Below, piece by piece: positions 1 to 64,000 of a stretch of 64,000 nt of DNA. The position numbers and the translations under genes were made by a program. A model generated the notes under the pieces. It had not been told where the DNA came from. It did no database searches and was given only the letters and a program-made list of their open reading frames with translations. Positions within the stretch are counted from its first letter, which is position 1. Each line of letters starts with the position of its first letter. The DNA is from Denitromonas ohlonensis (lineage in GTDB: Bacteria > Pseudomonadota > Gammaproteobacteria > Burkholderiales > Rhodocyclaceae): positions 124,001 to 188,000 of the forward strand of contig NZ_VMNI01000003.1 of NCBI RefSeq assembly GCF_007625205.1, read 5' to 3'.

Positions 1-778
1 TTTCCATGAAGGCGGCCACGCCCTCGCGGTAGTCGTCCGAGCGGCCACAGGCGCGCATCATGTCGCGCTCCATGTCGAGCTGGGTGGCAAAATCCTGCGT
101 CGAACTGGCCCAGATCGCCTTCTTGGTCTGCGCAAAGCCAAAGGTCGGGCCAGCCGCCATCTGCTTGGCCAGCGCGCTCACCGTCGGCATCAAATCGGCA
201 TCATCCACACACTTCCAGATCAGCCCCCAGGCTTCGGCCTGCTCGGCCGGCAGCTTGTCGCCCAGCATCGCCAGGCCCATCGCCCGCGCCGGCCCGAGCA
301 GTCGCGGCAGAATCCAGGTGCCGCCCGTGTCGGGGATCAGCCCGAGCTTGCAGAAGGCTTGAATGAAACTGGCTGAGCGCGCGGCAAAAACCATGTCGCA
401 GGCCAGCGCCAGATTGGCACCGGCGCCCGCGGCCACGCCATTGACGGCGGCGATCACCGGCATGTCCAGTTCGCGCAGCGCCATCACCAGCGGCTTGTAG
501 TTTTTCTCGACCGAAGCGCCCAGATCAGGGGCCGCGTCGCCCGCCGACACGCTGCGATCCGACAAGTCCTGGCCGGCACAGAATCCGCGCCCGGCGCCAG
601 TGAGCACCATCGCGCGCACCGAGCCATCAGCCCGGCCGGCGCGGATGAGATCGAGCGCGCTGCGCACTTCGGCGTGCATGGCGTCGGTAAAGCTGTTCAG
701 TCGGTCGGGCCGGTTGAGGGTCAGCGTCGCTACGCCGTCCTCGATGCTCAGGGCAATCGTCTCGAAGTCTTGCGCCAT
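1..778 (-). CDS. paaG: 2-(1,2-epoxy-1,2-dihydrophenyl)acetyl-CoA isomerase PaaG (3' end cut by window edge)
   Basis: Enoyl-CoA hydratase/isomerase (crotonase) superfamily. In the aerobic phenylacetate pathway PaaG isomerises the ring epoxide of phenylacetyl-CoA to the oxepin. The reading frame starts MAQDFETIALSIEDGVATL and has the crotonase CoA/oxyanion segments GFCAGQDLSDR and VNGVAAGAGANLALACD, then FCKLGLIPDTGGTW. 259 codons are visible, and the frame is still open at base 1. Family members are about 262 residues, so only a few C-terminal residues are missing. It diverges from paaN across a palindromic operator. The catabolic assignment rests on PaaG-like motifs plus the adjacent paaN and paaY; a generic enoyl-CoA hydratase is the alternative. 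Confidence 0.88.
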   Translation of the reverse strand, partial: MAQDFETIALSIEDGVATLTLNRPDRLNSFTDAMHAEVRSALDLIRAGRADGSVRAMVLTGAGRGFCAGQDLSDRSVSAGDAAPDLGASVEKNYKPLVMALRELDMPVIAAVNGVAAGAGANLALACDMVFAARSASFIQAFCKLGLIPDTGGTWILPRLLGPARAMGLAMLGDKLPAEQAEAWGLIWKCVDDADLMPTVSALAKQMAAGPTFGFAQTKKAIWASSTQDFATQLDMERDMMRACGRSDDYREGVAAFME

Positions 779-910
779 CGTGTCGTCCTTTAGCCGCCGG
801 GGTCATGGCCCCGGCCTGCGGTTGTCTCCACCACCGGCCACGTTCGCCCCACTGGGCAAGCGCCGTCGGCAAGCTGTACTGTTCCGGTCGGGGATAATGA
901 TTTTCTTTGT

Positions 911-930
911 TTGACCGACCGGTCGATCAA
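911..930. promoter_or_regulatory. TetR-type palindromic operator (PaaR-like) in the paaG/paaN divergent region
   Basis: TTGACCGACCGGTCGATCAA is an inverted repeat with 9 of 10 positions paired around its centre. It lies between the divergent starts of paaG (778) and paaN (1039). Phenylacetate genes in betaproteobacteria are often controlled by the TetR-family repressor PaaR, and the GACCGACCGGTC core is typical of TetR-family operators. Assignment to PaaR is inference; no paaR gene is in the window. Confidence 0.6.
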
Positions 931-1038
931 CAGTAAAATTGATATACGTCAAAAAAGCAAGCCCCCTCAGATCAAAAACCGGTCGCCACGCACACACGCT
1001 ACGCCGTGGCAGGCCGCCAGACCCGTGAAGGAGACACC

Positions 1039-2706
1039 ATGTCGCACCCGCTTTTCGAGAAGCATCAGGCCACGCTGGAGCAGGCGCTCGGCGCCATCCG
1101 CAGCCGCGCTTACTGGACGCCCTTCAACGAAATGCCCAGCCCGCGGGTGTATGGCGAAACCGCCGACGTCGACGGCAAGGCGGCGGTCGAAGCCTGCTTT
1201 GGCCGCGAGTTCGCCCTGAACCAGCCCGGCCAGCGCGGCACGGCGGCGACCGAAACCTCGCCCTACGGCGTGGCGATGAATGTGAGCTACCCGGTCTGCG
1301 ACACCGAGGCGCTCATCGACGCGGCCCAGGCTGCGATGCCGGCCTGGCAGAAGCTCGGCGCCGCGGGGCGCACCGGCGTGTGTCTGGAAATCCTCGACCG
1401 CCTCAATAAAAACAGCTTCGAGATCGCCCACGCGGTGATGCTGACCACCGGCCAGGGCTGGATGATGGCCTTCCAGGCCGGCGGCCCGCATGCGCAGGAT
1501 CGCGGCCTCGAGGCCGTGGCCTACGCCTGGGACGAACAATCGCGCATCACGCCCGAGGCCCGCTGGGAAAAGCCGCAGGGCAAGAACCCGCCGCTGGTGA
1601 TGAAGAAGCATTTCGAGATCGTCGGGCGCGGCGTCGCGCTGGTGATCGGCTGCGGCACCTTCCCGACCTGGAACACCTACCCCGGCGTGTTCGCCGCGCT
1701 GGCCACCGGCAACCCGGTGATCATCAAGGCGCACAGCAACGCCATCCTGCCGGCCGCGATCACCGTGCGCATCGCGCGCGAAGTGCTGCTTGATGCTGGC
1801 CTCGACGCCAACCTGATCAGCCTCGCCGTGGTCGACAAGCGCGCCGACACCCAGGCGCTCGCCACCCACCCGGCGATCAAATCCATCGACTTCACCGGCA
1901 GCAACGTCTTCGGCCAGTGGCTGATCGACAACGCGCGCCAGGCCAACGTGTATGCCGAACTGGCCGGGGTGAACAACGTCGTCATCGAATCGACCGACAA
2001 CTACAAGGCCATGCTACGCAACATGGCCTTCACGCTCAGCCTGTACTCGGGCCAGATGTGCACCACCACCCAGGCCATCCTGGTCCCGGCCGGCGGCATC
2101 GAGACCGATCAGGGCCACAAGAGTTTTGACGACGTAGCGCACGACCTCGGCGCGGCGATTGCCAAATTCCTCGGCGACATCAACGTGGCCACGGCCGTGC
2201 TCGGGGCGATCCAGTCCGACGCCACGGTCGACCGCATCAACGAAGCCGGCGAACACGGCACCATCGTGCTCGACTCGAAGAAGCTGGTGCACCCGCAATT
2301 CCCCGCCGCCACGGTCTACACCCCGGTGCTGCTCACCTGCGATGCCGCCGACGAGAAGAGCTACATGGAAGAGCGCTTCGGCCCGATCAGCTTCGTGGTC
2401 AAGGTCGCCGACGGCGCGGCCGCCATTGCGCTGTCGGAGCGCATCGTCAAGGAACACGGCGCCCTCACCGTCGGCCTGTACTCGACCAAGCAAGAGGTGA
2501 TCGACGCCATGACCGACGCCACCCTACGCGCCGGCGTGGCGCTGTCGATCAACCTGACCGGCGGTGTGTTCGTGAATCAGTCGGCAGCCTTCTCCGACTA
2601 CCACGGCACCGGCGCCAACCCCTCGGCCAACGCCAGCTACTCGGACGCGGCCTTTGTCGCCAACCGTTTCCGCGTCATCCAGCGCCGTTACCACGTCGCC
2701 GAGTGA
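1039..2706 (+). CDS. paaN: Phenylacetic acid degradation protein PaaN (aldehyde dehydrogenase superfamily)
   Basis: A 555-residue protein of the PaaN branch of the aldehyde dehydrogenase superfamily, associated with the ring-opening/semialdehyde oxidation stage of the phenylacetyl-CoA pathway. The NAD(P)-binding region with FTGSNVFG (about residues 290-300) and the catalytic-cysteine segment SGQMCTTTQ (Cys341) are present. An upstream in-frame GTG exists at 1006, but AAGGAG at 1028-1033 is 5 nt before ATG 1039 and decides the start. The gene diverges from paaG over a shared operator and is followed by paaY after a REP-like palindrome. Unlike the fused hydratase form (PaaZ), this type lacks a C-terminal MaoC hydratase domain. 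Confidence 0.9.
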
Positions 2707-2741
2707 TGCGTCGGGGCGGGCACCCCGCCCCACGCTGTTCC

Positions 2742-2829
2742 GTAGGGCGGATAAGCCGCAGGCGCATCCGCCATCGGTGCCCCATTGACGCGTTGAACGG
2801 CGGATGCGCCTGCGGCGTATCCGCCCCAC
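2742..2829. repeat. REP-like inverted repeat (GTAGGGCGGATAAG family), copy 1
   Basis: Two long arms, GTAGGGCGGATAAGCCGCAG... and its near-complement ending CGTATCCGCCCCAC, enclose about 28 bp. Related palindromes recur at 3461, 5856 and 31675. The left foot is GTAG, the tetranucleotide typical of REP sequences mobilised by RAYT transposases. It separates paaN from paaY. Confidence 0.8.
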
Positions 2830-2843
2830 CCAAGGACCCCACC

Positions 2844-3452
2844 ATGCCCTGCTACGAAATCGACGGCCTCAAACCGGTCATCCACCCCACGGCCTTCGTG
2901 CACCCCGACGCCGTGCTGATCGGCGATGTCATCGTCGGCCCGCACTGCTATGTCGCCCCGCTGGCCAGCCTGCGCGGCGACTTCGGCCGCATCGTGCTTG
3001 AAGCCGGCTCAAACGTGCAGGACACCTGCGTGATGCACGGCTTCCCCGGCACCGACACGGTGGTCGAAGAAAACGGCCATGTCGGTCACGGCGCCGTGCT
3101 GCATGGCTGCCGAGTCGGCAAGAACGCACTGATCGGCATGAACGCCGTGGTGATGGACAACGCGGTGGTCGGCGAGGCGAGCATCGTCGCCGCCTGCGCC
3201 TTCGTCAAAGCCGGCATGCAGATCCCGGCCCGACAACTGGTCGCCGGCATGCCCGCCAAGGTGGTGCGCGAACTGTCCGATCAGGAAATTGCCTGGAAGA
3301 GCGACGGCACCCGCACCTATCAGGAGCTGACCGAGCGCTGCCACGCCACGCTCAAGCCCTGCGCCCCGCTGACCGAAATGGAACCCGGCCGCGAGCGGCT
3401 GCGCTTCGACGACAGCGTGGTGCCGCTGGTAGACCTCAAGAAAAACGCCTGA
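2844..3452 (+). CDS. paaY: PaaY, gamma-carbonic-anhydrase-fold hexapeptide thioesterase
   Basis: A 202-residue left-handed beta-helix protein of the PaaY family. PaaY hydrolyses inhibitory ring-hydroxylated CoA esters formed during phenylacetate degradation. Hexapeptide repeats run from [19 protein letters not shown] (residues 13-31) through [32 protein letters not shown]. The histidines in VMHGF and [10 protein letters not shown] match the metal-binding positions of the fold. The C-terminal tail ([12 protein letters not shown] to VDLKKNA) is the PaaY-type extension that plain carbonic anhydrases lack. The frame is open upstream to 2703, but that part is REP DNA, so ATG 2844 is used. Confidence 0.9.
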
Positions 3453-3460
3453 CCGCCGTC

Positions 3461-3546
3461 GTAGGGCGGAAAAGCAAAGCGCCTTCCGCCGAACAACGCC
3501 CCGACGCGGCACCGATGGCGGAAGGCGCTTCGCTTTTCCGCCCTAC
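3461..3546. repeat. REP-like inverted repeat, copy 2 (GTAGGGCGGAAAAGC variant)
   Basis: The arms are perfectly complementary over the outer ~18 bases (GTAGGGCGGAAAAGC.../...GCTTTTCCGCCCTAC). The element lies between the convergent 3' ends of paaY and the HbpS-like gene and may double as a transcription barrier. The A-for-T changes relative to copy 1 occur in both arms, so pairing is kept. Confidence 0.8.
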
Positions 3547-3573
3547 CTGATGTCTCGATGCCGTCGGATCGGG

Positions 3574-3978
3574 TTAGACCCCGCTCAAGGCCGCCACCCC
3601 GGCGCGCGCCACCTGCGCATCTTCACCGGCCGTCACGCCCGACACGCCAACCGCGCCGATCACCGCCCCATCGACCACGATCGGCTCGCCGCCTTCGAGT
3701 GGCACCACCGGCATGGCCAGCGCGGCGAAGCGGCCCTTGTTGACCATGTCTTCAAACACCTTGCTGGGCTTGCCGGTGAGCACGCAGGTGCGCGCTTTTT
3801 CGGGCGCTACGGCCGCGCTCATCAACGGCGCGCCGTCCATGCGCTGCAACCACAAGGCGTGACCGCCGGCATCGCAGATGGCGATGCTGACCGCCCAGCC
3901 ATTGGCCAGGGCCTCCGTCTCGGCCGCGGTGGCGATCTGCTTCACATCGTGAAGGGTGAGCATGCTGATGGTTTTCAT
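3574..3978 (-). CDS. GlcG/HbpS-family haem-binding-like protein
   Basis: A 134-residue single-domain protein of the GlcG/HbpS family, which includes Streptomyces HbpS (haem binding) and proteins encoded in glycolate/glyoxylate operons. Family features are the start MLTLHDVKQIATAAETEA, the core AICDAGGHALWLQRMDGA and the C-terminal GGEPIVVDGAVIGAVGVSG. ATG 3978 is chosen over upstream ATGs because AAGGAAG precedes it at suitable spacing. It is the third gene of a co-directional set after DUF3830 and glycerate kinase, 29 bp behind the latter. The molecular role of stand-alone family members is unknown. Confidence 0.8.
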   Translation of the reverse strand: MKTISMLTLHDVKQIATAAETEALANGWAVSIAICDAGGHALWLQRMDGAPLMSAAVAPEKARTCVLTGKPSKVFEDMVNKGRFAALAMPVVPLEGGEPIVVDGAVIGAVGVSGVTAGEDAQVARAGVAALSGV

Positions 3979-4007
3979 GGTCGTGTCTTCCTTGGTGTCG
4001 CGCCGTT

Positions 4008-5272
<1,265 letters not shown>

Positions 5273-5273
<1 letters not shown>

Positions 5274-5695
5274 CACGCCTCGCCCAGATCGGTAAAGCGA
5301 ATCGCCTGCGCGCCCTGCCACAGAATCAGCCGCCCCATGTCCATCAGCTGCTCCGCGCCTTCGACCACGGTCAGGAAGTGATTGCCGGCCAATTGCCCCA
5401 TCTTGCTGGCGAAGCAACTGCTGCCATAGGCAAACAGGATTTCGGTTTCGGAGAAACCGCCCGGATACAACAGCACATCGCCGCGCGAGGGGTGGCTGGT
5501 GTGGTTCTCGAAGCCCAACCCGGTGTCGAACTCGCCCAGCGGCACCCACACCGCCTCGCCGCTCCAGCGCGAGTGGATGGCCTGGTTGTTGAAGGGCAGC
5601 AGGTCAAGAAAGGCCGCGCAGGTTTTGGGTGCGGCGGCTTCTTCGAGCCGCGCGACAAAACGATGGGGGCCGACATCAATGCCGAGATGGCGCAT
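5273..5695 (-). CDS. DUF3830 family protein (cyclophilin-like)
   Basis: A 140-residue protein of the DUF3830 family, whose fold is predicted to be cyclophilin-like. No reaction is established for the family. Conserved-looking segments are IHSRWSGEAVWVPLG, HTSHPSRGDVLLYPGGFSETEI and ASKMGQLAGNHF. ATG 5695 is preceded by AGGAGA. It is the first gene of the three-gene unit with glycerate kinase and the GlcG/HbpS protein. A role in handling a small hydroxy- or keto-acid precursor of glycerate is inferred from context only. Confidence 0.75.
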
Positions 5696-5855
5696 GGGCT
5701 TCTCCTGTGGGCTGGCGCGCCGGCATCGGCCGACGCTTGCATGATGCTTCCACAGTAGACGATCCCGACCGACGGCGGAATTCCCGCCGCGATCAGTTCT
5801 GTCGATACAGGGGATATGGACTGCGGCGCGGGCGGGGCGCCGTGTGTGGTGTGTC

Positions 5856-5936
5856 GTAGGGCAGATAAGCCGCAGGCGCATCCGCCGACATCGCCGCAAA
5901 GTGGCACGGCGGATGCGCTTCGCTTATCCGCCCTAC
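5856..5936. repeat. REP-like inverted repeat, copy 3
   Basis: GTAGGGCAGATAAGCCGCAG... pairs with ...GCTTATCCGCCCTAC. The element fills much of the gap between the LysR gene and the DUF3830 operon. The rest of that gap (5696-5855 and 5937-5974) shows no other recognisable element. Confidence 0.78.
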
Positions 5937-5974
5937 GCCGAACGCGGCGACATGCTCGCCGCTCAGACTCAGAA

Positions 5975-6913
5975 TCACGCCTCGATCGGAATCAGCGCCG
6001 CGCCCGGCCACGCCCCGTTCGTGCACAAGGTCTGCGTGAGCCCCTGCACCAGTTGCACCACCGCCGTGGCGGCCGCCGACAGCGGGATGTGTTTCGCCGC
6101 ACACAGCACCAGCCGGCGTGTCAGCGCGGGCGCCACCGGCACCGCACACAGCGCACCGCTGGCCAGATCGTGCTGCAGCGGCATCACCGGCAGCAGCGTA
6201 TGCCCCATGCCGGCCAACAGTGTCGTGCGCAGAATGCTGATCGAGCTGATGTCGGCCACCACATTCGGCGTCGGCAGCCCGTGCTGGCGAGCCGCCGTTT
6301 CGATGATCGGGCGCACACCATGCGGATGCGCAGGGAGAATCAAGGGCAAGGCCAACGCCTGCTTCAGGCTCACCGCCGCCTGCGGGCGATCGGTCGCGGT
6401 GGCCGACGAAATCAGCGACAGGTGTTCATCGAGCAGGGCGGTCTGCTCAAATTCGTCGAGCGAACCATCATCAAACAACACCGCCAGATTGATCTGACCG
6501 CTGCGCAGCTGCGGCACCAGATTGCCGGTCAGCTCCTCGGTCAGCTCCAGCTCCACCTTGGGCAGCTGCTCGCGCACCGCCTGCAGCAAGGGCAGCGCCA
6601 GCGCATTCGAGGCGCTGTGCGGCACGCCAAACACCACCTTACCGCTCGGCTCGCCGGCCACGTTCATCACACTCGCGCGGGCATCCTCCACCTGCCGCAA
6701 GATGGCCGTCGCATGCGCCAGAAAAATGCGCCCCGCCTCGGTCAGCTCCACCCCGCGCCGCGACCGATGAAACAGCCGCGCACCCAGCTCCGCCTCAAGC
6801 TGCGCCAGTTGATGGCTCAGCGCCGATTGCGCCACAAACACCTGTTCGGCCGCTTTCGAAAAGCTGCCGTGCTTGGCAATGGCGGAGAAGTAGCGCAGCT
6901 GTCTCAGTTCCAT
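5975..6913 (-). CDS. LysR-family transcriptional regulator
   Basis: A 312-residue LysR regulator. The N-terminal winged helix is MELRQLRYFSAIAKHGSFSKAAEQVFVAQSALSHQLAQLE, with the linker helix to about residue 90 and a periplasmic-binding-protein-like effector domain after GKVVFGVPHSAS. ATG 6913 is the family-typical start; the longer frame from 6946 is unlikely. It lies immediately upstream of, and co-directional with, the DUF3830/glycerate kinase/HbpS operon, which is its probable target. Two near-identical 12-bp direct repeats lie just upstream (see 6934). Confidence 0.88.
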   Translation of the reverse strand: MELRQLRYFSAIAKHGSFSKAAEQVFVAQSALSHQLAQLEAELGARLFHRSRRGVELTEAGRIFLAHATAILRQVEDARASVMNVAGEPSGKVVFGVPHSASNALALPLLQAVREQLPKVELELTEELTGNLVPQLRSGQINLAVLFDDGSLDEFEQTALLDEHLSLISSATATDRPQAAVSLKQALALPLILPAHPHGVRPIIETAARQHGLPTPNVVADISSISILRTTLLAGMGHTLLPVMPLQHDLASGALCAVPVAPALTRRLVLCAAKHIPLSAAATAVVQLVQGLTQTLCTNGAWPGAALIPIEA

Positions 6914-6933
6914 GCGGCGAATGATACACCAGC

Positions 6934-6966
6934 CATCTTGATTCACGATAGAAGCATCTTGAATCA
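6934..6966. promoter_or_regulatory. Direct repeats upstream of the LysR gene, probable autoregulatory site
   Basis: CATCTTGATTCA (6934-6945) and CATCTTGAATCA (6955-6966) differ at one base and start 21 bp apart, two helical turns. The inner parts also form an interrupted inverted repeat GATTCA...TGAATC (6940-6965). The position, 21 bp upstream of the LysR start codon, suits autoregulation. Not tested. Confidence 0.45.
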
Positions 6967-7171
6967 GTGTTTTTCAGATGACCGACTTTCAGGTCAAATG
7001 CATTCAACAGATCAACGCGAACCCCGGCAGCCACCCGCCGCCGGCCCCAGGCCCACCCCGCCACCGTTCGCCGAGATCACGTTTCAACCCGAAACGTGCA
7101 GACGCCGGCCCCACCCCCGACCCGGCTCACCAATAAAACAAAGGCCCGCGTCCAGCGGGCCTTTGTTTTTT
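6965..7171 (+). ncRNA. Candidate structured small RNA with intrinsic terminator, copy 1
   Basis: About 207 bp, roughly 85% identical to 9913-10121. Neither copy has a convincing gene. Base-paired elements: a hairpin at 7078-7098 (CACGTTTC / GAAACGTG, loop AACCC), and a terminal stem at 7138-7149 / 7155-7166 followed by a T run. Differences between the copies preserve pairing: CGTTTC/GAAACG becomes CATTTC/GAAATG, and the outer pairs of the terminal stem change from AC/GT to GC/GC. The + strand is favoured by the T tract. No clear promoter was found. It might instead be a mobile intergenic repeat that carries a terminator. Confidence 0.5.
7138..7171 (+). terminator. Rho-independent terminator at the end of structured element copy 1
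   Basis: The 12-bp stem ACAAAGGCCCGC / GCGGGCCTTTGT with loop GTCCA is followed by TTTTT. An A-rich stretch on the other side could also let it act on the minus strand, upstream of the LysR gene. Confidence 0.8.
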
Positions 7172-7307
7172 GAGCCCTGCAGCACGCCGGCCGGGATGCC
7201 GCGCGGCGGCTGTCGGACGCCAGGCGCCATGCTGCCTGCGCTGTCTATAGTGAACATGACGCCCATACACACTCGGCCCCCGGCCGGGCACCAACAAGGA
7301 CGCCCCC

Positions 7308-7877
7308 ATGTTCGACATCTTCCTGTCGCACGCGCATCAGGACGAAGCGCGGGCACGTAGTCTGTGCAAACGCCTCGAAAGCTGGGGCTTCTCGGTCTAC
7401 GTCGACTTCGGCGACGCCGCTCTCTCGCAACTGCCCGACCGCGCCCTGGCTGACCGTCTGGTCGGCCGCCTGCGCCAGTGCCGTCTGCTCGTCTTCGCCT
7501 TTTCCGAGGCCTCGGCCAACTCCCGCTGGATGCCCTGGGAGCTCGGTCTGGCGCATGGCGTGATCGGCCGCGCCGTGCTCTGGCCTTTCACCCAGCGCGC
7601 GCTGCGGGCCAAGGCGGTGCAAGAGTATCTGCACCTCTACGAAGCCCTGCAGCCGCGCACCGCACAGCACCGTCTCGACGCCCTCCTCGGTGAGGCCCGC
7701 GCTGCCGCCGTGCGCCCGGCCGACCTCCGCGCCATGCAGGATCTGGCCCAGATCACCGAAGCCAAGCGCCCCGAGTTCGGCAACCCCGAGGTCGCCACCG
7801 AGTTCATGGCCGCCGGCCCGATGAAGCTCTACCTCGCCTGGCTCGAATCGCTCTCCCGCGCCTGGCGGCCAAAGTGA
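7308..7877 (+). CDS. Stand-alone TIR-domain protein
   Basis: A 189-residue protein whose first ~130 residues form a TIR domain: MFDIFLSHAHQDEARARSL (box 1), WGFSVYVDFGDAALSQLPDR (BB-loop region), LLVFAFSEASANSRWMPWELGLAHG. Glu78 in WMPWELG matches the position of the catalytic glutamate of NAD-cleaving TIR domains. The remaining ~60 residues are helical with no recognised domain. ATG 7308 follows AAGGA. Bacterial TIR proteins work in anti-phage defence or as NADases and signalling enzymes. No ThsA, Argonaute, CRISPR or other defence partner is adjacent, so the role is open. Confidence 0.8.
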   Translation: MFDIFLSHAHQDEARARSLCKRLESWGFSVYVDFGDAALSQLPDRALADRLVGRLRQCRLLVFAFSEASANSRWMPWELGLAHGVIGRAVLWPFTQRALRAKAVQEYLHLYEALQPRTAQHRLDALLGEARAAAVRPADLRAMQDLAQITEAKRPEFGNPEVATEFMAAGPMKLYLAWLESLSRAWRPK

Positions 7878-7979
7878 GTCCGCGACGGGGCGCTCGCGCA
7901 CGCCTCGGCGCAACCGCGCCGAAACCCGGCGCCTGCGACACGGTCTACCTGGCTCCGAGTACACGGAGCAGGACGCCCC

Positions 7980-8915
7980 ATGCCTGACACCCACCCCACC
8001 ACGCGCCGCCGGTTTCTTGCGCTGGCTCTCGCCACCGCGCTCGGCACCCCGCACCTGGCGGCGGCCGCCCCGCGCATTCACACGCGAGCCATCCCCGTCA
8101 GCGACGAGCGCCTGCCCGCCATCGGCATGGGCACCTGGATCACCTTTGATGTCGCACGCGGCCAGACCATCATCCCCAACGACGCGCTCACCACCCGCTG
8201 GCAGGTGCTGCAAACCTTCTTCGCCGCCGGCGGCCGGCTCATTGACTCCTCGCCCATGTACGGCAGCGCCGAGGCCGTGCTCGGCGAGCTGCTGCCGCAA
8301 AGCCCGGGCGCCGCGGCGCTGTTCTCGGCCACCAAGGTCTGGACCCCGGGGCAATGGATGGGCGAGCAGCAGATGGCCCGCTCGCGTGACCTGTGGGGCG
8401 TGCCGCGCTTTGATCTCATGCAGATCCACAACCTGCTCGACTGGGACGCCCACCTGCCCACCCTGCGTCGCATGAAGGCCGACGGGCAGATCCGCTACCT
8501 CGGCATCACCACCTCGCACGGCCGTCGGCATGACGACCTCGCCGCGCTGATCCGCAACGAAGCGCTCGATTTCGTGCAGCTGACCTACAACCTCGCCCAC
8601 CGCGCCGCCGACCGCCGCCTGCTGCCGCTGGCCGCCGAGCGCGGCTGCGCTGTCATCATCAACCGCCCCTTCGACGGCGGCCACCTGTTCAACCGGGTGC
8701 GCGGCAAACCCCTGCCCGGCTACGCCGCCGAGATCGGTTGCACGAACTGGGCGCAGGTCTTCCTCAAGTTCGTCATCTCCCACCCCGCCATCACCTGTGC
8801 CATCCCCGCCACCTCGCAGCCCGCCCCCATGCGCGAGAACATGGGGGCTCTGCACGGACCATTGCCGGAGGCGGCCCTGCGGCGGAGCATGGCCGAACAC
8901 TTCGACCGGTTGTGA
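7980..8915 (+). CDS. Tat-exported aldo/keto reductase
   Basis: A 311-residue aldo/keto reductase. The N-terminus has a twin-arginine motif followed by a hydrophobic stretch (TRRRFLALALATALGTPHLAAAA), so periplasmic export by Tat is predicted. The reductase core shows LPAIGMGTWITFD, LIDSSPMYGSAEAVLGELL (Asp/Tyr active-site region), FSATKVW with the catalytic-type Lys, DLMQIHNLLDW and IRYLGITTSH. It lies 102 bp behind the TIR gene with no obvious shared signal. The substrate is unknown. Export by Tat implies folding with the nicotinamide cofactor bound. Confidence 0.85.
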   Translation: MPDTHPTTRRRFLALALATALGTPHLAAAAPRIHTRAIPVSDERLPAIGMGTWITFDVARGQTIIPNDALTTRWQVLQTFFAAGGRLIDSSPMYGSAEAVLGELLPQSPGAAALFSATKVWTPGQWMGEQQMARSRDLWGVPRFDLMQIHNLLDWDAHLPTLRRMKADGQIRYLGITTSHGRRHDDLAALIRNEALDFVQLTYNLAHRAADRRLLPLAAERGCAVIINRPFDGGHLFNRVRGKPLPGYAAEIGCTNWAQVFLKFVISHPAITCAIPATSQPAPMRENMGALHGPLPEAALRRSMAEHFDRL

Positions 8916-9031
8916 GGCCCCTGAGCCTTACCCTCTCAGCGGTCAAGCGGCCCTCAATCCGTAGCCGGATGCACCGCATCCTGCAATGCTGATGGCCTAC
9001 AATCAGGCGCAATGACAGCCCGAGCACGCCC

Positions 9032-9727
9032 ATGCAACACGACGACATCAAAGCCATCTTCGATCAGCAGGCCGCCGGTTACGACGCGCGCTGGGCCAAG
9101 ACCGCCCCCATTCGCGACGCACTGCATTTCCTCCTCGACGCCGTGTTTGCCGGGCTCCCGGCCCATGCGCGCATCCTGTGCGTCGGCGCCGGTACGGGCG
9201 AAGAAATCGACTACCTTGCAAAGCGATTTCCCCAATGGACCTTTACCGCCATCGAACCCTCCGGCGCCATGCTCGATGTGAGCCGCAGCAAGGCAGACAA
9301 GGGCGGCTACCTGTCACGCTGCGAATTTCACGAAGGCTACCTCGCCTCATTACCCGGTCAGGACCGCTTTGACGCGGCCACCTGCTTTCTGGTGTCGCAG
9401 TTCATCACCGACCGCGACGCGCGCGTCGGCCTCTTCCGGGCCATTGCCACCCGACTCCGCCCGAACGGTCTATTGGCCAGTTCCGACCTTGCCTCTGACG
9501 TCGACTCAAGCGCCTACACCGCGCTGCTCAACATCTGGCTGAACATGATGCTCGCCGCCGGCATCCCCGCAGCCGGGATGGCACAGATGCGCGAAGCCTA
9601 TCGCCGAGACGTCGCCGTCCTTCCGCCAGCACAGGTCGAGTCCATCATCGCGGACGGCGGTTTCGATACTCCGGTGATGTTCTATCAGGCCGGATTGATC
9701 CATGCGTGGTTTTCGCAGCGCCGTTGA
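9032..9727 (+). CDS. Class I SAM-dependent methyltransferase
   Basis: A 231-residue methyltransferase. It has the start FDQQAAGYDARWAKTAPIRD typical of small class I enzymes, motif I ILCVGAGTGEEIDYLA (about residues 49-64), the acidic residue of motif II in FTAIEPSGAMLDVSR, and the motif IV region DRFDAATCFLVSQF. The C-terminal part (APPAQVESIIADGGFDTPVMFYQAG) is the usual beta6-7 substrate region. The substrate cannot be inferred. It appears monocistronic, flanked by repeats downstream. Confidence 0.85.
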   Translation: MQHDDIKAIFDQQAAGYDARWAKTAPIRDALHFLLDAVFAGLPAHARILCVGAGTGEEIDYLAKRFPQWTFTAIEPSGAMLDVSRSKADKGGYLSRCEFHEGYLASLPGQDRFDAATCFLVSQFITDRDARVGLFRAIATRLRPNGLLASSDLASDVDSSAYTALLNIWLNMMLAAGIPAAGMAQMREAYRRDVAVLPPAQVESIIADGGFDTPVMFYQAGLIHAWFSQRR

Positions 9728-9912
9728 GCGCTTCGGTCGCAGGGCGCCATAACCTAAGGGCATTGCGCCACAACTGGCGTACCCCCACACCGACTCGGCC
9801 ACTTTCAAAACCAGCGGTACCAGGCAATGACAGAGACCCCGCGCAAGCGACGCCGCACCGACCCGGGGCGTCTTACACACCCATCGTGTTTTGCGATTTC
9901 AACATCTCAAAA
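9728..9912. other. Intergenic stretch with REP-like hairpin at 9741-9769
   Basis: AGGGCGCCATAACCTAAGGGCATTGCGCC (arms GGCGC...AT / AT...GCGCC) resembles the hairpin at 16283-16313, which has the same layout in the opposite orientation. The rest contains no open frame with coding character and leads into structured element copy 2. Confidence 0.5.
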
Positions 9913-10121
9913 CAGTGTTTTTCAGATAGTCCGCTTTCAGGTCAAATGCATCCAACCGATCAGCGCGAACCCCGGCAGCTATCCGCCGCCGGACCCAGGC
10001 CCACCCCGCCACCGTTCGCCGAGATGGCATTTCGACCCGAAATGTGCAGACGCCGGCCCCACCCCATGAACCGGCCCACTCAATAAGCAAAAGGCCCGCA
10101 TCCAGCGGGCCTTTTGCTTTT
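9913..10121 (+). ncRNA. Candidate structured small RNA with intrinsic terminator, copy 2
   Basis: The second copy of the element at 6965, in the same orientation. The hairpin at 10027-10045 (GCATTTC / GAAATGT, one G-T pair) and the terminal stem at 10087-10099 / 10105-10117 (GCAAAAGGCCCGC / GCGGGCCTTTTGC, loop ATCCA, then TTTT) are maintained by paired substitutions and one paired insertion. A short stretch around 9930-9955 (CCGCTTTCAGG, AAATGCATCCAACCG) also resembles the reverse complement of 23325-23350. From 10122 to the CBS gene (10315) nothing further was recognised. Confidence 0.5.
10087..10121 (+). terminator. Rho-independent terminator at the end of structured element copy 2
   Basis: A 13-bp GC-rich stem with a 5-base loop and a TTTT tail. 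It is one base pair longer than copy 1, by insertion of an A and its pairing T. Confidence 0.78.
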
Positions 10122-10315
10122 GGCAGAACGAAACGTCTCAGCGCGAGGCGGCCACAACACAGCGTCGCGTGGGTTGAGCGAAGCCCGGCCTCTTACCGTC
10201 CTTTCGACGAAGCACCGCCCTCCGCTGCATCCTTGGGCTTGCACGCCAGCGGCTTCCCTTCGATCGCCCAGCCCGTGCCGGCGACGGCGCCACGCAACGC
10301 GGCGCGTCGATTCGC

Positions 10316-10909
10316 TCACGCGACCAAGGCGGCCTCGATATCGGCAAAGGTCTGCGCGATGGTGCCGGAGGGCATCGAGATCCCGAGCTGGCGCGCGATC
10401 TGTGTCGCCGAAAACACGCCGCGAACCGATGCCTTGCCGGCCGCATTCCGCTGCACCACCAGCAGGTGGTGCCGTCCCGAGCGCTTGAGCGTGGCGGCGA
10501 TGTGGCCGACTTCAGAGCGCATCACATCGTCCATATCAACCGCTTCAACCCGGTCCGCTGCAACCATCAGGTCGCGTGCGGTCAGCTCGGCTTGCGGGAT
10601 GCCGCGTGCGGTGGCGATCTTGACCGGCGCCTCGCCCAGCACCTGATCGGCGCACAGCAAGCCGAGCATCGCGTGGGTGTCATCGACCACAAACAGCGAT
10701 CGCACGCCGCGCTGGATCATGTTTTGCGTGGCTGCGGGCAGCGGAAGATCGGGGCCGATGGTGGCGGCGGCCACCAGTCGAAGATCGGTCATGACATCAA
10801 CGGCGGGTGAATCGGCGGTGACTTTGCGGGCGTAGGCGGCGTCCTCAACCGCGCAGCTATCGGCGACGATCGGGACGAGATTCAAGGGGGTGTAATGTTC
10901 TCTTTGCAT
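10316..10909 (-). CDS. CBS-domain pair protein
   Basis: A 197-residue protein with two CBS motifs that probably form one Bateman module: residues ~40-95 (VMTDLRLVAAATIGPDLPLPAATQNM...FVVDDTHAMLGLL) and ~108-185 (LTARDLMVAADRVEAVDMDDVMRSEVGHIAATLKRSGRHHLLVVQ...GVFSATQIARQLG). CBS pairs bind adenosine nucleotides and regulate partner activities. No fused catalytic domain is present. It stands alone, convergent with structured element copy 2. Start at ATG 10909. Confidence 0.82.
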   Translation of the reverse strand: MQREHYTPLNLVPIVADSCAVEDAAYARKVTADSPAVDVMTDLRLVAAATIGPDLPLPAATQNMIQRGVRSLFVVDDTHAMLGLLCADQVLGEAPVKIATARGIPQAELTARDLMVAADRVEAVDMDDVMRSEVGHIAATLKRSGRHHLLVVQRNAAGKASVRGVFSATQIARQLGISMPSGTIAQTFADIEAALVA

Positions 10910-11232
10910 GGGGCGTTCTCTCTCAAGCTTGCAACATCCGATCGCCCGGCTAAAAAGCGTCGATGCGGAGGCAAACCTTGCAGCCGCGAACGTCGCGAAT
11001 GCGGCCGGGGACCCTGACGCTGCCAGTTGCCCTTGCGCGCACTAACCAGAACGATCCCGGTGTTCGATCCATGACTTCCATCAGCAAGCCTGGCCGAACT
11101 TATTATTACTGCGTGTTTCTGCGGCTCAGTCTTTCACACTTCGCCCGCGAGGGAAAGACGCAAATCCATCAACGGCTCGCTACGATCAACGCGGGTGCGG
11201 GACGAAAACGCATCAAAGTCGTGTGACCCACT
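10910..11232. other. Intergenic region, no gene recognised
   Basis: About 320 bp between the CBS gene start and the 3' end of the next LysR gene. An open frame at 10963-11226 has no coding-like composition or homology that could be recognised. The AT-rich part at 11095-11115 (ACTTATTATTACTG) is the only distinct composition change and may contain the CBS-gene promoter. Confidence 0.5.
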
Positions 11233-12150
11233 TCAGACGCTCGGACCGCCATCCCAATAGCCCGGCTGGTTGTACACCGCCTTCAGGTAGTCCACAAAGC
11301 AGCGCACCTTCGCCGGCAAATAGCGCTGCTGCGGATAGACCGCCTGAATGGCGTTGCTGGGCACGGCGAAATCATCGAGCACGGTCACCAGTGCGCCGGA
11401 GGCGAGCTCGGACTGGATCTCCCAGGTGGAACGCCAGCCGATACCGAGGCCCTGACGCACCCAGTCGAACAGCAGCTCGCCATCGTTGCAGTCGAGGTCG
11501 CCGTCCACGCGCACGGTAACGCGCTTGCCCTCGCGCACGAAGGCCCAGCCGCGCTGCTGCCCGCCGTGCAGATTGAAGGCGAGGCAGTTGTGGTGAGCGA
11601 GGTCTTCGGGCGTGCGCGGTACGCCGTGGTGCGCGAAGTAGGCGGGGGTGCCGCAGACGACGCGACGGTTGGGGTAGAGCGGGATGGCGACGTAGTCGGG
11701 TGGCACGGCATCGCCGATGCGGATCGCCATGTCATAGCCTTCGCTGACCAGGTCGACCACGCTGTCGGTGAAGTTGAACGACAGCTTGAGCGCAGGGTGC
11801 TGGGCCTTGAAAGCCGGCGCGTGCGGGCCGATGTGCTGACGGCCAAACCCCGCGGGGGCCGACACCACCAGATGGCCACGCACATCGGAGCGGCCGGCGC
11901 TGACGCTGCTCTCGGCGGCGTCGAAGTCTTTGAGCAGTTGCCGGCATTGCTCGACAAACTGCTCGCCGAGGTCCGTCAGTGTGAGGCCGCGGGTGGAGCG
12001 GTGCATCAGCCGCACGCCGAGGCGTCGCTCCAGCGCGTCGAGGCGGCGGCCCATCACCACGGGGGTGACGCCTTCGACCAGCGCGGCGGCGGCGAAGCTG
12101 CCTTTTTCGGCGGTGAGCACAAAGCTGCGAATCTCGGTGTACCGGTCCAT
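11233..12150 (-). CDS. LysR-family transcriptional regulator
   Basis: A 305-residue LysR regulator. The HTH is MDRYTEIRSFVLTAEKGSFAAAALVEGVTPVVMGRRLDALE; the effector domain begins near LVVSAPAGFGRQHIGPHAPAF and includes DLVSEGYDMAIRIGD, typical of the subgroup close to GcvA/DmlR-like regulators. ATG 12150 is chosen because homologous LysR proteins start at this helix; an upstream in-frame ATG at 12300 would add a 50-residue tail. It diverges from the cupin gene (12403), a possible target. Confidence 0.86.
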   Translation of the reverse strand: MDRYTEIRSFVLTAEKGSFAAAALVEGVTPVVMGRRLDALERRLGVRLMHRSTRGLTLTDLGEQFVEQCRQLLKDFDAAESSVSAGRSDVRGHLVVSAPAGFGRQHIGPHAPAFKAQHPALKLSFNFTDSVVDLVSEGYDMAIRIGDAVPPDYVAIPLYPNRRVVCGTPAYFAHHGVPRTPEDLAHHNCLAFNLHGGQQRGWAFVREGKRVTVRVDGDLDCNDGELLFDWVRQGLGIGWRSTWEIQSELASGALVTVLDDFAVPSNAIQAVYPQQRYLPAKVRCFVDYLKAVYNQPGYWDGGPSV

Positions 12151-12402
12151 TAGCGTGGAAACCGTGGTTGAACGCGGCGCCGTGCGCGCGTGGCGGGCAG
12201 TCTCGAGGTCGAGGTCTTTCGCATGCTCCATCCCTTGCTCATCGGCACAAACGGCCGACGTGGCGGCCCGATTCAATACCTCAGGTATCGACAGAAACAA
12301 CTCTAGCAGGAATTCCCCTGCGCGCGACCCGCCGCTATTCTTGAATCCTGTCTATAGTGTTTGCAGTGCATCATCCCGCCACACGAACCGCTTGCGAGGC
12401 TC

Positions 12403-12753
12403 ATGACCCGACCGACTCACGGCTCACTGCTCACCGATCTGCCTGCCGCGGGTGCGGACGAAGACTTTCGCCCGCTGTTTGACAACGGCACGGTACGGAT
12501 CGAGCGCATCGTCTCGCATCACCATGCCAGCCCGCCGGGCTTCTGGTACGCGCAGGCGGACGACGAGTGGGTGATGGTGGTCAGCGGCACGGCGGTACTG
12601 GCCTTTGACGACGGACGCGAACAAGCCATGGCGCCGGGTGATTGGGTGCTGCTCCCGGCCGGTTGCAAGCACCGGGTGGCGCGCACCGACGCGGCCACCG
12701 TCTGGCTGGCGGTACACGCCCGGCCAGCCGATACCGAATCAAGTGTTATATAA
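12403..12753 (+). CDS. Cupin-domain protein
   Basis: A 116-residue single-cupin protein. The core is SHHHASPPGFWYAQADDEWVMVVSGTAVLAFDDG followed by MAPGDWVLLPAGCKHRVARTD, matching the two cupin motifs with candidate metal-binding His and Glu residues. Small cupins of this type are usually annotated as cupin domain-containing, with metal-dependent isomerase or sensor roles; none can be assigned here. ATG 12403 follows CGAGG; a TTG at 12361 could extend it by 14 residues. TATAGT at 12353-12358 is a possible -10 element. Confidence 0.78.
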   Translation: MTRPTHGSLLTDLPAAGADEDFRPLFDNGTVRIERIVSHHHASPPGFWYAQADDEWVMVVSGTAVLAFDDGREQAMAPGDWVLLPAGCKHRVARTDAATVWLAVHARPADTESSVI

Positions 12754-12868
12754 GACATTAGATAAATTTATTGCAACGTTTTAGAATGGCGGTCAATTCC
12801 CCTCGGGGGAAACGATCATTTGGAATTCAGCCGGCCATCGCGGTCGGTGCTTCACAGAGGCCTAAACC

Positions 12869-15022
12869 ATGAGCTCACATACCCAGATCGGCGGCATGCA
12901 AGTCGCCACCACGCTCCAGCAGCTGCTTGAGCGCGACATCCTGCCGGGCACCGGCGTCAGCGCTGATCAGTTCTGGTCGGGCCTCGAATCCATCGTCAAT
13001 GACCTGGCCCCGAAGAACCGCGCCCTGCTCGCCAAGCGCGACGACCTGCAAGCCAAGATCGACGCCTGGCACCAGACCAACGGCAAGGGCGACTTTGCCG
13101 CCTACAAGGCCTTCCTGACCGAAATCGGCTACCTCGTGCCCGAGGGCCCGGACTTCACCATCGACACCGAAAACGTCGAGCCCGAGATTGCCACCCAGGC
13201 CGGCCCGCAGCTGGTGGTGCCGGTCATGAACGCCCGCTTTGCGCTCAACGCCGCCAACGCGCGCTGGGGCAGCCTGTATGACGCGCTGTACGGCACCGAC
13301 GTGCTGCCCGAAACCGATGGCGCCGAAAAAGGCGCGGAATACAACCCGGTGCGCGGCGCCAAAGTGGTGGCCTACGCCCGCGACTTCCTCGACGACGCGG
13401 CCACCCTGGTCGACGCCAGCCACAAAGACGCCACCGACTACGCCGTGATCGACGGCAAGCTGGTGGTCACGCTCAAGGATGGCACCACCACCAGCCTGGC
13501 CGACCCCGCGCAGTTCGCCGGCTATCACGTGAGCGACACGCCCGCCGTGCTGCTCAAGCAACACGGCCTGCACTTCGAAATCCAGTTTGACCGCCACCAC
13601 CCCATCGGCAAGACCGACCCGGCCGGCATCAAGGATGTGCTCGTCGAAGCCGCGCTGACCACCATCATGGACTGCGAAGACTCGGTCGCCGCCGTGGATG
13701 CCGAAGACAAGGCGCTGGCCTACGGCAACTGGCTGGGTCTGATGAAAGGCACGCTGTCCGAACAGGTCGTCAAGGGCAGCAAAACCATTACCCGCAGCAT
13801 GAACCCCGACCGCGTCTACACCGCGCCCGACGGCAGCAAGCTCACGCTCAAGGGCCGCGCCATGCTGTTCGTGCGCAACGTGGGCCATCTGATGACCAAC
13901 CCGGCGATTGTCGCCGCCGACGGCCACCAGATCCCCGAAGGCATCATGGACGCCATGTTCACCGCCTGCGCCGCGATCCACGACCTCAAGGGCAACGCCC
14001 CCTTCCGCAACTCCACCGCCGGCAGCGTGAACATCGTCAAGCCCAAGATGCACGGGCCCGAAGAAGTCGCCTTCACCGTCGAGCTGTTCGGCCGTGTCGA
14101 GCAGGCGCTCGGTCTGCCGAAAAACACGCTCAAGGTCGGCATCATGGACGAAGAGCGCCGCACCTCGGTCAACCTCAAGGAATGCATCCGCGCCGCCCGC
14201 GAGCGCGTGGTGTTCATCAACACCGGCTTCCTCGACCGCACCGGCGACGAAATCCACACCAGCATGGAGGCCGGCCCCTTCGCGCCCAAGGCCAAGCTCA
14301 AGACCATGAAGTGGATCCTCGCCTACGAAGACCAGAACGTCGACGTCGGCCTCGCCTGCGGCCTGCCCGGCCGCGCGCAGATCGGCAAAGGCATGTGGCC
14401 CGTGCCCGACAACATGGCCGACATGATGACCGCCAAGATCGGCCATCCCAAGTCCGGCGCCAACACCGCCTGGGTGCCCTCGCCCACCGCCGCCACCCTG
14501 CACGCCCTGCACTACCACCAGATCAACGTGGCCAACGTGCAAGCCGAACTGCGCAACCGCACCCCGGCCAATGTGGACGACATCCTGGACATCCCACTGC
14601 TGGGCGACCAGAAGCTCACCGCCGACGAGATCCAGAAAGAACTCGACAACAACGCCCAGGGCATCCTCGGCTACGTCGTGCGCTGGGTCGACCAGGGCGT
14701 CGGCTGCTCCAAAGTGCCCGACATCAACAACGTCGGCCTCATGGAAGACCGCGCCACCCTGCGCATCTCCAGCCAGCACATCGCCAACTGGCTGCGCCAC
14801 GAAGTGTGCTCGATCGACCAGGTGCTCGACACGCTCAAGAAGATGGCTAAGGTGGTGGACGCCCAGAACGCCGGCGACCCCGCCTACCGCCCGATGGCCC
14901 CCGCCTACGACGGCATCGCCTTCGAAGCCGCCTGCGACCTGGTCTTCAAAGGCTGCCAGCAACCCAGCGGCTACACCGAGCCGCTGTTGCACGCCCACCG
15001 CCTGTCGGTGAAAGCGCTGTAA
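12869..15022 (+). CDS. glcB: Malate synthase G
   Basis: A 717-residue monomeric malate synthase G, which condenses glyoxylate and acetyl-CoA to malate. The length matches the G isoform (~720). Landmarks are [66 protein letters not shown] (catalytic region), [22 protein letters not shown] and [15 protein letters not shown]. The enzyme serves growth on glycolate, acetate or C2 units. An AT-rich stretch upstream (12748-12790) probably holds the promoter. A strong terminator follows at 15041. Confidence 0.96.
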
Positions 15023-15040
15023 GCCAAGACTCACCGCAAA

Positions 15041-15081
15041 GAAAAACGCCAGCCGGCTTTGCCGGGCTGGCGTTTTTTTAT
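15041..15081 (+). terminator. Rho-independent terminator of glcB
   Basis: AACGCCAGCCCGGC-type stem: the sequence AACGCCAGCCGGC, a short loop, GCCGGGCTGGCGTT and then a T7 run, 20 bp after the glcB stop. Confidence 0.9.
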
Positions 15082-15150
15082 TGGCGGGAGACCGATACTC
15101 AATAACGGCTGTCGCCCCGGCGCCGCCTCTCGGATGCGAGATGGGTTCAT

Positions 15151-15240
15151 GTAGGTTGGGTTGAGCACAGCGAAGCCCAACGTTCAGCGGTGCCATTGTG
15201 GATCACCGAGCGTTGGGCTTCCTTCGTCAGCCCAACCTAC
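15151..15240. repeat. REP-like inverted repeat, GTAGGTTGGGTTGAGC family
   Basis: GTAGGTTGGGTTGAGCACAG... is matched by ...CTTCGTCAGCCCAACCTAC, with GTAG/CTAC feet and an inner AAGCCCAACGTT/AGCGTTGGGCTT pairing. It is a different sequence family from the GTAGGGCGG copies, but has the same size and architecture. Confidence 0.75.
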
Positions 15241-15320
15241 GCTCGCTTGTCCGGGCTACGCTTGCTGATGGAGCTTGATGGCGGCAAATGGGTAAATCGC
15301 CGCACCGCTTGAGCGAGAGG

Positions 15321-16073
15321 TTAGACCGCGCCTTTGATCACTGACTCGATGAAGAGCCAGGCCTTTTGACCGAGCTGAACCACGCCATCGATCTTCAAAG
15401 CGGCGTCGGCAACGGCATTTACCTTTCGCCAGACTTCAGCAAGCTTTGAAATTTCGGGTGAATTTTTGTGCTCAGTGATTATGTCTTTGGCTTCAACCAA
15501 CTCACCGTAGCTTGATCGCACGGCCTCTCGAAGTACCTTGGCCCCGGCGATCTTGTAGCTCGCTACTGCTGCTCTGATCTGAGCGATTTGATTGTCGATG
15601 AGTCTCCGGAGTCGTTCGGGGATCTGATCTGAGTTGGCAGAAAGACTCTCCAACTCAGACAGCAACGTAGATATCTCGTCAAGGTCAGCTTGTTGAATCT
15701 CGTCTTCTTCATCCTGCAGAATTTCGCCACAGAACTGCAAGGCAAGCATGTGCTCAGGCTTCAATTGCTGCCGGACATGGCTCCATGTATTCGACAAATA
15801 CATAGGCGAGAACGCAGCGTCGAATGCTGCGAGTGCCTTCGTGTAGAGATGCGGACTGAAGTTTGCGCTCTTCATCCCCTCTCGGATGTGATCAAGCTCT
15901 CGACTCAGCGCCGCTAGCCGCTCTGAGACCAATCGCGCTTGGCGTGACGTCTCGCTCTCTTTGATGTCTAGGGCATCTGCCCACGCAGAAAGGATCTGAG
16001 TATTCTCTTGGTGCCCCGGGAGCGAGCTTAGAAAAGCATACAACCGAGATGCAGAGTTTCGGTTCTGTGGCAT
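15321..16073 (-). CDS. Hypothetical protein, low-GC orphan
   Basis: A 250-residue soluble protein not recognised as a known family. It is rich in acidic helical segments (residues ~95-150, ...GEILQDEEDEIQQADLDEISTLLSELESLS...) and ends with a hydrophobic-containing segment (VVQLGQKAWLFIESVIKGAV). GC content and codon choice are clearly lower and more relaxed than in neighbours (many A/T third positions), which suggests horizontal acquisition. Start taken at ATG 16073 (MPQNRNSASRLYAFL); an upstream extension to 16136 is possible. The flanks are repeats. Confidence 0.65.
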   Translation of the reverse strand: MPQNRNSASRLYAFLSSLPGHQENTQILSAWADALDIKESETSRQARLVSERLAALSRELDHIREGMKSANFSPHLYTKALAAFDAAFSPMYLSNTWSHVRQQLKPEHMLALQFCGEILQDEEDEIQQADLDEISTLLSELESLSANSDQIPERLRRLIDNQIAQIRAAVASYKIAGAKVLREAVRSSYGELVEAKDIITEHKNSPEISKLAEVWRKVNAVADAALKIDGVVQLGQKAWLFIESVIKGAV

Positions 16074-16507
16074 GGCGTTGGTTGTGCGGCCTAACTTTCG
16101 TGAGAGGCGGCCGAAGCCGAAGGCGGAGGATGGCAAAGTCCAGCACTGGGTCGCCCCCTCAATGGAACTATTAGCGAATTCTGATCTACAGAGACATCAT
16201 AGTCCGGAGGCAAATAGCCGAATGCGCAGGGACTCTTGGCCGTTCTGTGCGGACAGCGCTATCTTGCACGGCGCGAACGCGCGGCGCAATGCCCTTTGGT
16301 TATTGCGCCCTACCACGAGTACCCCGTCTGGCCGGACCGAGACATTCATCGTCATGGCCTCGCCAGTGGCATTCGACTTCTACGGCTTTCCACGGCAGCC
16401 GTTGGCGGCGAAGGAACGTCCTCCAATCCCCGGCAAGCCGTGAGCGCAAACGACGCAGGGCGGCGCGACCACCCGTGCCGCCCCCTCAGCATCATTGCAT
16501 CGACAAA
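16074..16507. other. Intergenic region with a REP-like hairpin at 16283-16313
   Basis: About 430 bp without a supported gene. GGCGCAATGCCCTTTGG.. pairs internally with ..TATTGCGCCCTAC. The CTAC foot and the GCGCAAT core are shared with the hairpin at 9741. The rest has mixed composition and looks like boundary DNA between the low-GC orphan and the core-like hydrolase gene. Confidence 0.5.
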
Positions 16508-17470
16508 TCAGCACCCCAAAACGCAACCCCCGCCCCCATCAAACTCCATCGTCTTCCCCGACAGCGGCACATGCACTGGCACCTTGGTGGCCTTGATGAA
16601 GCTTTCCGTGCGTGTACCCGCCTTGACCTTGCCCCCCTCGGTGGCCGGCTCGTTGGCGTGGGAGACGATGACCGAGACCGGCTGGACCAGGTCGTTGATG
16701 ACGTAGGCGGCTTCGGCCGGGCCGGTGGTGAAGGTGTCGCCGATGTTGATCACGGCCAGCTTGGCCTTGTAGTGGTCGCGCACGACCTTTTCCTGATCGC
16801 CGGTGATACCGGTGTCGCCCGACAGGTAGGCGACGAGGCCGTTGCTGAATTTGAGCACGTAGCCGGTGGCTTCGCCGACATAAGCGGAGAGGCCGGCTTC
16901 TTTCAGGCGCGTGCCGAAATCGCCGCCGACCAGGTCGCCGTCGATGCCATTGCTGTGGATGGCCGTCACGGTGGCGATGGTGACGCCGCCGATGGTCTGG
17001 CTGCCGCCGAAGCGGGCGAGGACGGCGTTCTTCGGGTCGCCGCCGTTGCTCTTGAGCTTGTTGGCGAAGAAGGCCGGCATTTCGCTGCCGGTGACGATCT
17101 TGGCGTTCTTGGCCAGTGCGATGTTCACCACCAGCGTGTTGGGCGCGGCCGACACGGACATGTCCGGTTTGTTACAGGCGCCGGCGTTGGGAGCTTGGGT
17201 GTGTTTGTCGCCGACATGGTCGCCATGCATGTGGCTGACGAGAATTACGTCGATCTTGCCCAGGCGCGGGTCGTCCGCGCCGGCCACGGTGCGACCGGGG
17301 TCGTAGAGCAGGCGGGTGCCGTTGGGGTCTTCGAAAATCAGGGCGCGGTCGAGGACGCAGAATTCGCCGTCCTGCCCGCCCAGCGGGGTGACTTTGACGT
17401 TGGTGGCAAGCGCGGGCTGTGCGGCCAGGGCGCCCATGGCGAGGGCGCCGAGTAGTGAGGTGATTTTCAT
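16508..17470 (-). CDS. Exported metallo-beta-lactamase-fold hydrolase
   Basis: A 320-residue protein with a Sec signal peptide (MKITSLLGALAMGALAAQPALA, cleavage after residue 22). The metal site is SHMHGDHVGD (HxHxDH, residues ~85-90), followed by TAIHSN and YLSGDTGITGDQE, characteristic of the metallo-beta-lactamase fold. It ends with an unusual Gly/Cys-rich tail (FDGGGGCVLGC). Substrate unknown; the related UlaG-like and phosphodiesterase-like groups are alternatives. ATG 17470 is preceded by AGGAGAACAG. Periplasmic location is predicted. Confidence 0.8.
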   Translation of the reverse strand: MKITSLLGALAMGALAAQPALATNVKVTPLGGQDGEFCVLDRALIFEDPNGTRLLYDPGRTVAGADDPRLGKIDVILVSHMHGDHVGDKHTQAPNAGACNKPDMSVSAAPNTLVVNIALAKNAKIVTGSEMPAFFANKLKSNGGDPKNAVLARFGGSQTIGGVTIATVTAIHSNGIDGDLVGGDFGTRLKEAGLSAYVGEATGYVLKFSNGLVAYLSGDTGITGDQEKVVRDHYKAKLAVINIGDTFTTGPAEAAYVINDLVQPVSVIVSHANEPATEGGKVKAGTRTESFIKATKVPVHVPLSGKTMEFDGGGGCVLGC

Positions 17471-17860
17471 GCTGTTCTCCTGTTGGGCAAACATGTGCTT
17501 TTTTGGACCAGCGGAGAAAAGTTAGCATGAACCTGCCAGGGTCATTGTTTGCAGTGCCGCAATGTTTGATGCGCCTGTCCTGTGCGTATCGAGAAACCTG
17601 TTGTGGCTACCCCGTCGCCAAAAGCGGCCTGTGTCGCGTGGAAAAGCGATGCGCCTTCCACCGCAGGAGGTGATTGGAGCGGTGGCACTCGTTGGATGGC
17701 GCTGCGCTGATCCGCCCGATATCAGCCATCCGCCCCTGACTGATAGCCGCCAAGCGCCGCCCCGCTGTGCAGTTTGTCATGCTGACCGCCATTTTCCGCC
17801 CACCCCGCCCTCAAGAACCACGCCGCCACGCCGTAGGCTCGAAAGCGATCTGCGTGCGCC
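17471..17860. other. Intergenic region with eroded REP-like repeat
   Basis: 390 bp between divergent genes. Around 17634-17720, GTGGAAAAGCGATGCGCC...TTCCACC and GCGCTGCGCTGATCCGCCC resemble a decayed member of the GTAGGGCGGAAAAGC family, no longer able to pair fully. No gene or clear promoter was recognised. Confidence 0.45.
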
Positions 17861-19048
17861 ATGATGGCGCCGGAGACCTTTTTCCCGATCGATGAGCGCC
17901 CCATGCCCCGGCTTCATCCGCTGACACTCCGGTTTCACGACCCTGCGCTTGAAAACGCCTACGACGACTACGTCTACCCGCGCATGCTGGTGCAGTGGCG
18001 CGCGGCGCTGGTGATCGGGCCGGCTTTGTATGTGCTGCTGTTTGTGCTCGACGGCTGGTATATCCCCGAGGCTGAGCGGGGCGCGCTGTGGGCGATACGG
18101 CTGGGTTCGCTGATCGTCCCGATCTCCTTCATCGCCATCACCTTTACCCGGTATTACCGCCGCTGCGCCTATCTGTTGCCGGCACTCAACGGGCTCACGG
18201 GCGGGCTCGGGCTGATCGCCATGATGCAGCTGATGCCGCTGGAGGTGGTGGCGCAGTATTACCCCGTGGTGGTGGTCGTCACCTTCTTCACCTACAACTT
18301 CAGCGGCACACGCTTTATCTATGCGCTGGCGGTCGATCTGGTGCTGCTGGTGACCTACAACCTGTGCTTCGGCGCACTGGTGGATTACCCCGGCCATTTG
18401 CTGGCCACGCAGGACTTTTTCATCATCAGCGCCAACCTCATCGGCGGCGGCGCGGGCTATATGGTCGAGCTTCAGCGGCGGCGGCTGTTTGTGCACAAAC
18501 AGGCGCTGGAAGACGAGCGCCGTCTGCACCTCGACCGCGCGCTGCACGACAGCCTGACCGGGCTGCCCAATCGTGAGTTGCTCTATGACCGCATCAATCT
18601 GCTGCTGGCCGGCGCCACCCGCTCGACGGCGCAGCATGCGCTGTATTTTGTGGATCTGAACGACTTCAAACCGATCAACGATGTGCACGGCCACGCCGTG
18701 GGTGACCAGACGCTCCGGCGAGTGGCGGCGCGCCTGCGCCAGGCGGTGCGTGACGCCGATACGGTGGCCCGGCTGGGCGGCGACGAATTCGTGGTGCTGG
18801 TGCCCCAGATGCCCGACGCCACCGCCGCGCACCTCCAGGCCGAACGCATCCAGGCCATGGTTGCCCGCCGCGACAATGACCTGCCCGAGAGCATCTCACT
18901 CAGCGCCAGCGTCGGGCTGTGTCTGTTCCCCTATCCCGGCGCCACGGCCGACGACATCATCCACCGCGCCGATCTGGCGATGTATCACCACAAGGCCTCG
19001 GGCACCCTCCCCTTGCCACTCGCCGACCCCCAAACCGCGGCCACCTGA
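17861..19048 (+). CDS. Membrane-bound diguanylate cyclase (GGDEF)
   Basis: A 395-residue protein. The N-terminal ~200 residues contain about six hydrophobic segments (for example AALVIGPALYVLLFVLDGWYI, LGSLIVPISFIAITF, YYPVVVVVTFFTYNFSG), forming a membrane sensor. A GGDEF domain follows from HDSLTGLPNRELLYDRINLLL to VGLCLFPYPG, with intact RLGGDEFVVLV and the DLNDFKPINDVHGHAVGD metal-binding segment. It is expected to synthesise c-di-GMP. No I-site RxxD was noted five residues before GGDEF (VRDADTVARLGGDEF contains RDAD, which could serve). The start is uncertain: no good RBS at 17861, and ATG 17903 is an alternative. Confidence 0.88.
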   Translation: MMAPETFFPIDERPMPRLHPLTLRFHDPALENAYDDYVYPRMLVQWRAALVIGPALYVLLFVLDGWYIPEAERGALWAIRLGSLIVPISFIAITFTRYYRRCAYLLPALNGLTGGLGLIAMMQLMPLEVVAQYYPVVVVVTFFTYNFSGTRFIYALAVDLVLLVTYNLCFGALVDYPGHLLATQDFFIISANLIGGGAGYMVELQRRRLFVHKQALEDERRLHLDRALHDSLTGLPNRELLYDRINLLLAGATRSTAQHALYFVDLNDFKPINDVHGHAVGDQTLRRVAARLRQAVRDADTVARLGGDEFVVLVPQMPDATAAHLQAERIQAMVARRDNDLPESISLSASVGLCLFPYPGATADDIIHRADLAMYHHKASGTLPLPLADPQTAAT

Positions 19049-19078
19049 CACCGCCACACATGACGCAGATCATTTTAA

Positions 19079-19100
19079 CTCTTCAACATCTGTTGTAGAG
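19079..19100. promoter_or_regulatory. ArsR operator upstream of arsR
   Basis: A 22-bp near-perfect palindrome with half-sites CTCTtCAACA and TGTTGtAGAG separated by TC, ending 7 bp before the arsR start codon. Position and architecture fit autorepression by the metal-responsive repressor. The AT-rich stretch CATTTTAACT just before it may be part of the promoter. Confidence 0.7.
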
Positions 19101-19107
19101 TCGCGTC

Positions 19108-19437
19108 ATGAATACCGACACGGCCACCGCCGTTTTTGAATCTCTCGCCTCCGGCCTGCGTCTGGAGGTGTATCGCTTGCTGGTGCGCAAGGCGCCCGAC
19201 GGCCTGGTGGCGGGCGACATCGCCAGTGCGCTCGATGTGCCGCCCACCAACCTGTCCTTCCATTTCAAGGCGCTGACCCGTGCCGGGCTCATCACGGTCA
19301 CCCCCGAGGGGCGCTACCAGCGCTACCGGGCCAACATCCCGCTGATGCTCGACACCATCGCCTACCTCACCGAATCCTGCTGCGCCGACCAGCCCGAAAA
19401 ATGCATCGAGTTGCGCGCCGCCGCCGGCCAACGCTGA
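19108..19437 (+). CDS. arsR: ArsR-family arsenic-responsive repressor
   Basis: A 109-residue winged-helix repressor: SLASGLRLEVYRLLVRKAPDGLVAGDIASALDVPPTNLSFHFKALTRAGLITV. A C-terminal cysteine cluster, ESCCADQPEKC (two adjacent Cys and a third after six residues), is the likely As(III)-binding site, as in the C-terminal-site type of ArsR. It is the first gene of arsR-arsD-arsA, with a palindromic operator directly upstream. Confidence 0.92.
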   Translation: MNTDTATAVFESLASGLRLEVYRLLVRKAPDGLVAGDIASALDVPPTNLSFHFKALTRAGLITVTPEGRYQRYRANIPLMLDTIAYLTESCCADQPEKCIELRAAAGQR

Positions 19438-19471
19438 TTTTTTTCCCCTCATCTGTTCAAGGAACCCGTCC

Positions 19472-19843
19472 ATGAAAAGCATCCAAGTGTTCGATCCCGC
19501 CCTGTGCTGCAGCTCCGGTGTGTGCGGCGTTGACGCCGACCAGGCCCTCATCACCTTCGCCGCCGACCTCGAGTGGGCGGCGCAGAACGGCGCCCGTATC
19601 GACCGCTTCAACCTCGGCCAGCAGCCGCTGGCCTTTGCCGGCAACGCCACGGTCAAGAGCTTTCTCGACCGCTCCGGCCCCGACGCGCTGCCGCTGATTC
19701 TGCTCGACGGCGAGATCGCCATGGCCGGCCGCTACCCCAGCCGCGCCGAACTGACCCACTGGCTGGGCACCGCCGACGCGGCACCGGCCGAAGCCGAACC
19801 CGAAGTCAGCGGTTGCTGCTCCGGCGGCCGTTGCGCCGGCTGA
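19472..19843 (+). CDS. arsD: Arsenite metallochaperone ArsD
   Basis: A 123-residue ArsD, which delivers As(III) to the ArsA ATPase and is a weak secondary repressor in some systems. The functional cysteines Cys12, Cys13 and Cys18 are all present (LCCSSGVCG at 11-19). The C-terminal tail has a further vicinal pair and single Cys (SGCCSGGRC). It is preceded by AAGGA and lies 34 bp after arsR and 8 bp before arsA, so it is an operon member. Confidence 0.93.
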   Translation: MKSIQVFDPALCCSSGVCGVDADQALITFAADLEWAAQNGARIDRFNLGQQPLAFAGNATVKSFLDRSGPDALPLILLDGEIAMAGRYPSRAELTHWLGTADAAPAEAEPEVSGCCSGGRCAG

Positions 19844-19851
19844 GCGCCGCC

Positions 19852-21657
19852 ATGCACTTCCTCGACCAAGCGCCGCGCTGCATGTTCTTCACCGGCAAAG
19901 GCGGCGTCGGCAAGACCTCGCTGGCCTGCGCCACCGCCATCCGACTGGCTGACGCGGGGCGGCGGGTGTTGCTGGTCAGCACCGACCCGGCCTCCAACGT
20001 GGGGCAGGTGTTTGGTATCGAGATTGGCAACCGCATCGTGCCGGTGGCCGAGGTGCCCGGCCTGTCGGCACTGGAGATCGACCCCCAGCAAGCCGCCCAG
20101 GCCTACCGCGACCGCATCGTCGGCCCGGTGCGCGGCGTGTTGCCCGAGGCGGTGATCCGCAGCATCGAAGAGCAGTTGTCGGGCGCCTGCACCACTGAAA
20201 TCGCCGCCTTTGACGAATTTACCGCGCTGCTCACCGACGCCAGCCTCACCGCCGACTTCGAGCATGTCATCTTCGACACCGCACCCACCGGCCACACCAT
20301 TCGCCTGCTGCAGTTGCCCGGCGCGTGGACCGGCTTTCTCGACGCCGGCAAAGGCGACGCCTCCTGCCTCGGCCCGCTGGCCGGGCTGGAGAAGCAGCGC
20401 ACGCAATACAAGGCCGCCGTCGCCGCGCTGGCCGACCCGGCGCGCACACGCCTGGTGCTGGTCGCCCGCGCTCAGCAATCCACGCTGCGCGAAGTCGCGC
20501 GCACCCATGCTGAGCTGGCCGCCATCGGCCTGTCGCAACAACACCTCGTGATCAACGGCATCCTGTCACGCGCCGACGCCGGCGACGACCCGCTGGCCCG
20601 CGCCCTGTGCGACCGCGAAGACGCCGCACTGGCCGCACGGCCCGAGCCCCTGCACGCCCTGCCGACCGACACCGTGCCGCTCAAGGCCTTCAATCTGGTC
20701 GGGCTGGACGCCGTGCGGCAGTTGCTCGCCAACACCCCGGCCCCCGTCACTGCCGGCGCACCGGCCACCCCGGCCTTTGACGCGCCCGACTTCGCCGCGC
20801 TGATCGACGGCATCGCCGCCGGCGGCCACGGCCTGATCATGCTGATGGGCAAGGGCGGCGTGGGCAAAACCACGCTCGCCGCCGCGCTGGCGCTCGAACT
20901 CGCGCAACGCGGCCTGCCGGTGCACCTGTCCACCTCCGACCCCGCCGCGCATCTGGCCGACACGCTGGCCGGCTCGCTGCCGGGCCTGACCGTCAGCCGC
21001 ATCGACCCCGTGGCCGAAACCGCGCGCTACCGCGAGCAGGTGCTCGCCACCCGCGGCGCCGCGCTCGACGCGCACGGCCGCGCCCTGCTCGAAGAAGACC
21101 TGCGCTCGCCCTGCACCGAAGAGATCGCCGTCTTCCAGGCCTTCTCGCGCGTCATCCGCGAGGCCGGCAAGCAGTTTGTGGTGATGGATACCGCGCCCAC
21201 CGGCCACTCCCTGCTGCTGCTCGACGCCACCGGCGCCTATCACCGCGAAATGCTTCGCCAGCGTGGCGCGCAGGCGCAGGTCGAGATCACTCCCATGCAG
21301 CAACTGCAGGACCCGGCACAGACCAAGGTGCTACTCGTGACCCTCGCCGAGACCACGCCGGTGCTCGAAGCAGCCCACCTGCAGGCCGACCTGCGCCGCG
21401 CCGGCATCGAACCCTGGGCCTGGGTCATCAACAACAGCATCGCCGCCGCCGGCAGCGAGGCGCCCCTGCTGCGACAGCGCGCGCACAACGAACTGCGCGA
21501 GATCGACGCCGTGGCGCGCGAGCATGCCCACCGCTACGCTGTGGTGCCGCTGCTGCAGGACGAACCGGTCGGCGTCGATCGCCTGCTCGCGCTGGCCGAA
21601 CGGCGCATCGCCGATCGCTCACGCAATGTTGCGTGCGGAGCGTCCACGGCCGGATGA
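19852..21657 (+). CDS. arsA: Arsenite-stimulated ATPase ArsA
   Basis: A 601-residue ArsA with two homologous nucleotide-binding halves. Half 1 has FTGKGGVGKTSLACA (A1 P-loop, ~residue 10) and FDTAPTGHTIRLLQLPG. Half 2 has MGKGGVGKTTLAAALA (A2 P-loop, ~residue 345) and MDTAPTGHSLLLLDATG. The metal-site cysteine regions SGACTTEIAAF and SPCTEEIAVF are present in both halves. ArsA normally energises the ArsB pump; no arsB, acr3 or arsC lies in this window. The last ~10 codons and the stop fall inside a palindromic repeat (21648-21669), so the C-terminal tail (...VACGASTAG) looks repeat-derived. Confidence 0.94.
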   Translation: MHFLDQAPRCMFFTGKGGVGKTSLACATAIRLADAGRRVLLVSTDPASNVGQVFGIEIGNRIVPVAEVPGLSALEIDPQQAAQAYRDRIVGPVRGVLPEAVIRSIEEQLSGACTTEIAAFDEFTALLTDASLTADFEHVIFDTAPTGHTIRLLQLPGAWTGFLDAGKGDASCLGPLAGLEKQRTQYKAAVAALADPARTRLVLVARAQQSTLREVARTHAELAAIGLSQQHLVINGILSRADAGDDPLARALCDREDAALAARPEPLHALPTDTVPLKAFNLVGLDAVRQLLANTPAPVTAGAPATPAFDAPDFAALIDGIAAGGHGLIMLMGKGGVGKTTLAAALALELAQRGLPVHLSTSDPAAHLADTLAGSLPGLTVSRIDPVAETARYREQVLATRGAALDAHGRALLEEDLRSPCTEEIAVFQAFSRVIREAGKQFVVMDTAPTGHSLLLLDATGAYHREMLRQRGAQAQVEITPMQQLQDPAQTKVLLVTLAETTPVLEAAHLQADLRRAGIEPWAWVINNSIAAAGSEAPLLRQRAHNELREIDAVAREHAHRYAVVPLLQDEPVGVDRLLALAERRIADRSRNVACGASTAG

Positions 21658-21716
21658 ATCCGGCCCTACGCCTCAACGCTCTTCGGTATCCCTCGTAGGG
21701 CCGGATTCATCCGGCC
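21648..21716. repeat. Inverted pair of short palindromes (GGCCGGATGAATCCGGCC-type)
   Basis: GGCCGGATGAATCCGGCCCTAC (21648-21669) is followed 25 bp later by its inverted copy GTAGGGCCGGATTCATCCGGCC (21695-21716). Each is itself palindromic. The GTAG/CTAC feet face inward, forming a BIME-like pair. The first supplies the arsA stop codon. Confidence 0.78.
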
Positions 21717-21836
21717 ACCACCCGCTGAATTCAATAGACGCACCGCCCAGACCACAGCACGACTCGCGTGGCCTGCCGTGGCCCGGCCACGCCGACGCGG
21801 CATCGAGACATCGCAAACACGCACCGATCGCCACCG

Positions 21837-22330
21837 CCTCATTTTGCGGCAGCGCAAAAAAACCCTGCGACCTCAGTCGGATAGCCCGGCAACGCACAGC
21901 TTATCCACAGTCTCGCACACGCCAGACGGGGATAAGTGCTGGGTTCAACACCGCGGAAAGGCCCGGCCGGCAAGGCTTTCATGCCAATCGCGTGCTTTCG
22001 CCCCGCCACGCCGTGTTTGCCTCATTTTGCGGCATCGCAAAAAACCTGAGTCGTCTCAATCGGATAGGTGGCTGCCACACAGCTTATCCACACCTTCGCC
22101 CACGGCGAACGGGGATAAAACCCCGCCCCACCGCGCCGAAATGCCCGACTGGCGCGGGTTTCATGCGAATCGGCTGGTGTTGGCGTGCGGACGCGCCGAT
22201 TGCCTCATTTTTAAGCAGTCCCAGAAAACTCCATCGCCTCAAGCACATAGCGCGGCCTCTCACAGCTTGTCCACAAGCCTGCCCACGCTGGCCGTGGATA
22301 AACGCCACGCCCCAGCCGGGCGGTGGACAT
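21837..22330. repeat. Three tandem 183-bp units with DnaA-box-like sequences
   Basis: Units start at 21837, 22020 and 22203 (CCTCATTTTGCGGC.. / CCTCATTTTGCGGC.. / CCTCATTTTTAAGC..), a constant 183-bp period although overall identity is only moderate. The third is cut by the LysR gene end. Each contains CACAGCTTATCCACA or CACAGCTTGTCCACA, with TTATCCACA at 21901 and 22084 and TTGTCCACA at 22267. A matching GGATAA block lies 27 bp later, able to pair as CTTATCC/GGATAAG. Units 1 and 2 also have the hairpin TTTTGCG/CGCAAAA. TTATCCACA equals the consensus DnaA box. No dnaA, dnaN or rep gene is near. Regulatory DNA, structured RNA or a DnaA-titration site are possible. Confidence 0.75.
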
Positions 22331-23233
22331 CTAGCCCGCTTCGCGCGCTATTGCGGTAGGCGGCTCAATGCCCCACACCGCGCAGAGTTGATCCATCACC
22401 GCGCGGATCAGCGGGTCGTTCTCGCGCTTGCGCAGATAGACGAATTGCAGCGGCACCGAGGGCAGCGCCACCGGCAGCTCATAGGCCTGCTCGTCGTCCG
22501 AAAACACCCCAGCCCGCACGATGCCCAGGCCGACACCGGCGCGGATCATCTCGATCAGGGCGTCTTCCTGGTTGGCGATCAGGGTCCGCGTGGGCTCGCA
22601 GCAGTGCGCATCGAAAAGCGCGCGCATGGCCGCAAAGTGCGAGCAGTCGGGCGAGGTATACACCCAGGGCAGACGCGCCAGATCGGCCACTTCGGTGGAG
22701 GTGATCTGATCGCGCAGCGAGGCCGGCGCGCCGATCACCAGCGGCTCATCGCACAGGAAACACACGCTCATGCTCGGGTCGTCGATCTCGCCGGTCACAA
22801 AGGCGGCGTCGAGCTTGCCGACACGCACCGCCGGCAGGTTGGTGCCGGTCGAGCCGGTGAGCATGGCCACTTCAAGACGGGGATAGTGTTCGGCCAGCCC
22901 GGCCTGCAGCGCGGTCAGGCGCAGAAAGCGGGCGTCGGTGTTGAGGCCGATGCGCACGCTGCCGATCAGTTCGTCCTGCAAGCCCTTGGCGTGCTGCATC
23001 ACGGCGCTGGCGGCGGCCAGCGCCTGGCGGGCGCGGGGCAGTAGCTCTTCGCCCACCGGGGTCAGCCGCATGCCTTTCGGGGTGCGGTCGAACAGGGTCA
23101 CGCCTAGGGTCTCTTCCAGCGCCTTGATGTGCGCGCTGATCGCCGGCTGGCTGGTAAACAGGCGCTCGGCGGCGCGGGTGAGGTGTTTTTCCTCGGCGAC
23201 CGCAACAAAGGTTCTGAGGTGGTAGAGCTCCAT
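22331..23233 (-). CDS. LysR-family transcriptional regulator
   Basis: A 300-residue LysR protein. HTH: MELYHLRTFVAVAEEKHLTRAAERLFTSQPAISAHIKALEE; effector domain from LIGSVRIGLNTDARFLRL. It is clearly paralogous to the LysR at 53501-54394: both share the first helix, SQPAISAHIKALEE, DRTPKGM/ERTPKGM, GSVRIGLNTDA and the NQ(E/K)DA segment. ATG 23233 is the family start. It diverges from the DUF1127 gene (23393), and such LysR/DUF1127 pairs are common. Confidence 0.87.
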   Translation of the reverse strand: MELYHLRTFVAVAEEKHLTRAAERLFTSQPAISAHIKALEETLGVTLFDRTPKGMRLTPVGEELLPRARQALAAASAVMQHAKGLQDELIGSVRIGLNTDARFLRLTALQAGLAEHYPRLEVAMLTGSTGTNLPAVRVGKLDAAFVTGEIDDPSMSVCFLCDEPLVIGAPASLRDQITSTEVADLARLPWVYTSPDCSHFAAMRALFDAHCCEPTRTLIANQEDALIEMIRAGVGLGIVRAGVFSDDEQAYELPVALPSVPLQFVYLRKRENDPLIRAVMDQLCAVWGIEPPTAIAREAG

Positions 23234-23392
23234 GACCTGATCCCGAAAATGCGTCTGACCCACAGTACACCGTAGATCACGAACCCACGCCATCACAATT
23301 TCCGAAGACGCGAATCCGAATAAACGATTGGATGCATTTGTCCTGAGCGGCCAAGCTTCAACTCACTAAAGCCCCACTCAAGGAGACGCATC

Positions 23393-23620
23393 ATGAGCAG
23401 CCTGACACACAAAGCTTGCGCCCCTGCCGTCGCCCGCACCGACATTGCCTCGGTGCTGCGCCAACTGGGCCATGCACTGCGCACCACCATTACCGTCTGG
23501 CGCAAGCGCAGCGCCGCCCGCCGCGAACTGCGCGAGCTGGATGAACATGTGCTGCGCGATGTCGGCATCAGCCGCAGCCAGGCGGACTTTGAAGGCAGCA
23601 AGCCGTTCTGGGTGAAGTGA
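23393..23620 (+). CDS. DUF1127 small basic protein
   Basis: A 75-residue protein whose C-terminal 45 residues form the DUF1127 (YjiS-like) domain: ITVWRKRSAARRELRELDEHVLRDVGISRSQADFE. These small Arg-rich proteins influence RNA turnover and phosphate or stress responses in some alphaproteobacteria; their role here is unknown. ATG follows AAGGAGA. The upstream region shared with the divergent LysR gene contains ATGCAT-centred sequence (23325-23350) that resembles part of the structured elements at 6965 and 9913. Confidence 0.85.
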   Translation: MSSLTHKACAPAVARTDIASVLRQLGHALRTTITVWRKRSAARRELRELDEHVLRDVGISRSQADFEGSKPFWVK

Positions 23621-23693
23621 GGGGGCCGAATTCGCGGTGTGGTGAACCGCGAGCTGGCCACCCTGCGGGCATCACGGCATCGCACGACGACGC

Positions 23694-23723
23694 GTAGGGT
23701 GGGCGGCTCGCCGCCCACCCTAC
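23694..23723. repeat. Perfect REP-like hairpin GTAGGGTGGGCGG...
   Basis: GTAGGGTGGGCGGC and GCCGCCCACCCTAC are exact complements around a TC centre. A near-identical half occurs at 44901-44927. It could act as a barrier between convergent genes here. Confidence 0.75.
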
Positions 23724-23783
23724 CGCCGCCGACCCCACCCTCAACCCAATACCCCATCGCGCCGCCAAGCCACTCGCCCGGCC

Positions 23784-24200
23784 TCAGCCCTCGGGCATCT
23801 GCTCAATCACCATCCACTGCACGCCAAAGCGATCCACCAGCATGCCGAACTGCCGGGCGAAAAAGGTGGGCGCCAAAGGCATGCGCACCTCGCCCCCCTC
23901 GGACAGCGCTGCAAATACGCGCTGTGCCTCCGCGTCGTCGGCCACGTCGACCGACAAGGCAAAACCGTCGAAGCCGGCCGCCTCACCGCACATCCCGTCC
24001 GAGGCCATCACCATGGTGTCACCGATCTTGAGATTGGCATGCATCACCTTGTCGGCCATGCCGGGCATCTCCGGCATCGCCCCCGGCGGGGCGTCGCTGA
24101 AGCGCATCAGCGCGGTCACTTCGGCGCCAAGCGCCTCGGTGTAGAGACTCAGCGCGGCTTCGCAGTCACCGCGGAACAACAAATAGGGTTCGACTCGCAT
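23784..24200 (-). CDS. VOC-family protein (PhnB-like)
   Basis: A 138-residue vicinal-oxygen-chelate fold protein of the PhnB/DUF1428-like group: VEPYLLFRGDCEAALSLYTEALGAEVTALMRFSDAPPG, then VMHANLKIGDTMVMASDG and FGMLVDRFGVQWMVIEQ. These are often glyoxalase/bleomycin-resistance-like proteins with unknown ligands. Its start overlaps the 3' end of the SRPBCC gene by 35 nt, and it is the last gene of the sigma-factor operon. Confidence 0.82.
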   Translation of the reverse strand: MRVEPYLLFRGDCEAALSLYTEALGAEVTALMRFSDAPPGAMPEMPGMADKVMHANLKIGDTMVMASDGMCGEAAGFDGFALSVDVADDAEAQRVFAALSEGGEVRMPLAPTFFARQFGMLVDRFGVQWMVIEQMPEG

Positions 24201-24738
24201 GATGTGACTCCTGCTCTGTTTGGATTTCGATCTCGCCGGCCAGATACGCCTCGAGACGCGCCCAGGCATCAAGGGCATCTCGGCGCAGGCGATCGTGCCC
24301 GTCTTCAAAAGCACATATCTCGGCCTCGCTCGCATGGATCGGTCGCGAGCACAGGCGAAGCTCGGTGTCGCCGGCCACGTCGGCCAGCTCCAATGTGTGA
24401 TGCACATAGCGCGGCCAGTGCGGCACGCGCGGGTGGCGGGTCACGCCGCCACTGGCATCCAGCAACGAGGCGACAAACACAAGCCGCACCGCCTCGATGA
24501 TGTCGCGATACACCCAACGCCCGCAGCGAGGCGGCGCGTTCGGCCGCTCGATCGTGTAGAGAAAACGCCCGCCCAGATGGAAGCTCAGGGATGCGGCGCG
24601 CATTTGCGCCCCCGCCGGGGCCCCCCATTGCGTGAGGTGACCGACCTCCGACAAGGCCGCCCAGACCCTGTCGCGCGGCGCAGCGACGCCATGGGTCAGG
24701 GCAAACGCGACGCGGCGTGGATCGGCACGCATGTCCAT
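24166..24738 (-). CDS. SRPBCC / Aha1-like domain protein
   Basis: A 190-residue START-like (SRPBCC) ligand-binding fold protein: VAFALTHGVAAPRDRVWAALSEVGHLTQWGAP, FHLGGRFLYTIERPN, then the C-terminal helix GHDRLRRDALDAWARLEAYLAG. Three in-frame ATGs lie close together; AGGAGG at 24750-24745 is 6 nt from ATG 24738, which decides the start. The ligand is unknown. Operon neighbours (VOC, SnoaL, YCII) are the usual small-protein partners of this sigma-factor type. Confidence 0.75.
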   Translation of the reverse strand: MDMRADPRRVAFALTHGVAAPRDRVWAALSEVGHLTQWGAPAGAQMRAASLSFHLGGRFLYTIERPNAPPRCGRWVYRDIIEAVRLVFVASLLDASGGVTRHPRVPHWPRYVHHTLELADVAGDTELRLCSRPIHASEAEICAFEDGHDRLRRDALDAWARLEAYLAGEIEIQTEQESHHASRTLFVVPR

Positions 24739-24770
24739 GCGCATCCTCCTGTGTTGTGACGCGCGCCCGC

Positions 24771-25214
24771 TCAAGGCGTCAGTTCAAACTGCGCCTTGCA
24801 GGTCTCGGGATCGAAAGGCACCGAAAAATGCTCATGCGCGATCCGCCACTGGCCATCGACCTTGCGCAGCCCGATCGAGCAACGCATCCAGCCGGCCTGG
24901 GTGTTGCCCTCCGGATCGGTGGCGCCGCAGTACACCAGATAGTGGCCAAAGCCGACGTCCTCGCCGAGCGTGAGCGACAAGTCCTGCATGTCGAACACCA
25001 TCTGGCCGGCACACATCTCCAGGCAGCTACGCCAGTGCGTGTCGTAGGCCGCGCGGTCGGTAAACTGCAAGGGGCCAATGGCATCGAAGGCCACCAGCGA
25101 CGCGGTGTAATAGCCCATGAGACGCGTCACGTCACGGGCGGCCACGGCCTCGCGGCAAGCCGCGAACATCTCGCGCACCGCGGCTTCGTCGGCCGGATTG
25201 TTCTGTGTTGTCAT
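24771..25214 (-). CDS. SnoaL-like / ketosteroid-isomerase-fold protein
   Basis: A 147-residue NTF2-like protein: EAAVREMFAACREAVAARDVTRLMGYYTASLVAFDAIGPLQF is the typical opening helix-strand pattern, and GQWRIAHEHFSVPFD is the closing strand with the His often found in this family. Commonly annotated as nuclear transport factor 2 family or YybH-like. AGGAG lies 8 nt before ATG 25214. Function unknown. Co-transcribed with the YCII and reductase genes. Confidence 0.78.
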   Translation of the reverse strand: MTTQNNPADEAAVREMFAACREAVAARDVTRLMGYYTASLVAFDAIGPLQFTDRAAYDTHWRSCLEMCAGQMVFDMQDLSLTLGEDVGFGHYLVYCGATDPEGNTQAGWMRCSIGLRKVDGQWRIAHEHFSVPFDPETCKAQFELTP

Positions 25215-25240
25215 GTCATCGCTCCTGTTGGGTTGAGTCG

Positions 25241-25585
25241 TCACACTTGCAATTGACGCACCGGCCGCACCTCGACGCTGCCGACACGCGCCGCCGGAAT
25301 CTGCGCCGCGACCTGGATCGCTTCATTCAGATCGCGCGCCTCGACCAGATAGAAACCGGCGAGCTGCTCCTTGGTTTCGGCAAACGGCCCGTCAGTGATC
25401 GACACCTTGCCGCCGCGCATGCGCACGGTGGTGGCGGTGGCCACCGGCTCGAGCGCCTCGGCCGCCAGCATGCGGCCGCTGCCGGCCACCTGCTCGGCAT
25501 AGGCCTGGCATTCGGCGTCTTCGGGGCTGTCGGGCTGGGTATGGAGTTGCTGCTCGTCGGCATACACCAGACACAGGTATTTCAT
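25241..25585 (-). CDS. YCII/DGPF-domain protein
   Basis: A 114-residue YCII-related protein with the signature DGPFAETKEQLAGFYLVEA (residues 65-83), from which the DGPF name comes. DGPF proteins are the conserved genomic partners of ECF42 sigma factors. The start MKYLCLVYADE is typical of the family. An AGGAGA sequence precedes ATG 25585. Function unproven. Confidence 0.9.
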   Translation of the reverse strand: MKYLCLVYADEQQLHTQPDSPEDAECQAYAEQVAGSGRMLAAEALEPVATATTVRMRGGKVSITDGPFAETKEQLAGFYLVEARDLNEAIQVAAQIPAARVGSVEVRPVRQLQV

Positions 25586-25618
25586 GGCGGTCTCCTTGGG
25601 GAATCGATGATGAGCGGG

Positions 25619-26233
25619 TCAGTCCAGCGCAAATGAACCCGTCTCCAGCGTGCCGGCGCGCCGATACACGCTGATGACCGTGCCCTTGCCGGTGGTGTGC
25701 GAGCGCACCAGGCGCAGCGTGGCCGGCGCCGTGCCGGCGCCAAACAGGCGCTTGCCAGCGCCCAGCAGCACGGGAAACACCAGCAGGCGGTATTCGTCGA
25801 TCAGGTCGTGGGCGATCAGCGTCTGCGCCAGATCGCCGCTGCCGTGCACCTGCACTTCACCGGCAAGACGCTGCTTGAGGTCGGCCACTGTCTGCACCAC
25901 GTCGGCCACCGCGGTCGAGTTGTGCCAGTCGAACTGGCGGTGGGCGCGCGAGGCGACGAACTTCGGCAGGGTGTTGAGCTTGCTCGCCACCGGATCGTCG
26001 CGGTCCGTCACACGCGGCCAGTGCGCAGCAAAGATGTCGTAAGTCTTGCGGCCGAGCAAAAAGGCGTCGGCGCGGGCGAAGATGTCGACCATCGTCGCGC
26101 CCATGTCAGCGTCCGCATGCGGCACCAGCCAGCCGCCATGCGTGAAATTGCCGCGGGTGTCTTCCGCCGGCCCGCCGGGGGCCTGCATCACGCCGTCGAG
26201 GCTGAGAAAAGTCGTCAGGGTCAGTTCGGCCAC
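25619..26233 (-). CDS. Dihydrofolate reductase-family protein (RibD C-terminal fold)
   Basis: A 204-residue protein of the DHFR/RibD-C superfamily: LTTFLSLDGVMQAPGGPAED at the N-terminus, ADAFLLGRKTYDIFAAHWP, KFVASRAHRQFDWHNS, VHGSGDLAQTLIAHDLIDEYRLLVFPVLLGAGKRLF and the late SVYRR strand. NADPH-dependent reductase activity is plausible; it is not a canonical folate enzyme. The start is GTG 26233, preceded by AGGAG with 6-nt spacing; the ATG at 26296 lies upstream of that RBS and is rejected. Confidence 0.85.
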   Translation of the reverse strand: MAELTLTTFLSLDGVMQAPGGPAEDTRGNFTHGGWLVPHADADMGATMVDIFARADAFLLGRKTYDIFAAHWPRVTDRDDPVASKLNTLPKFVASRAHRQFDWHNSTAVADVVQTVADLKQRLAGEVQVHGSGDLAQTLIAHDLIDEYRLLVFPVLLGAGKRLFGAGTAPATLRLVRSHTTGKGTVISVYRRAGTLETGSFALD

Positions 26234-26320
26234 GATCGGCTCCTGTTTTTTTGGGGTTTCGCCCCTTAGTCGCCCGCCGTGACGGTCATTCGACAACCGT
26301 TCGTCGGCCCGCCCGCGGGT

Positions 26321-27595
26321 TCAGCGCAGATGCGCAAGCCGTGCGGCGAGATGGCGCCGCTCGGGGCCCGGCCGGGTCAGCGCCAGCGCCCGGGAAAAAG
26401 CCGCCCGGGCACCGTCGCGCTCGCCCAAACGCTGCAGCAGCTCGCCGCGGGCGGCGTGCGCCAGCCGGTAGTCGGCCAGCTCGCCATCCGCGAGCAGCGC
26501 ATCGATCAACGCCAGACCGGCCGCCGGCCCGTCGCGCATGGCGACTGCCACTGCGCGGTTGAGCGCCACCACCGGCGAGGGCTCGGCGCGCATCAGCACC
26601 TCGTAGAGCCCGACGATCTGCGGCCAGTCGGTGTCGGCGGCCGTGGGCGCCTCGGCATGCACCGCGGCGATTGCCGCCTGCAGCGCATAAGGGCCAACGC
26701 GGCGCGAGCGCAGCGCCGTCTCCACCAGGGCGCAGCCCTCGTCGATCAGCGTGCGGTTCCACCGGCCGCGATCCTGCGCGTCGAGCAACACCAGCTCGCC
26801 ATCGGCCGTCGTGCGCGCCGCGCGGCGCGACTCGGTCAGCAGCATCAGCGCCAGCAGGCCCTGGGCCTCGGGCTCGGGCAGCAGCGCGACCAGCAGCCGG
26901 CCAAGGCGGATGGCTTCGTCGGAGAGGTCGGCCCGCGTCAGCGCCTCGCCGTCGGAGGCGAGGTAGCCCTCGTTGAAGATCAGGTAGATCACCCGCAGCA
27001 CGCTGTCGAGCCGCGCCGCCAGCGCCGGCCCCTCGGGCACCTCGTAGGGGATGCGCGCATCGCGGATCTTGCCCTTGGCGCGCACGATGCGCTGCGCCAG
27101 TGTCGGTGTGGCAGTCAGGAAGGCGCTGGCGATGGCCTCGGTGGTCAGGCCGCACACTTCACGCAGGGTCAGCGCCACCTGCGCCTCGGGCGCCAGCGCC
27201 GGGTGGCAGCAGGTGAAGATCAGCCGCAGACGGTCGTCCTCGATGCCGCAGGCCGGCTCGGCCGCCGTCTGCTCCTCCTCCGCCAGTCGCCAGGCCAGCT
27301 CGGTGAGCGAGGCATCGAAGCGCGCGCGCTGGCGGATGCGGTCAATCGCGCGAAAACGCCCCGCCGACACCAGCCAGGCGCGCGGATTGTCCGGCACGCC
27401 ATCGCGCGGCCACTGCGCCATGGCCGCGATGAAGGCCTCCTGCACCGCCTCCTCCGCCAGATCGAAATCACCCAGCAGGCGGATCAGCGTGGCGCGGATG
27501 CGGCGGGCGTCGCTGCGGTAGAGGGCGTCGATGTGGGCGGGGATGTCGGCGGGGATGTCGGCGGATGCACCGGCGGGCATGGTCATCTCGGTCAA
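26321..27595 (-). CDS. ECF42-type RNA polymerase sigma factor with C-terminal TPR-like domain
   Basis: A 424-residue sigma factor. Region 2: [46 protein letters not shown]; region 4: [53 protein letters not shown] long C-terminal extension of ~200 residues contains a helical repeat ([13 protein letters not shown]-like segment [20 protein letters not shown]). This architecture, plus the downstream DGPF gene, identifies the ECF42 group, which works without a classical anti-sigma factor. The start is set at TTG 27595 (AGGAG, 6-nt spacing); ATG 27586 is the alternative. Confidence 0.9.
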
Positions 27596-27621
27596 TCCCG
27601 TCTCCTGCTTTGGCTGGCGCA

Positions 27622-28371
27622 CTAAGGCACGGCCGACAAGCGCCAGTTCAGTTCGGTCGCGCCGCCCGCCGAGCGACGGGTGATCTGCAGCAGATCGACG
27701 CCCCGGCCGAAGGCGTCGCGGGTGCGCCAGTCGAGACGCAGCAGCATGTCCTGCACGCCATCGCCATCGAAATCGCCCTGCGCCATCAAAGTGTAGACAC
27801 TGTCGTCGGTCCGGGTCAGTACCCGCACGCGGCCGCCGGGCAACGCCTCGATGTTTACTCCGGGCGCATCGTCCACGCGCGCGCCGGCGGGCGACGTCGC
27901 CTGACCACCCACGACGGGCAACGCCGACGCCGGCAACTCACGCATCAGCGCCGGTGTCAGCGTCTCGGCCAGGTGGCTACGTCGGGCGGGCTGACCTGCA
28001 CCATAGCGCGCCAGCGCCTGACAGTTGGCGCGCAGCAGCTGAAACAGCGGGGTTTGATCTTCGCGCACAGCAACCGCGTCGGTCGAAGCCACCTGGGCGC
28101 AGCGACTGAAGCGCAACTCGCCGCCGTTCGCACCATCGAGCACATAGTCCAGCCGCTCGCTGCCATCCGGCATCAGCTTGGCCAAACCCGCAAAAGCCGT
28201 CACGTTGAACGCATGCGGCGACTCGGCGCGCACGGTGGCGCAGCCGATCAGCAGCGCGGCGGCCAGAAGGTGGGTGCGCGTGACGCCAATGCGGCGAGAC
28301 TCGCAACGACATCGACCGCCGAGGCGGGCGAGGATGTCCAGAAACGACCACATCGCCGGAGCCATTCGCAT
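27622..28371 (-). CDS. Putative lipoprotein of unknown function
   Basis: Up to 249 residues. A hydrophobic stretch ending in a lipobox ([16 protein letters not shown], Cys near residue 44) suggests an outer-membrane or periplasmic lipoprotein, though the N-region before it is unusually long and the true start is unclear. The C-terminal half has [23 protein letters not shown], an Asp-rich calcium-binding-like (FG-GAP/VCBS-type) segment. No family was recognised. It ends 16 bp before the sigma factor RBS and may be co-transcribed. Confidence 0.6.
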
Positions 28372-28404
28372 CTCTTCTGCTACGACGATCCAGCGCAGCC
28401 CTGC

Positions 28405-29481
28405 TTAGTCGTAAAAGCCCGCAGCAGTCTTTAGCTGGTCAGCGAATCCATACACGTCATCGATCGACTGAATGGGATGGCGCGTTTCATTCTTTTCTTG
28501 ATCAAAAACGCCAAGGTACTTCTGACCGCGATTGAAGTGAAGCCGACAAATTGGCTTTCTGTTGTTGTCATCCAGAAGGATTCCACAATAGCTCTGGGTG
28601 TCACGCATCGTGATTCGCTTCGAGTCGACAACCGACCTCACAATCGCCTTCACGACGTGAAAACCTTCCATTTCGTCCAGCGTCGTAACAATCTTGTCCT
28701 CCTCGGCGTCAGGCTCGGCCGCCCCGCCCGCAGACGGACTAGGTGCTCCTTGCGCGGGCGGCGTCGCTCCGCTCATCGCCGATTTGAGGCGTTCATTAAC
28801 TTGATCGCTCAAAAACTGGCTCGCCGCTTTACGCGTAAGTTCGCCGAACTGCTCCCGAACCTTCTGCGTCACCATACCGTCGTACACACGAGAAGCAATC
28901 AGGCGAATGAAATCATCATCAGGCTTGCTGAACTGCGCCGCGATGACCTTCTTTATCTGACTAACAAACTTCAGCTCACCCGCAGCGCTAATGATTGACT
29001 CCACATCGAAGGCGGACTTAGTCAGCTTTACCAATTCCGGAACGGCGTGCTCATCAATGTCGAGCAAATCGAGTTCCAAGAACGGGCGCTCATCCATCTT
29101 GTTTGGTGCGTCGAGGTCTGTGAAGAACTTGTACTCCCGACCATTTGTCAGGATCGAGATGCGGGCATTGGTGACGTGGAAGTATCGAAAAAGCTGCGAC
29201 GCGTGATTGACGTTCAGCGGCTCGCCAAGCTTTTTGCACTCGACGAGAATCTGAATCTCACCGTTCTTGAGAATGGCATAGTCGATCTTTTCACCCTTCT
29301 TTGTCCCCACGTCGCAGACGTACTCGGGAATGACCTCAGAGGGATCAAAAACGTCGTAGCCAAGAACCATATTGATGAACGGCATAACGAAAGCATTCTT
29401 CGTTGCCTCTTCGGTCTTGATCGCGCCCCCTTGTTGGCGAATCTTTGCAGAGAGACTGTTCAGCTTATCGATGAATTCCAT
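28405..29481 (-). CDS. HsdR-N-like (PD-(D/E)XK) restriction-type protein
   Basis: A 358-residue protein. The N-terminal 170 residues match the type I restriction enzyme R-subunit N-terminal nuclease fold: [60 protein letters not shown], with the PD-(D/E)XK-type residues D in KIDYAI and E-C-K in VECKK. No helicase motor follows; instead come a Pro/Ala/Ser linker (~235-255) and a C-terminal domain ([16 protein letters not shown]). GC content is visibly lower than in neighbours, so transfer is likely. A defence or DNA-repair role is possible. No hsdM or hsdS is nearby. Confidence 0.75.
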
Positions 29482-29556
29482 GACGTCCTCGTTGGAAAAT
29501 TGACGCCTCCATCGTATTGCCTAAAGCATAATTTCAGCAAGGCGTTGCCCCACAAA

Positions 29557-30003
29557 TTACCCCGCCTTCATCACCGCCCGCAGCTTCTGGGCATACTCCG
29601 CCAGCACCGCCGCCGGTGGGTCCTTACGCGGCCAGCTCAGCGCGATGCCGTCGTTGCCATGGCGCGGCACGACATGCATGTGGCAGTGGAACACGGTCTG
29701 GTCGCCTTCCTTGCCGTTGGCTTGCAGCAGCGTGAGGCCGGGCGGGTCGAAGGCGTCGCGCACGGCAAAGGCGACACGCTGGGCGGTTTGCATGATGGCG
29801 CCGGCCTCTTCCGCGGTGAGCTCGAACAGCGTGGCGGCGTGGCGCTTGGGGGCGACCAGTACATGGCCGGGGTTGAGCTGGCCGATGTCCATGAAGGCGA
29901 TGGTCAGCGCGTCTTCATAAACGCGCTCGGCGGGGATCTCTCCCGCCACCAGGCGGCAGAAGATGCACTGTCCGGGGGGCGAGGTATCGACAAACATCGG
30001 CAT
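29557..30003 (-). CDS. HIT-family nucleotide hydrolase/transferase
   Basis: A 148-residue histidine-triad protein. [19 protein letters not shown] is the zinc-Cys-containing start of HIT proteins, and HCHMHVVPR (residues ~111-119) is the histidine triad. HIT proteins hydrolyse or transfer adenylyl groups (AMP-lysine, Ap4A). It is monocistronic and diverges from selO. Confidence 0.9.
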
Positions 30004-30147
30004 GGCGGCTCCTTGTGCGGATTCGGTGCGCACGCGACGGCGCACGGGTGGACCATGCTACCAGCGCGCACGGCAACGCATCCGCTGTCACACTGTCTAC
30101 CGATGCCGGCACAGACCGGCCGCCCGACCCCCCGACAGAGTGTGCCC

Positions 30148-31656
30148 ATGAACGCCCCCCATCCGGACGCGCTCGAGCGCCCCCACCGCCTCGACGCCCT
30201 GCCCTTCGACAACAGCTTCGCGCGTCTGCCCGAAGCCTTCTACACCCGCCTTGCGCCCTGGGGCCTGCCCGAGCCGCGCGCGGTGCTGTTCAGCGATGCC
30301 GCGGCCGCCTTGATCGGCCTGCATCCGGACGAGCTCGCCTCGCCGGCCTTTGTCGAGGCCATGGCCGGCAACACGCCGCTGCCGGGCGGCGACACGCTGG
30401 CGGCGGTGTATTCGGGCCATCAATTTGGCGCCTGGGCGGGTCAGCTCGGCGATGGCCGCGCGCACCTGCTCGGCGAAATCCGCACCCCGCACGGCCCGTG
30501 GGAGCTGCAACTCAAGGGCGCCGGGCGCACGCCCTATTCGCGCATGGGCGACGGCCGCGCGGTGCTGCGCTCGTCGATTCGGGAGTTTCTGTGTTCCGAG
30601 GCCATGGCCGCGCTCGGCATCCCCACCACGCGCGCGCTGAGCCTCGTCGCCTCGGACCTGCCGGTGCCGCGCGAGACCATGGAAACCGCGGCGGTGGTCA
30701 CCCGCATGGCGCCGAGCTTTGTGCGCTTTGGCTCCTTCGAGCACTGGACGGCCAACAAGCGGCCCGGCGAGTTGCAGCAACTGGCAGACTACGTCATCGA
30801 CCGCTTCTACCCCGCCGCCCGCGACGCCGCCAACCCGGCCGTGGCGATGCTCACCGAGGTCAGCCGCCGCACCGCCACGCTGATGGCGCAATGGCAGGCC
30901 GTGGGCTTCATGCACGGGGTGATGAACACCGACAACATGTCCATCCTCGGCCTCACGCTCGACTACGGCCCCTTCGCTTTCATGGATGGCTTCGACGCCG
31001 ACCACATCTGCAACCACACCGACCGTGGCGGCCGCTATCGCTACAGCGCGCAGCCGCACATCGCGCACTGGAACCTGCACGCCCTCGGCCATGCACTGAT
31101 GCCGCTGATCGGCGATACCGACGCGCTGGAGGCGGCCATCGACACCGCCTTTGTGGAGACCTACAACCGCGAATTCCTCGCCCGGCTCGGTGCCAAGCTG
31201 GGGCTTACCGACACCCGCGACGGCGACGAGGAACTCATCGGCCAGCTCTATGGCCTGCTCCACGCCCATCACACCGACTACACGCTGTTCTTCCGCGCGC
31301 TGGGCGAGCTGCCCGCCGTCGCCGGCACGCCGGCGCAGGACGCCCCGGTGCGCGACCTCGTCGCCGACCGCACCGCCTGCGACGCCTGGCTGGCCCAATG
31401 GCGCGCGCGGCTGGCGCTCGACGCGCGGCCCGACGCCGAACGCCGCGCCGCGATGCACGCAGTCAATCCGAAATATGTCTTGCGCAACTGGGTGGCCGAA
31501 ACCGCCATCCGCGCCGCGCAGGCCGGCGACTTCGCCCCGCTGCAGCGCATCCACACCTGCCTGCAACGGCCCTTCGACGAACAGCCCGAGAACGCCGAAT
31601 TCGCCGCCCCGCCGCCAGACTGGGCGCAGTCGCTGTCGGTGAGTTGTTCGAGTTAG
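30148..31656 (+). CDS. selO: Protein adenylyltransferase SelO (YdiU)
   Basis: A 502-residue pseudokinase-fold protein that transfers AMP to Ser/Thr/Tyr residues and links to redox stress in bacteria. Landmarks are [85 protein letters not shown] and [15 protein letters not shown]. It ends in SVSCSS, where eukaryotic SelO has selenocysteine and bacterial forms have Cys. ATG 30148 is the first Met of the conserved N-terminus; a long upstream frame is antisense to HIT and HsdR-N and is ignored. Confidence 0.95.
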
Positions 31657-31674
31657 CCTGGGGCGTCGCTTCGC

Positions 31675-31755
31675 GTAGGGCGGATAAGCGCAGCGCATCC
31701 GCCGTTTCCCTTGCCGCCACCGATGGCGGATGCGCCTTCGGCTTATCCGCCCTAC
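31675..31755. repeat. REP-like inverted repeat, copy 4 (GTAGGGCGGATAAGCG)
   Basis: GTAGGGCGGATAAGCGCAGC...GCATCCGCC is matched by GGCGGATGCGCC...GCTTATCCGCCCTAC. The element lies between the convergent selO and small membrane-protein genes. Confidence 0.8.
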
Positions 31756-31796
31756 CGGACCGCGATCTTCGCGGCGGGATTCAAACCGTCAGCCCC

Positions 31797-32174
31797 TTAC
31801 CGCCGACACGCCATCCGCGTGCCCGGCAGCAGCATCAGCACCAGAAAACTCACCAGCAGGCCGAGCACCAGCAGCGTGCCCTCGCCCGGCAGGCGCGACA
31901 GCGAGTAGTGCTGCGACACCCACATCCCCATGCGCACCAGCTGAAAGCCTGCCGCCGCGACGCCCAGCCACCAGGCCCAGGCGAAGCGCTTCCACACGCC
32001 AAAGATGATCAGCACGATGACGGCCGTGGTCAGCCACAGCATCGGGGTGCCGAAGCTCACCCGCAAGGTCAGCGCATCGCCCGAGACAGCGGCGCGAAAC
32101 AGCGAGGTGCCCGGCACGGCGAGAAGATAGACCAACGCAATGGCGATGAGGAGAAAGAAGCGGGCGTTGAGCAT
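31797..32174 (-). CDS. Small integral membrane protein, unknown function
   Basis: 125 residues with four predicted membrane helices: FFLLIAIALVYLLAV, LWLTTAVIVLIIFGVW, AWWLGVAAAGFQLVRMG and LLVLGLLVSFLVLMLLP. No enzyme motif is present. The genomic setting (next to selO and an MFS gene) gives no functional hint. Start ATG 32174. Confidence 0.7.
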   Translation of the reverse strand: MLNARFFLLIAIALVYLLAVPGTSLFRAAVSGDALTLRVSFGTPMLWLTTAVIVLIIFGVWKRFAWAWWLGVAAAGFQLVRMGMWVSQHYSLSRLPGEGTLLVLGLLVSFLVLMLLPGTRMACRR

Positions 32175-32351
32175 GATCGGTGGGCGCAGGATTCAGAGGG
32201 AGGCAAGCATAGCCGAGTCGCGCCGGGGCGGGGCGGCGAGACGCCGCCAGCACACACATGAATTGCGCTGGCCGCGCACACAGCATTCTTCGCTAGTCGG
32301 GCGCGGCGCCGGCGCTAGGGTGTCATCACCCAACCCCTTCAGGAGAACAAC

Positions 32352-33575
32352 ATGACAACCCCATCCTGGCGCTCGCCCGCGCTGGTCATCGTCTGCGGCG
32401 GGCTGATCCTCAGCCTGGCGCTGGGCATGCGTCACAGCTTCGGCCTGTTCCTGCAGCCGATGAGTTTCGACTACGGCTGGGGGCGCGAGACCTTCGCCTT
32501 CGCCATCGCCCTGCAGAACCTGCTGTGGGGCATCGCCCAGCCCTTCACCGGCATGGTGGCCGACCGCTTCGGCGCCGGCCGGGTGGTGGTCTTCGGCGCG
32601 CTGGCCTATGTGGCCGGGCTGGTGCTGATGCCGTTGTCCGACAGCGGCGTGACACTCAGCCTGTCGGCTGGCCTGCTGGTCGGCCTGGGGCTTAGCGGCA
32701 CCGGCTTCAGCATCATCTACGGCGCCATCGGCCGCGCCGTGCCGCCGCATCGGCGCACTGCCGCGCTGGGCACCGCCGGCGCGCTCGGCTCGCTCGGCCA
32801 GTTCGCCATGCTGCCCTTTGCGCAGTCGCTCATCAGCAGCGCCGGCTGGGCCGACGCGCTGTGGGTGCTGGCCGCCACCGTGGCCGTCGCGTTGCTGCTG
32901 GCGGTCGTCGTGGCCGAGCCGCGCACTGCCACCGCGCCCTCGGCCACACCGCCGCAGGGCCTGTGGAGCGCGCTGACCGAGGCCTTTTCGCACCGCGGCT
33001 TCTGGCTGCTCGGGCTGGGCTTTCTGGCCTGCGGCTTTCAGCTGGCCTTCATCGGCAACCACCTGCCGGCCTTCCTGACAGACCAGGGCTTGAACGCCAA
33101 TGTCGGCATGCGCGCGCTGGCGCTGGTCGGTCTATTCAACGTGCTCGGCACCTGGGCCTGGGGCCAGATGGGGGTGCACTGGCGGGCCAAGAACCTGCTC
33201 AGCATTCTCTACCTGCTGCGCGCCGGGCTGACCGCCGCCTACATGGTCCTGCCGGTCACCGCCACCACCACATACGTATTCGCCGCCGGCATGGGTTTCC
33301 TGTGGCTGGGCACCGCGCCGCTGACCAGCGCGGTGCTGTCGCAGATCTTCGGCGTGCGCTACATCTCGACGCTGTTTGGCTTCGTGTTCTTCAGCCACCA
33401 AGTGGGCAGCTTCCTCGGGGTGTGGCTGGGCGGCCTGGTGTTCGACGCCACCGGCAGCTACGACGTGGTGTGGACGCTGTCGGTCGGACTTGGCGTGCTG
33501 GCCGCGCTGCTGCACTACCCCATCGATGACCGCACGCCGGCCGCCGCCCCGGTGCCGGCAGGACGCGCCGCGTGA
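32352..33575 (+). CDS. Major facilitator superfamily transporter
   Basis: A 407-residue MFS permease with about 12 hydrophobic segments and the loop 2-3 MFS motif GMVADRFGAGRVV. GMRHSFGLFLQPMSFDYGWGRETFAFAIALQNLLWG is typical of the oxalate/formate-antiporter-like MFS group seen beside LysR genes. The substrate is unknown. AGGAGAACAAC precedes ATG 32352. A 40-residue open frame overlaps its stop codon. Confidence 0.88.
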   Translation: MTTPSWRSPALVIVCGGLILSLALGMRHSFGLFLQPMSFDYGWGRETFAFAIALQNLLWGIAQPFTGMVADRFGAGRVVVFGALAYVAGLVLMPLSDSGVTLSLSAGLLVGLGLSGTGFSIIYGAIGRAVPPHRRTAALGTAGALGSLGQFAMLPFAQSLISSAGWADALWVLAATVAVALLLAVVVAEPRTATAPSATPPQGLWSALTEAFSHRGFWLLGLGFLACGFQLAFIGNHLPAFLTDQGLNANVGMRALALVGLFNVLGTWAWGQMGVHWRAKNLLSILYLLRAGLTAAYMVLPVTATTTYVFAAGMGFLWLGTAPLTSAVLSQIFGVRYISTLFGFVFFSHQVGSFLGVWLGGLVFDATGSYDVVWTLSVGLGVLAALLHYPIDDRTPAAAPVPAGRAA

Positions 33576-33694
33576 AACACCCCGGTCTCTGGCTGGCGCT
33601 GGCGATGACGGCGGTGGCGCTGCTGGCCGCCCGCGCCTGGACCTCGCCCGACCTGCTGCTGGCGCTGCAGTCGCTGGGGGCGCTGTGCCGTTAG
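33572..33694 (+). CDS. 40-residue single-span membrane peptide, coupled to the MFS gene
   Basis: GTG 33572 overlaps the MFS stop (GTGA). The 40-residue product begins MKHPGLWLALAMTAVALLAA and ends LLLALQSLGALCR. Residues 6-21 form a hydrophobic segment. Its TAG stop (33692-33694) overlaps the TAA stop of the convergent LysR gene (33691-33693 on the minus strand). The overlap suggests translational coupling to the transporter. Whether it is a real accessory peptide is unproven. Confidence 0.45.
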   Translation: MKHPGLWLALAMTAVALLAARAWTSPDLLLALQSLGALCR

Positions 33695-34572
33695 GCCACG
33701 GCCAGCGCCACCAGCGCATTGACGGCGCGGCGCGCCAGCGCCTTGCGCTGGCCGCGCTCGGTGAGCGAGATGGCATAGTGGCCGGCATCGATCCGCGCCG
33801 GATGGAGCGGACGAAGCCGGCCGCTGTCGACATAGGGCGCCACGCTCAAGGTGCTGAGCAAGGCGGCCCCACCGCCGGCCAGGCAGGCTTCGAGCGCGCT
33901 GAGCGGGTCGTCCAGCATCACGCCGTAATGCAGCGGCGCGCTGTGGCCAAAGGCGGCGACGCACCAATCGGACCACTCGACCACGGTCTGCCGCAGCAGC
34001 GTCTGCTGCTGGAGCTCGCCGAGGCTCACCGGGCTGGGCAACGGTGAGCGGGCATCCACATACGCACCGATGCGAGCGCCGAACAGGCGGGTGAGGCCGG
34101 ACGCCTGCGGATCGGCAACCAGCTCGATGAGAATGTCGGTGCGCGGGTCGGCCGGGGCATTGGGCAAGCGCGTGGCGCTCAATTCCACTTGCAGCCGGGG
34201 CAGATCCAGGGCCTGGCGCAGCGCGGCCAGCTGGCCGGTCAGCCAGGTGGCCCCGAGCACCGGCGTGACATCGATATGCAGCGTCTGCTGCGCGCTGTGA
34301 CGCAAGGCGTGGGAGGTGTTGCGAAAATCCGCCACCAGCGCGCTCAGTTCATGCTGGCAGGCGGCGGCCGCGGCGGTTGGCGCCACACCACGCCCGCGGC
34401 GCGCCAGCAGGGCGATGCCCAGGGTGCGTTCGAGTTGGCGGATGCGGTGGCTGATCGCCGAGGGCGTCACCGACAGCTCGTCGGCCGCCCGCGCCAGCGA
34501 GCCCAGGCGCAGGCTGGCTTCGAGCGCCAGCAGCTCCCGCAAGGGCAGATCACGCAATAATGAACGACTCAT
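33691..34572 (-). CDS. LysR-family transcriptional regulator
   Basis: A 293-residue LysR regulator: LRDLPLRELLALEASLRLGSLARAADELSVTPSAISHRIRQLERTLGIALLARRGRG, GcvA-like subgroup. The effector domain contains LHIDVTPVLGATWLTGQL and LEACLAGGGAALLSTLSVAPYV. It is convergent with the MFS gene plus small peptide, and head-to-head with the next LysR gene at an 18-bp interval, so its promoter must extend into the neighbouring coding sequence. Confidence 0.87.
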   Translation of the reverse strand: MSRSLLRDLPLRELLALEASLRLGSLARAADELSVTPSAISHRIRQLERTLGIALLARRGRGVAPTAAAAACQHELSALVADFRNTSHALRHSAQQTLHIDVTPVLGATWLTGQLAALRQALDLPRLQVELSATRLPNAPADPRTDILIELVADPQASGLTRLFGARIGAYVDARSPLPSPVSLGELQQQTLLRQTVVEWSDWCVAAFGHSAPLHYGVMLDDPLSALEACLAGGGAALLSTLSVAPYVDSGRLRPLHPARIDAGHYAISLTERGQRKALARRAVNALVALAVA

Positions 34573-34590
34573 CGACTGGAGCCTCCTTGA

Positions 34591-35526
34591 ATGTCGACAC
34601 CGCCCGCCCCCTTGCCACCGTTGCATGCGCTGGCCGCCTTCGAAGCGCTGGTGCGTCACGGCACCGTGGCGCGAGCGCTGAGCGAACTGGGCGTCAGCCG
34701 CGCCGCCCTGACCGGCTCGCTGGCGCTGCTCGAAGCGCGCACCGGCCTGCAATTGTTGATCCGCCACAGCCCGACCGTCGAGCTGACCGACGAGGGCCTC
34801 GCCTACTACCACGCGGCGGCGGCCTTCGCGCGTGGCGCGGCCGACTGGCTGCACGGGCTGGGCAGCGGCTTTGCCACCGAGGTGCGCATCGCCGCCAGCC
34901 CAGGCGTGGCACGGCTGTGGCTGGCACCGAAGCTCGACGCCCTGCGCGCGGCCTGCCCCGGCGTGGCGCTGACACTGTCGGCGAGCGAGAGTTTGTCCGA
35001 TCTCGATCGCAGCGAGTGTGACATCGCCATCCGCTACTGTCATCCGGCGGACCATGAAGACGGCCGCATCCTGTGGCACGAAACGCTCGGCGTGCTCGCC
35101 CCGGCCAGCCGTGCGCTGGCGCTGGGGCTGCGCGCCCTGCCCGAACTGCTGGCCAGCGAACCGCTGATCGAGCATGCCCGCCTGCCGTGGACGCGATTGA
35201 CGCGGCAGCTCGGGCTCACCGAGCTACCGCGCCCGCCGGTGCTGGTCTGCCATGATCTGTACGCCGCGCTGCTGGCCTGCGCGCGCGGCGATGGACTGGC
35301 CCTGATGCCGGTGCAGCTGACGCAGGACTTCTGCACCCGCCACGGCCTCAAAACCGTGCACCCGTTGCGCCTGCCCGACAAGAGCTATGTGCTGCTGGTG
35401 TCAGCGCGCGGGCAGGCCCGGCCGGTGGTGCAGGCCTGTGCCAACGCGCTCGCCGCGCTGGCGCAGCCCGTTGCCGAGTCGGATACAGGCCTCGCCCATG
35501 GCGCGCAGGAGCCGCCGCCCGACTGA
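34591..35526 (+). CDS. LysR-family transcriptional regulator (GcvA-like)
   Basis: A 311-residue LysR protein: LPPLHALAAFEALVRHGTVARALSELGVSRAALTGSLALLEARTGLQLLIR, with LTDEGLAYYHAA and the effector-domain segment VRIAASPGVARLWLAPKLDAL. The ATG lies 18 bp from that of the opposite LysR gene. The sequence GGAGCCTCC between them serves both genes as a symmetrical Shine-Dalgarno pair. Its last 126 bp overlap the DUF2917 gene in antisense. Confidence 0.87.
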   Translation: MSTPPAPLPPLHALAAFEALVRHGTVARALSELGVSRAALTGSLALLEARTGLQLLIRHSPTVELTDEGLAYYHAAAAFARGAADWLHGLGSGFATEVRIAASPGVARLWLAPKLDALRAACPGVALTLSASESLSDLDRSECDIAIRYCHPADHEDGRILWHETLGVLAPASRALALGLRALPELLASEPLIEHARLPWTRLTRQLGLTELPRPPVLVCHDLYAALLACARGDGLALMPVQLTQDFCTRHGLKTVHPLRLPDKSYVLLVSARGQARPVVQACANALAALAQPVAESDTGLAHGAQEPPPD

Positions 35527-35760
35527 ATCGTCGGCCGCGCCAAGCACCAGGCTGGCCGCGGCCCGCCCGGTCACCACCACCGGCCCGGCACCACCGGCCG
35601 TGTGGACATCGCCCGCGGCCAGCAGCACATCCCGGCCGGGGCGATACTCGGTCAGCCAGACGCTGCCCGCCCGGCACCCGACCGTCGTCCCCGGCGGCAG
35701 GCGCAGCACCGTGCCGGGGTTCAGCTCGACCGTCCATCGCACATCGTCGCTGGCATGCAT
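35401..35760 (-). CDS. DUF2917 family protein
   Basis: A 119-residue protein of the DUF2917 family: WTVELNPGTVLRLPPGTTVGCRAGSVWLTEYRPGRDVLLAAGDVHTAGGAGPVVVTG, a small cupin-like beta fold. Function unknown. AGGAGG lies 8 nt before ATG 35760 and only 2 nt before ATG 35766, so the former is preferred. The gene's 3' third is antisense to the LysR 3' end, and the overlap is long (126 bp). DUF2917 genes are often paired with LysR genes in betaproteobacteria. Confidence 0.75.
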   Translation of the reverse strand: MHASDDVRWTVELNPGTVLRLPPGTTVGCRAGSVWLTEYRPGRDVLLAAGDVHTAGGAGPVVVTGRAAASLVLGAADDSVGRRLLRAMGEACIRLGNGLRQRGERVGTGLHHRPGLPAR

Positions 35761-36006
35761 TGTCATGTCCTCCTCGAAATCCCATCGTCCCGGTGCCGGA
35801 AAAAGGCCGCCCCCGTGGGGGCGGGTCCGGGCCGTTGCTGACGCACCCGAAGGCGAAACGCCAAGGGAGGGATGGGACAAGGCCAGACTAAACATGCCTG
35901 TCGGCTGAGCATTGAATTTTGCTGGACGCGCCCGCAGCAGTTCTCACCTGAGGCCGCGCCACCGGACGCCACCATGCCTGTCATCGACACTGACGGAGCA
36001 GGCCCC

Positions 36007-36180
36007 ATGACATCCAAACGCTCACGCTTGCCGTGCATCGAATTCTGGTTCGACCCGGCCAGCACCTATTCGTATATCGCGGCGGCCGACGTGACGCGGC
36101 AGGAGGCCGAGGGGCGCGCCCGCGTCGACTACCGCCCCTTCCTGCTCGGGCCGATCTGCGCCGCGCTGGCGCCACCTCGC
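36007..36180 (+). pseudogene. 5' fragment of a DsbA-fold 2-hydroxychromene-2-carboxylate isomerase-like gene
   Basis: The open frame encodes CIEFWFDPASTYSYIAAADVTRQEAEGRARVDYRPFLLGPI, the N-terminal strand-helix of the HCCA isomerase/DsbA-like family (normally ~200 residues). Homology stops after LLGPICAAL, where the sequence continues in another frame as part of an unrelated gene. The rest of the isomerase is missing. This is a truncated relic joined to the following pseudogene. Confidence 0.7.
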
Positions 36181-36833
36181 TCGATGTCGAGGACTTCCGC
36201 CTGATCGAGCACCACAGCCAGATGGCGGACTTCCTCGACACCCGCGAGCTCGCCGACACCTACTACCGCGAATGCGCCCTGCTGGCGCGCGCCCTGACCG
36301 GTGCCCGGCTGGCCATGGTCTTCGACCACCTGGTGCGCGAGCGCGAGGCCGACCGGCCGGCCCTCGGCTTCGGCCGCGAGGGCAGCACCTCGGCCGCGGT
36401 CGGCCGGGTGCACAATGACTAGACCGAGGCCTCCGGCCGGCGCCGGCTGGAACGCCAGTGCCGCGGCATGGACGCGCGCGAATACACCGGCCGCTTCACC
36501 ATCGTGAACCTGTGGCGGCCGCTGGTCGATGAGGTGTGCGACACCCCGCTGCCGGTGTGCGATGCGCGCAGCGTGCGCGCCACCGAGCGCATCGCCGCCG
36601 ACATCCACTACCCGCAACGCTGCGGCGAGATCTACCTGCACACCTATTCACCCGCCCACCGCTGGTACTACGCCCCGCGCATGGGACGCCACGAGGTGCT
36701 GGCCTTCAAGTCCTACGATTCGGCCACCGACGTGGCACGCTTCACCCCGCACGCGGCCTTCGACGAGCCGGACATCCCCGAGGGCACGCCACCGCGGCGC
36801 AGCATCGAGGTGCGCGTGCTGCTGATCTACTAA
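36171..36833 (+). pseudogene. CmcJ/NvfI-family oxidoreductase gene, 5'-truncated with internal stop
   Basis: One frame reads TSLDVEDFRLIEHHSQMADFLD...ALLARALTGARLAMVFDHLVR...SAAVGRVHND, then TAG (36420-36422), then TEASGRRRLERQC...FTIVNLWRPLVDEVCDTPLPVCDARS...EIYLHTYSPAHRWYYAPRMGRHEVLAFKSYDSATDVARFTPHAAFDEPDIP...RSIEVRVLLIY. Family members have VHNDYTE at this point, so the TAG replaces a tyrosine codon (TAC to TAG). The N-terminal ~80 residues are replaced by the isomerase fragment. The protein is therefore not made as a whole. Confidence 0.75.
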
Positions 36834-37015
36834 CCGCGGGGCACCGGCGGCAGCCGCGGCATCGGCACCGCGGTGGTCGGGCGGGTGGTCGGGTGGTCGG
36901 CGGCGACCGCGTCGACATCACCGGTCGGTAGGACCACGCCAGCCATCACGCCGGTGCCGCGGCACGATGTCGGCAACAGCGCGAGCATGCGGCACATAGA
37001 CCCGCAGCTCTTCGC

Positions 37016-37483
37016 TCAGTCCCACTGCAATTCGCGCAACTGCCAATCGCCGTCGGCACGCACCCACAGGCCGCGCACCTGGTAGATCCGCCCGGCCTCG
37101 GGGATCAGCCCCTCAGCGCCGGTGAGTACCACCGACGCGTTCGACCAGGCTTGGTCGGGCGTGTGCGAGAGCGGCTCGACCGTCACGCCGGTGATCACCA
37201 CGTGAATATTTTTGTAGCGCAAAAAATAGCCCGCGAGCAGGCGCTGCACGCCGGTCTTGTCGAGCTGTCCGGGATCCGTGCTGGGGCCGCCGCGAAAGGC
37301 CTCGGCGAGTTCGGCGCGGACGGTGGCATTCTGATGCTCGGCAATGCCTTGTTCGATACGGCCGATGGCTTCGCCAATGGCTTGTTCCGGCGAGGTTTTC
37401 TGGCACGCGGCGAGGGCGGCGATGAGCGCCAGACAGAGGCATGAACGGGCGCGTCGGGGCAGGGGGATTTCGGGCAGGCGCAT
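37016..37483 (-). CDS. Putative lipoprotein, NTF2-like nuclear-transport-factor-type fold
   Basis: 155 residues. The signal peptide ends in the lipobox CLALIAALAAC (Cys near residue 27), followed by QKTSPEQAIGEAIGRIEQGIAEHQNATVRAELAEAFRGG. The later GYFLRYKNIHVVITGVTVEPLSHTPDQAWSNASVVLTGAEGLIPEAGRIYQVRGLWVRADGDWQLRELQWD has a strand pattern resembling NTF2-like folds. Function unknown. ATG 37483 is chosen because it directly precedes the signal sequence. It is divergent from the cytochrome cluster with ~290 bp between (no clear element noted). Confidence 0.7.
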   Translation of the reverse strand: MRLPEIPLPRRARSCLCLALIAALAACQKTSPEQAIGEAIGRIEQGIAEHQNATVRAELAEAFRGGPSTDPGQLDKTGVQRLLAGYFLRYKNIHVVITGVTVEPLSHTPDQAWSNASVVLTGAEGLIPEAGRIYQVRGLWVRADGDWQLRELQWD

Positions 37484-37776
37484 GGCCCCATCATACGGTG
37501 ACCTCGAGTCGCGCGTCCAAGGCGAAAAGCCGCCAGGAACGGCCCACCGGGCGGCGCTGACGAAAACACGCCCGTCTTGCAATCGACCGCTGGGGTGCTA
37601 CACCAAGTACACAGAACCATAAAAATATGACGATGGCGCGCGACTTTGCTGCGAGGCGGCGCCATCTCCCGATCAGAGCCCCTTTACCCCGAACGTTTTC
37701 GGGGGTTTCGCGGCAACGCGCTTCACCGCGCGCGCCGTTTTGGGCCGGTCGTCACCGCGTGTCTCGGAGGCCCGAC

Positions 37777-40296
37777 ATGGTCCGCCTGTTTCTGCTTGTC
37801 ATCGCCCTGTCTGCCAGCTTCATCACCCCTATGGGCCGCCTCGCCCATGCCGCACCGGTGGTGCACGAGCAGGACATTCCCTACTTCGATTCCTGCGCGC
37901 GCGAGGGGCTGAACGCCTCGGAGTGCGCCGGCCGGCTGATCTGGTTCAAGGCCACGGCGGGCAACGATCGCTTCCACACCTATGTGTTTCAACAGCGGGT
38001 GGGCGTGCTGATCGACTGGTTCCGCGTGCTGCGCTCCGATGAGCGCGGCGAGCGCTTCCGCGCCTGGGGCGGCATTAATGACCCGGCCTGCTGTACGCCG
38101 GGCGAGCCCAACTGCCCGGCCAAATCACTGGAAGAAACCTATGGCCTGGACTGGTGCCCCGGCGACGAGGAATTGCTGAAGTATGTCGGCAAGGCCGGCT
38201 ACACCGATCCGGCCTGCGACTTTCACGACGCACCGCTGGCCGAGGTCGAGGTGCACGGCCCGACCGACCAGCGCCAGTCCGCCTGCGATCTGAAGTTCGG
38301 CACCTCGACCGGCATGCTCGGCATCCGCAAGTTTCCGAATCCGCGCTTCGACCGCGACAAGTGGGTCAAACTCAACGGCAGCGCCGGCACCTGGGAAGGC
38401 TACAACCGCAAGATTCCGGCCGCTGGCGGCTCGGATGAACCGGCCAAGAGCCGCCTGCTCGACGGCGCGGTCGAGCCGCCCTACCTGATCGGCACCGCCT
38501 GCGGCTCCTGCCATATTTCCTTCGACCCGCTCAACCCGCCGGCCGACCCGGCCCATCCCAAGTGGGAGAACATCAAGGGCCTGCTCGGCAACCAGTACTC
38601 GCGCATCTCCGAGATCATGGTGTCGGGCATGGCCAGCAACACGCTGGAGTGGCAGATGTTTGCCCACGCCCGGCCGGGCACCAGCGACACCTCGGCCATC
38701 CCCAACGACCAGGTGAACAACCCCGGCACCATGAACGCGCTGATCAACATCCCCCAGCGGCCGGTGTTCATGGGCGAAAAAGTGCTCAAGTGGCGCAAGG
38801 CCAACAGCTGCGAGGGCAAGGCCGCCGCCACCTGCTGGTGCGAGCCGGCTCGCGAGGGCAAGTGCTGGGAGAAGTCGCTGGCGGATGAGACCGTGCATCA
38901 CATCCTCAAGGGCGGCGAGGACTCGATTGGCGCGCTCGAAGCCATCCAGCGCGTGTATTTCAACATCGGTTCGTGCTCGGAGCAGTGCTGGGTCAATCAC
39001 CTCACCGACCTGCGCGTGGCCGACCCGCAGCAGCGCGGCTTTGGCCAGACGCCCTTCAACATCGGCCAGTGCCGGCGCGACTGCCCCAACTTCCGCGCGA
39101 TTGAAGACCGGCTGGGCAACATCCTCGACTTCTTCATGTCGGCCGAAGCGCGCAACACCGACCTGCGCGAAGCGCGCGAGACCGGCCTGCGCAAGGCCGA
39201 CCCCAGCGCCACCTACGCCACGCAGGACCTGATCGCCGATCTGGAAAAAGAGTTTGGCGAGGGCGCCGTGGCCCGTGGGCAACAGGTGTTTGCCACCACC
39301 TGCGCACGCTGCCACTCTAGCCAGCCCGAGGCAGCAGCCGGGCAGTTCGACGCACTGGACTTCTACAAGATGGACGAGAAGAGCGGCCTGCGCGCCGACT
39401 GGCTGGGCAATGACGCACCCACGCTGGTGTCCGAGGTCGGCACCTTCCGCTGCCGCGCCCTGCACAGCAACCACATGACCGGCAAGATCTGGGAAGAATA
39501 CGGCTCGGAAACCCTGCGCGCGCAAGCCGCCGACCCCAACCTGGCCGAGCCGGCCGATGGCGGGCGCAGCTACTACCGCAACATCTCACTGATCAACCTG
39601 TGGGCGCACGCCCCCTTTCTGCACAACAACGCGCTCGGCCCCGAGCTGTGCGGCAAGCCGGCCAACAAGGCCAACGCCTTCTACGCCATGCGCCCGCGCT
39701 ATGTCGACGGCAACACCCTGTCGTTGCTGCCGCCCGACCAGCAACCCGCCTGCTGGGAGTACGACCCCAGCGTCGAGGGCCGCTTCAAGCTCTACAAGGC
39801 GAGCATGGACGAGTTGCTCAACCCGGCCAAACGCATCCCCAAGGTCACACTGCTCAACGAGGATGTGACCCTGCGCGTCGGCCCGCGGCTGTGGGACGGC
39901 ACCGAGAAGGAGAAGCTGGTCGGCTTCTCGCTCACCATCCCGGCGGTCATCGACGGGCGCGGCGTCAATGCCGGCACGGTGGGCAACTTCCAGCACAAGA
40001 CCTTCGTGGTCGACCTGGTGCAGGCCAAGTTCAAGCCCAAGGAGGTTGAAGCGCGGCTGGTCAAGCAATGGGGGCCGGATGCCGGCAAGCGCGTGTTCAC
40101 CGACCTCAAGGCCATCACCGAGGAGGTCACCAGCCAACCCAACGGCCTGGTCGAGGCGCTCAAGAAGCGGCCCTATCTGGTCAAGCAGATCTACTCCTCC
40201 TGCTTTGCCGAGATCGAAAACGCCGGTCACCGCTTTGGCGAAGACCTCTCCGAGGCCGACAAGAAGGCCCTCACCGCCTTCCTGGCCACCCTGTAA
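37777..40296 (+). CDS. Large exported di-haem c-type cytochrome, unknown function
   Basis: An 839-residue protein with a Sec signal (MVRLFLLVIALSASFITPMGRLAHA). It has two covalent haem motifs, CGSCH (242-246) and CARCH (509-513), the latter starting a C-terminal domain that contains NISLINLWAHAPFLHNNALGPELC, as in RoxA-like and di-haem peroxidase-like proteins. Many additional Cys residues (CCTPGEPNC, CEGKAAATCWCEPAREGKCW, CSEQCW, CRRDC) suggest several disulfides, unusual for this superfamily. GGAGG precedes ATG 37777; the frame is open upstream but lacks an RBS. First gene of the five-gene + strand cluster. Confidence 0.82.
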   Translation: MVRLFLLVIALSASFITPMGRLAHAAPVVHEQDIPYFDSCAREGLNASECAGRLIWFKATAGNDRFHTYVFQQRVGVLIDWFRVLRSDERGERFRAWGGINDPACCTPGEPNCPAKSLEETYGLDWCPGDEELLKYVGKAGYTDPACDFHDAPLAEVEVHGPTDQRQSACDLKFGTSTGMLGIRKFPNPRFDRDKWVKLNGSAGTWEGYNRKIPAAGGSDEPAKSRLLDGAVEPPYLIGTACGSCHISFDPLNPPADPAHPKWENIKGLLGNQYSRISEIMVSGMASNTLEWQMFAHARPGTSDTSAIPNDQVNNPGTMNALINIPQRPVFMGEKVLKWRKANSCEGKAAATCWCEPAREGKCWEKSLADETVHHILKGGEDSIGALEAIQRVYFNIGSCSEQCWVNHLTDLRVADPQQRGFGQTPFNIGQCRRDCPNFRAIEDRLGNILDFFMSAEARNTDLREARETGLRKADPSATYATQDLIADLEKEFGEGAVARGQQVFATTCARCHSSQPEAAAGQFDALDFYKMDEKSGLRADWLGNDAPTLVSEVGTFRCRALHSNHMTGKIWEEYGSETLRAQAADPNLAEPADGGRSYYRNISLINLWAHAPFLHNNALGPELCGKPANKANAFYAMRPRYVDGNTLSLLPPDQQPACWEYDPSVEGRFKLYKASMDELLNPAKRIPKVTLLNEDVTLRVGPRLWDGTEKEKLVGFSLTIPAVIDGRGVNAGTVGNFQHKTFVVDLVQAKFKPKEVEARLVKQWGPDAGKRVFTDLKAITEEVTSQPNGLVEALKKRPYLVKQIYSSCFAEIENAGHRFGEDLSEADKKALTAFLATL

Positions 40297-40311
40297 GCGA
40301 GGAGGACCGCC

Positions 40312-41214
40312 ATGACAACGCACCGCACCGCCCGCCTCCTCGCCACCGCCGCCGCCCTCGCCCTGCTCGCCGGCTGCGGCGCCAAGGAAGACAAGACCCC
40401 GCCGGCGATCAGCTTCGCGCCCTACGGCGAAGCCCACAACGCCAAGCCTGATTTCGCCGAACTGGAGGCGCAGCACCCGCTGTCGGTCGAGGAGCTCTAC
40501 AAGATCACGCCCAAGAACCTCGCCCTGCTCGAGCAGGAACAGGTCGACCAGATCTACGCGCGCCTGTCCGCCGGGCCGATCCCCGAGGGCCCCTACGAGG
40601 GCGACCTGTTCTTCCCCAAAGGCGGCAGCGGCAAGCTGCGTCTGTCGGAGATTGCCGGCGGCGGACTCAAGGGCCTGCTGGTGAACGTGGCCGGCAAAAA
40701 GCTCGACCTGATGGGCGAGATCCTGTGGAAGGGCAAGGTCTTCTACCGCGACGAGCGCCTGCTGCGCAATCGCATCGAAGATCTCAAAACCCTCAAGGCC
40801 GTCGGCCTGATCGAAGAGAGCGACGCCAACCCGCTGCAGGAGATCACCGTCAACGGCAAGGACCAGTGGCTGCTCTTCCCCGCGCAGTTGTACTGCGGAC
40901 AGAGCCTGCTCGACGGCCGGCGCGAATCCATCATCATCGACTACGCCTTCACCGACCAGCTGCCCGGCTACCGGCGCATGCCCGACATGATGGCCGGCCG
41001 CGACGGCTTCGCCATCCGCGACGAGGTGCGCATGATCCGCCCCGGGCTGTATCTGGGCCGCGCCTATATCGACCGCGCCTTCGTGGTGAACTTCGTGCTC
41101 TACAACAAGGCCGTGGACGAAGCGGGCAAGGCCGGCTACCTCGCCACCGGCAAGACGGCGGAAGACTGCTGGACCGGCACCCAGCACCGGCAACTCGTCG
41201 CCGCGGCGAAATGA
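40312..41214 (+). CDS. Putative lipoprotein of the di-haem cytochrome cluster
   Basis: 300 residues. The signal peptide has lipobox ALALLAGC (Cys ~21), so it should be membrane-anchored in the periplasm. The mature part (residues 22-300) starts GAKEDKTPPAISFAPYGEAHNAKPDFAELEAQHPLSVEELYKITPKNLALLEQEQ and has no haem motif or recognised domain. An AGGAGG RBS precedes it. It lies 15 bp after the large cytochrome and 10 bp before the next one, so it is an operon partner, perhaps a docking or assembly factor (inference). Confidence 0.75.
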   Translation: MTTHRTARLLATAAALALLAGCGAKEDKTPPAISFAPYGEAHNAKPDFAELEAQHPLSVEELYKITPKNLALLEQEQVDQIYARLSAGPIPEGPYEGDLFFPKGGSGKLRLSEIAGGGLKGLLVNVAGKKLDLMGEILWKGKVFYRDERLLRNRIEDLKTLKAVGLIEESDANPLQEITVNGKDQWLLFPAQLYCGQSLLDGRRESIIIDYAFTDQLPGYRRMPDMMAGRDGFAIRDEVRMIRPGLYLGRAYIDRAFVVNFVLYNKAVDEAGKAGYLATGKTAEDCWTGTQHRQLVAAAK

Positions 41215-41224
41215 GGCCGCGCCC

Positions 41225-43171
41225 ATGCGCAGCGCGTGGCGATCCCTCGGCCTGCGCCTGCTGTGCGCGTTGTGGCTGGCGCCGTCGGTCGTTTGGGCCG
41301 AGGGCGCCTCGCTGTTTGCGCAGCTGATGACCCCGCCCGGCCAGCCCGCCGCACGCGTTACCTACCCCATCGAGGCGCTGGTCGCGCAACTGCGCGGGCA
41401 AGTCTCCGCCAACGGCGGCGAGGCCGGCGATGGCCTGCCGCTGGTGCTCATCCCGCTCGGCCGCTCGCTGCAACGCCACACTGCCGGCGCCGCGCACTAT
41501 TTTGAATCGCCCCGCGTGGTCGTCGCCGTCACCGGCGAGCCAGCCGCCACCGACCGCCCGCTGCTGCGCGACCGGCTCTACCTCGGCTACCACGAAGCCG
41601 CCGGCGTGCTCGAAGTCATCAGCTACAACGACAGCGCCGGCCGCTTCGAATTCGAGATCGTGGACGACTACCGCGAGGGCGCCACGCCCCGCCTGCGCGC
41701 CGGCAATCGCGGCCTGTGCCTGGCCTGCCATCAGAACGCCGCGCCGCTGTTCTCGCGTCAGACTTGGGACGAAACCAGCGGCAACGCGGCCATCGCCCGC
41801 CTGCTCAGCGCCGCCGGTCGCGACTTCTACGGCCTGCCCTGGCGTCACGGCGTCGACGTGGCCAACGCCATCGACGACGCCACCGACCGCGCCAACCTGC
41901 TGTCCATCGCGCAGACCGTCTGGCAACACGGCTGTGCCCATGCCGACCGCCCCACCGCCGTACGCTGCCGCGCCCGCCTGCTGTGGCGCACCCTGCTCGA
42001 CCGCCTCGGCAGCCCCGCCACCGGCCGACTCACCGACGACCCGGCGCTGGCACCGCTGGCCGCCCACTGGTCGCAACGCTGGCCCGACGGCCTGCCCGTG
42101 CCCAACCCCGACATCCCCAACCGCCAGCCCTTCGCCGCCACCTTGCCCTGGCAGGCGCTGCCGACCGAGCCCGCCGAGCTGCGCCGCGTCGCCGACGTGG
42201 CCGAACGCTTCGACCCGCTCGCCCTGCGCCCGCCGCTTGGCCACTGGCGTGTCAACGACGCCGCCACGCTGCCAAACCTCATCCACGCACTCGGCCAGTT
42301 CATTGCCGACGTCGACATCGCCGCGCTCGACCATGCGCTGCGCGGCGCAATCGGCATGCAGGCCGAAGCCCTCACCCTCGAGTGCAGCCGCCGCCATCGC
42401 CCCGAGCGCGAAGACCTCGACTGCCACCACGCCAGCGGCCTCGCCCTCAGCGCCCGGCGCAGCGCCGACCAACTCAAGATCGACCGCCTCGTGCTCGGCG
42501 CCGGCCCAGCCCGCAGCGCCCCGCCGTTTCGCCGTGGCGCCGACGGCCACTTTTACCCCGCCGGCACCGCCCCGCGCACCCCCGAGGGCGCAGCGCTTCG
42601 GCGCATCGAAGTGAGCCCGGGCGCGGTTCGCGTCCTGCTCACCGACGATCTCGCCGCCCTGCGCACCCATGTCGACCGCCTCGTCGCCGACACCCTCGCC
42701 GGCCGTAGCGACGCCCTCGACGACGCCCCGCTGCGCCGCGCCGCCGTGCTCTCACCGTTGCTGCCCATGCCCACCGAACGCCCCGCGCCGGTGCCGACAC
42801 TGGCCGAGCGCAGCAGCCCCGACGACCCCGATCTTGCGCCCTTCTACAAACACTGCGGCCTGTGCCACGACAGCACCGAAGCCTTCCCGCCCGGCTTTTT
42901 GCATGGCGACCGCGACACCATCCGCGCCGCCGTCGACCGCTGCGCCCCGCGCATGGCCCGCCGGCTGGCGATGTGGGCGTCGCCCGCCGGCACGCGTGAA
43001 AAAACGCCCATGCCGCCCCCGGCCTCGACCCAGGCCGGCGACATCCAGCACAGCGGCGATCTGGCCTCGATGCGCCAATGGCTTCACGGCCGGCTGCAAG
43101 CCAACGGCCACAACCCGGCACAACTGGCCGCCCGCCCCTACGCCGACCTGCCCGACTGTGCGGTCTTTTGA
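41225..43171 (+). CDS. Exported di-haem c-type cytochrome, unknown function
   Basis: 648 residues with a Sec signal (MRSAWRSLGLRLLCALWLAPSVVWA). Two haem-attachment motifs: CLACH (165-169) and CGLCH (544-548), nearly 380 residues apart. Between them is a long region without recognised domains (VLEVISYNDSAGRFEFEIVDDYREG before haem 1). The C-terminal domain around haem 2 (FYKHCGLCHDSTEAFPPGFLHGDRDTIRAAV...GTREKTPMPPPAS) resembles a small cytochrome c domain. Part of the contiguous cluster between the lipoprotein and the RoxA-like genes. Catalytic function unknown. Confidence 0.8.
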   Translation: MRSAWRSLGLRLLCALWLAPSVVWAEGASLFAQLMTPPGQPAARVTYPIEALVAQLRGQVSANGGEAGDGLPLVLIPLGRSLQRHTAGAAHYFESPRVVVAVTGEPAATDRPLLRDRLYLGYHEAAGVLEVISYNDSAGRFEFEIVDDYREGATPRLRAGNRGLCLACHQNAAPLFSRQTWDETSGNAAIARLLSAAGRDFYGLPWRHGVDVANAIDDATDRANLLSIAQTVWQHGCAHADRPTAVRCRARLLWRTLLDRLGSPATGRLTDDPALAPLAAHWSQRWPDGLPVPNPDIPNRQPFAATLPWQALPTEPAELRRVADVAERFDPLALRPPLGHWRVNDAATLPNLIHALGQFIADVDIAALDHALRGAIGMQAEALTLECSRRHRPEREDLDCHHASGLALSARRSADQLKIDRLVLGAGPARSAPPFRRGADGHFYPAGTAPRTPEGAALRRIEVSPGAVRVLLTDDLAALRTHVDRLVADTLAGRSDALDDAPLRRAAVLSPLLPMPTERPAPVPTLAERSSPDDPDLAPFYKHCGLCHDSTEAFPPGFLHGDRDTIRAAVDRCAPRMARRLAMWASPAGTREKTPMPPPASTQAGDIQHSGDLASMRQWLHGRLQANGHNPAQLAARPYADLPDCAVF

Positions 43172-43182
43172 GAGACGACGCG

Positions 43183-44691
43183 ATGGCCCATCCCGACTCC
43201 TCCCCCCCGCCCCGCCATCCCCACTGGCTCGGCCGCAGCCTGCTGTGGCTGCCCTGGGTGCTTGGCCTGGTCGGCGGCATCTACGCGCTCGGCCGCTTCA
43301 CCGCCGACATCCCGGTCGCCTATGCCGACGCGCCCAGCCACTTCAAGTACGGCTCCACCGGCGGCGAGCGCGAATCGGGCTTTCCGTACTGGATATGGAA
43401 GGTGCTGCCCAAGGTCTGCCCCGAGCACCTGCCCGGCGACGGCTACCGCTCGATCGGCTTCACCTACGAGCCGGGCAAGGACCTGCCCATCGGCGTATCG
43501 AAGCGCTTCAACCTCGGCATCGACCGCGTCTTCCTCAACTGCGCCGCCTGCCACGCCAGCACCGTGCGCGATGCGCCGGGCGCGGCACCGGCGGTATACC
43601 TCGGCATGCCGGCGCATCGGCTCGATCTCAAAGGCTTCGAGACCTTCTTCTTCAACTGCGCGGCCGGGCCGAAGTTTCGCAGCGAGTTCATCGTGCCCGA
43701 GATCGAAGCCGCCGCCGGCCGGCTCAGCCCGCTCGATCGCTATGTGGTCTACCCGGTGGCGATCAGCCTGATGCGCGAGCGCCTGCTCATGCTGCGCGAG
43801 CGTTTCGCCTTCGCCTTTGAGCAGCCCGACTGGGGGCCGGGCCGGGTGGACACCTTCAACTCGGCCAAGATCCTGTTCAACTTCCCCATGCACCAGCTGC
43901 CCAAAAAAGAGCTGCTCGGCGCCTCTGACTTCCCGTCCATCTGGCTGCAAGGCCCGCGCATGAAGCGCGACGACGGCGAGCGCATGGAGTTGCACTGGGA
44001 CGGCAACAACACCCGCACCGAAGAGCGCAACAAGAGCGCCGCCTTCGGCACCGGCACCACGCCGCCGACCATCGACCTGCGCGCCGTCGGCCGCATCGAG
44101 CAATGGTTGCTCGACCTCACCCCGCCGGTCTGGCCCTACGCCATCGACACCGAAAAAGCCGAGCGCGGCAAGACGCTCTACGCCGCCACCTGCGCCGCCT
44201 GCCACGGCGCCAGCGGGCGCGACTTTGCGGGCAAATACGTCGGCCATGTCACGCCGATTGCCGACATCGCCACCGACCGCGCCCGGCTCGACTCCTACAC
44301 CTACACCCTGGCGGTCAACCAGAGCACGCTCTACGCCGGCTACCCGCACCGCTTCCAGCATTTCCGCAAAACGCACGGCTACGCCAACATGCCGCTCGAC
44401 GGCCTCTGGCTGCGCGGGCCCTACCTGCACAACGGTTCGGTGCCCACCGTGCGCGACCTGCTCAACCCCGCGGCCGACCGCCCCACCCGCTTCTGGCGCG
44501 GTAACGACATCATCGACCGCGACCGCCTCGGCTTTGTCTCCGACGTGGCCGCCGAACCCGACCGGCAGTACTTCCCGTTCGACACCACCGAGCCCGGCAA
44601 CGGCAATGGCGGCCACGAAGGCGCGGCCTACGGCACCACGCTGGCGCCCGAGGACAAGGACGCCATCGTCGAATTCTTGAAGACGTTTTGA
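43183..44691 (+). CDS. RoxA-like di-haem c-type cytochrome, membrane-anchored
   Basis: 502 residues. The N-terminal anchor LLWLPWVLGLVGGIYALGRF (residues ~20-40) is probably uncleaved. Haem motifs are CAACH 120-124 and CAACH 337-341. RoxA-family landmarks: HFKYGSTGGERESGFPYWIWKVLPKVCPEHLPGDGY, PYLHNGSVPTVRDLL and FWRGNDIIDRDRLGFVSD. RoxA (rubber oxygenase A) is the biochemically characterised relative, ~680 residues; this shorter type has no known substrate. It starts 11 bp after the previous gene. It is a paralogue of 44968. Confidence 0.85.
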   Translation: MAHPDSSPPPRHPHWLGRSLLWLPWVLGLVGGIYALGRFTADIPVAYADAPSHFKYGSTGGERESGFPYWIWKVLPKVCPEHLPGDGYRSIGFTYEPGKDLPIGVSKRFNLGIDRVFLNCAACHASTVRDAPGAAPAVYLGMPAHRLDLKGFETFFFNCAAGPKFRSEFIVPEIEAAAGRLSPLDRYVVYPVAISLMRERLLMLRERFAFAFEQPDWGPGRVDTFNSAKILFNFPMHQLPKKELLGASDFPSIWLQGPRMKRDDGERMELHWDGNNTRTEERNKSAAFGTGTTPPTIDLRAVGRIEQWLLDLTPPVWPYAIDTEKAERGKTLYAATCAACHGASGRDFAGKYVGHVTPIADIATDRARLDSYTYTLAVNQSTLYAGYPHRFQHFRKTHGYANMPLDGLWLRGPYLHNGSVPTVRDLLNPAADRPTRFWRGNDIIDRDRLGFVSDVAAEPDRQYFPFDTTEPGNGNGGHEGAAYGTTLAPEDKDAIVEFLKTF

Positions 44692-44723
44692 GGGCCCGAG
44701 AATGAACCCCCTCCCGCAAAAAC

Positions 44724-44927
44724 GTAGCCCGGATGCAGCGCAGCGGAATCCGGGAACACCCGCCCGAGCGGGCACACCGCGTGTCAGCCAAGGGCACCGC
44801 GCGGTCCACAAGCCATTGGGACTCGGCACACTGCTCCCGGATTCCGCTGCGCTGCATCCGGGCTACGCCCTGGCCACCCCGCACCTCCCCGGCGCACCCC
44901 GTAGGGTGGGCGGCTTGCCCGCCCACC
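44724..44927. repeat. REP-like palindromes (GTAGCCCGGATGCAGCGCAGCGG family and GTAGGGTGGGCGG half)
   Basis: GTAGCCCGGATGCAGCGCAGCGGAATCCGGG (from 44724) is the complement of the block ending GGATTCCGCTGCGCTGCATCCGGGCTAC at 44876, a perfect ~30-bp inverted repeat enclosing 90 bp. At 44901-44927 a GTAGGGTGGGCGGC..GCCCGCCCACC hairpin follows, matching the family at 23694. The 276-bp interval between the two RoxA-like genes holds nothing else. Confidence 0.8.
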
Positions 44928-44967
44928 ACACCGCCGGCCCCGGCACACCCCCCGGAGGGCCCATCGC

Positions 44968-46437
44968 ATGAGCCTCGCCACCAACACCAAACCCCGCCGC
45001 ACCTGGCTCGCCGTCCTCGGCCTGGTCGTACTCTTCGGCATCGCCGCCGGCGTCTATGGCTGGGTCAAATTCTTCCGCGAGGTGCCGCAACCGGCGTGGA
45101 TCACTGACGACCCCGAGATGCGCTTCAAATACGGCTCGATCGGCGCCGAGGCCGACGCCGGCATTCCCTACTGGATCTTCTACGTGCTACCGCGCGTCTT
45201 CCCCGACAAACTCCCCGGCCCCGGCGGCTACGCCAGCTTTGGCGTGGCGTGGGAGCAAGGCATGGAGTTGCCGGTCGGCTTCACCAAGAAAACCATCGGC
45301 TTCGACCGCGTGGCCAACACCTGCGCCGTCTGCCACACCGCCACCTACCGCGAGTCGGTCGATTCCAACCCGGTGTTCGTGCCCACCGGCCCCAACCACA
45401 CACTCGATCTGGCCGCCTTTTTCCGCTTCCTCATCGACTGCGCCAAAGACCCGCGCTTTGACGCCGATGTGCTCATGCGCGAAATCAACCTCGTCACCGA
45501 TCTGGCCTGGGACGACGCCCTCATCTACCGCTACCTGCTCATTCCTATTACAAAGAAACGTCTCCTCGAACGCCAGACCCAGTTCGCCTGGCTGTACCAC
45601 CCCGCCTTCCCCGAGTGGGGGCGCGGCCGCGACGACTCGATGAACCTCACCAAGTACTTCATGATCGAGTGGCCGATGGACGACACCTTCGGCCCCACCG
45701 ACATGCCGTCCATCTGGAACCTCGGCAAATACCAGGCCGACAAGGGGCACCGCATGAACTTTGCCGGCGACAGCCACAACGCCTATTCGGTGGTCATCGA
45801 CTCCGCCCTCGGCCTGCTCGGCGCGCCGCCCAAGGACAATGCCGAATTCCTCAAACAGATCGACTGGATGCTGGACTACCTCAAGGCCGCCCGCGCCCCG
45901 GCCTACCCCTTCGCCATCGACACCGTCCTGGCCGAGCGCGGCAAAGCCGTTTTCGACGCCACCTGCGCCGGCTGCCACGCCAGCGAGCGCACCGGCACCG
46001 TCGTGCCCGTCGAAGAGGTCGGCACCAGCCGCGACCGCATGGAAACATGGAACGAAAAGGCCGCGTATGAAGCCAACAAGGTGGTCACCGAGATGGGCAT
46101 AAAACGCGAAGGCCTCGTCGAAGAGCCCCTGCGCGGCTATGTCGCCGCCTTCCTCGACGGCATCTGGCTACGCGCGCCCTACCTGCACAATGGCTCCGTA
46201 CCCACCCTGCGCGATCTGCTCGAGCCCCCCGCCAAGCGCCCGGTCACCTTCTGGCGCGGCTACAACCTGTACGACCGCGAGCGCGTCGGCTATGTCACCG
46301 CCGGCGAAGACGCGGAGTACTACGGCAGCCTGCACGACACCCGGCTCAAGGGCGGCGGGAATCAGGGGCACAACTACGGCACGGGCTTGCCCGACGAGCA
46401 CAAGGCGGCCTTGGTGGAGTATTTGAAGACGCTATGA
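44968..46437 (+). CDS. RoxA-like di-haem c-type cytochrome, membrane-anchored (paralogue)
   Basis: 489 residues. N-terminal anchor WLAVLGLVVLFGIAAGVYGWV. Haem motifs CAVCH 119-123 and CAGCH 333-337. Family landmarks: RFKYGSIGAEADAGIPYWIFYVLPRVFPDKLPGPGGY, PYLHNGSVPTLRDLLEPPAKRPVTFWRGYNLYDRERVGYV and LKGGGNQGHNYGTGLPDEHKAALVEYLKTL. It matches the protein at 43183 throughout, consistent with tandem duplication, with a REP palindrome pair between them. A shorter decayed copy of its 3' part lies at 48885-49245. Confidence 0.86.
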   Translation: MSLATNTKPRRTWLAVLGLVVLFGIAAGVYGWVKFFREVPQPAWITDDPEMRFKYGSIGAEADAGIPYWIFYVLPRVFPDKLPGPGGYASFGVAWEQGMELPVGFTKKTIGFDRVANTCAVCHTATYRESVDSNPVFVPTGPNHTLDLAAFFRFLIDCAKDPRFDADVLMREINLVTDLAWDDALIYRYLLIPITKKRLLERQTQFAWLYHPAFPEWGRGRDDSMNLTKYFMIEWPMDDTFGPTDMPSIWNLGKYQADKGHRMNFAGDSHNAYSVVIDSALGLLGAPPKDNAEFLKQIDWMLDYLKAARAPAYPFAIDTVLAERGKAVFDATCAGCHASERTGTVVPVEEVGTSRDRMETWNEKAAYEANKVVTEMGIKREGLVEEPLRGYVAAFLDGIWLRAPYLHNGSVPTLRDLLEPPAKRPVTFWRGYNLYDRERVGYVTAGEDAEYYGSLHDTRLKGGGNQGHNYGTGLPDEHKAALVEYLKTL

Positions 46438-46468
46438 GCTTCGCCGCCCCGCGCGTCCGCAAGCGGCA

Positions 46469-47407
46469 TTACTTGCGCTTCCGCGGCGCCTTCGCGCGCG
46501 CCACCGGCTCGCCGAAGATTTCCGTTCTCGCCGCCTGTTGAATGGCCAGAATGGCGGGCCGTGTGAGCTTGCCTTCGGTCGTAATGGCATAAAGCTGCTC
46601 GATCACCTCATCGATCTGGCCCATCACCTCGACCCCGTATTGCCGGCACACGTAGTCATTGGTGGCGCTCGGAGCAACAAAGAAGCCGGCGCCGGCCTGG
46701 CCGAAGGCCTTGAGCAGGGCGCTGTCGTCGAACTCGGCCACCACTTGCGGGCGGATGCCATGGACGTCGAACCAGTCGCTCAGCGGACCATGAATTGCCG
46801 TGTCCTCGCCGGGCATCAGGAAAGGTGCATTGTCCAGACAGGCAGGGAAGGGATCGGGGTGGGCCTGGCGCACTGCCGACGTGGCCATCACCGACAAGGG
46901 ACTTTCACCGAGCAGGTGGTTGAAGCCGCGCACGCTCAGGCGCGCAGGCATGGGCCGATCGGCAATGACCAGATCGAGCCGGTGAATGGCCAGATCGGCG
47001 AGCAGCGTATCGAGGCGCCCCTCGCGGCAGGTGAGTTTGACCGGATCGTCGAGGCGCAGCGCGGGTGACACCAGGCGGTAAGCCACGGCCTTGGGCACCG
47101 AATCGGCAATGCCGATGCGCAGCGGCTGGGTATCGCGCGTGGAGGTGTCGCCGACGATGTCGAGGATTTCATCGCCCAGCGAAAAGATGGTTTCGGCGTG
47201 TTCGAGGATGCGCTTGCCCGTGGTCGACAAGATCAATCGACGTCCCTCGCGCTCAAACAGTTTGGCGCCCAGACTGGCTTCCAGCGCGGTGATCTGGCTG
47301 CTGATGGCATGCGGCGTGAGGTGGAGCGACTCGGCGGCGCGTGCAATGCTGCCGGCCCTGGCCACCGCCCAGAAGTAACGCAGGTGCTTGTAGTTGAGCG
47401 ATGCCAT
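46469..47407 (-). CDS. NhaR-like LysR-family regulator
   Basis: 312 residues. The HTH LNYKHLRYFWAVARAGSIARAAESLHLTPHAISSQITALEASLGAKLFEREGR matches NhaR-type LysR proteins, which respond to sodium or act on envelope/biofilm genes in enterobacteria. A basic tail (ARAKAPRKRK) ends the protein. It converges with the cytochrome cluster and diverges from the hibernation factor gene (47517), so it could regulate either; this is inference. Confidence 0.85.
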   Translation of the reverse strand: MASLNYKHLRYFWAVARAGSIARAAESLHLTPHAISSQITALEASLGAKLFEREGRRLILSTTGKRILEHAETIFSLGDEILDIVGDTSTRDTQPLRIGIADSVPKAVAYRLVSPALRLDDPVKLTCREGRLDTLLADLAIHRLDLVIADRPMPARLSVRGFNHLLGESPLSVMATSAVRQAHPDPFPACLDNAPFLMPGEDTAIHGPLSDWFDVHGIRPQVVAEFDDSALLKAFGQAGAGFFVAPSATNDYVCRQYGVEVMGQIDEVIEQLYAITTEGKLTRPAILAIQQAARTEIFGEPVARAKAPRKRK

Positions 47408-47516
47408 GCGCTGACACCTCCAAAATATTGATGATGACGATCAGTATATTGGAGTTTTGTCGATGGATTGGCTGGTCTAGAGTGAGATCGTCTTTCACCC
47501 ACAGCAGGAGTTCGTG

Positions 47517-47885
47517 ATGCATGTCGACATCAAAAGCCAAGGCTTCGAAATGACCCCGGCTTTGCGCAATTACACGCTGCAGCGGCTGCAATCCTCATTG
47601 GGCCGGATTCGCGACCGTGCCCGCCATGTCAGCGTGCATCTGTCCGATGAGAACGGTCCGCGCGGCGGCGTCGACAAGCGCTGCCTGGTCGCGATCCATA
47701 TCGCCGGCGGCGCGCCGGTGGTGATCGAGGACACGCGGGAAGACATGTACAGCGCGATCGACCGGGTGTCGAAGCGCGCCATGAATTCGCTGATGCGCCG
47801 GCTCTCACGCACCCATGCCCGCCGGGGTCGCGAGTCGCGCCGCCCCGCAATGGACGCACTCGCCAACACCGACGAACCCGCCTGA
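47517..47885 (+). CDS. Ribosome hibernation promoting factor (HPF/RaiA family)
   Basis: A 122-residue short-type HPF/RaiA protein that binds the 30S A/P-site region in stationary phase. MHVDIKSQGFEMTPALRNYTLQRLQSSLGRIRDRARHVSVHLSDENGPRGGVDKRCLVAIHIAGGAPVVIEDTREDMYSAIDRVSKRAMNSLMRRL has the family's alternating strand/helix layout and basic helix 2. A GTG at 47514 is possible, but AGGAG has the better spacing (6 nt) to ATG 47517. It is followed by the TerB-like and CBS genes in the same direction. Confidence 0.85.
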   Translation: MHVDIKSQGFEMTPALRNYTLQRLQSSLGRIRDRARHVSVHLSDENGPRGGVDKRCLVAIHIAGGAPVVIEDTREDMYSAIDRVSKRAMNSLMRRLSRTHARRGRESRRPAMDALANTDEPA

Positions 47886-47943
47886 ACGGGCAGGCCGACT
47901 GGTACGCCTGACCTCACGATCGAACAACACAAGGACCTTCAGT

Positions 47944-48339
47944 ATGCGTAGCTACCCGAATGACAGCGCCGAAGCCGCCGCCCGGATCGTCTCCCTGGCG
48001 ATGCTGGTCGATGGCGGACTCGACCCAGCGGAAACCGCCCAGCTCAAGCGCGCCGGCGTGCTTGAAGACATGGGCATGAGCGCGGAGCAGTTCGACGCCG
48101 TGGTGCACGACTTCTGCAACGACCTGCTGCAATGCTCGGCCTACTGGAGCGCGGGGCGCCTGCACATGCAGCCAGAAGTGATCGAGCAACTGCTCGGCGA
48201 AATCCAGCGGCCGGCGCACCGCCTGCGCCTGCTCGGCGCCATGCTCGACATCATCTCCGCCGATGGCCGCGTCACCCGCAGTGAAGCGGATCTGCTCACC
48301 CAGGCCCTGCGTCGCTGGGGCGATGGCCTGGAGCACTGA
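47944..48339 (+). CDS. TerB-like protein
   Basis: A 131-residue helical protein of the TerB-type (tellurite resistance TerB/DjlA N-terminal-like) fold: AARIVSLAMLVDGGLDPAETAQLKRAGVL and a second acidic repeat RLLGAMLDIISADGRVTRSEADLLTQALRRW. The DGxxxxxE motif is repeated, which is characteristic. A related gene lies at 61534. Function unknown beyond metal-sensing/stress associations of the family. Confidence 0.78.
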   Translation: MRSYPNDSAEAAARIVSLAMLVDGGLDPAETAQLKRAGVLEDMGMSAEQFDAVVHDFCNDLLQCSAYWSAGRLHMQPEVIEQLLGEIQRPAHRLRLLGAMLDIISADGRVTRSEADLLTQALRRWGDGLEH

Positions 48340-48387
48340 TCACAGCCTCCGCCAACGTCGCGCGGGCTCACACATAGGAAGCGAATC

Positions 48388-48822
48388 ATGCCAAACCGAT
48401 CCGTCAGCAAAATCATCGCCAACCGGTTTTTCATCGCGGCGCCCCTCGACATGAATGTCGGCGACGCGGCCAGACTCATGCGGGAGCACCGTCAGGGCGC
48501 CGTGCTGGTGGCCGACGACGGCCGCCTGCTCGGCATCTGCACCGAACGCGATATCGTGTTCGACGTGGTGGCCAACGGGCTCGACCCCTTCTGCACGCCA
48601 GTGAGCGCCGTGATGACCACCGATCCGGTCGCGATCGGGCCGGACATGCCTTTCGGCCACGCATTGCACCTGATGTTTGAAGGCGGCTTCCGCCATGTGC
48701 CCGTGGTGGACATCAACGGCAAGGTGCTCGGTGTCATCTCGGCGCGGGACGCCCTCGAGATCGACATGATCCGCTTCAAGCAGGAGCTGGACCGGCGAGA
48801 AGCTCTGGCCGAAATCCTCTGA
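48388..48822 (+). CDS. CBS-domain pair protein (small)
   Basis: 144 residues, two CBS motifs (residues ~5-65 and ~72-130): FIAAPLDMNVGDAARLMREHRQGAVLVADDGRLLGICTERDIV and VMTTDPVAIGPDMPFGHALHLMFEGGFRHVPVVDINGKVLGVISARDAL. A stand-alone nucleotide-binding regulatory module. It completes the HPF / TerB-like / CBS set, which may respond jointly to energy state (inference). Confidence 0.85.
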   Translation: MPNRSVSKIIANRFFIAAPLDMNVGDAARLMREHRQGAVLVADDGRLLGICTERDIVFDVVANGLDPFCTPVSAVMTTDPVAIGPDMPFGHALHLMFEGGFRHVPVVDINGKVLGVISARDALEIDMIRFKQELDRREALAEIL

Positions 48823-48884
48823 ACCGTCGCCGCCGCAGCCTCCAACCGACGCCACTGCAGCCCGCGCCGCCCGCGGCACCGGCG

Positions 48885-49245
48885 CGAGCGAACCGGCACC
48901 GTCGTGCCCGTCGAAGTCGGTTGGCACCAGCGGCGGCCGCATGGAGACGTGGAATAAAAAGGCAACGCAAGAAGCCAACAACGTGGTCACCGATATGGGC
49001 ATCGAGCGCGATGGCCTCGTCGAAGCACCCCTGTGTGGCTGCGTCGCCACCTTCCTCGACGACATCTGGCGCGGCGCCGCCCTCTGCGGCCGCGAGCGGG
49101 TCGGTTATGTCGCCCCAGGAGAGGACGCGAGTATGAGCCTGCACGACACTCGGCTCAAGGGCGGCGGCAATCAGGGCATGACTACCGCACCGGCTTGCCG
49201 GATGAGGATAAGGCGGCGATGGTGGAGTATTTGAAGACGCTGTGA
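48885..49245 (+). pseudogene. Decayed 3' fragment of a RoxA-like cytochrome gene (copy of 44968-46437)
   Basis: The sequence parallels 45985-46437: CGAGCG.ACCGGCACCGTCG, then METWNKKATQEANNVVTDMGIERDGLVEAPL (parent METWNEKAAYEANKVVTEMGIKREGLVEEPL), then GRERVGYVAPGEDASMSLHDTRLKGGGNQG, then in another frame DEDKAAMVEYLKTL and a stop. It lacks both haem motifs, and about 40 codons (PYLHNGS...YNLYD) are deleted. At least two frameshifts are present. It is a relic of a third RoxA-like gene or of a duplication. The rest of the 534-bp interval to 49356 has no other gene. Confidence 0.85.
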
Positions 49246-49356
49246 GCGCGGCGCCGCACTCACAGCGCACCGGCGTACCTGCGGTCAACTGAACGGGCGT
49301 GCAACCGGGCAGCAAGTACCATACTATCTGGGTATCTCCATACCACCAAGACGCGC

Positions 49357-51606
49357 ATGGCTACGATTCCACCCGACTCCCGCGAGACCGACGCTCTGAT
49401 CGGTTTTCGCGATGAGGACCACGCCCCCGCCGCCTCGCCCTCCAACGTCTGGCGCATCCTGGCTGTCGACGACGACCAGGGGTTCCAGCAGGCGCTGGCC
49501 CATGCCCTGCGCGACCTCCACATCCTCGGCCGGCCACTTGAATTGTTACAGGCCTACAGCCTGTCCGAGGCAGCACACCTGCTCGGCAAGGACCGCGATT
49601 TCGCGGTGATCCTCGCCGATGTGGTGATGGAGACCGAGGACGCCGGGCTGCGCCTGGTCAAGGGCGTACGCGAGATGCTCGGCCTGCACGAGCCGCGCAT
49701 CGTGCTACTCACCGGCCAGCCGGGCTTCGCGCCGGTTGACGAGGTGATGGAAACCTACGACCTGTCCGACTACTGCCTCAAGTCCGACCTGGCCAGCCGT
49801 GGCCTCAAGAACGTGCTCACCGCGGCCATCCGCAGCTACAGCCAACTCAGCGCAGTCTCCTCCGCACGCAAAGGCCTGCAGCTGATTCTCGAAGCCAGCA
49901 ACCGGCTCACCGCCGCACGTACCATCGAGCAGATCGCCAGCGCGGTGCTGGTCGAACTGGCCGACCTGCTCAAGGTGCCCGCCGAGGGCATCGTCTGCGT
50001 CGAAGGTCTCGACGGCGCCGAGGCGGCACCGGCGGCTGAACCGGTCATCATCGGCGCCGCCGGCCGGTTCGAGGCCTATCTGAAGGGCTCGCTCATGGCC
50101 CTGCCGGACCGCAGTATCGCCGACAGCATTACCGCCGCCCTGACCGGACGCCACCCCATCGCGCGGGACGATTTCCAGGTGTTGTATTTCCCGCGGCAGC
50201 ATGCCATGGCCGATTATGCCGTCTACCTGGCGACCGGCCGGCCACTGGTGGCCGCCGAACACGAGCTGCTCGGCGTGTTCGCGGCCAATGCCTCGAAAGG
50301 TTTCGGCAACGTGGCGCTGATCAGCCGTCTCGACCGCATGGCCTATGAGGACGAATTGCTGCATATTCCGAACCGCGCCGCGCTGCTGCGCGAGATCGAA
50401 CGCCTGCGCATCGGCAAGAACGGCGGCCGGCACCGCATGCTGCTGATCGACCTGGACAACTTCTCGGGCCTCAATGATGCCTTCGGTGTGGCCTTGGGCA
50501 ACCGCATTCTCGGCGCACTGATCGAGCCGCTGCGCCAGGCCTTCCCGCCACCGGCCATGCTCGCCCGCGTCACCGCCGACCTGTTTGCCGTCATCGGCCC
50601 CGCCGAGCAGATCGACAGCACCCAAGCGATGACCGTCTTCGAGCAGCCGCTGCGCCTGGACAACACCCTCTACCGCCTGACCGCCTGCACCACCGAGCTC
50701 ACCCTCGACGCCGTCGCCGGCAATGCGGACGAACTGCTGCGCGCAGCATGGACCAGCCTGCGCGCCGCCAAGCAGCGCGGCCCCGGCACTCGAGTGGCCT
50801 ACGATCCGGACATCGAGCGGCAGGCGGGCGAACGCTTCGCCCTGATGTCGCGACTGGGCCAGGACCTGCAGCGCGATGCCCTGTTCCTGGTCTTCCAGCC
50901 GCAGGTCTGCCTGAGCACCGGCCGCATTGTCGGCGCCGAGGCCTTGCTGCGCTGGCGTACCGATGCCGGCCTCATCCCGCCGGGCGAATTCATCCCGGTG
51001 GCCGAGAAATCGGTTTACATCCACGCCATCGGCGACCGCGTCGTGCAACAGGCCTGCGAGGCGCTCAAGGCCATCGACGCGGCCGGGCTGAACGACTTGC
51101 CCTTGAGTGTGAACGTATCGGCGCGCCAGTTCGACGCCCCCGGCTTGGCGGAACGGGTCGCTGCCCACTGCGCCGAGGCCGGCGTCGAGCTGCACCGGCT
51201 CGCGCTCGAAATCACCGAAACCGCGGCCATGCGCAATTTCAGTCAGGTGGCTCAGGCGCTGCGTGCGCATCGTGCCGCCGGCGGCATCGTCGCCATCGAC
51301 GACTTCGGCACCGGGCAGTCCTCGCTCGAATACCTGCGCGACCTGCCGGCCGATCACCTCAAGATCGACCTGAGCTTCGTGCGCCACCTCGAACAGGACG
51401 AGCGCTGCCGCCAGATCGCCAGCATGATCATCAAGCTCGGACGCAGCCTCGGCGTGGGGCTGATCGCCGAAGGCGTCGAAACCCGCGGCCAGGCCGACTG
51501 GCTACGCGACAACGGCTGTCAGACCGGCCAGGGCTGGCTGTTTGCCAAGCCGCTGCCCCTGCCGGAATTCATCGATTTCTGCCGGCAGCACGCCGAACTC
51601 GGATGA
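49357..51606 (+). CDS. Response regulator with REC-DUF3369-GGDEF(degenerate)-EAL domains, c-di-GMP phosphodiesterase
   Basis: 749 residues. REC domain (~33-150) with the acidic pair DDD at 38-40 and phosphoacceptor Asp88 in ILADVVMET. DUF3369-like sensor region (~165-330). A GGDEF-like domain (~340-480) has lost the GGDEF signature (RVTADLFAVIG), so it is probably inactive or allosteric. The EAL domain (~510-745) is intact: AEALLRW (Glu528), NVSARQF, EITETA, DDFGTGQSSLEYL, LKIDLSFV, AEGVET. The output should be c-di-GMP hydrolysis. It overlaps the kinase gene by 4 bp (ATGA). Confidence 0.92.
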   Translation: MATIPPDSRETDALIGFRDEDHAPAASPSNVWRILAVDDDQGFQQALAHALRDLHILGRPLELLQAYSLSEAAHLLGKDRDFAVILADVVMETEDAGLRLVKGVREMLGLHEPRIVLLTGQPGFAPVDEVMETYDLSDYCLKSDLASRGLKNVLTAAIRSYSQLSAVSSARKGLQLILEASNRLTAARTIEQIASAVLVELADLLKVPAEGIVCVEGLDGAEAAPAAEPVIIGAAGRFEAYLKGSLMALPDRSIADSITAALTGRHPIARDDFQVLYFPRQHAMADYAVYLATGRPLVAAEHELLGVFAANASKGFGNVALISRLDRMAYEDELLHIPNRAALLREIERLRIGKNGGRHRMLLIDLDNFSGLNDAFGVALGNRILGALIEPLRQAFPPPAMLARVTADLFAVIGPAEQIDSTQAMTVFEQPLRLDNTLYRLTACTTELTLDAVAGNADELLRAAWTSLRAAKQRGPGTRVAYDPDIERQAGERFALMSRLGQDLQRDALFLVFQPQVCLSTGRIVGAEALLRWRTDAGLIPPGEFIPVAEKSVYIHAIGDRVVQQACEALKAIDAAGLNDLPLSVNVSARQFDAPGLAERVAAHCAEAGVELHRLALEITETAAMRNFSQVAQALRAHRAAGGIVAIDDFGTGQSSLEYLRDLPADHLKIDLSFVRHLEQDERCRQIASMIIKLGRSLGVGLIAEGVETRGQADWLRDNGCQTGQGWLFAKPLPLPEFIDFCRQHAELG

Positions 51607-53573
51607 CCGCCGCCGACACCGCGCCTGCCGCCACCGGTTTGCGCGACCGGCTGCGACCGCTGTGGATCCTGCTGCCCTATATCCTGCCCTGGTGGCTGCT
51701 GGTGCCGACGCTCACCACCCTGCTCTACCAGAGCCGGCTGCAGAACGACCTGAGCCAGCTGGCGGTGGCACAGTCCGACTATGTCGATGTGCGCTCCGCC
51801 GTCCTCACCAACGCCCTGATCCGCCTGACCAACGACATCCGCCTGATCGAGCATGTCACGCGCAGCGCCCATCAGCACTTGCCTGCCTCCATTGCCAGGG
51901 AACGCCTCGGCCGTTTCTTCGGCAATCTGCTCGACGCCCACCCCGACTATGCCCAGGTCCGCCTGCTCGACCCGGCCTGCCACGAACGCCTGCGGATCGA
52001 GCGCGCGGCCGACGGACGCCCTACCCAGGTGCCCGACAACGACCTCCAGGACAAGTCGCGGCGCCCCTATTGCACCGCAACCCAGGCACTACCGGACGGG
52101 CATATCTACCTGTCGCCACTGGACGCCAACATGGAGTACGGGCGCGTGGTTCTGCCACTCCAGCCGATGCTGCGCATCGCCACACACGTCACGCAGACCG
52201 ACGGTACGCCGCTGGGCATCGTGGTGCTGAACTTCGATGCCGCCCCCCTGCTCGCGAGCTTCACCGACCCCGACCGCAGCGACGCCGCGCTGGTCGACGC
52301 GGACGGCTACTGGCTGCACGCCCCCGATCCGGCCGACGCCTTCGGCTTCGTCACCGGCCAGACCGACAAGCGCCTCGGTGTCCGCTATCCGGCGCTGTGG
52401 GCCCACATCCGCAACAGCCCGCGCAACGCCGGGCAGATCCAGCTCGATTCCGGCCTGTGGACCTTCCGCCGCTTTGCCCCGGGCAGCGCCTCGCCACACC
52501 TGCACGCACCGGCCTGGCATGTACTCAGCCAGATCCCGCCCGAGGCCCTGGCCGAGGTGCGCAACAAGCAGCTCGCCCTTCACCTGGGCATCGCCGGCAC
52601 CGCCTTGCTGGTGCTCACCGGTCTGTCCCTGGCGCTGGCCGCCAGCCGCCTCCGCCAGCAACGCACCGGCGACGCATTGGCCCGCAGCAACCAGGAGCTG
52701 GCGCAATCGCTGGCCCGGCTCGAACAGTCCCAGGACGAGCTGGTACGCAGCGCCAAGCTCGCCTCGCTCGGCCTGATGGTCGCCGGCGTGGCGCATGAGC
52801 TGAACACCCCACTGGGCGCCGCCATGCTGGCCAGCGGCAGCTTGGCGGAGCAACTCGCCACACTCGAAGAAGCCTTTGCCGAAGGGCTTCGCCGATCCGA
52901 CATAACGCGCTTTACCGACGCCCACGCCGCCGGGCTGGCGCTACTGAACGACAACCTGCAGCGCGCCGCCCAGCTGATCCGGCAGTTCAAGGAGGTCGCC
53001 GCCGACCGTGCCACCGCCACCCGCCACCGCTTCGACCTGGCCGACACCGTCGGCAATGTACTGGCGCTGATGCACAACGATCTGAAGCACACTCGCCACC
53101 GGGTCGAGCTCGACATCCCACCGGGGCTGACGCTCGACAGCTATCCCGGCCCGCTCGGGCAGATCGTCCAGAACCTGATCAGCAACGCCGTGCGGCATGG
53201 CTACACCGATGGTCGCGTCGGTCATATCCGCATCATCGCCCGCCCTCAGGAAGATCAGGTAACGCTGTCAGTGATCGATGACGGCTGCGGCATTCCCGCC
53301 GACACGCGGGAACGTATCTGGGACCCCTTCTTCACCACGCGACGTCACCAGGGCGGCACGGGCCTGGGGCTACACCTCTGCCAGCACATGGCTACTTCGG
53401 TGCTCGGCGGCGCGCTGACGCTGGTCAGTGCCGAGATGGATCAGGGTTGCGAGTTCCGGCTGACCATCCCGGTATCGGCCCCCGACGGGCCAACCGAGCG
53501 TCAGCCGGGCACGCCCCACACCGCCAACACGGCCGAGCGCACCGCCCGCAACACCGGCTCAGCCGCCCGCTGA
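51603..53573 (+). CDS. Membrane sensor histidine kinase
   Basis: 656 residues. Transmembrane segments at ~20-40 (LLPYILPWWLLVPTLTTLLY) and ~330-350 (LALHLGIAGTALLVLTGLSLALAA) enclose a periplasmic dCache/Cache-like sensor region. HisKA: LASLGLMVAGVAHELNTPLGAA with phospho-His398. HATPase: NLISNAVRHGYTDGR, DDGCGIP, DPFFTTRRHQGGTGLGLHLC. It is expressed with the EAL regulator as a two-component pair (overlapping ATGA), its probable partner. The 3' 73 bp overlap the LysR gene in antisense. Confidence 0.93.
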   Translation: MTAADTAPAATGLRDRLRPLWILLPYILPWWLLVPTLTTLLYQSRLQNDLSQLAVAQSDYVDVRSAVLTNALIRLTNDIRLIEHVTRSAHQHLPASIARERLGRFFGNLLDAHPDYAQVRLLDPACHERLRIERAADGRPTQVPDNDLQDKSRRPYCTATQALPDGHIYLSPLDANMEYGRVVLPLQPMLRIATHVTQTDGTPLGIVVLNFDAAPLLASFTDPDRSDAALVDADGYWLHAPDPADAFGFVTGQTDKRLGVRYPALWAHIRNSPRNAGQIQLDSGLWTFRRFAPGSASPHLHAPAWHVLSQIPPEALAEVRNKQLALHLGIAGTALLVLTGLSLALAASRLRQQRTGDALARSNQELAQSLARLEQSQDELVRSAKLASLGLMVAGVAHELNTPLGAAMLASGSLAEQLATLEEAFAEGLRRSDITRFTDAHAAGLALLNDNLQRAAQLIRQFKEVAADRATATRHRFDLADTVGNVLALMHNDLKHTRHRVELDIPPGLTLDSYPGPLGQIVQNLISNAVRHGYTDGRVGHIRIIARPQEDQVTLSVIDDGCGIPADTRERIWDPFFTTRRHQGGTGLGLHLCQHMATSVLGGALTLVSAEMDQGCEFRLTIPVSAPDGPTERQPGTPHTANTAERTARNTGSAAR

Positions 53574-54394
53574 CGCAAACAGGCAAAACGCAACGAGACC
53601 GTCGGCGTCGGTTCGAGTGACAGCGGCACGGCGTAGATACTGCCGCCTTGAGCGGCACGCTCGATGTCCTGCAATCGGGTGATCGCCAGCCCCACACCGG
53701 CGGCGACCATGGCCAGCACGGCGTCTTTCTGGTTGGCCAGCATGCTGCGTTCGGGCCACAGCGCGTGGGGTTCGAACATGGCCTGCATCACGCTGTGCTG
53801 CACCCGGTCGGGTGAGGAGTGAATCCACGGCTGGCGGGCGAGCGTGGCGATGTCGGCCGCGCCGATGGCCTCACGCAAGGCGACGGGTGCGGCGATCGCC
53901 ATCTCCTCTTCGCGCAGCACCTGGCTGTCGAACAGGCTGTCGTCGAGCGTGCCGCTGACAAAGCTGGCATCGAGCCGGCCGCTCTTCAATTTGGGCAGGT
54001 TGGCGCCGGTGGTACCGCCGAGGAATTCGATCTCGAGGCGCGGGTGGCGCGCTTTCAGCAGACTTTGCAGCTCGACCAGACGCAGAAAGCCGGCATCGGT
54101 ATTGAGGCCGATGCGCACCGAGCCGATCACCTCGCCGCGCAATTCCTGCGCATGCAGCCCCACCTCACCCACCGCCGACAGCGCACGCCGGGCGCGGGCG
54201 AGCAGTGCCTCGCCCGCCGCGGTGGGCAGCATGCCCTTGGGCGTGCGTTCGAACAGCGCGAGGCCCAGCTCTTCTTCCAGCGCCTTGATATGCGCGCTGA
54301 TGGCCGGCTGACTGACGCACAGGCGCTCGGCGGCGCGGGTCAGGTGGCGTTCTTCCGCCACGGTGACAAAGGTTTTGAGGTGGTAAAGCTCCAT
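53501..54394 (-). CDS. LysR-family transcriptional regulator (paralogue of 22331)
   Basis: 297 residues. MELYHLKTFVTVAEERHLTRAAERLCVSQPAISAHIKALEEELGLALFERTPKGM is closely similar to the LysR at 22331-23233, as is IGSVRIGLNTDAGFLRL. The effector segment WIHSSPDRVQHSVMQAMFEPH and the NQKDAVLAMVAAGVGLAI segment complete the fold. It diverges from the SDR gene (54572), a likely target. Start at ATG 54394. Confidence 0.88.
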   Translation of the reverse strand: MELYHLKTFVTVAEERHLTRAAERLCVSQPAISAHIKALEEELGLALFERTPKGMLPTAAGEALLARARRALSAVGEVGLHAQELRGEVIGSVRIGLNTDAGFLRLVELQSLLKARHPRLEIEFLGGTTGANLPKLKSGRLDASFVSGTLDDSLFDSQVLREEEMAIAAPVALREAIGAADIATLARQPWIHSSPDRVQHSVMQAMFEPHALWPERSMLANQKDAVLAMVAAGVGLAITRLQDIERAAQGGSIYAVPLSLEPTPTVSLRFACLRQRAAEPVLRAVRSAVLAVWGVPG

Positions 54395-54571
54395 GGCAGG
54401 CCCTGGGATAAACGTGGCATGCGGCGGCGCCGCACAACCGCAGTACACACCAGATCGCCGCCCTATGCCATGACGATTTCGCCGCCACCGACCGGGCCAC
54501 CTCGCCGCGCAGGACCGGCGCCAACATGCCGGCACGCCTAGAATGGCGAAAAACCCCGTTTGGAGCGCAGC

Positions 54572-55276
54572 ATGAACGAACAGAAAGTGGCCCTCATCAT
54601 TGGCGGTGGCAGCGGCATGGGCGCCGACGCGGCGCGCGCGATGGCCGAAGCCGGTTACGCGGTGGCGGTGCTGTCCTCGTCCGGCAAGGGCGAAGCACTC
54701 GGCGCGGCGCTGGGTGGCATCGGGCTGACCGGATCGAACCAGTCGCCGGCCGACCTGCAGGCGCTGATGGATGCCGTCATGGCCAAATGGGGCCGCATCG
54801 ACGCGGTGGTCAACAGCGCCGGCCACGGCCCGAAGGGCGACATCCTCGCCATGACCGACGCCGACTGGCAGGCCGGCATGGACACCTATCTGCTCAACGT
54901 GGTGCGCATCGCGCGGCTGGTGACGCCGATCATGCAGGCGCAGGGCGGCGGGGCCATCGTGAATATCTCGACTTACGCCACCTTCGAGCCCGAAGCGACC
55001 TTCCCCACCTCGGGCGTGTTCCGCGCCGCGCTGGCGGCCTTCACCAAACTGTTTGCCGACCAGTACGCAAAGGACAACATCCGCGTGAACAATGTGCTGC
55101 CGGGCTTCGTCGACAGCCTGCCGGAGAAGGAAGACCGCCGTGCGCGCATTCCGATGGGGCGCTACGGGCGGGTCGAGGAAGTGTCGAAGGCGATCGTGTT
55201 TCTGGCCGGTGACGATGCGAGCTACATCACCGGCCAGAACTTGCGGGTGGATGGCGGCATCACCCGCTCAGTCTGA
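54572..55276 (+). CDS. SDR-family protein with altered catalytic motif
   Basis: 234 residues. Rossmann glycine motif GGGSGMGADAARAMAEAGYAVAV at the N-terminus, NSAG at ~85, GGAIVNISTYATF, and the C-terminal NNVLPGFVDSLPEKEDRRARIPMGRYGRVEEVSKAIVFLAGDDASYITGQNLRVDGGI. The usual YxxxK position reads SGVFR (in FPTSGVFRAALAAFTK), so both the catalytic Tyr and Lys are changed. Homologues with this motif exist in proteobacteria, so it may be a distinct subfamily with altered chemistry. GGAG precedes ATG 54572. Confidence 0.85.
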   Translation: MNEQKVALIIGGGSGMGADAARAMAEAGYAVAVLSSSGKGEALGAALGGIGLTGSNQSPADLQALMDAVMAKWGRIDAVVNSAGHGPKGDILAMTDADWQAGMDTYLLNVVRIARLVTPIMQAQGGGAIVNISTYATFEPEATFPTSGVFRAALAAFTKLFADQYAKDNIRVNNVLPGFVDSLPEKEDRRARIPMGRYGRVEEVSKAIVFLAGDDASYITGQNLRVDGGITRSV

Positions 55277-56476
55277 GTCCATCACCCCTTCGCAGCCGAG
55301 CCCGCCATCCGGGCGCGGCTGCAAATAGAGCGGCAGGTAGTGCGCGATGAACCCGCCGAAGGCGAACAGCCAGCCGCCCCCCGCCAGCCACAGCAGCAGC
55401 GCACCGTCGGCCGGCCACCATGACCAGCCGGCACGCCCCACGGCCGCCAGCAACAAGACGCCGGCAGCGACCGGAATCCAGCGCCGGGCATCCAGCTCGC
55501 GCCCGGTGTGAATGCGCCCGGCGATGTTCATCACCACGAAAATGCTCAGCCCCAGTGCGCCGATGGCGAGCAGATGCCGCCCGCCGCTGACGCTGCCCAC
55601 GCCGGCCAGCAGCGCGAGGCCGATCAGCGCATAGCCCAGCGCCATCGCCACATACACCGCGTAAAGCATGAGCACCCAGCGGCGCAGCAACACCCGACCC
55701 AGGTGCCAGTCATTGAGCAGATTGAACAAGGCCGCGGCGGTCGCCAGCGCCAGCCAGCCGGCGGTGGGCGCGCCGGGGACGAGCACGTCGGCCAGGGTGA
55801 ACAGGACGATACAGGCCACCGCCAGGTGGCGGCGCGGCGGACGGGCGAGGTAACTGACCGTCGTCTCGCCGAGGGTGTCGAGCGCCGAATTGACTACGTT
55901 CATCGAGATGCGGCTCATCACGATCACCACCAGCACCATCACCACGCCGATGGCGGCATGCAGGCTGCGCAGGGGCGGCTCGCCGCGCAGCGCCTCGGCG
56001 TAGAACCCGACCGTCCCCCCCAGCCAGGCGAGCAAGGCCCACAGGATGCTCAGATGCCGCCGCGCCGGATCGCGCCACAGCATGGGCGCAACGAGCGCGA
56101 TCAGCACCAGCACCGGCGCCACATTCAACACCGCCGCCGGCCACGGCCCGACCGCCCCGCTGGCCGACCAGGCCAGGCGGGCGCCCAGCCACAGCAGCAC
56201 CAGCGCCAGCACCGCCGGGCGCGGTGCGGCCGGGCCATCGACGAACTCCGGCACGGCGGTGAGCACGAAACCGGCAATGGCCGCAAAGGTAAAACCGAAG
56301 AGCAACTCGTGCGCATGCCACACCACCGGCCCGCCCGGCACCGCAGGCAGCGGCAAGCCGAGCAGCAAGAAGCCCAGCCACGCGGCCATGCAGAGCACGG
56401 CCGCGACCGCCGCGAGCAGGAACAGCGGGCGGAAGGCGCACAGCAAAATCGGCGCGGCGAGCAGGCGCTTCAGCAT
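55268..56476 (-). CDS. nnrS: NnrS-family membrane protein
   Basis: 402 residues, a multi-spanning (about 12 helix) NnrS protein. The family contributes to nitrosative-stress resistance in denitrifiers; related proteins are haem-copper proteins. Landmarks: FRPLFLLAAVAAVLCMAAWL, VWHAHELLFGFTFAAIAGFVLTAVPEF, SRISMNVVNSALDTLGE and HYLPLYLQPRPDGGLGCEG. It is the last gene of the TonB/ABC operon and overlaps the ATPase stop by 7 bp. NnrS fits a denitrifying lifestyle; no other denitrification gene is in the window. Confidence 0.88.
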   Translation of the reverse strand: MLKRLLAAPILLCAFRPLFLLAAVAAVLCMAAWLGFLLLGLPLPAVPGGPVVWHAHELLFGFTFAAIAGFVLTAVPEFVDGPAAPRPAVLALVLLWLGARLAWSASGAVGPWPAAVLNVAPVLVLIALVAPMLWRDPARRHLSILWALLAWLGGTVGFYAEALRGEPPLRSLHAAIGVVMVLVVIVMSRISMNVVNSALDTLGETTVSYLARPPRRHLAVACIVLFTLADVLVPGAPTAGWLALATAAALFNLLNDWHLGRVLLRRWVLMLYAVYVAMALGYALIGLALLAGVGSVSGGRHLLAIGALGLSIFVVMNIAGRIHTGRELDARRWIPVAAGVLLLAAVGRAGWSWWPADGALLLWLAGGGWLFAFGGFIAHYLPLYLQPRPDGGLGCEGVMDSD

Positions 56477-57276
56477 CGCAGCCCCCCGACCGCGGCCAGC
56501 GCCAGCGGCGCCGCCGGCGCGGGCGCATCGAGGCCGAAGCTGGCGCGCACCGTGGCGTCTTCGAGCAGGCCGGCGGTGCGCGCATAGACTTGCGCATCGG
56601 TGCGCTGCGCGGGCGCGTCGTCAAAGCGGAAGCCGGTGGCGATGCGCCCGGGCGCGGGCGCCATCACCCACACCGCGTGGGCCAGGCGCACCGCTTCCAT
56701 CAAGTCGTGAGTGATCATCAGCACACCCATCGGCCGCCGCGCCTGCTCGGCCAGCAACTGGCGGTACAGCTCGGCCTTGAGGCCGACGTCGAGCGCCGAG
56801 AAGGCTTCGTCGAGCAGCAGCAGGTCGGGTGCGAGCACCAGCGCGCGGGCCAGCGCGACGCGGCTTTGCATGCCGCCGGAGAGTTGCTGCGGATACTGCG
56901 CCAGCGCGGTGTCGTCCAGCCCGAAGCGCCGCGCCTGATCGCGTGCCTGCGCATGGCGCGCGGCACGCGGCACACCGCGGGCCTTGAGGCCGAGGGCAAT
57001 GTTGTCGAGCGCACTCTTCCACGGCAGCAGGCGCGGCTGCTGAAACATGCAGGCGCTGCGCGCGAAGCCGTTGCGAATGGTGCCGTCTTGCAGTGGCAGC
57101 AAGCCGGCGACCAGATGCAACAGCGTGGTCTTGCCACAGCCCGAGGGGCCGACCAGCGCGTGAATGCGCCCGGCCGGCAGGTGCAGGTCGATGCCCGACA
57201 ACACCGTGCGCGCCCCGTAGGCATGGCCGACGCCGGCCAGTTCGAGCGCGGCAGTGTTCACGCCAGCGTGCGCCAT
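56470..57276 (-). CDS. ABC importer ATPase (NitT/TauT type)
   Basis: 268 residues. Walker A GPSGCGKTT, Q-loop FQQPRLLPWKSALDN, signature LSGGMQSRVALARAL, Walker B LLLLDEAFSALD, switch His in ITHDL. The sequence is of the nitrate/sulfonate/taurine-type importer ATPases. Overlaps the permease and NnrS genes, and is therefore translationally coupled. Substrate unknown. Confidence 0.92.
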   Translation of the reverse strand: MAHAGVNTAALELAGVGHAYGARTVLSGIDLHLPAGRIHALVGPSGCGKTTLLHLVAGLLPLQDGTIRNGFARSACMFQQPRLLPWKSALDNIALGLKARGVPRAARHAQARDQARRFGLDDTALAQYPQQLSGGMQSRVALARALVLAPDLLLLDEAFSALDVGLKAELYRQLLAEQARRPMGVLMITHDLMEAVRLAHAVWVMAPAPGRIATGFRFDDAPAQRTDAQVYARTAGLLEDATVRASFGLDAPAPAAPLALAAVGGLRC

Positions 57277-58049
57277 CGTTCCACCTCGCGTTTGACGGGC
57301 TCCAGCAACAGGTACTCCACCGCCAGCAGTGCGCCGACCACGGCCACGATCCAGGCCAGCGAGCCGGCGGTGTCGAGCTGCGAGCGGGTCACCGCCAGCG
57401 CCGCGCCCACGCCATCGGCGGTGGCCAGCAGCTCGGCCATCACTACCACCTTCCAGGACACGCCGAGCGCGGTGATCCAGGCCGGAAACAAATAGGACAA
57501 GACATGCGGCAGATAGAGATCGAACAGGCGCTGCAGCGGCGGCAGCGCGAAGGCCTGCGCCATCTCGCGCAGCTGGCCGTCCAGCGTGCGCACGCCCTGC
57601 ATGGCGCCGATGAAGATGGGCGGGAAACAGGCGACAAACACGGTGAACATCGGCGTGCCGTCGCTGGCGCCAAACCACAGCATGGCCAGCACCAGCCAGC
57701 CGATGGGCGGCGTGCCGACCAGCACCGTGACCCACGGCCGCGCCATCATCGAGGCGGTCATCGACAGCCCGGCGAGCATGCCCAGCGCGCTGCCGATGCC
57801 CAACGACAGGGCAAAGCCGGAGAGCGCGCGCCGGCCGGTGATGGCCAGTTCGGACCACGCATTGCCGTCGGTGAGCAGGCCGTGCAGCGTGGCCAGCACC
57901 GTACGCGGATCCGGCAACGCCAGCGGGTCCAGCCACTGGCTGGCGAACTCCCAACCGGCCAGCAACAGCAGCAAACTGGCGATGGCGCCCCAGCCGCCCC
58001 ACAGGTAGGCGGGCAGGCCACGCAGCCAGGTGCGGACGACGCCGATCAT
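57258..58049 (-). CDS. ABC importer permease
   Basis: 263 residues with about six transmembrane segments and the EAA-like cytoplasmic loop (LREMAQAFALPPLQRLFDLYLPHVLSYLFPAWITALGVSWKVV). NitT/TauT-type permease. It overlaps the binding-protein gene by 4 bp and the ATPase by 19 bp, so all three form one transporter. Confidence 0.9.
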   Translation of the reverse strand: MIGVVRTWLRGLPAYLWGGWGAIASLLLLLAGWEFASQWLDPLALPDPRTVLATLHGLLTDGNAWSELAITGRRALSGFALSLGIGSALGMLAGLSMTASMMARPWVTVLVGTPPIGWLVLAMLWFGASDGTPMFTVFVACFPPIFIGAMQGVRTLDGQLREMAQAFALPPLQRLFDLYLPHVLSYLFPAWITALGVSWKVVVMAELLATADGVGAALAVTRSQLDTAGSLAWIVAVVGALLAVEYLLLEPVKREVERWRTLA

Positions 58050-59038
58050 TGCGGCGCGTAGAAGCCGTCGTCGGGCAGCCGGCCACCGATCAGCGCGGGG
58101 TCCTTGGCCATCAGGCGGTCGAAGAAAAACTGCAATTCGGCACGCGCCGCCTGCGCCGACACGGCCTCAAGGCGGCTGTGGGCGAGCGAGTCGGCCACCG
58201 CCTCGGGCATGAGCTGGGGCACATGGCGGGCCACGGCCTGGCCGCATTCGACGGCATGGTCGCCGCACCACACCAGCGCATCGGCATAGGCCTCGGCCAC
58301 GCGCGCGGCGAGCGCGGGGTCTTTGAGGGCCGCGCCCATGGCCACGATACCGGCCTGCGGCATGCGCGCCTCGCGCTTGAAGGTCTTGCCCCACTCGACC
58401 TGCAGATCCACGCCGCGATGCAGTTCCGGTGCGATCACGCTGATCGGGAACGATTGCGTCTTGCGCAGCGCCATCGACACCGCCGGCTCGGCCAGCAAGG
58501 CATGGTCGATGCGGCGCATGATCAGCAACTGCATGGCGTCCAGCGGCGAGGCCACGTAGCGCAGATGGAAATAACGCTTGGGGGCGATGCCCTGCGCCTC
58601 GGCGAGCACGCTGAAGACGATGTCCGGCATGTCGGCGCGGAAGGGAATGGCGACCTCCTTGCCTTTGAGATCGGCCAGCGTGCGCACTGCCGGGTCGCGG
58701 CTGACCAGCCACAGCATGCCCCAGGTGGACACATTGAGCAGCTGCAGCGGCACGCCCTTGTTGTAGAGATTGGCGGCGACGTTGGTGGGCATGGCGAGCA
58801 CATCGGCCTTGCCGTTCAGCGCCAGCACGCGCAGCTGGTCGGGGTCGCGCCACAGCACAAACTCGACCGTGTCGGCCACGTCGGCCAGCGCGCCGGACTC
58901 GAGCATGCGCACCAGCGGGAAGGACACGGCCGCCGGCGGCCCGGCGAGCACCAGCCGCGCCAGCTTGTCCGCCGCCTGCGCCGGCGCGCTGATCATCAGC
59001 ACGCTGACGCACACGATCCACCACAGCCGCCGCGCCAT
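58046..59038 (-). CDS. ABC importer substrate-binding protein (NMT1/ThiY-like)
   Basis: 330 residues with a Sec signal (MARRLWWIVCVSVLMISAPAQAADKL). LVLAGPPAAVSFPLVRMLESGALADVADTVEFVLWRDPDQLRVLALNGKADVLAMPTNVAANLYNKGV has the two-lobed periplasmic binding pattern of the NMT1/SsuA group. The ligand is not predictable. Starts 1 bp from the TonB receptor stop. Confidence 0.85.
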   Translation of the reverse strand: MARRLWWIVCVSVLMISAPAQAADKLARLVLAGPPAAVSFPLVRMLESGALADVADTVEFVLWRDPDQLRVLALNGKADVLAMPTNVAANLYNKGVPLQLLNVSTWGMLWLVSRDPAVRTLADLKGKEVAIPFRADMPDIVFSVLAEAQGIAPKRYFHLRYVASPLDAMQLLIMRRIDHALLAEPAVSMALRKTQSFPISVIAPELHRGVDLQVEWGKTFKREARMPQAGIVAMGAALKDPALAARVAEAYADALVWCGDHAVECGQAVARHVPQLMPEAVADSLAHSRLEAVSAQAARAELQFFFDRLMAKDPALIGGRLPDDGFYAPQ

Positions 59039-59039
59039 C

Positions 59040-61100
59040 TCAGAAGCGCCCGGTCAGGGTGAGGGTGATGTTGCGCCCGGTGGCAGCGATCTCCTGCCCC
59101 GACAGGCCGAGCGTGGTGTGCTCGTGGTAGTCACGGTCGAAGATGTTGCTCAGCTTCACGCCCAGATCGGCGCTGTTCAGACCACCGAGCTTGCCGAAGC
59201 GCCAGCCGAAGGCCGCATCCGCGGTGACGAAGCCGGCGGTTTCGTTCTCGCCGCCATTGGTGAAGAGCGTCGCCACACGGTCCTGCCGGGCCACGGCACG
59301 CACCTGCCCGCGCCAGTAAAAGCCCTGCTCGGCCGGCTGACCAAAACCGAGGCGCACTTCGGGCGGCGGCATCTCGGCCAGCGGCTCGTCATCCTGCTTG
59401 TTATCACCGCGCAGCCAGGTGAAGCCAGCATCTGCTACGAAGCTTCCCAGCGGCACGCTCAGGCTGCCTTCAGCGCCGTAGATCACCACCTGGTCGAGGT
59501 TTTCCGCGAGCTTGATCGGCAGGCCGTTGGGCGCGTTGGTGCCGGTGACCCGGCCGGCGATGTAATCGTCGATTCGGGTGTGAAAGAGCGCCAGGGTGTA
59601 GTCGAGCGACGCGTTGCGGCCCTTGAGGCCGATCTCGATGCTGGTCGAGCGCTCGGGGTCGAGCTGCGGGTTGCCCAAGTGGTAGTAGCCATCGCCACGG
59701 GCCGCGTCTTCGAAGCGCTCCCGCATGTCGGCCGCACGGTAGGCGCTGCCGATGTTGATGTAGGGGTTGAGCAGCGGCGACACGGCGTGGATGGCCCCGA
59801 GCGTCCACGACACGGTGTTGTCGGTCTTGTCGAGGCCGGTGGTGGCCGTGCCTTTTTGCGCGGCGTCGCCCTGGATCTGGTCAAAACGCAGGCCGGCGAC
59901 AATCTGGGTGGCGCCGAAGCGCATCTCGTCCTGCACGAACACGCCGGTCGAGGTGATCTCGCCGTCGCTGAAGGGGTCGTTGCGCACATTGTTGTTGAAC
60001 AAGGGCGCGTTGTTGTCCATGTAGCGCGCCGGGTCGCCGGTCATCTGCCAGGTCTCCGCGCCCAGCGTGAGCAGGTGATCCTCGCCGATCGGCAGCAAGT
60101 AGCGCCCGCGCGCGCCGTGGGTGACGAAGGTGACATCGTTGCGCACATAGTTGCGCTGGATATTGTCGGACCAGGCGCGGATCTGGCGGAACACCTCTTG
60201 GCGGTAGACCTCGGCCATCAAGGTGCCGCTGCCCAGTTCGGTCTTGATGCCGCCTTCGATCAGCTCGCGGTGCTGTTCGGGCGAGTGGATGGTGACCGTG
60301 CCCAGCAGCGCCGGGATGCCCGCGCCACCGCTCTGGCCGCCGGTGCGCGCCGAGCCGGGGTACCACACGTCGTGGTCGCTATGGCGTTGCAGGTTGAGGT
60401 GCAGCTCGGTGGCGGAAGACACGCGGAAGGCGTACTTGAACAGCAGGTCGTCGGTCGAGTAGCCGGTGCGATCAACCGTGCCGGACGGGCTTTCGTAGTC
60501 GTCCACTTCTTTTGCGGCGACACCGACCACCAGCGCATGGTCCGGGCTGCCGAAGCGGTAGAGCGCGGCCCCGGAGACGCCCGAATCGGCGCTCGAGACA
60601 CCGAGCGAGAACTGGCCGCCGTGGGTGGGCGTGTCGGTGAAACGCGTGGGCGCGGTGATGAAGTTCACCGTGCCACCGAGCGCGCCGCTGCCGTAGAGCA
60701 CCGAGCTTGGCCCCTTCACCACCTCGGCGCGTTCGAGCAAGCCGACGTCGAGCAATGAGGCGATCGACCCGTAGGGCTGGGCCGAGTTGAGGCGCACGCC
60801 GTCGACCAGCACCACCACGCTCTCTTTTTTCAGGCCACGGATAACCGGGTTCTGACCCCAGGCGCCGTCGGTCTGCACCGCCAGACCGGGCTGGCCGCGG
60901 AACATCGCACCGGCCGGGGCGCCGGCATCGGCGGCCTCGGGGGCGATCACGGTGACGGCTTGCGGGGTGTCGAGGGTGTCGGCCTGATAGCCACGGGCAG
61001 TAACGTTGACGGTGCCAAGTTCCGCGTCGGAATTGGCCAGTGCGGCGGTTGCCGGCAGGCACAGGATAGCCAGCGCCACAGGACGCAGTCGGAAAAGCAT
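59040..61100 (-). CDS. TonB-dependent outer-membrane receptor
   Basis: 686 residues. Signal peptide LFRLRPVALAILCLPATAALA. A plug domain (ELGTVNVTARGYQADTLDTPQAVTVI to SGALGGTVNFIT) and a 22-strand beta-barrel ending in GRF, with the terminal aromatic. Plug signature NPVIRGLKKESVVVLVDGVRLNSAQPY. It is the first gene of the operon. A Fur-like palindrome lies 78 bp upstream, so iron- or haem-type uptake is likely, but the ligand could be another metal complex. Confidence 0.88.
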   Translation of the reverse strand: MLFRLRPVALAILCLPATAALANSDAELGTVNVTARGYQADTLDTPQAVTVIAPEAADAGAPAGAMFRGQPGLAVQTDGAWGQNPVIRGLKKESVVVLVDGVRLNSAQPYGSIASLLDVGLLERAEVVKGPSSVLYGSGALGGTVNFITAPTRFTDTPTHGGQFSLGVSSADSGVSGAALYRFGSPDHALVVGVAAKEVDDYESPSGTVDRTGYSTDDLLFKYAFRVSSATELHLNLQRHSDHDVWYPGSARTGGQSGGAGIPALLGTVTIHSPEQHRELIEGGIKTELGSGTLMAEVYRQEVFRQIRAWSDNIQRNYVRNDVTFVTHGARGRYLLPIGEDHLLTLGAETWQMTGDPARYMDNNAPLFNNNVRNDPFSDGEITSTGVFVQDEMRFGATQIVAGLRFDQIQGDAAQKGTATTGLDKTDNTVSWTLGAIHAVSPLLNPYINIGSAYRAADMRERFEDAARGDGYYHLGNPQLDPERSTSIEIGLKGRNASLDYTLALFHTRIDDYIAGRVTGTNAPNGLPIKLAENLDQVVIYGAEGSLSVPLGSFVADAGFTWLRGDNKQDDEPLAEMPPPEVRLGFGQPAEQGFYWRGQVRAVARQDRVATLFTNGGENETAGFVTADAAFGWRFGKLGGLNSADLGVKLSNIFDRDYHEHTTLGLSGQEIAATGRNITLTLTGRF

Positions 61101-61177
61101 GCTCCACTCCAGTTGAGTGGGCTGGCTGGCGTTCGGCTGGCTGACCCGGGGATTCGATGCTCAGCAGTTTATACAAA

Positions 61178-61192
61178 TGCGAATCATTCGCA
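61178..61192. promoter_or_regulatory. Fur-box-like palindrome upstream of the TonB operon
   Basis: TGCGAATCATTCGCA is a perfect 15-bp palindrome that resembles the Fur consensus half-sites (GATAATGAT type) with AAT/ATT around a central C. It lies 78 bp before the TonB receptor start. A second palindrome, TGACTTAAGTCA, lies at 61214-61225 (a Crp/Fnr-family-like spacing, TGA-N6-TCA). Control by iron status is the simplest reading. Confidence 0.6.
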
Positions 61193-61234
61193 ATTGACGG
61201 CCATCAATTCCCGTGACTTAAGTCATGCCGCCAC

Positions 61235-61534
61235 TCAACCGAGGTGGATCGCCTCGCGCGGGTCGGTCGTGTCGTCCTCGAACAAGTGATCGAAATGCTG
61301 GTGCGCGGGGATGTAGAAGGTCAGCGCGCGCCCGCGGTGGTAGATGCCGCGCAAGCGGTTGGCGGTTTCCCACACGCGCATGTAGCTGTCGCTGACCGAC
61401 ACCTTGGCCATCGGGTGGTCGGCATCGCCCTCGCGATAGAGCACGACCCCGGTCACATGAAAGTAAGGGCGCAAACCCTCGGTAATGAGTTCAACTGAAG
61501 TGTCGGCTTGCAAGCCGCCAAGAATGAAGTACAT
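61235..61534 (-). CDS. Hypothetical protein coupled to TerB-like gene
   Basis: 99 residues, no recognised family. YFILGGLQADTSVELITEGLRPYFHVTGVVLYREGDADHPMAKVSVSDSYMRVWETANRLRGIYHRGRALTFYIPAHQHFDHLFEDDTTDPREAIHLG is well-formed and acidic at the C-terminus. Its start codon overlaps the TerB-like stop by one base (TGATG), indicating co-translation. Confidence 0.6.
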   Translation of the reverse strand: MYFILGGLQADTSVELITEGLRPYFHVTGVVLYREGDADHPMAKVSVSDSYMRVWETANRLRGIYHRGRALTFYIPAHQHFDHLFEDDTTDPREAIHLG

Positions 61535-61932
61535 CAGGCCACCACATCGTCCAGGGTCAGGCGCCAGCGCTCCAGCGCGCGGCGCAACAGGGATTGTTCG
61601 GGGTCGCTGATCGAGCCGTCCGATTTTGCCAGGACGACCATTGCGCGGATCACCAGCAGGCGCTGCTGCGGGTTGGTCACCGCGTCGAGCAAGGCGTCGA
61701 TGTGCGCCGGGTCAAGCACCGCAACCCGCGCCTCCGCCGACTCGTCCAGCAACTCGGCACTCAGATCGGCCACGGCGCGCAGCAGCGCATCGCGACTCAG
61801 GCCGACCAGTCCGGGGATGTCATGGCGGTCAAGCGCCGCCAATTCGCCATCGGCCAGCTCGCCGTCGGCCATCAGGGTCAATCCGATGAGGCGGGCTATG
61901 GCATTTCGCGTGTCGTGGCCTGAAGTCGGCAT
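61534..61932 (-). CDS. TerB-like protein
   Basis: 132 residues. Helical TerB-type protein: NAIARLIGLTLMADGELADGELAALDRHDIPGLVGLSRD and a second acidic segment VVLAKSDGSISDPEQSLLRRALERW. Resembles the gene at 47944 in layout. It overlaps the following hypothetical gene by one base and lies 16 bp after lrp in the same direction. Confidence 0.75.
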   Translation of the reverse strand: MPTSGHDTRNAIARLIGLTLMADGELADGELAALDRHDIPGLVGLSRDALLRAVADLSAELLDESAEARVAVLDPAHIDALLDAVTNPQQRLLVIRAMVVLAKSDGSISDPEQSLLRRALERWRLTLDDVVA

Positions 61933-61948
61933 CGGTGCTTCTCCGTCA

Positions 61949-62413
61949 TTAATCTGTCGGCAGGAACAAGGTTTCCTTGATCTCTTCCATCACCACCGAG
62001 CTGCGCGATTCGGTCGCGCCCGGCAGCTTGAGCAGGATGTTGCCCAAGAGTCGACGATACTCGCCCATCTGGCTGATGCGCGCTTTGATGAGGTAATCGA
62101 ACTCGCCCGACACCAGATGACACTCCATCACCTCGGGGATGAACAGCATCTCATGCTTGACCTTGTCGAACACATCCCCCGACTTGGCGGACAGCTTGAT
62201 CTCGACAAACACCAGCAAGGGCTTGCCCAGGGCGACCGGGTTGAGGTGGGCGTGATAGCCGGTAATCACCCCGTCACGCTCGAGCCGGCGCACCCGCTCG
62301 GTACACGGCGTGCTCGACAAACCCACCTTGTCGGCAAGTTCAGTCATCGGCAGGCGGCCGTTTTTCTGAAGCAAATCGAGAATTTTCCGGTCCAGGCGAT
62401 CAAGCTCACGCAT
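61949..62413 (-). CDS. Lrp/AsnC-family regulator, probable control of dad genes
   Basis: 154 residues. ELDRLDRKILDLLQKNGRLPMTELADKVGLSSTPCTERVRRLERDGVITGYHAHLNP is the Lrp HTH, and the C-terminal RAM domain follows (VFVEIKLSAKSGDVFDKVKHEMLFIPEVMECHLVSGEFDYLIKARI). It diverges from dadA; in other bacteria Lrp regulates the D-alanine dehydrogenase operon. Confidence 0.88.
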   Translation of the reverse strand: MRELDRLDRKILDLLQKNGRLPMTELADKVGLSSTPCTERVRRLERDGVITGYHAHLNPVALGKPLLVFVEIKLSAKSGDVFDKVKHEMLFIPEVMECHLVSGEFDYLIKARISQMGEYRRLLGNILLKLPGATESRSSVVMEEIKETLFLPTD

Positions 62414-62476
62414 TTCACCTCTCCATGACTAGAAATGGCCAAAATAAAGTGATTATCAAAAAATATCGCCTGGATT

Positions 62477-62494
62477 GTAAGTGAAATTCACTAC
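62477..62494. promoter_or_regulatory. Lrp-type palindrome in the lrp/dadA intergenic region
   Basis: GTGAAATTCAC (62481-62491) is a perfect 11-bp palindrome within the near-palindrome TGTAAGTGAAATTCACTACA region (GTA..TAC ends). The surrounding 134 bp is AT-rich compared with the genome. Plausible Lrp or promoter site; not tested. Confidence 0.5.
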
Positions 62495-62547
62495 AAAAAA
62501 AGCAATAAAGTAGCGAATCACAATATCAGCACATCAGGAAGCTCGTC

Positions 62548-63858
62548 ATGGACGTTATCGTACTCGGAAGCGGCGTCATCGGCACCTCGACCGCCTACTA
62601 CCTCGCCCGCAACGGCGCCCGCGTCACCGTGCTGGAGCGCCAGCCCGGCCCCGCGCTGGAGACCAGTTACGCCAACGCAGGGCAGGTCTCACCGGGCTAC
62701 TCCACGCCCTGGGCCGCGCCCGGCATTCCGCTCAAGGCCATGAAGTGGTTGTTCCAGCGCCATGCACCGCTGGCCATCCGGCCGGACGGCACCCGCTTCC
62801 AGCTGGAGTGGATGATGGCCATGCTGCGCAACTGCGCGGCCGACCGTTACACCGTCAACAAGTCGCGCATGATGCGCCTCGCCGAATACAGCCGCGACTG
62901 CCTGCGCGGCCTGCGCGCCGACACCGGCATCGACTACGAAAGCCGCAGCCGCGGCACGCTGCAACTGTTCCGCACCCAGGCCCAGGTCGATGCGGCCAAA
63001 CGCGACATCGATGTGCTGATGGACTTCGGCGTGCCCTTCGAACTGCTCGACCGCGACCAGGTCGCCGGTGCCGAGCCCGCGCTGGCCCATGCCAAACACA
63101 AACTCGCCGGCGGCCTGCGCCTGCCCAATGACGAAACCGGCGACTGCCATCTGTTCACCCGCCGCCTGGTCGAGATGGCCACCGAGCTGGGTGTCGACTT
63201 CCGCTTCGGGCAGGACGTGAACGGCCTGATCACCGACAAGGGCCGCATCACCGGCGTGCGTGTCGGCAATGAAGTGCTGCGCGCCGACCGCTATGTGCTC
63301 GCCTTCGGCAGCTACAGCCGCGACTTCCTCGCCCCGCTCGGCCTCAAGCTGCCGGTGTATCCGGTCAAGGGCTACTCGCTGACCATCCCGATGACCCACG
63401 CCGAGGCCGCACCGGTGTCGACCGTGCTCGACGAAACCTACAAGGTCGCCGTCACCCGCTTCGACGACCGCATCCGTGTCGGCGGCATGGCCGAGCTGGC
63501 CGGCTTCGATCTGTCGCTCAACCCGCGCCGCCGCCAGACGCTGGAACTGGTGGTGAACGACCTGTTCCCCGGTAGCGGTGATGTACCCGCCGCCGAGTTC
63601 TGGACCGGCCTGCGCCCGATGACGCCCGACTCCACGCCGATTGTTGGCGCCACCGACTACGGCAACCTGTTCATCAACACCGGTCACGGCACCCTGGGCT
63701 GGACGATGGCCTGCGGATCGGGCAAGCTCGTTGCCGATCTGGCCACCGACCGTCATCCGGACATTTCCACCGATGGGCTGTCGCTGGACCGCTACACTCG
63801 CCCAGAACAGCCCCGCATGGCGCCACGCCTGCAGGGCGCCCATCGGAGTGCCGTGTGA
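62548..63858 (+). CDS. dadA: D-amino acid dehydrogenase, small subunit type
   Basis: 436 residues, FAD-dependent. [32 protein letters not shown] is the dinucleotide-binding motif. [57 protein letters not shown] and [42 protein letters not shown] are DadA hallmarks. Oxidises D-alanine and other D-amino acids. Its TGA stop overlaps the GTG start of alr/dadX. Confidence 0.95.
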
Positions 63859-64000
63859 GTCGACCTGCCATCGCCCGCATTGACCTGAGCGCGCTGCGCC
63901 ACAACTACCGCCTGGCGCGCAGCCGTCACGGCGGGCGAGCGCTGGCCGTGATCAAGGCCAACGCCTACGGGCATGGCGCCGTCGCCTGTGCCCGCGCGCT
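63855..64000 (+). CDS. dadX: Alanine racemase (5' end only; window edge)
   Basis: 48 codons are visible from GTG 63855, which overlaps the dadA stop (GTGA). [41 protein letters not shown] contains the PLP-lysine motif [11 protein letters not shown] (Lys34). The order dadA-dadX is the standard catabolic D-alanine operon. Confidence 0.9.

Follow-up and report, generated by a model that had tools for sequence, protein, structure and literature searches.

The locus lies in a 64-kb stretch of DNA, referred to as the window. It comprises five genes, designated A to E, with the following features:

37777..40296, + strand: gene A, 839 aa, signal-like N-terminal segment
38500-38514 and 39301-39315, + strand: CxxCH sites of gene A
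40312..41214, + strand: gene B, 300 aa, lipoprotein with lipobox LAGC
41225..43171, + strand: gene C, 648 aa
41717-41731 and 42854-42868, + strand: CxxCH sites of gene C
43183..44691, + strand: gene D, 502 aa, N-terminal hydrophobic helix, RoxA superfamily by profile
43540-43554 and 44191-44205, + strand: CxxCH sites of gene D
44723..44867: inverted repeat in the D-E gap, putatively REP-type, arms 44723-44758 and 44832-44867
44968..46437, + strand: gene E, 489 aa, N-terminal hydrophobic helix, RoxA superfamily by profile
45322-45336 and 45964-45978, + strand: CxxCH sites of gene E

All five genes are co-directional and separated by gaps of 15 (A-B), 10 (B-C), 11 (C-D) and 276 bp (D-E), and the encoded proteins carry exactly 2, 0, 2, 2 and 2 CxxCH motifs, in agreement with the preliminary description of four two-motif proteins with a lipoprotein between them. 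The start of A was set at 37777, since the longer open reading frame from 37627 would place 50 residues ahead of the signal-like segment. For D, the ATG at 43183 was used instead of 43078; the Pfam score of D given below was obtained with the 537-aa version of the frame. The arms of the inverted repeat in the D-E gap are 36 nt long and 97% complementary; from its form at this one site we read the repeat as REP-type, and it is probably incidental. A promoter scan yielded one weak match on the minus strand, and five terminator-like sites were found versus 7.3 expected, both results being uninformative. The adjacent NhaR-type LysR gene (46469-47407) was rejected as a regulator of the cluster; it is convergent. 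A close homologue (81%) occurs next to E only in L069 among 80 loci, and the 95%-identical L067 has no such homologue within 4 kb after E. Some of the Zoogloea-type loci carry a different LysR gene ahead of A.

All five genes stand in the order A-B-C-D-E in 55 of 80 named loci, consistent with the conserved multi-cytochrome unit that had been proposed; among the remaining 25, 21 end at a contig edge and four truly lack D and E. Two CxxCH motifs are kept in all 78 complete homologues of A, in 66/66 of C, 55/56 of D and 49/49 of E, and the motif is absent from all 72 complete B homologues. As these counts are retained across homologues and the order is complete in so many loci, the CxxCH pattern is not due to chance. 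Among 200 genomes of the order Burkholderiales, close homologues of A and of C are found in one set of 12 and those of B and D in 11 each, all 11 B-bearing genomes being among the 12 with a close A. With respect to close homologues, the 839- and 648-residue genes are thus not widespread without RoxA-like genes, the outcome that the preliminary description had named as refuting its reading. The probability that the five genes are chance neighbours without a common function is negligible: homologues of A and C do occur apart from each other in a few places (L059, L063 and L064), but this reading is contradicted by the complete order above and by the joint presence of A, B, C and D in 10 of the 200 genomes, spread over eight families. 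Genes A to E therefore form a genuine conserved unit found in many soil and sludge bacteria. The full unit is present in Thauera, Aromatoleum and Zoogloea, A-B-C in Nitrosospira, and relatives of A, D and E in Rhizobium; the core was also found in Thiobacillus, Nitrosospira and Sulfuriferula, which are autotrophs. Mirror-tree analysis of the 45 loci in which all five genes are complete gave Spearman correlations of pairwise identity of 0.22-0.73, lending moderate support to joint inheritance of the unit. The values were weakest for C (A-C 0.25, C-D 0.22), which counts against C evolving in step with the others. Among the papers listed in searches of the open PMC literature, none was recognised as dealing with this gene set. 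A defence island was rejected, as A to E match no PADLOC model. Genes for a caspase, patatins or a TIR protein are found close by in some loci.

Profile searches identified D and E as RoxA-superfamily proteins distinct from RoxA and RoxB. Both exceed the gathering score of 26.7 for PF21419 (RoxA-like_Cyt-c; 54.3 and 61.5 bits) and the 150-bit cut-off of NF040606 (CytoC_perox; 169.4 and 159.8 bits), whereas C matches neither model and B does not match NF040606. The latter family was matched in one of 14 control genomes and in none above cut-off, and was not named in any paper found in the open PMC literature. The best PDB match of both profiles is RoxA, 4b2n (E 2.3e-16 for D and 3.4e-15 for E). 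Like RoxA and RoxB, both proteins have two CxxCH motifs, C-terminal ligands of the H394/H641 type and a PYxHNGSVP motif. The C-terminal haem histidines are H341/H478 in D (56/57 core sequences, with one gap, and all three divergent D) and H337/H468 in E (50/50 core and both divergent E). The MauG motif PYLHNGSVP is present in each, its histidine being conserved as H416 in 56/57 core D and as H407 in 50/50 core E. In the register of the 4b2n alignments, H271, W272 and F288 of D occupy the positions of RoxA F301, W302 and F317, so that D retains the W302 and F317 equivalents; in E, N264 is found at F301 and L281 at F317. The F301 position of D is His in 57/57 core and 3/3 divergent sequences, and F317 is Phe in 56/57 core sequences and L/I in three divergent relatives. 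All 50 core E sequences have Asn at F301 and Leu at F317; in rhizobia, Ile stands at the latter position. Hence, the F317/F301 pair that surrounds bound O2 in RoxA is intact in neither protein. RoxA lacks such a potential distal acid-base residue at F301 (PMC6797691), and the invariant His of D at this position favours peroxide or hydroperoxide chemistry, judged by alignment. By hydropathy, an N-terminal hydrophobic helix occurs in 56/56 D and 49/49 E homologues, and both proteins look membrane-tethered.

These features bear on a RoxA-type role, in which rubber or a different isoprenoid polymer would be cleaved outside the cell as a carbon source. Such a role would fit PF21419, the MauG motif, the C-terminal two-His positions and the F317 and W302 equivalents of D. 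However, the scores of D and E against the RoxA/RoxB equivalogs of NCBIfam (D 46.4/49.5 bits, E 56/75.8 bits; cut-offs 1000/900) and the RoxC equivalog (68.5 and 79.9 bits; cut-off 900) are far too low. Together with His at F301 in D, Leu at F317 in E, the apparent membrane tethering and a core present in Thiobacillus, Nitrosospira and Sulfuriferula, this renders rubber cleavage very improbable. Partner genes A, B and C also set the cluster apart from RoxA/RoxB.

The substrates of characterised relatives within the superfamily are hydrophobic and unsaturated, in line with a lipid-type substrate here: polyisoprene (PMC6311187) or, in the case of PA2077/PA2078 of P. aeruginosa, oleate (PMC4496055). 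The latter pair (OdsA/OdsB, FadCcp; oleate-diol synthase) resembles D and E in being a tandem pair of dihaem paralogues of the RoxA superfamily within a single operon, and in the C-terminal two-His haem, the MauG motif and an F317 equivalent, shared with D; as described, its substrate is an unsaturated chain, oleate being converted to a hydroperoxide and then to a diol (PMC4496055). According to the published residue table, the F301 position is Q in OdsA/OdsB, where D has H and E has N. The Ods proteins are reported as secreted (PMC11941309), whereas D and E appear membrane-tethered, and no A, B or C partner is seen in the published description of the operon (PMC4496055). The RoxC group likewise comprises membrane-attached Rox relatives, for which its authors suggest possible oxidation of unsaturated cell-wall fatty acids; as described, however, most of these are predicted to be lipoproteins and a third haem is present in many, unlike D and E (PMC10837239).

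The preliminary description had recognized two RoxA-like paralogues, which holds for D and E; A appears to be a remote third. This link rests on a profile comparison of A with D (hhalign probability 96%, E 2.3e-9), covering the region of the C-terminal haem and the MauG-type motif, together with a weak match to 4b2n (E 0.018). A remains under the thresholds of both PF21419 (10.5 bits; gathering score 26.7) and NF040606 (26.3 bits; cut-off 150). The protein contains 24 cysteines and two CxxCH motifs. Its C-terminal haem His positions H513/H818 are conserved in 79/79 core and all 10 divergent A sequences, and the MauG-type motif occurs as the variant APF(L/M)HNNA, with H616 in 79/79 core sequences and Leu at this position in 6 of 10 divergent ones. 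The alignment of the haem pocket of A is tentative.

The preliminary description had recognized no standard enzyme in A or C. C has no Pfam family over cut-off, and a fold search returned no PDB match at E 0.001. With this and an hhalign probability of 4-6%, the reading of C as a RoxA paralogue was set aside. VIA-align gave Z scores of at most 6.5, limited to a middle barrel, which may be a common arrangement. M596 is invariant and may serve as the second ligand to the C-terminal haem. C is best regarded as a new dihaem protein without an informative Pfam or PDB match, and we do not claim a new fold.

Divergent homologues of A, D and E are often found beside GMC oxidoreductases, patatin-like phospholipases and other hydrolases. 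A GMC oxidoreductase adjoins the A-like gene in 9 of 13 divergent A-like loci examined, and two of the 13 lack both GMC and C. In 15/80 loci, A is preceded on the same strand by a patatin-like protein some 900 aa long (PF01734, 26.3 bits; cut-off 27.7), whose match ends 57-243 bp before the A start; these loci look like one clade and may reflect a single event. Another type of patatin-like protein comes after GMC in both Rhizobium (above cut-off at 43.6 bits) and Sinorhizobium (below it at 21.4 bits), Mesorhizobium has a GMC-patatin fusion after A (26.6 bits, just under cut-off), and a patatin lies divergent to A in L164 (30.7 bits, over cut-off). Alpha/beta hydrolases occur in L171 and L161 (over cut-off) and in L060 (under cut-off), a GMC-hydrolase fusion lies beside a D/E-like protein in L165, and Lipase_3 is located between C and D in L110. 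Both GMC and patatin are absent from 63/80 loci, and no homologue of these GMC, patatin or Lipase_3 proteins was found in the window. The substrate, initially described as unknown, can be narrowed towards a lipid-type compound because many related clusters, unlike that of the window, have lipid-type enzymes as partners.

An unlikely but appreciable alternative is that D and E are periplasmic peroxidases, reducing H2O2 or organic hydroperoxides for detoxification and drawing on cytochrome c or the quinol pool for electrons. The His of D at RoxA F301 is a potential distal acid-base residue, D and E score over the cut-off of a family named di-heme-cytochrome C peroxidase, and 6/80 loci have a redoxin-family gene immediately downstream (Pfam on one representative). 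That family name, however, is a label and not an assayed function, and no CcpA/MauG Pfam model was matched at E up to 1. Furthermore, three RoxA-type paralogues, C and a barrel lipoprotein exceed the needs of detoxification, and the lipase and GMC partners are left unexplained.

B had been proposed as an anchor. It is unlikely to be a mere anchor, as D and E each carry a hydrophobic N-terminal helix and the predicted structure of B is a calycin-like barrel (pLDDT 79.7, medium confidence). The model aligned with 4mve (Z 9.9, rmsd 3.2, 139 aligned residues), which we take to be of the GXWXG/DUF4334 type, and with lipocalin, nitrophorin and fatty-acid-binding folds (Z 4-4.7). Going by the model, B is likelier to be a ligand carrier. 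The ligand range of calycins includes haem, among others. A Pfam comparison of 24 members of the B family yielded nothing beyond chance (best E-value 0.031, to unrelated families), and the names 4mve and DUF4334 retrieved only papers judged unrelated from the open PMC literature. The residues W139, W186, W287, C195 and C286 are invariant (73/73). Short B-like proteins are also encoded in G562 and G268, where the stretch examined holds no A-like gene. In MauG/MbnH maturases, a dihaem enzyme is likewise accompanied by a conserved non-haem partner gene, MbnH pairing with MbnP. By analogy, a Trp, Tyr or Cys residue of B (or C) could be oxidised by at least one of the dihaem proteins, the modified B being the functional product, in line with the invariant Trp/Cys residues of a non-haem partner, the close A in every B-bearing genome of the order sample and the MauG motif of D and E. 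We consider this distinctly unlikely: MbnH TIGR04039 gave 12.7 bits for E (cut-off 362.85) and no match for the other proteins, the B-like proteins elsewhere have no A-like neighbour, the Trp residues of B could be structural, and the lipase/GMC partners are not accounted for. The cluster also differs from MauG/MbnH in its larger proteins and five-gene unit.

Taken together, we tentatively favour, at somewhat less than even confidence, a membrane-side periplasmic oxidation system whose substrate would be unsaturated and hydrophobic, most probably a lipid (a fatty acyl chain or isoprenoid). B, the calycin-like lipoprotein, would bind and present substrate or product, and the membrane-tethered tandem enzymes D and E would carry out successive steps at the N-terminal haem, working as OdsA/OdsB of P. 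aeruginosa do, with their C-terminal two-His haem passing electrons. A, as a cysteine-rich, exported RoxA-superfamily relative, and C, as the new dihaem protein, would complete the core. Against this reading count the lack of homologues of the GMC, patatin and Lipase_3 proteins in the window and the 63 loci with neither GMC nor patatin, the possible single origin of the patatin-bearing loci, the two divergent A-like loci with neither GMC nor C, the Leu/Ile of E and the L/I of divergent D at the O2-stabilising F317 position, the Leu in place of H616 in 6 of 10 divergent A, the wider ligand range of calycins, the medium confidence of the B model, and the B-like proteins that occur without an A-like gene. 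A pure electron-transfer chain between the inner and the outer membrane would also make use of tethered and exported cytochromes together with a lipoprotein; it is improbable given the strictly conserved enzyme-type pocket residues of D, only two haems per protein and no multihaem partner in the conserved unit.

A more far-reaching proposal, which we regard as speculative and rather unlikely in full, is a lipid-oxygenation system of three divergent RoxA-superfamily enzymes, C as a new family of dihaem enzymes, and a calycin-like carrier lipoprotein that together would convert unsaturated lipids released from the membrane into bacterial oxylipins. It would serve signalling or membrane remodelling and not the consumption of rubber or fat, also in autotrophs (Thiobacillus, and Nitrosospira as A-B-C). 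If true, this would represent an undescribed and widespread lipid oxidation even in autotrophs. In the sources cited, the activities described so far for the RoxA superfamily are rubber cleavage and oleate diol synthesis, with RoxC an acknowledged orphan. In this unit, which occurs in cultured genera, three divergent members of the superfamily are combined with a putative lipid carrier and with a dihaem family that has no informative Pfam model, and the role of non-rubber Rox-like proteins would thereby become open to gene deletion and lipidomics.

Five genes, A to E, form a real unit in the window, with the following layout:

37777-40296, + strand: A, 839 aa, two CxxCH motifs
40312-41214, + strand: B, 300 aa, zero CxxCH motifs
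41225-43171, + strand: C, 648 aa, two CxxCH motifs
43183-44691, + strand: D, 502 aa, two CxxCH motifs
44968-46437, + strand: E, 489 aa, two CxxCH motifs

The intergenic gaps measure 15 (A-B), 10 (B-C), 11 (C-D), and 276 bp (D-E), and a REP-type inverted repeat lies inside the last. Coordinates and repeat agree with the preliminary description of five co-directional genes with short gaps and a REP gap before the last; its count of exactly two CxxCH motifs in four proteins (A, C, D, and E) and none in the lipoprotein (B) was likewise confirmed. By hydropathy, A, B, and C start with a signal-like N-terminal segment, which in B ends in a lipobox, and the N-termini of D and E form a longer hydrophobic helix. 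Elsewhere in the window, a protein encoded at 7308-7877 starts with MFDIFLSHAHQDEARARSLCKRLES and appeared TIR-like by eye.

Named genome contigs were scanned using an alignment of 11 A sequences. It yielded 164 relatives, and the analysis continued with the best 80, which are closest to the window A. The closest A proteins in the scan were those of Zoogloeaceae bacterium G21618-S1 (95%), a proteobacterial MAG (91%), and Denitromonas iodatirespirans (88%), which makes a Zoogloeaceae origin of the window probable. Among these best 80 of 164, 55 loci carry A-B-C-D-E in order on one strand. The incomplete loci among the 80 contain ABC (14), ABCD (4), AB (3), A only (2), or ABC with a second, divergent A-like gene (2), and in 21 of these 25 the stretch ends 0-813 bp past the last match. 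L118, L120, L121, and L139 lack D/E although the stretch runs on for >5 kb. Two CxxCH motifs are retained in the locus homologues of A (78/78 complete), C (66/66), D (55/56), and E (49/49), and the motif is absent from all 72 B homologues. The A proteins of L077 and L083 (Pseudomonas fluorescens PS862 and PS833) are 75-76% identical to that of the window versus 63% for Aromatoleum, suggesting horizontal transfer.

A sample of 200 genomes from the order gave raw counts, at E 0.001, of 15 for A, 14 for C, 27 for D, and 11 for B. A at ≥62% identity (close A) occurred in 12 of the 200, and C in the same 12; the two remaining C matches adjoin a divergent A (G003) or represent a doubtful 67-aa frame (G004). 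B was present in 11 of the 12 close-A genomes, as was D at ≥60% identity in 11 of them, the remaining D matches in the sample being weaker (40% in G099, others partial). All of A, B, C, and D were present in 10 of the 200 genomes, which represent 8 families. This co-occurrence indicates that close homologues of the 839- and 648-residue genes are not common without RoxA-like genes, the case that the preliminary description had named as speaking against a shared system. Divergent A-like genes without D/E do occur. L063 (G153:C260) and L064 (G016:C3) each represent an additional C copy outside the unit, both in genomes that also have the unit; the L064 copy is followed by a 1190-aa protein with one CxxCH. 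The 12 close-A genomes span 10 families, and close A occurred in none of the five other order-sample genomes labelled with the family of the window, indicating a patchy distribution. In the phylum sample, with the own genome counted each time, A was found in 5 of 398 genomes, C in 2 of 396, and B in 4 of 396.

D (scored as a 537-aa ORF) and E both score above the PF21419 and NF040606 cut-offs, and their top solved-structure match is the dihaem rubber oxygenase RoxA (4b2n; E 2.3e-16 for D and 3.4e-15 for E), which bears out their assignment as two RoxA-like proteins. The RoxA, RoxB, and RoxC equivalog cut-offs were far from reached (46-80 bits versus 900-1000). According to passages in PMC6311187, PMC6797691, and PMC4496055, RoxA H195 is proximal, F301 and F317 surround the bound O2, W302 lies between the haems, and H394/H641 belong to the second haem. 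The equivalents of H195, F301, F317, W302, and H394/H641 are H124, H271, F288, W272, and H341/H478 in D, and H123, N264, L281, F/Y/W/L265, and H337/H468 in E. In D, H271 and W272 are invariant (57/57 core, 3/3 divergent), and F288 is Phe in 56/57 core sequences and Leu or Ile in the three divergent ones. N264 and L281 of E are invariant in 50/50 core sequences; two rhizobial E have His and Ile. RoxA F317 variants including F317L had drastically reduced or no activity (PMC6797691), and given the Leu in E, a RoxA-type dioxygenase function of this protein is unlikely. RoxA lacks a polar distal residue at the F301 position, whereas D has a His there, comparable to the polar distal Gln described for PA2077/PA2078 (PMC4496055). 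Judged from the sequence, this residue speaks for peroxide or hydroperoxide chemistry in D, or for another route of O2 activation.

The preliminary description recognised no standard enzyme in either the 839- or the 648-residue protein. A is a remote relative of the RoxA superfamily, as its profile aligns to the RoxA-like D at 96% probability, spanning the C-terminal haem and the MauG-type motif; 4b2n was a weak match (E 0.018, second in the list). H818, the C-terminal His ligand position of A, is invariant (79/79 core, 10/10 divergent), and the MauG-type H616 is replaced by Leu in 6/10 divergent A. W405, H408, and F427 are tentatively assigned to the A pocket. For C the statement stood: the window protein exceeded no Pfam model's cut-off, profile comparison gave no link to A or D, and a fold search of the PDB with its structure model (pLDDT 82.0, pTM 0.82) returned zero matches at E 0.001. 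Only generic haem-motif models recurred in 26 C members (PF09699 in 17, best E 0.0006; PF13442 in 14, best 0.0011). M596, close to the second haem, is kept in 67/67 C sequences and both divergent ones; with the haem motifs and the initiator it accounts for all invariant His/Met, which may leave an open site at the first haem. The B model (pLDDT 79.7) matched 4mve best (Z 9.9, rmsd 3.2, 139 residues), followed by two annelid haemoglobin linker chains and a designed barrel (Z 5.2-5.7), and by lipocalins, nitrophorins, and fatty-acid-binding proteins (Z 4-4.7).

The context of related loci points to lipids. On Rhizobium johnstonii 3841 pRL11 the order is NADH:flavin oxidoreductase, D-like (45%), a 143-aa protein, E-like (39%), A-like (26%), GMC oxidoreductase, and patatin-like phospholipase. 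This layout recurs in Sinorhizobium fredii, with a patatin below the Pfam cut-off, and in Mesorhizobium the A-like gene precedes a GMC-patatin fusion. Three of the 21 plasmid records with an A match were examined. Of the 13 divergent A-like loci retrieved, nine adjoin GMC and two C-like genes (L062, L162); L059 and L061 have neither. A short B-like protein lies near the A-GMC pair in L163 and L139, the former matching window B (E 1.9e-17). G562 and G268 encode short B-like proteins with no A-like match within the fetched stretches, which argues against an exclusive A-B link. In 15 of the best 80 of 164 loci, the gene immediately preceding A encodes a patatin-like protein, with 57-243 bp between the end of the match and the start of A. 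Nine of these 15 carry Thiobacillus or Hydrogenophilales labels, so that the 15 may reflect one event. The upstream and rhizobial patatins had zero mutual BLAST match at 1e-4, suggesting that the patatin association as a whole arose more than once. Further cases are L171, where an alpha/beta hydrolase and an animal-type haem peroxidase accompany a D-like protein, L165, where a D/E-like protein adjoins a GMC-hydrolase fusion, and L110, where a class 3 lipase separates C from D. Against the lipid reading, GMC or patatin homologues are absent from 63 of the best 80 of 164 loci, and the 64-kb window has no GMC, patatin, or Lipase_3 homologue.

In place of lipid-type partners, genes of the alpha-amylase, caspase, TIR, or papain type are found in some loci. 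An alpha-amylase family gene is inserted between B and C in 6/6 cases (L098, L102, L104, L112, L115, L118), and caspase-domain, TIR-domain, and papain-type genes (the last with a weak match) adjoin the unit elsewhere (L102:19786-21579, L095:4723-5889, and downstream in L104, L110, L113, and L129). Members of a ~430-aa family, often starting MTPQ(S/D)SF, repeatedly lie close to A-B units or to short B-like proteins (L139:20829-22444, L163:11570-13318, L057:3508-4806, L118, L182:8687-14746, L183:6627-8132), sometimes near a protein DyP-like by eye; the single member scanned had no Pfam match. In two genomes of one genus, A is immediately preceded by an additional dihaem protein (L051:230-1672, L053:4687-6117), that of L051 being a PF06537 DHOR protein (E 1e-84). 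Two divergent A-C pairs, one in each of two other genomes, are followed by a ~255-aa protein with one CxxCH (L062:6176-6949, L162:10929-11693).

Around the observed unit, families, conserved ligands, and partners, we infer a substrate, a carrier role, a reaction order, and an electron donor, with OdsA/OdsB (PA2077/PA2078) of P. aeruginosa as working model. As PMC4496055 describes, PA2077 forms a fatty-acid hydroperoxide, toxic if overproduced, which PA2078 converts; the RoxC authors suggested that the substrate might be unsaturated fatty acids in the cell wall (PMC10837239). B would keep a hydrophobic substrate at the membrane. D and E, anchored in the inner membrane, would work one after the other at the N-terminal haem, and A and C would contribute further steps. 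As members of a known superfamily, the enzymes are not categorically new. Searches of open-access PMC literature yielded no description of the five-gene architecture, the remote A branch, or the C and B families, in line with the earlier impression of a little-described unit. In the named-contig scan, the core was present in Thiobacillus, Nitrosospira, and Sulfuriferula. These are autotrophs, which argues for a function in endogenous lipids and not in supplying carbon.
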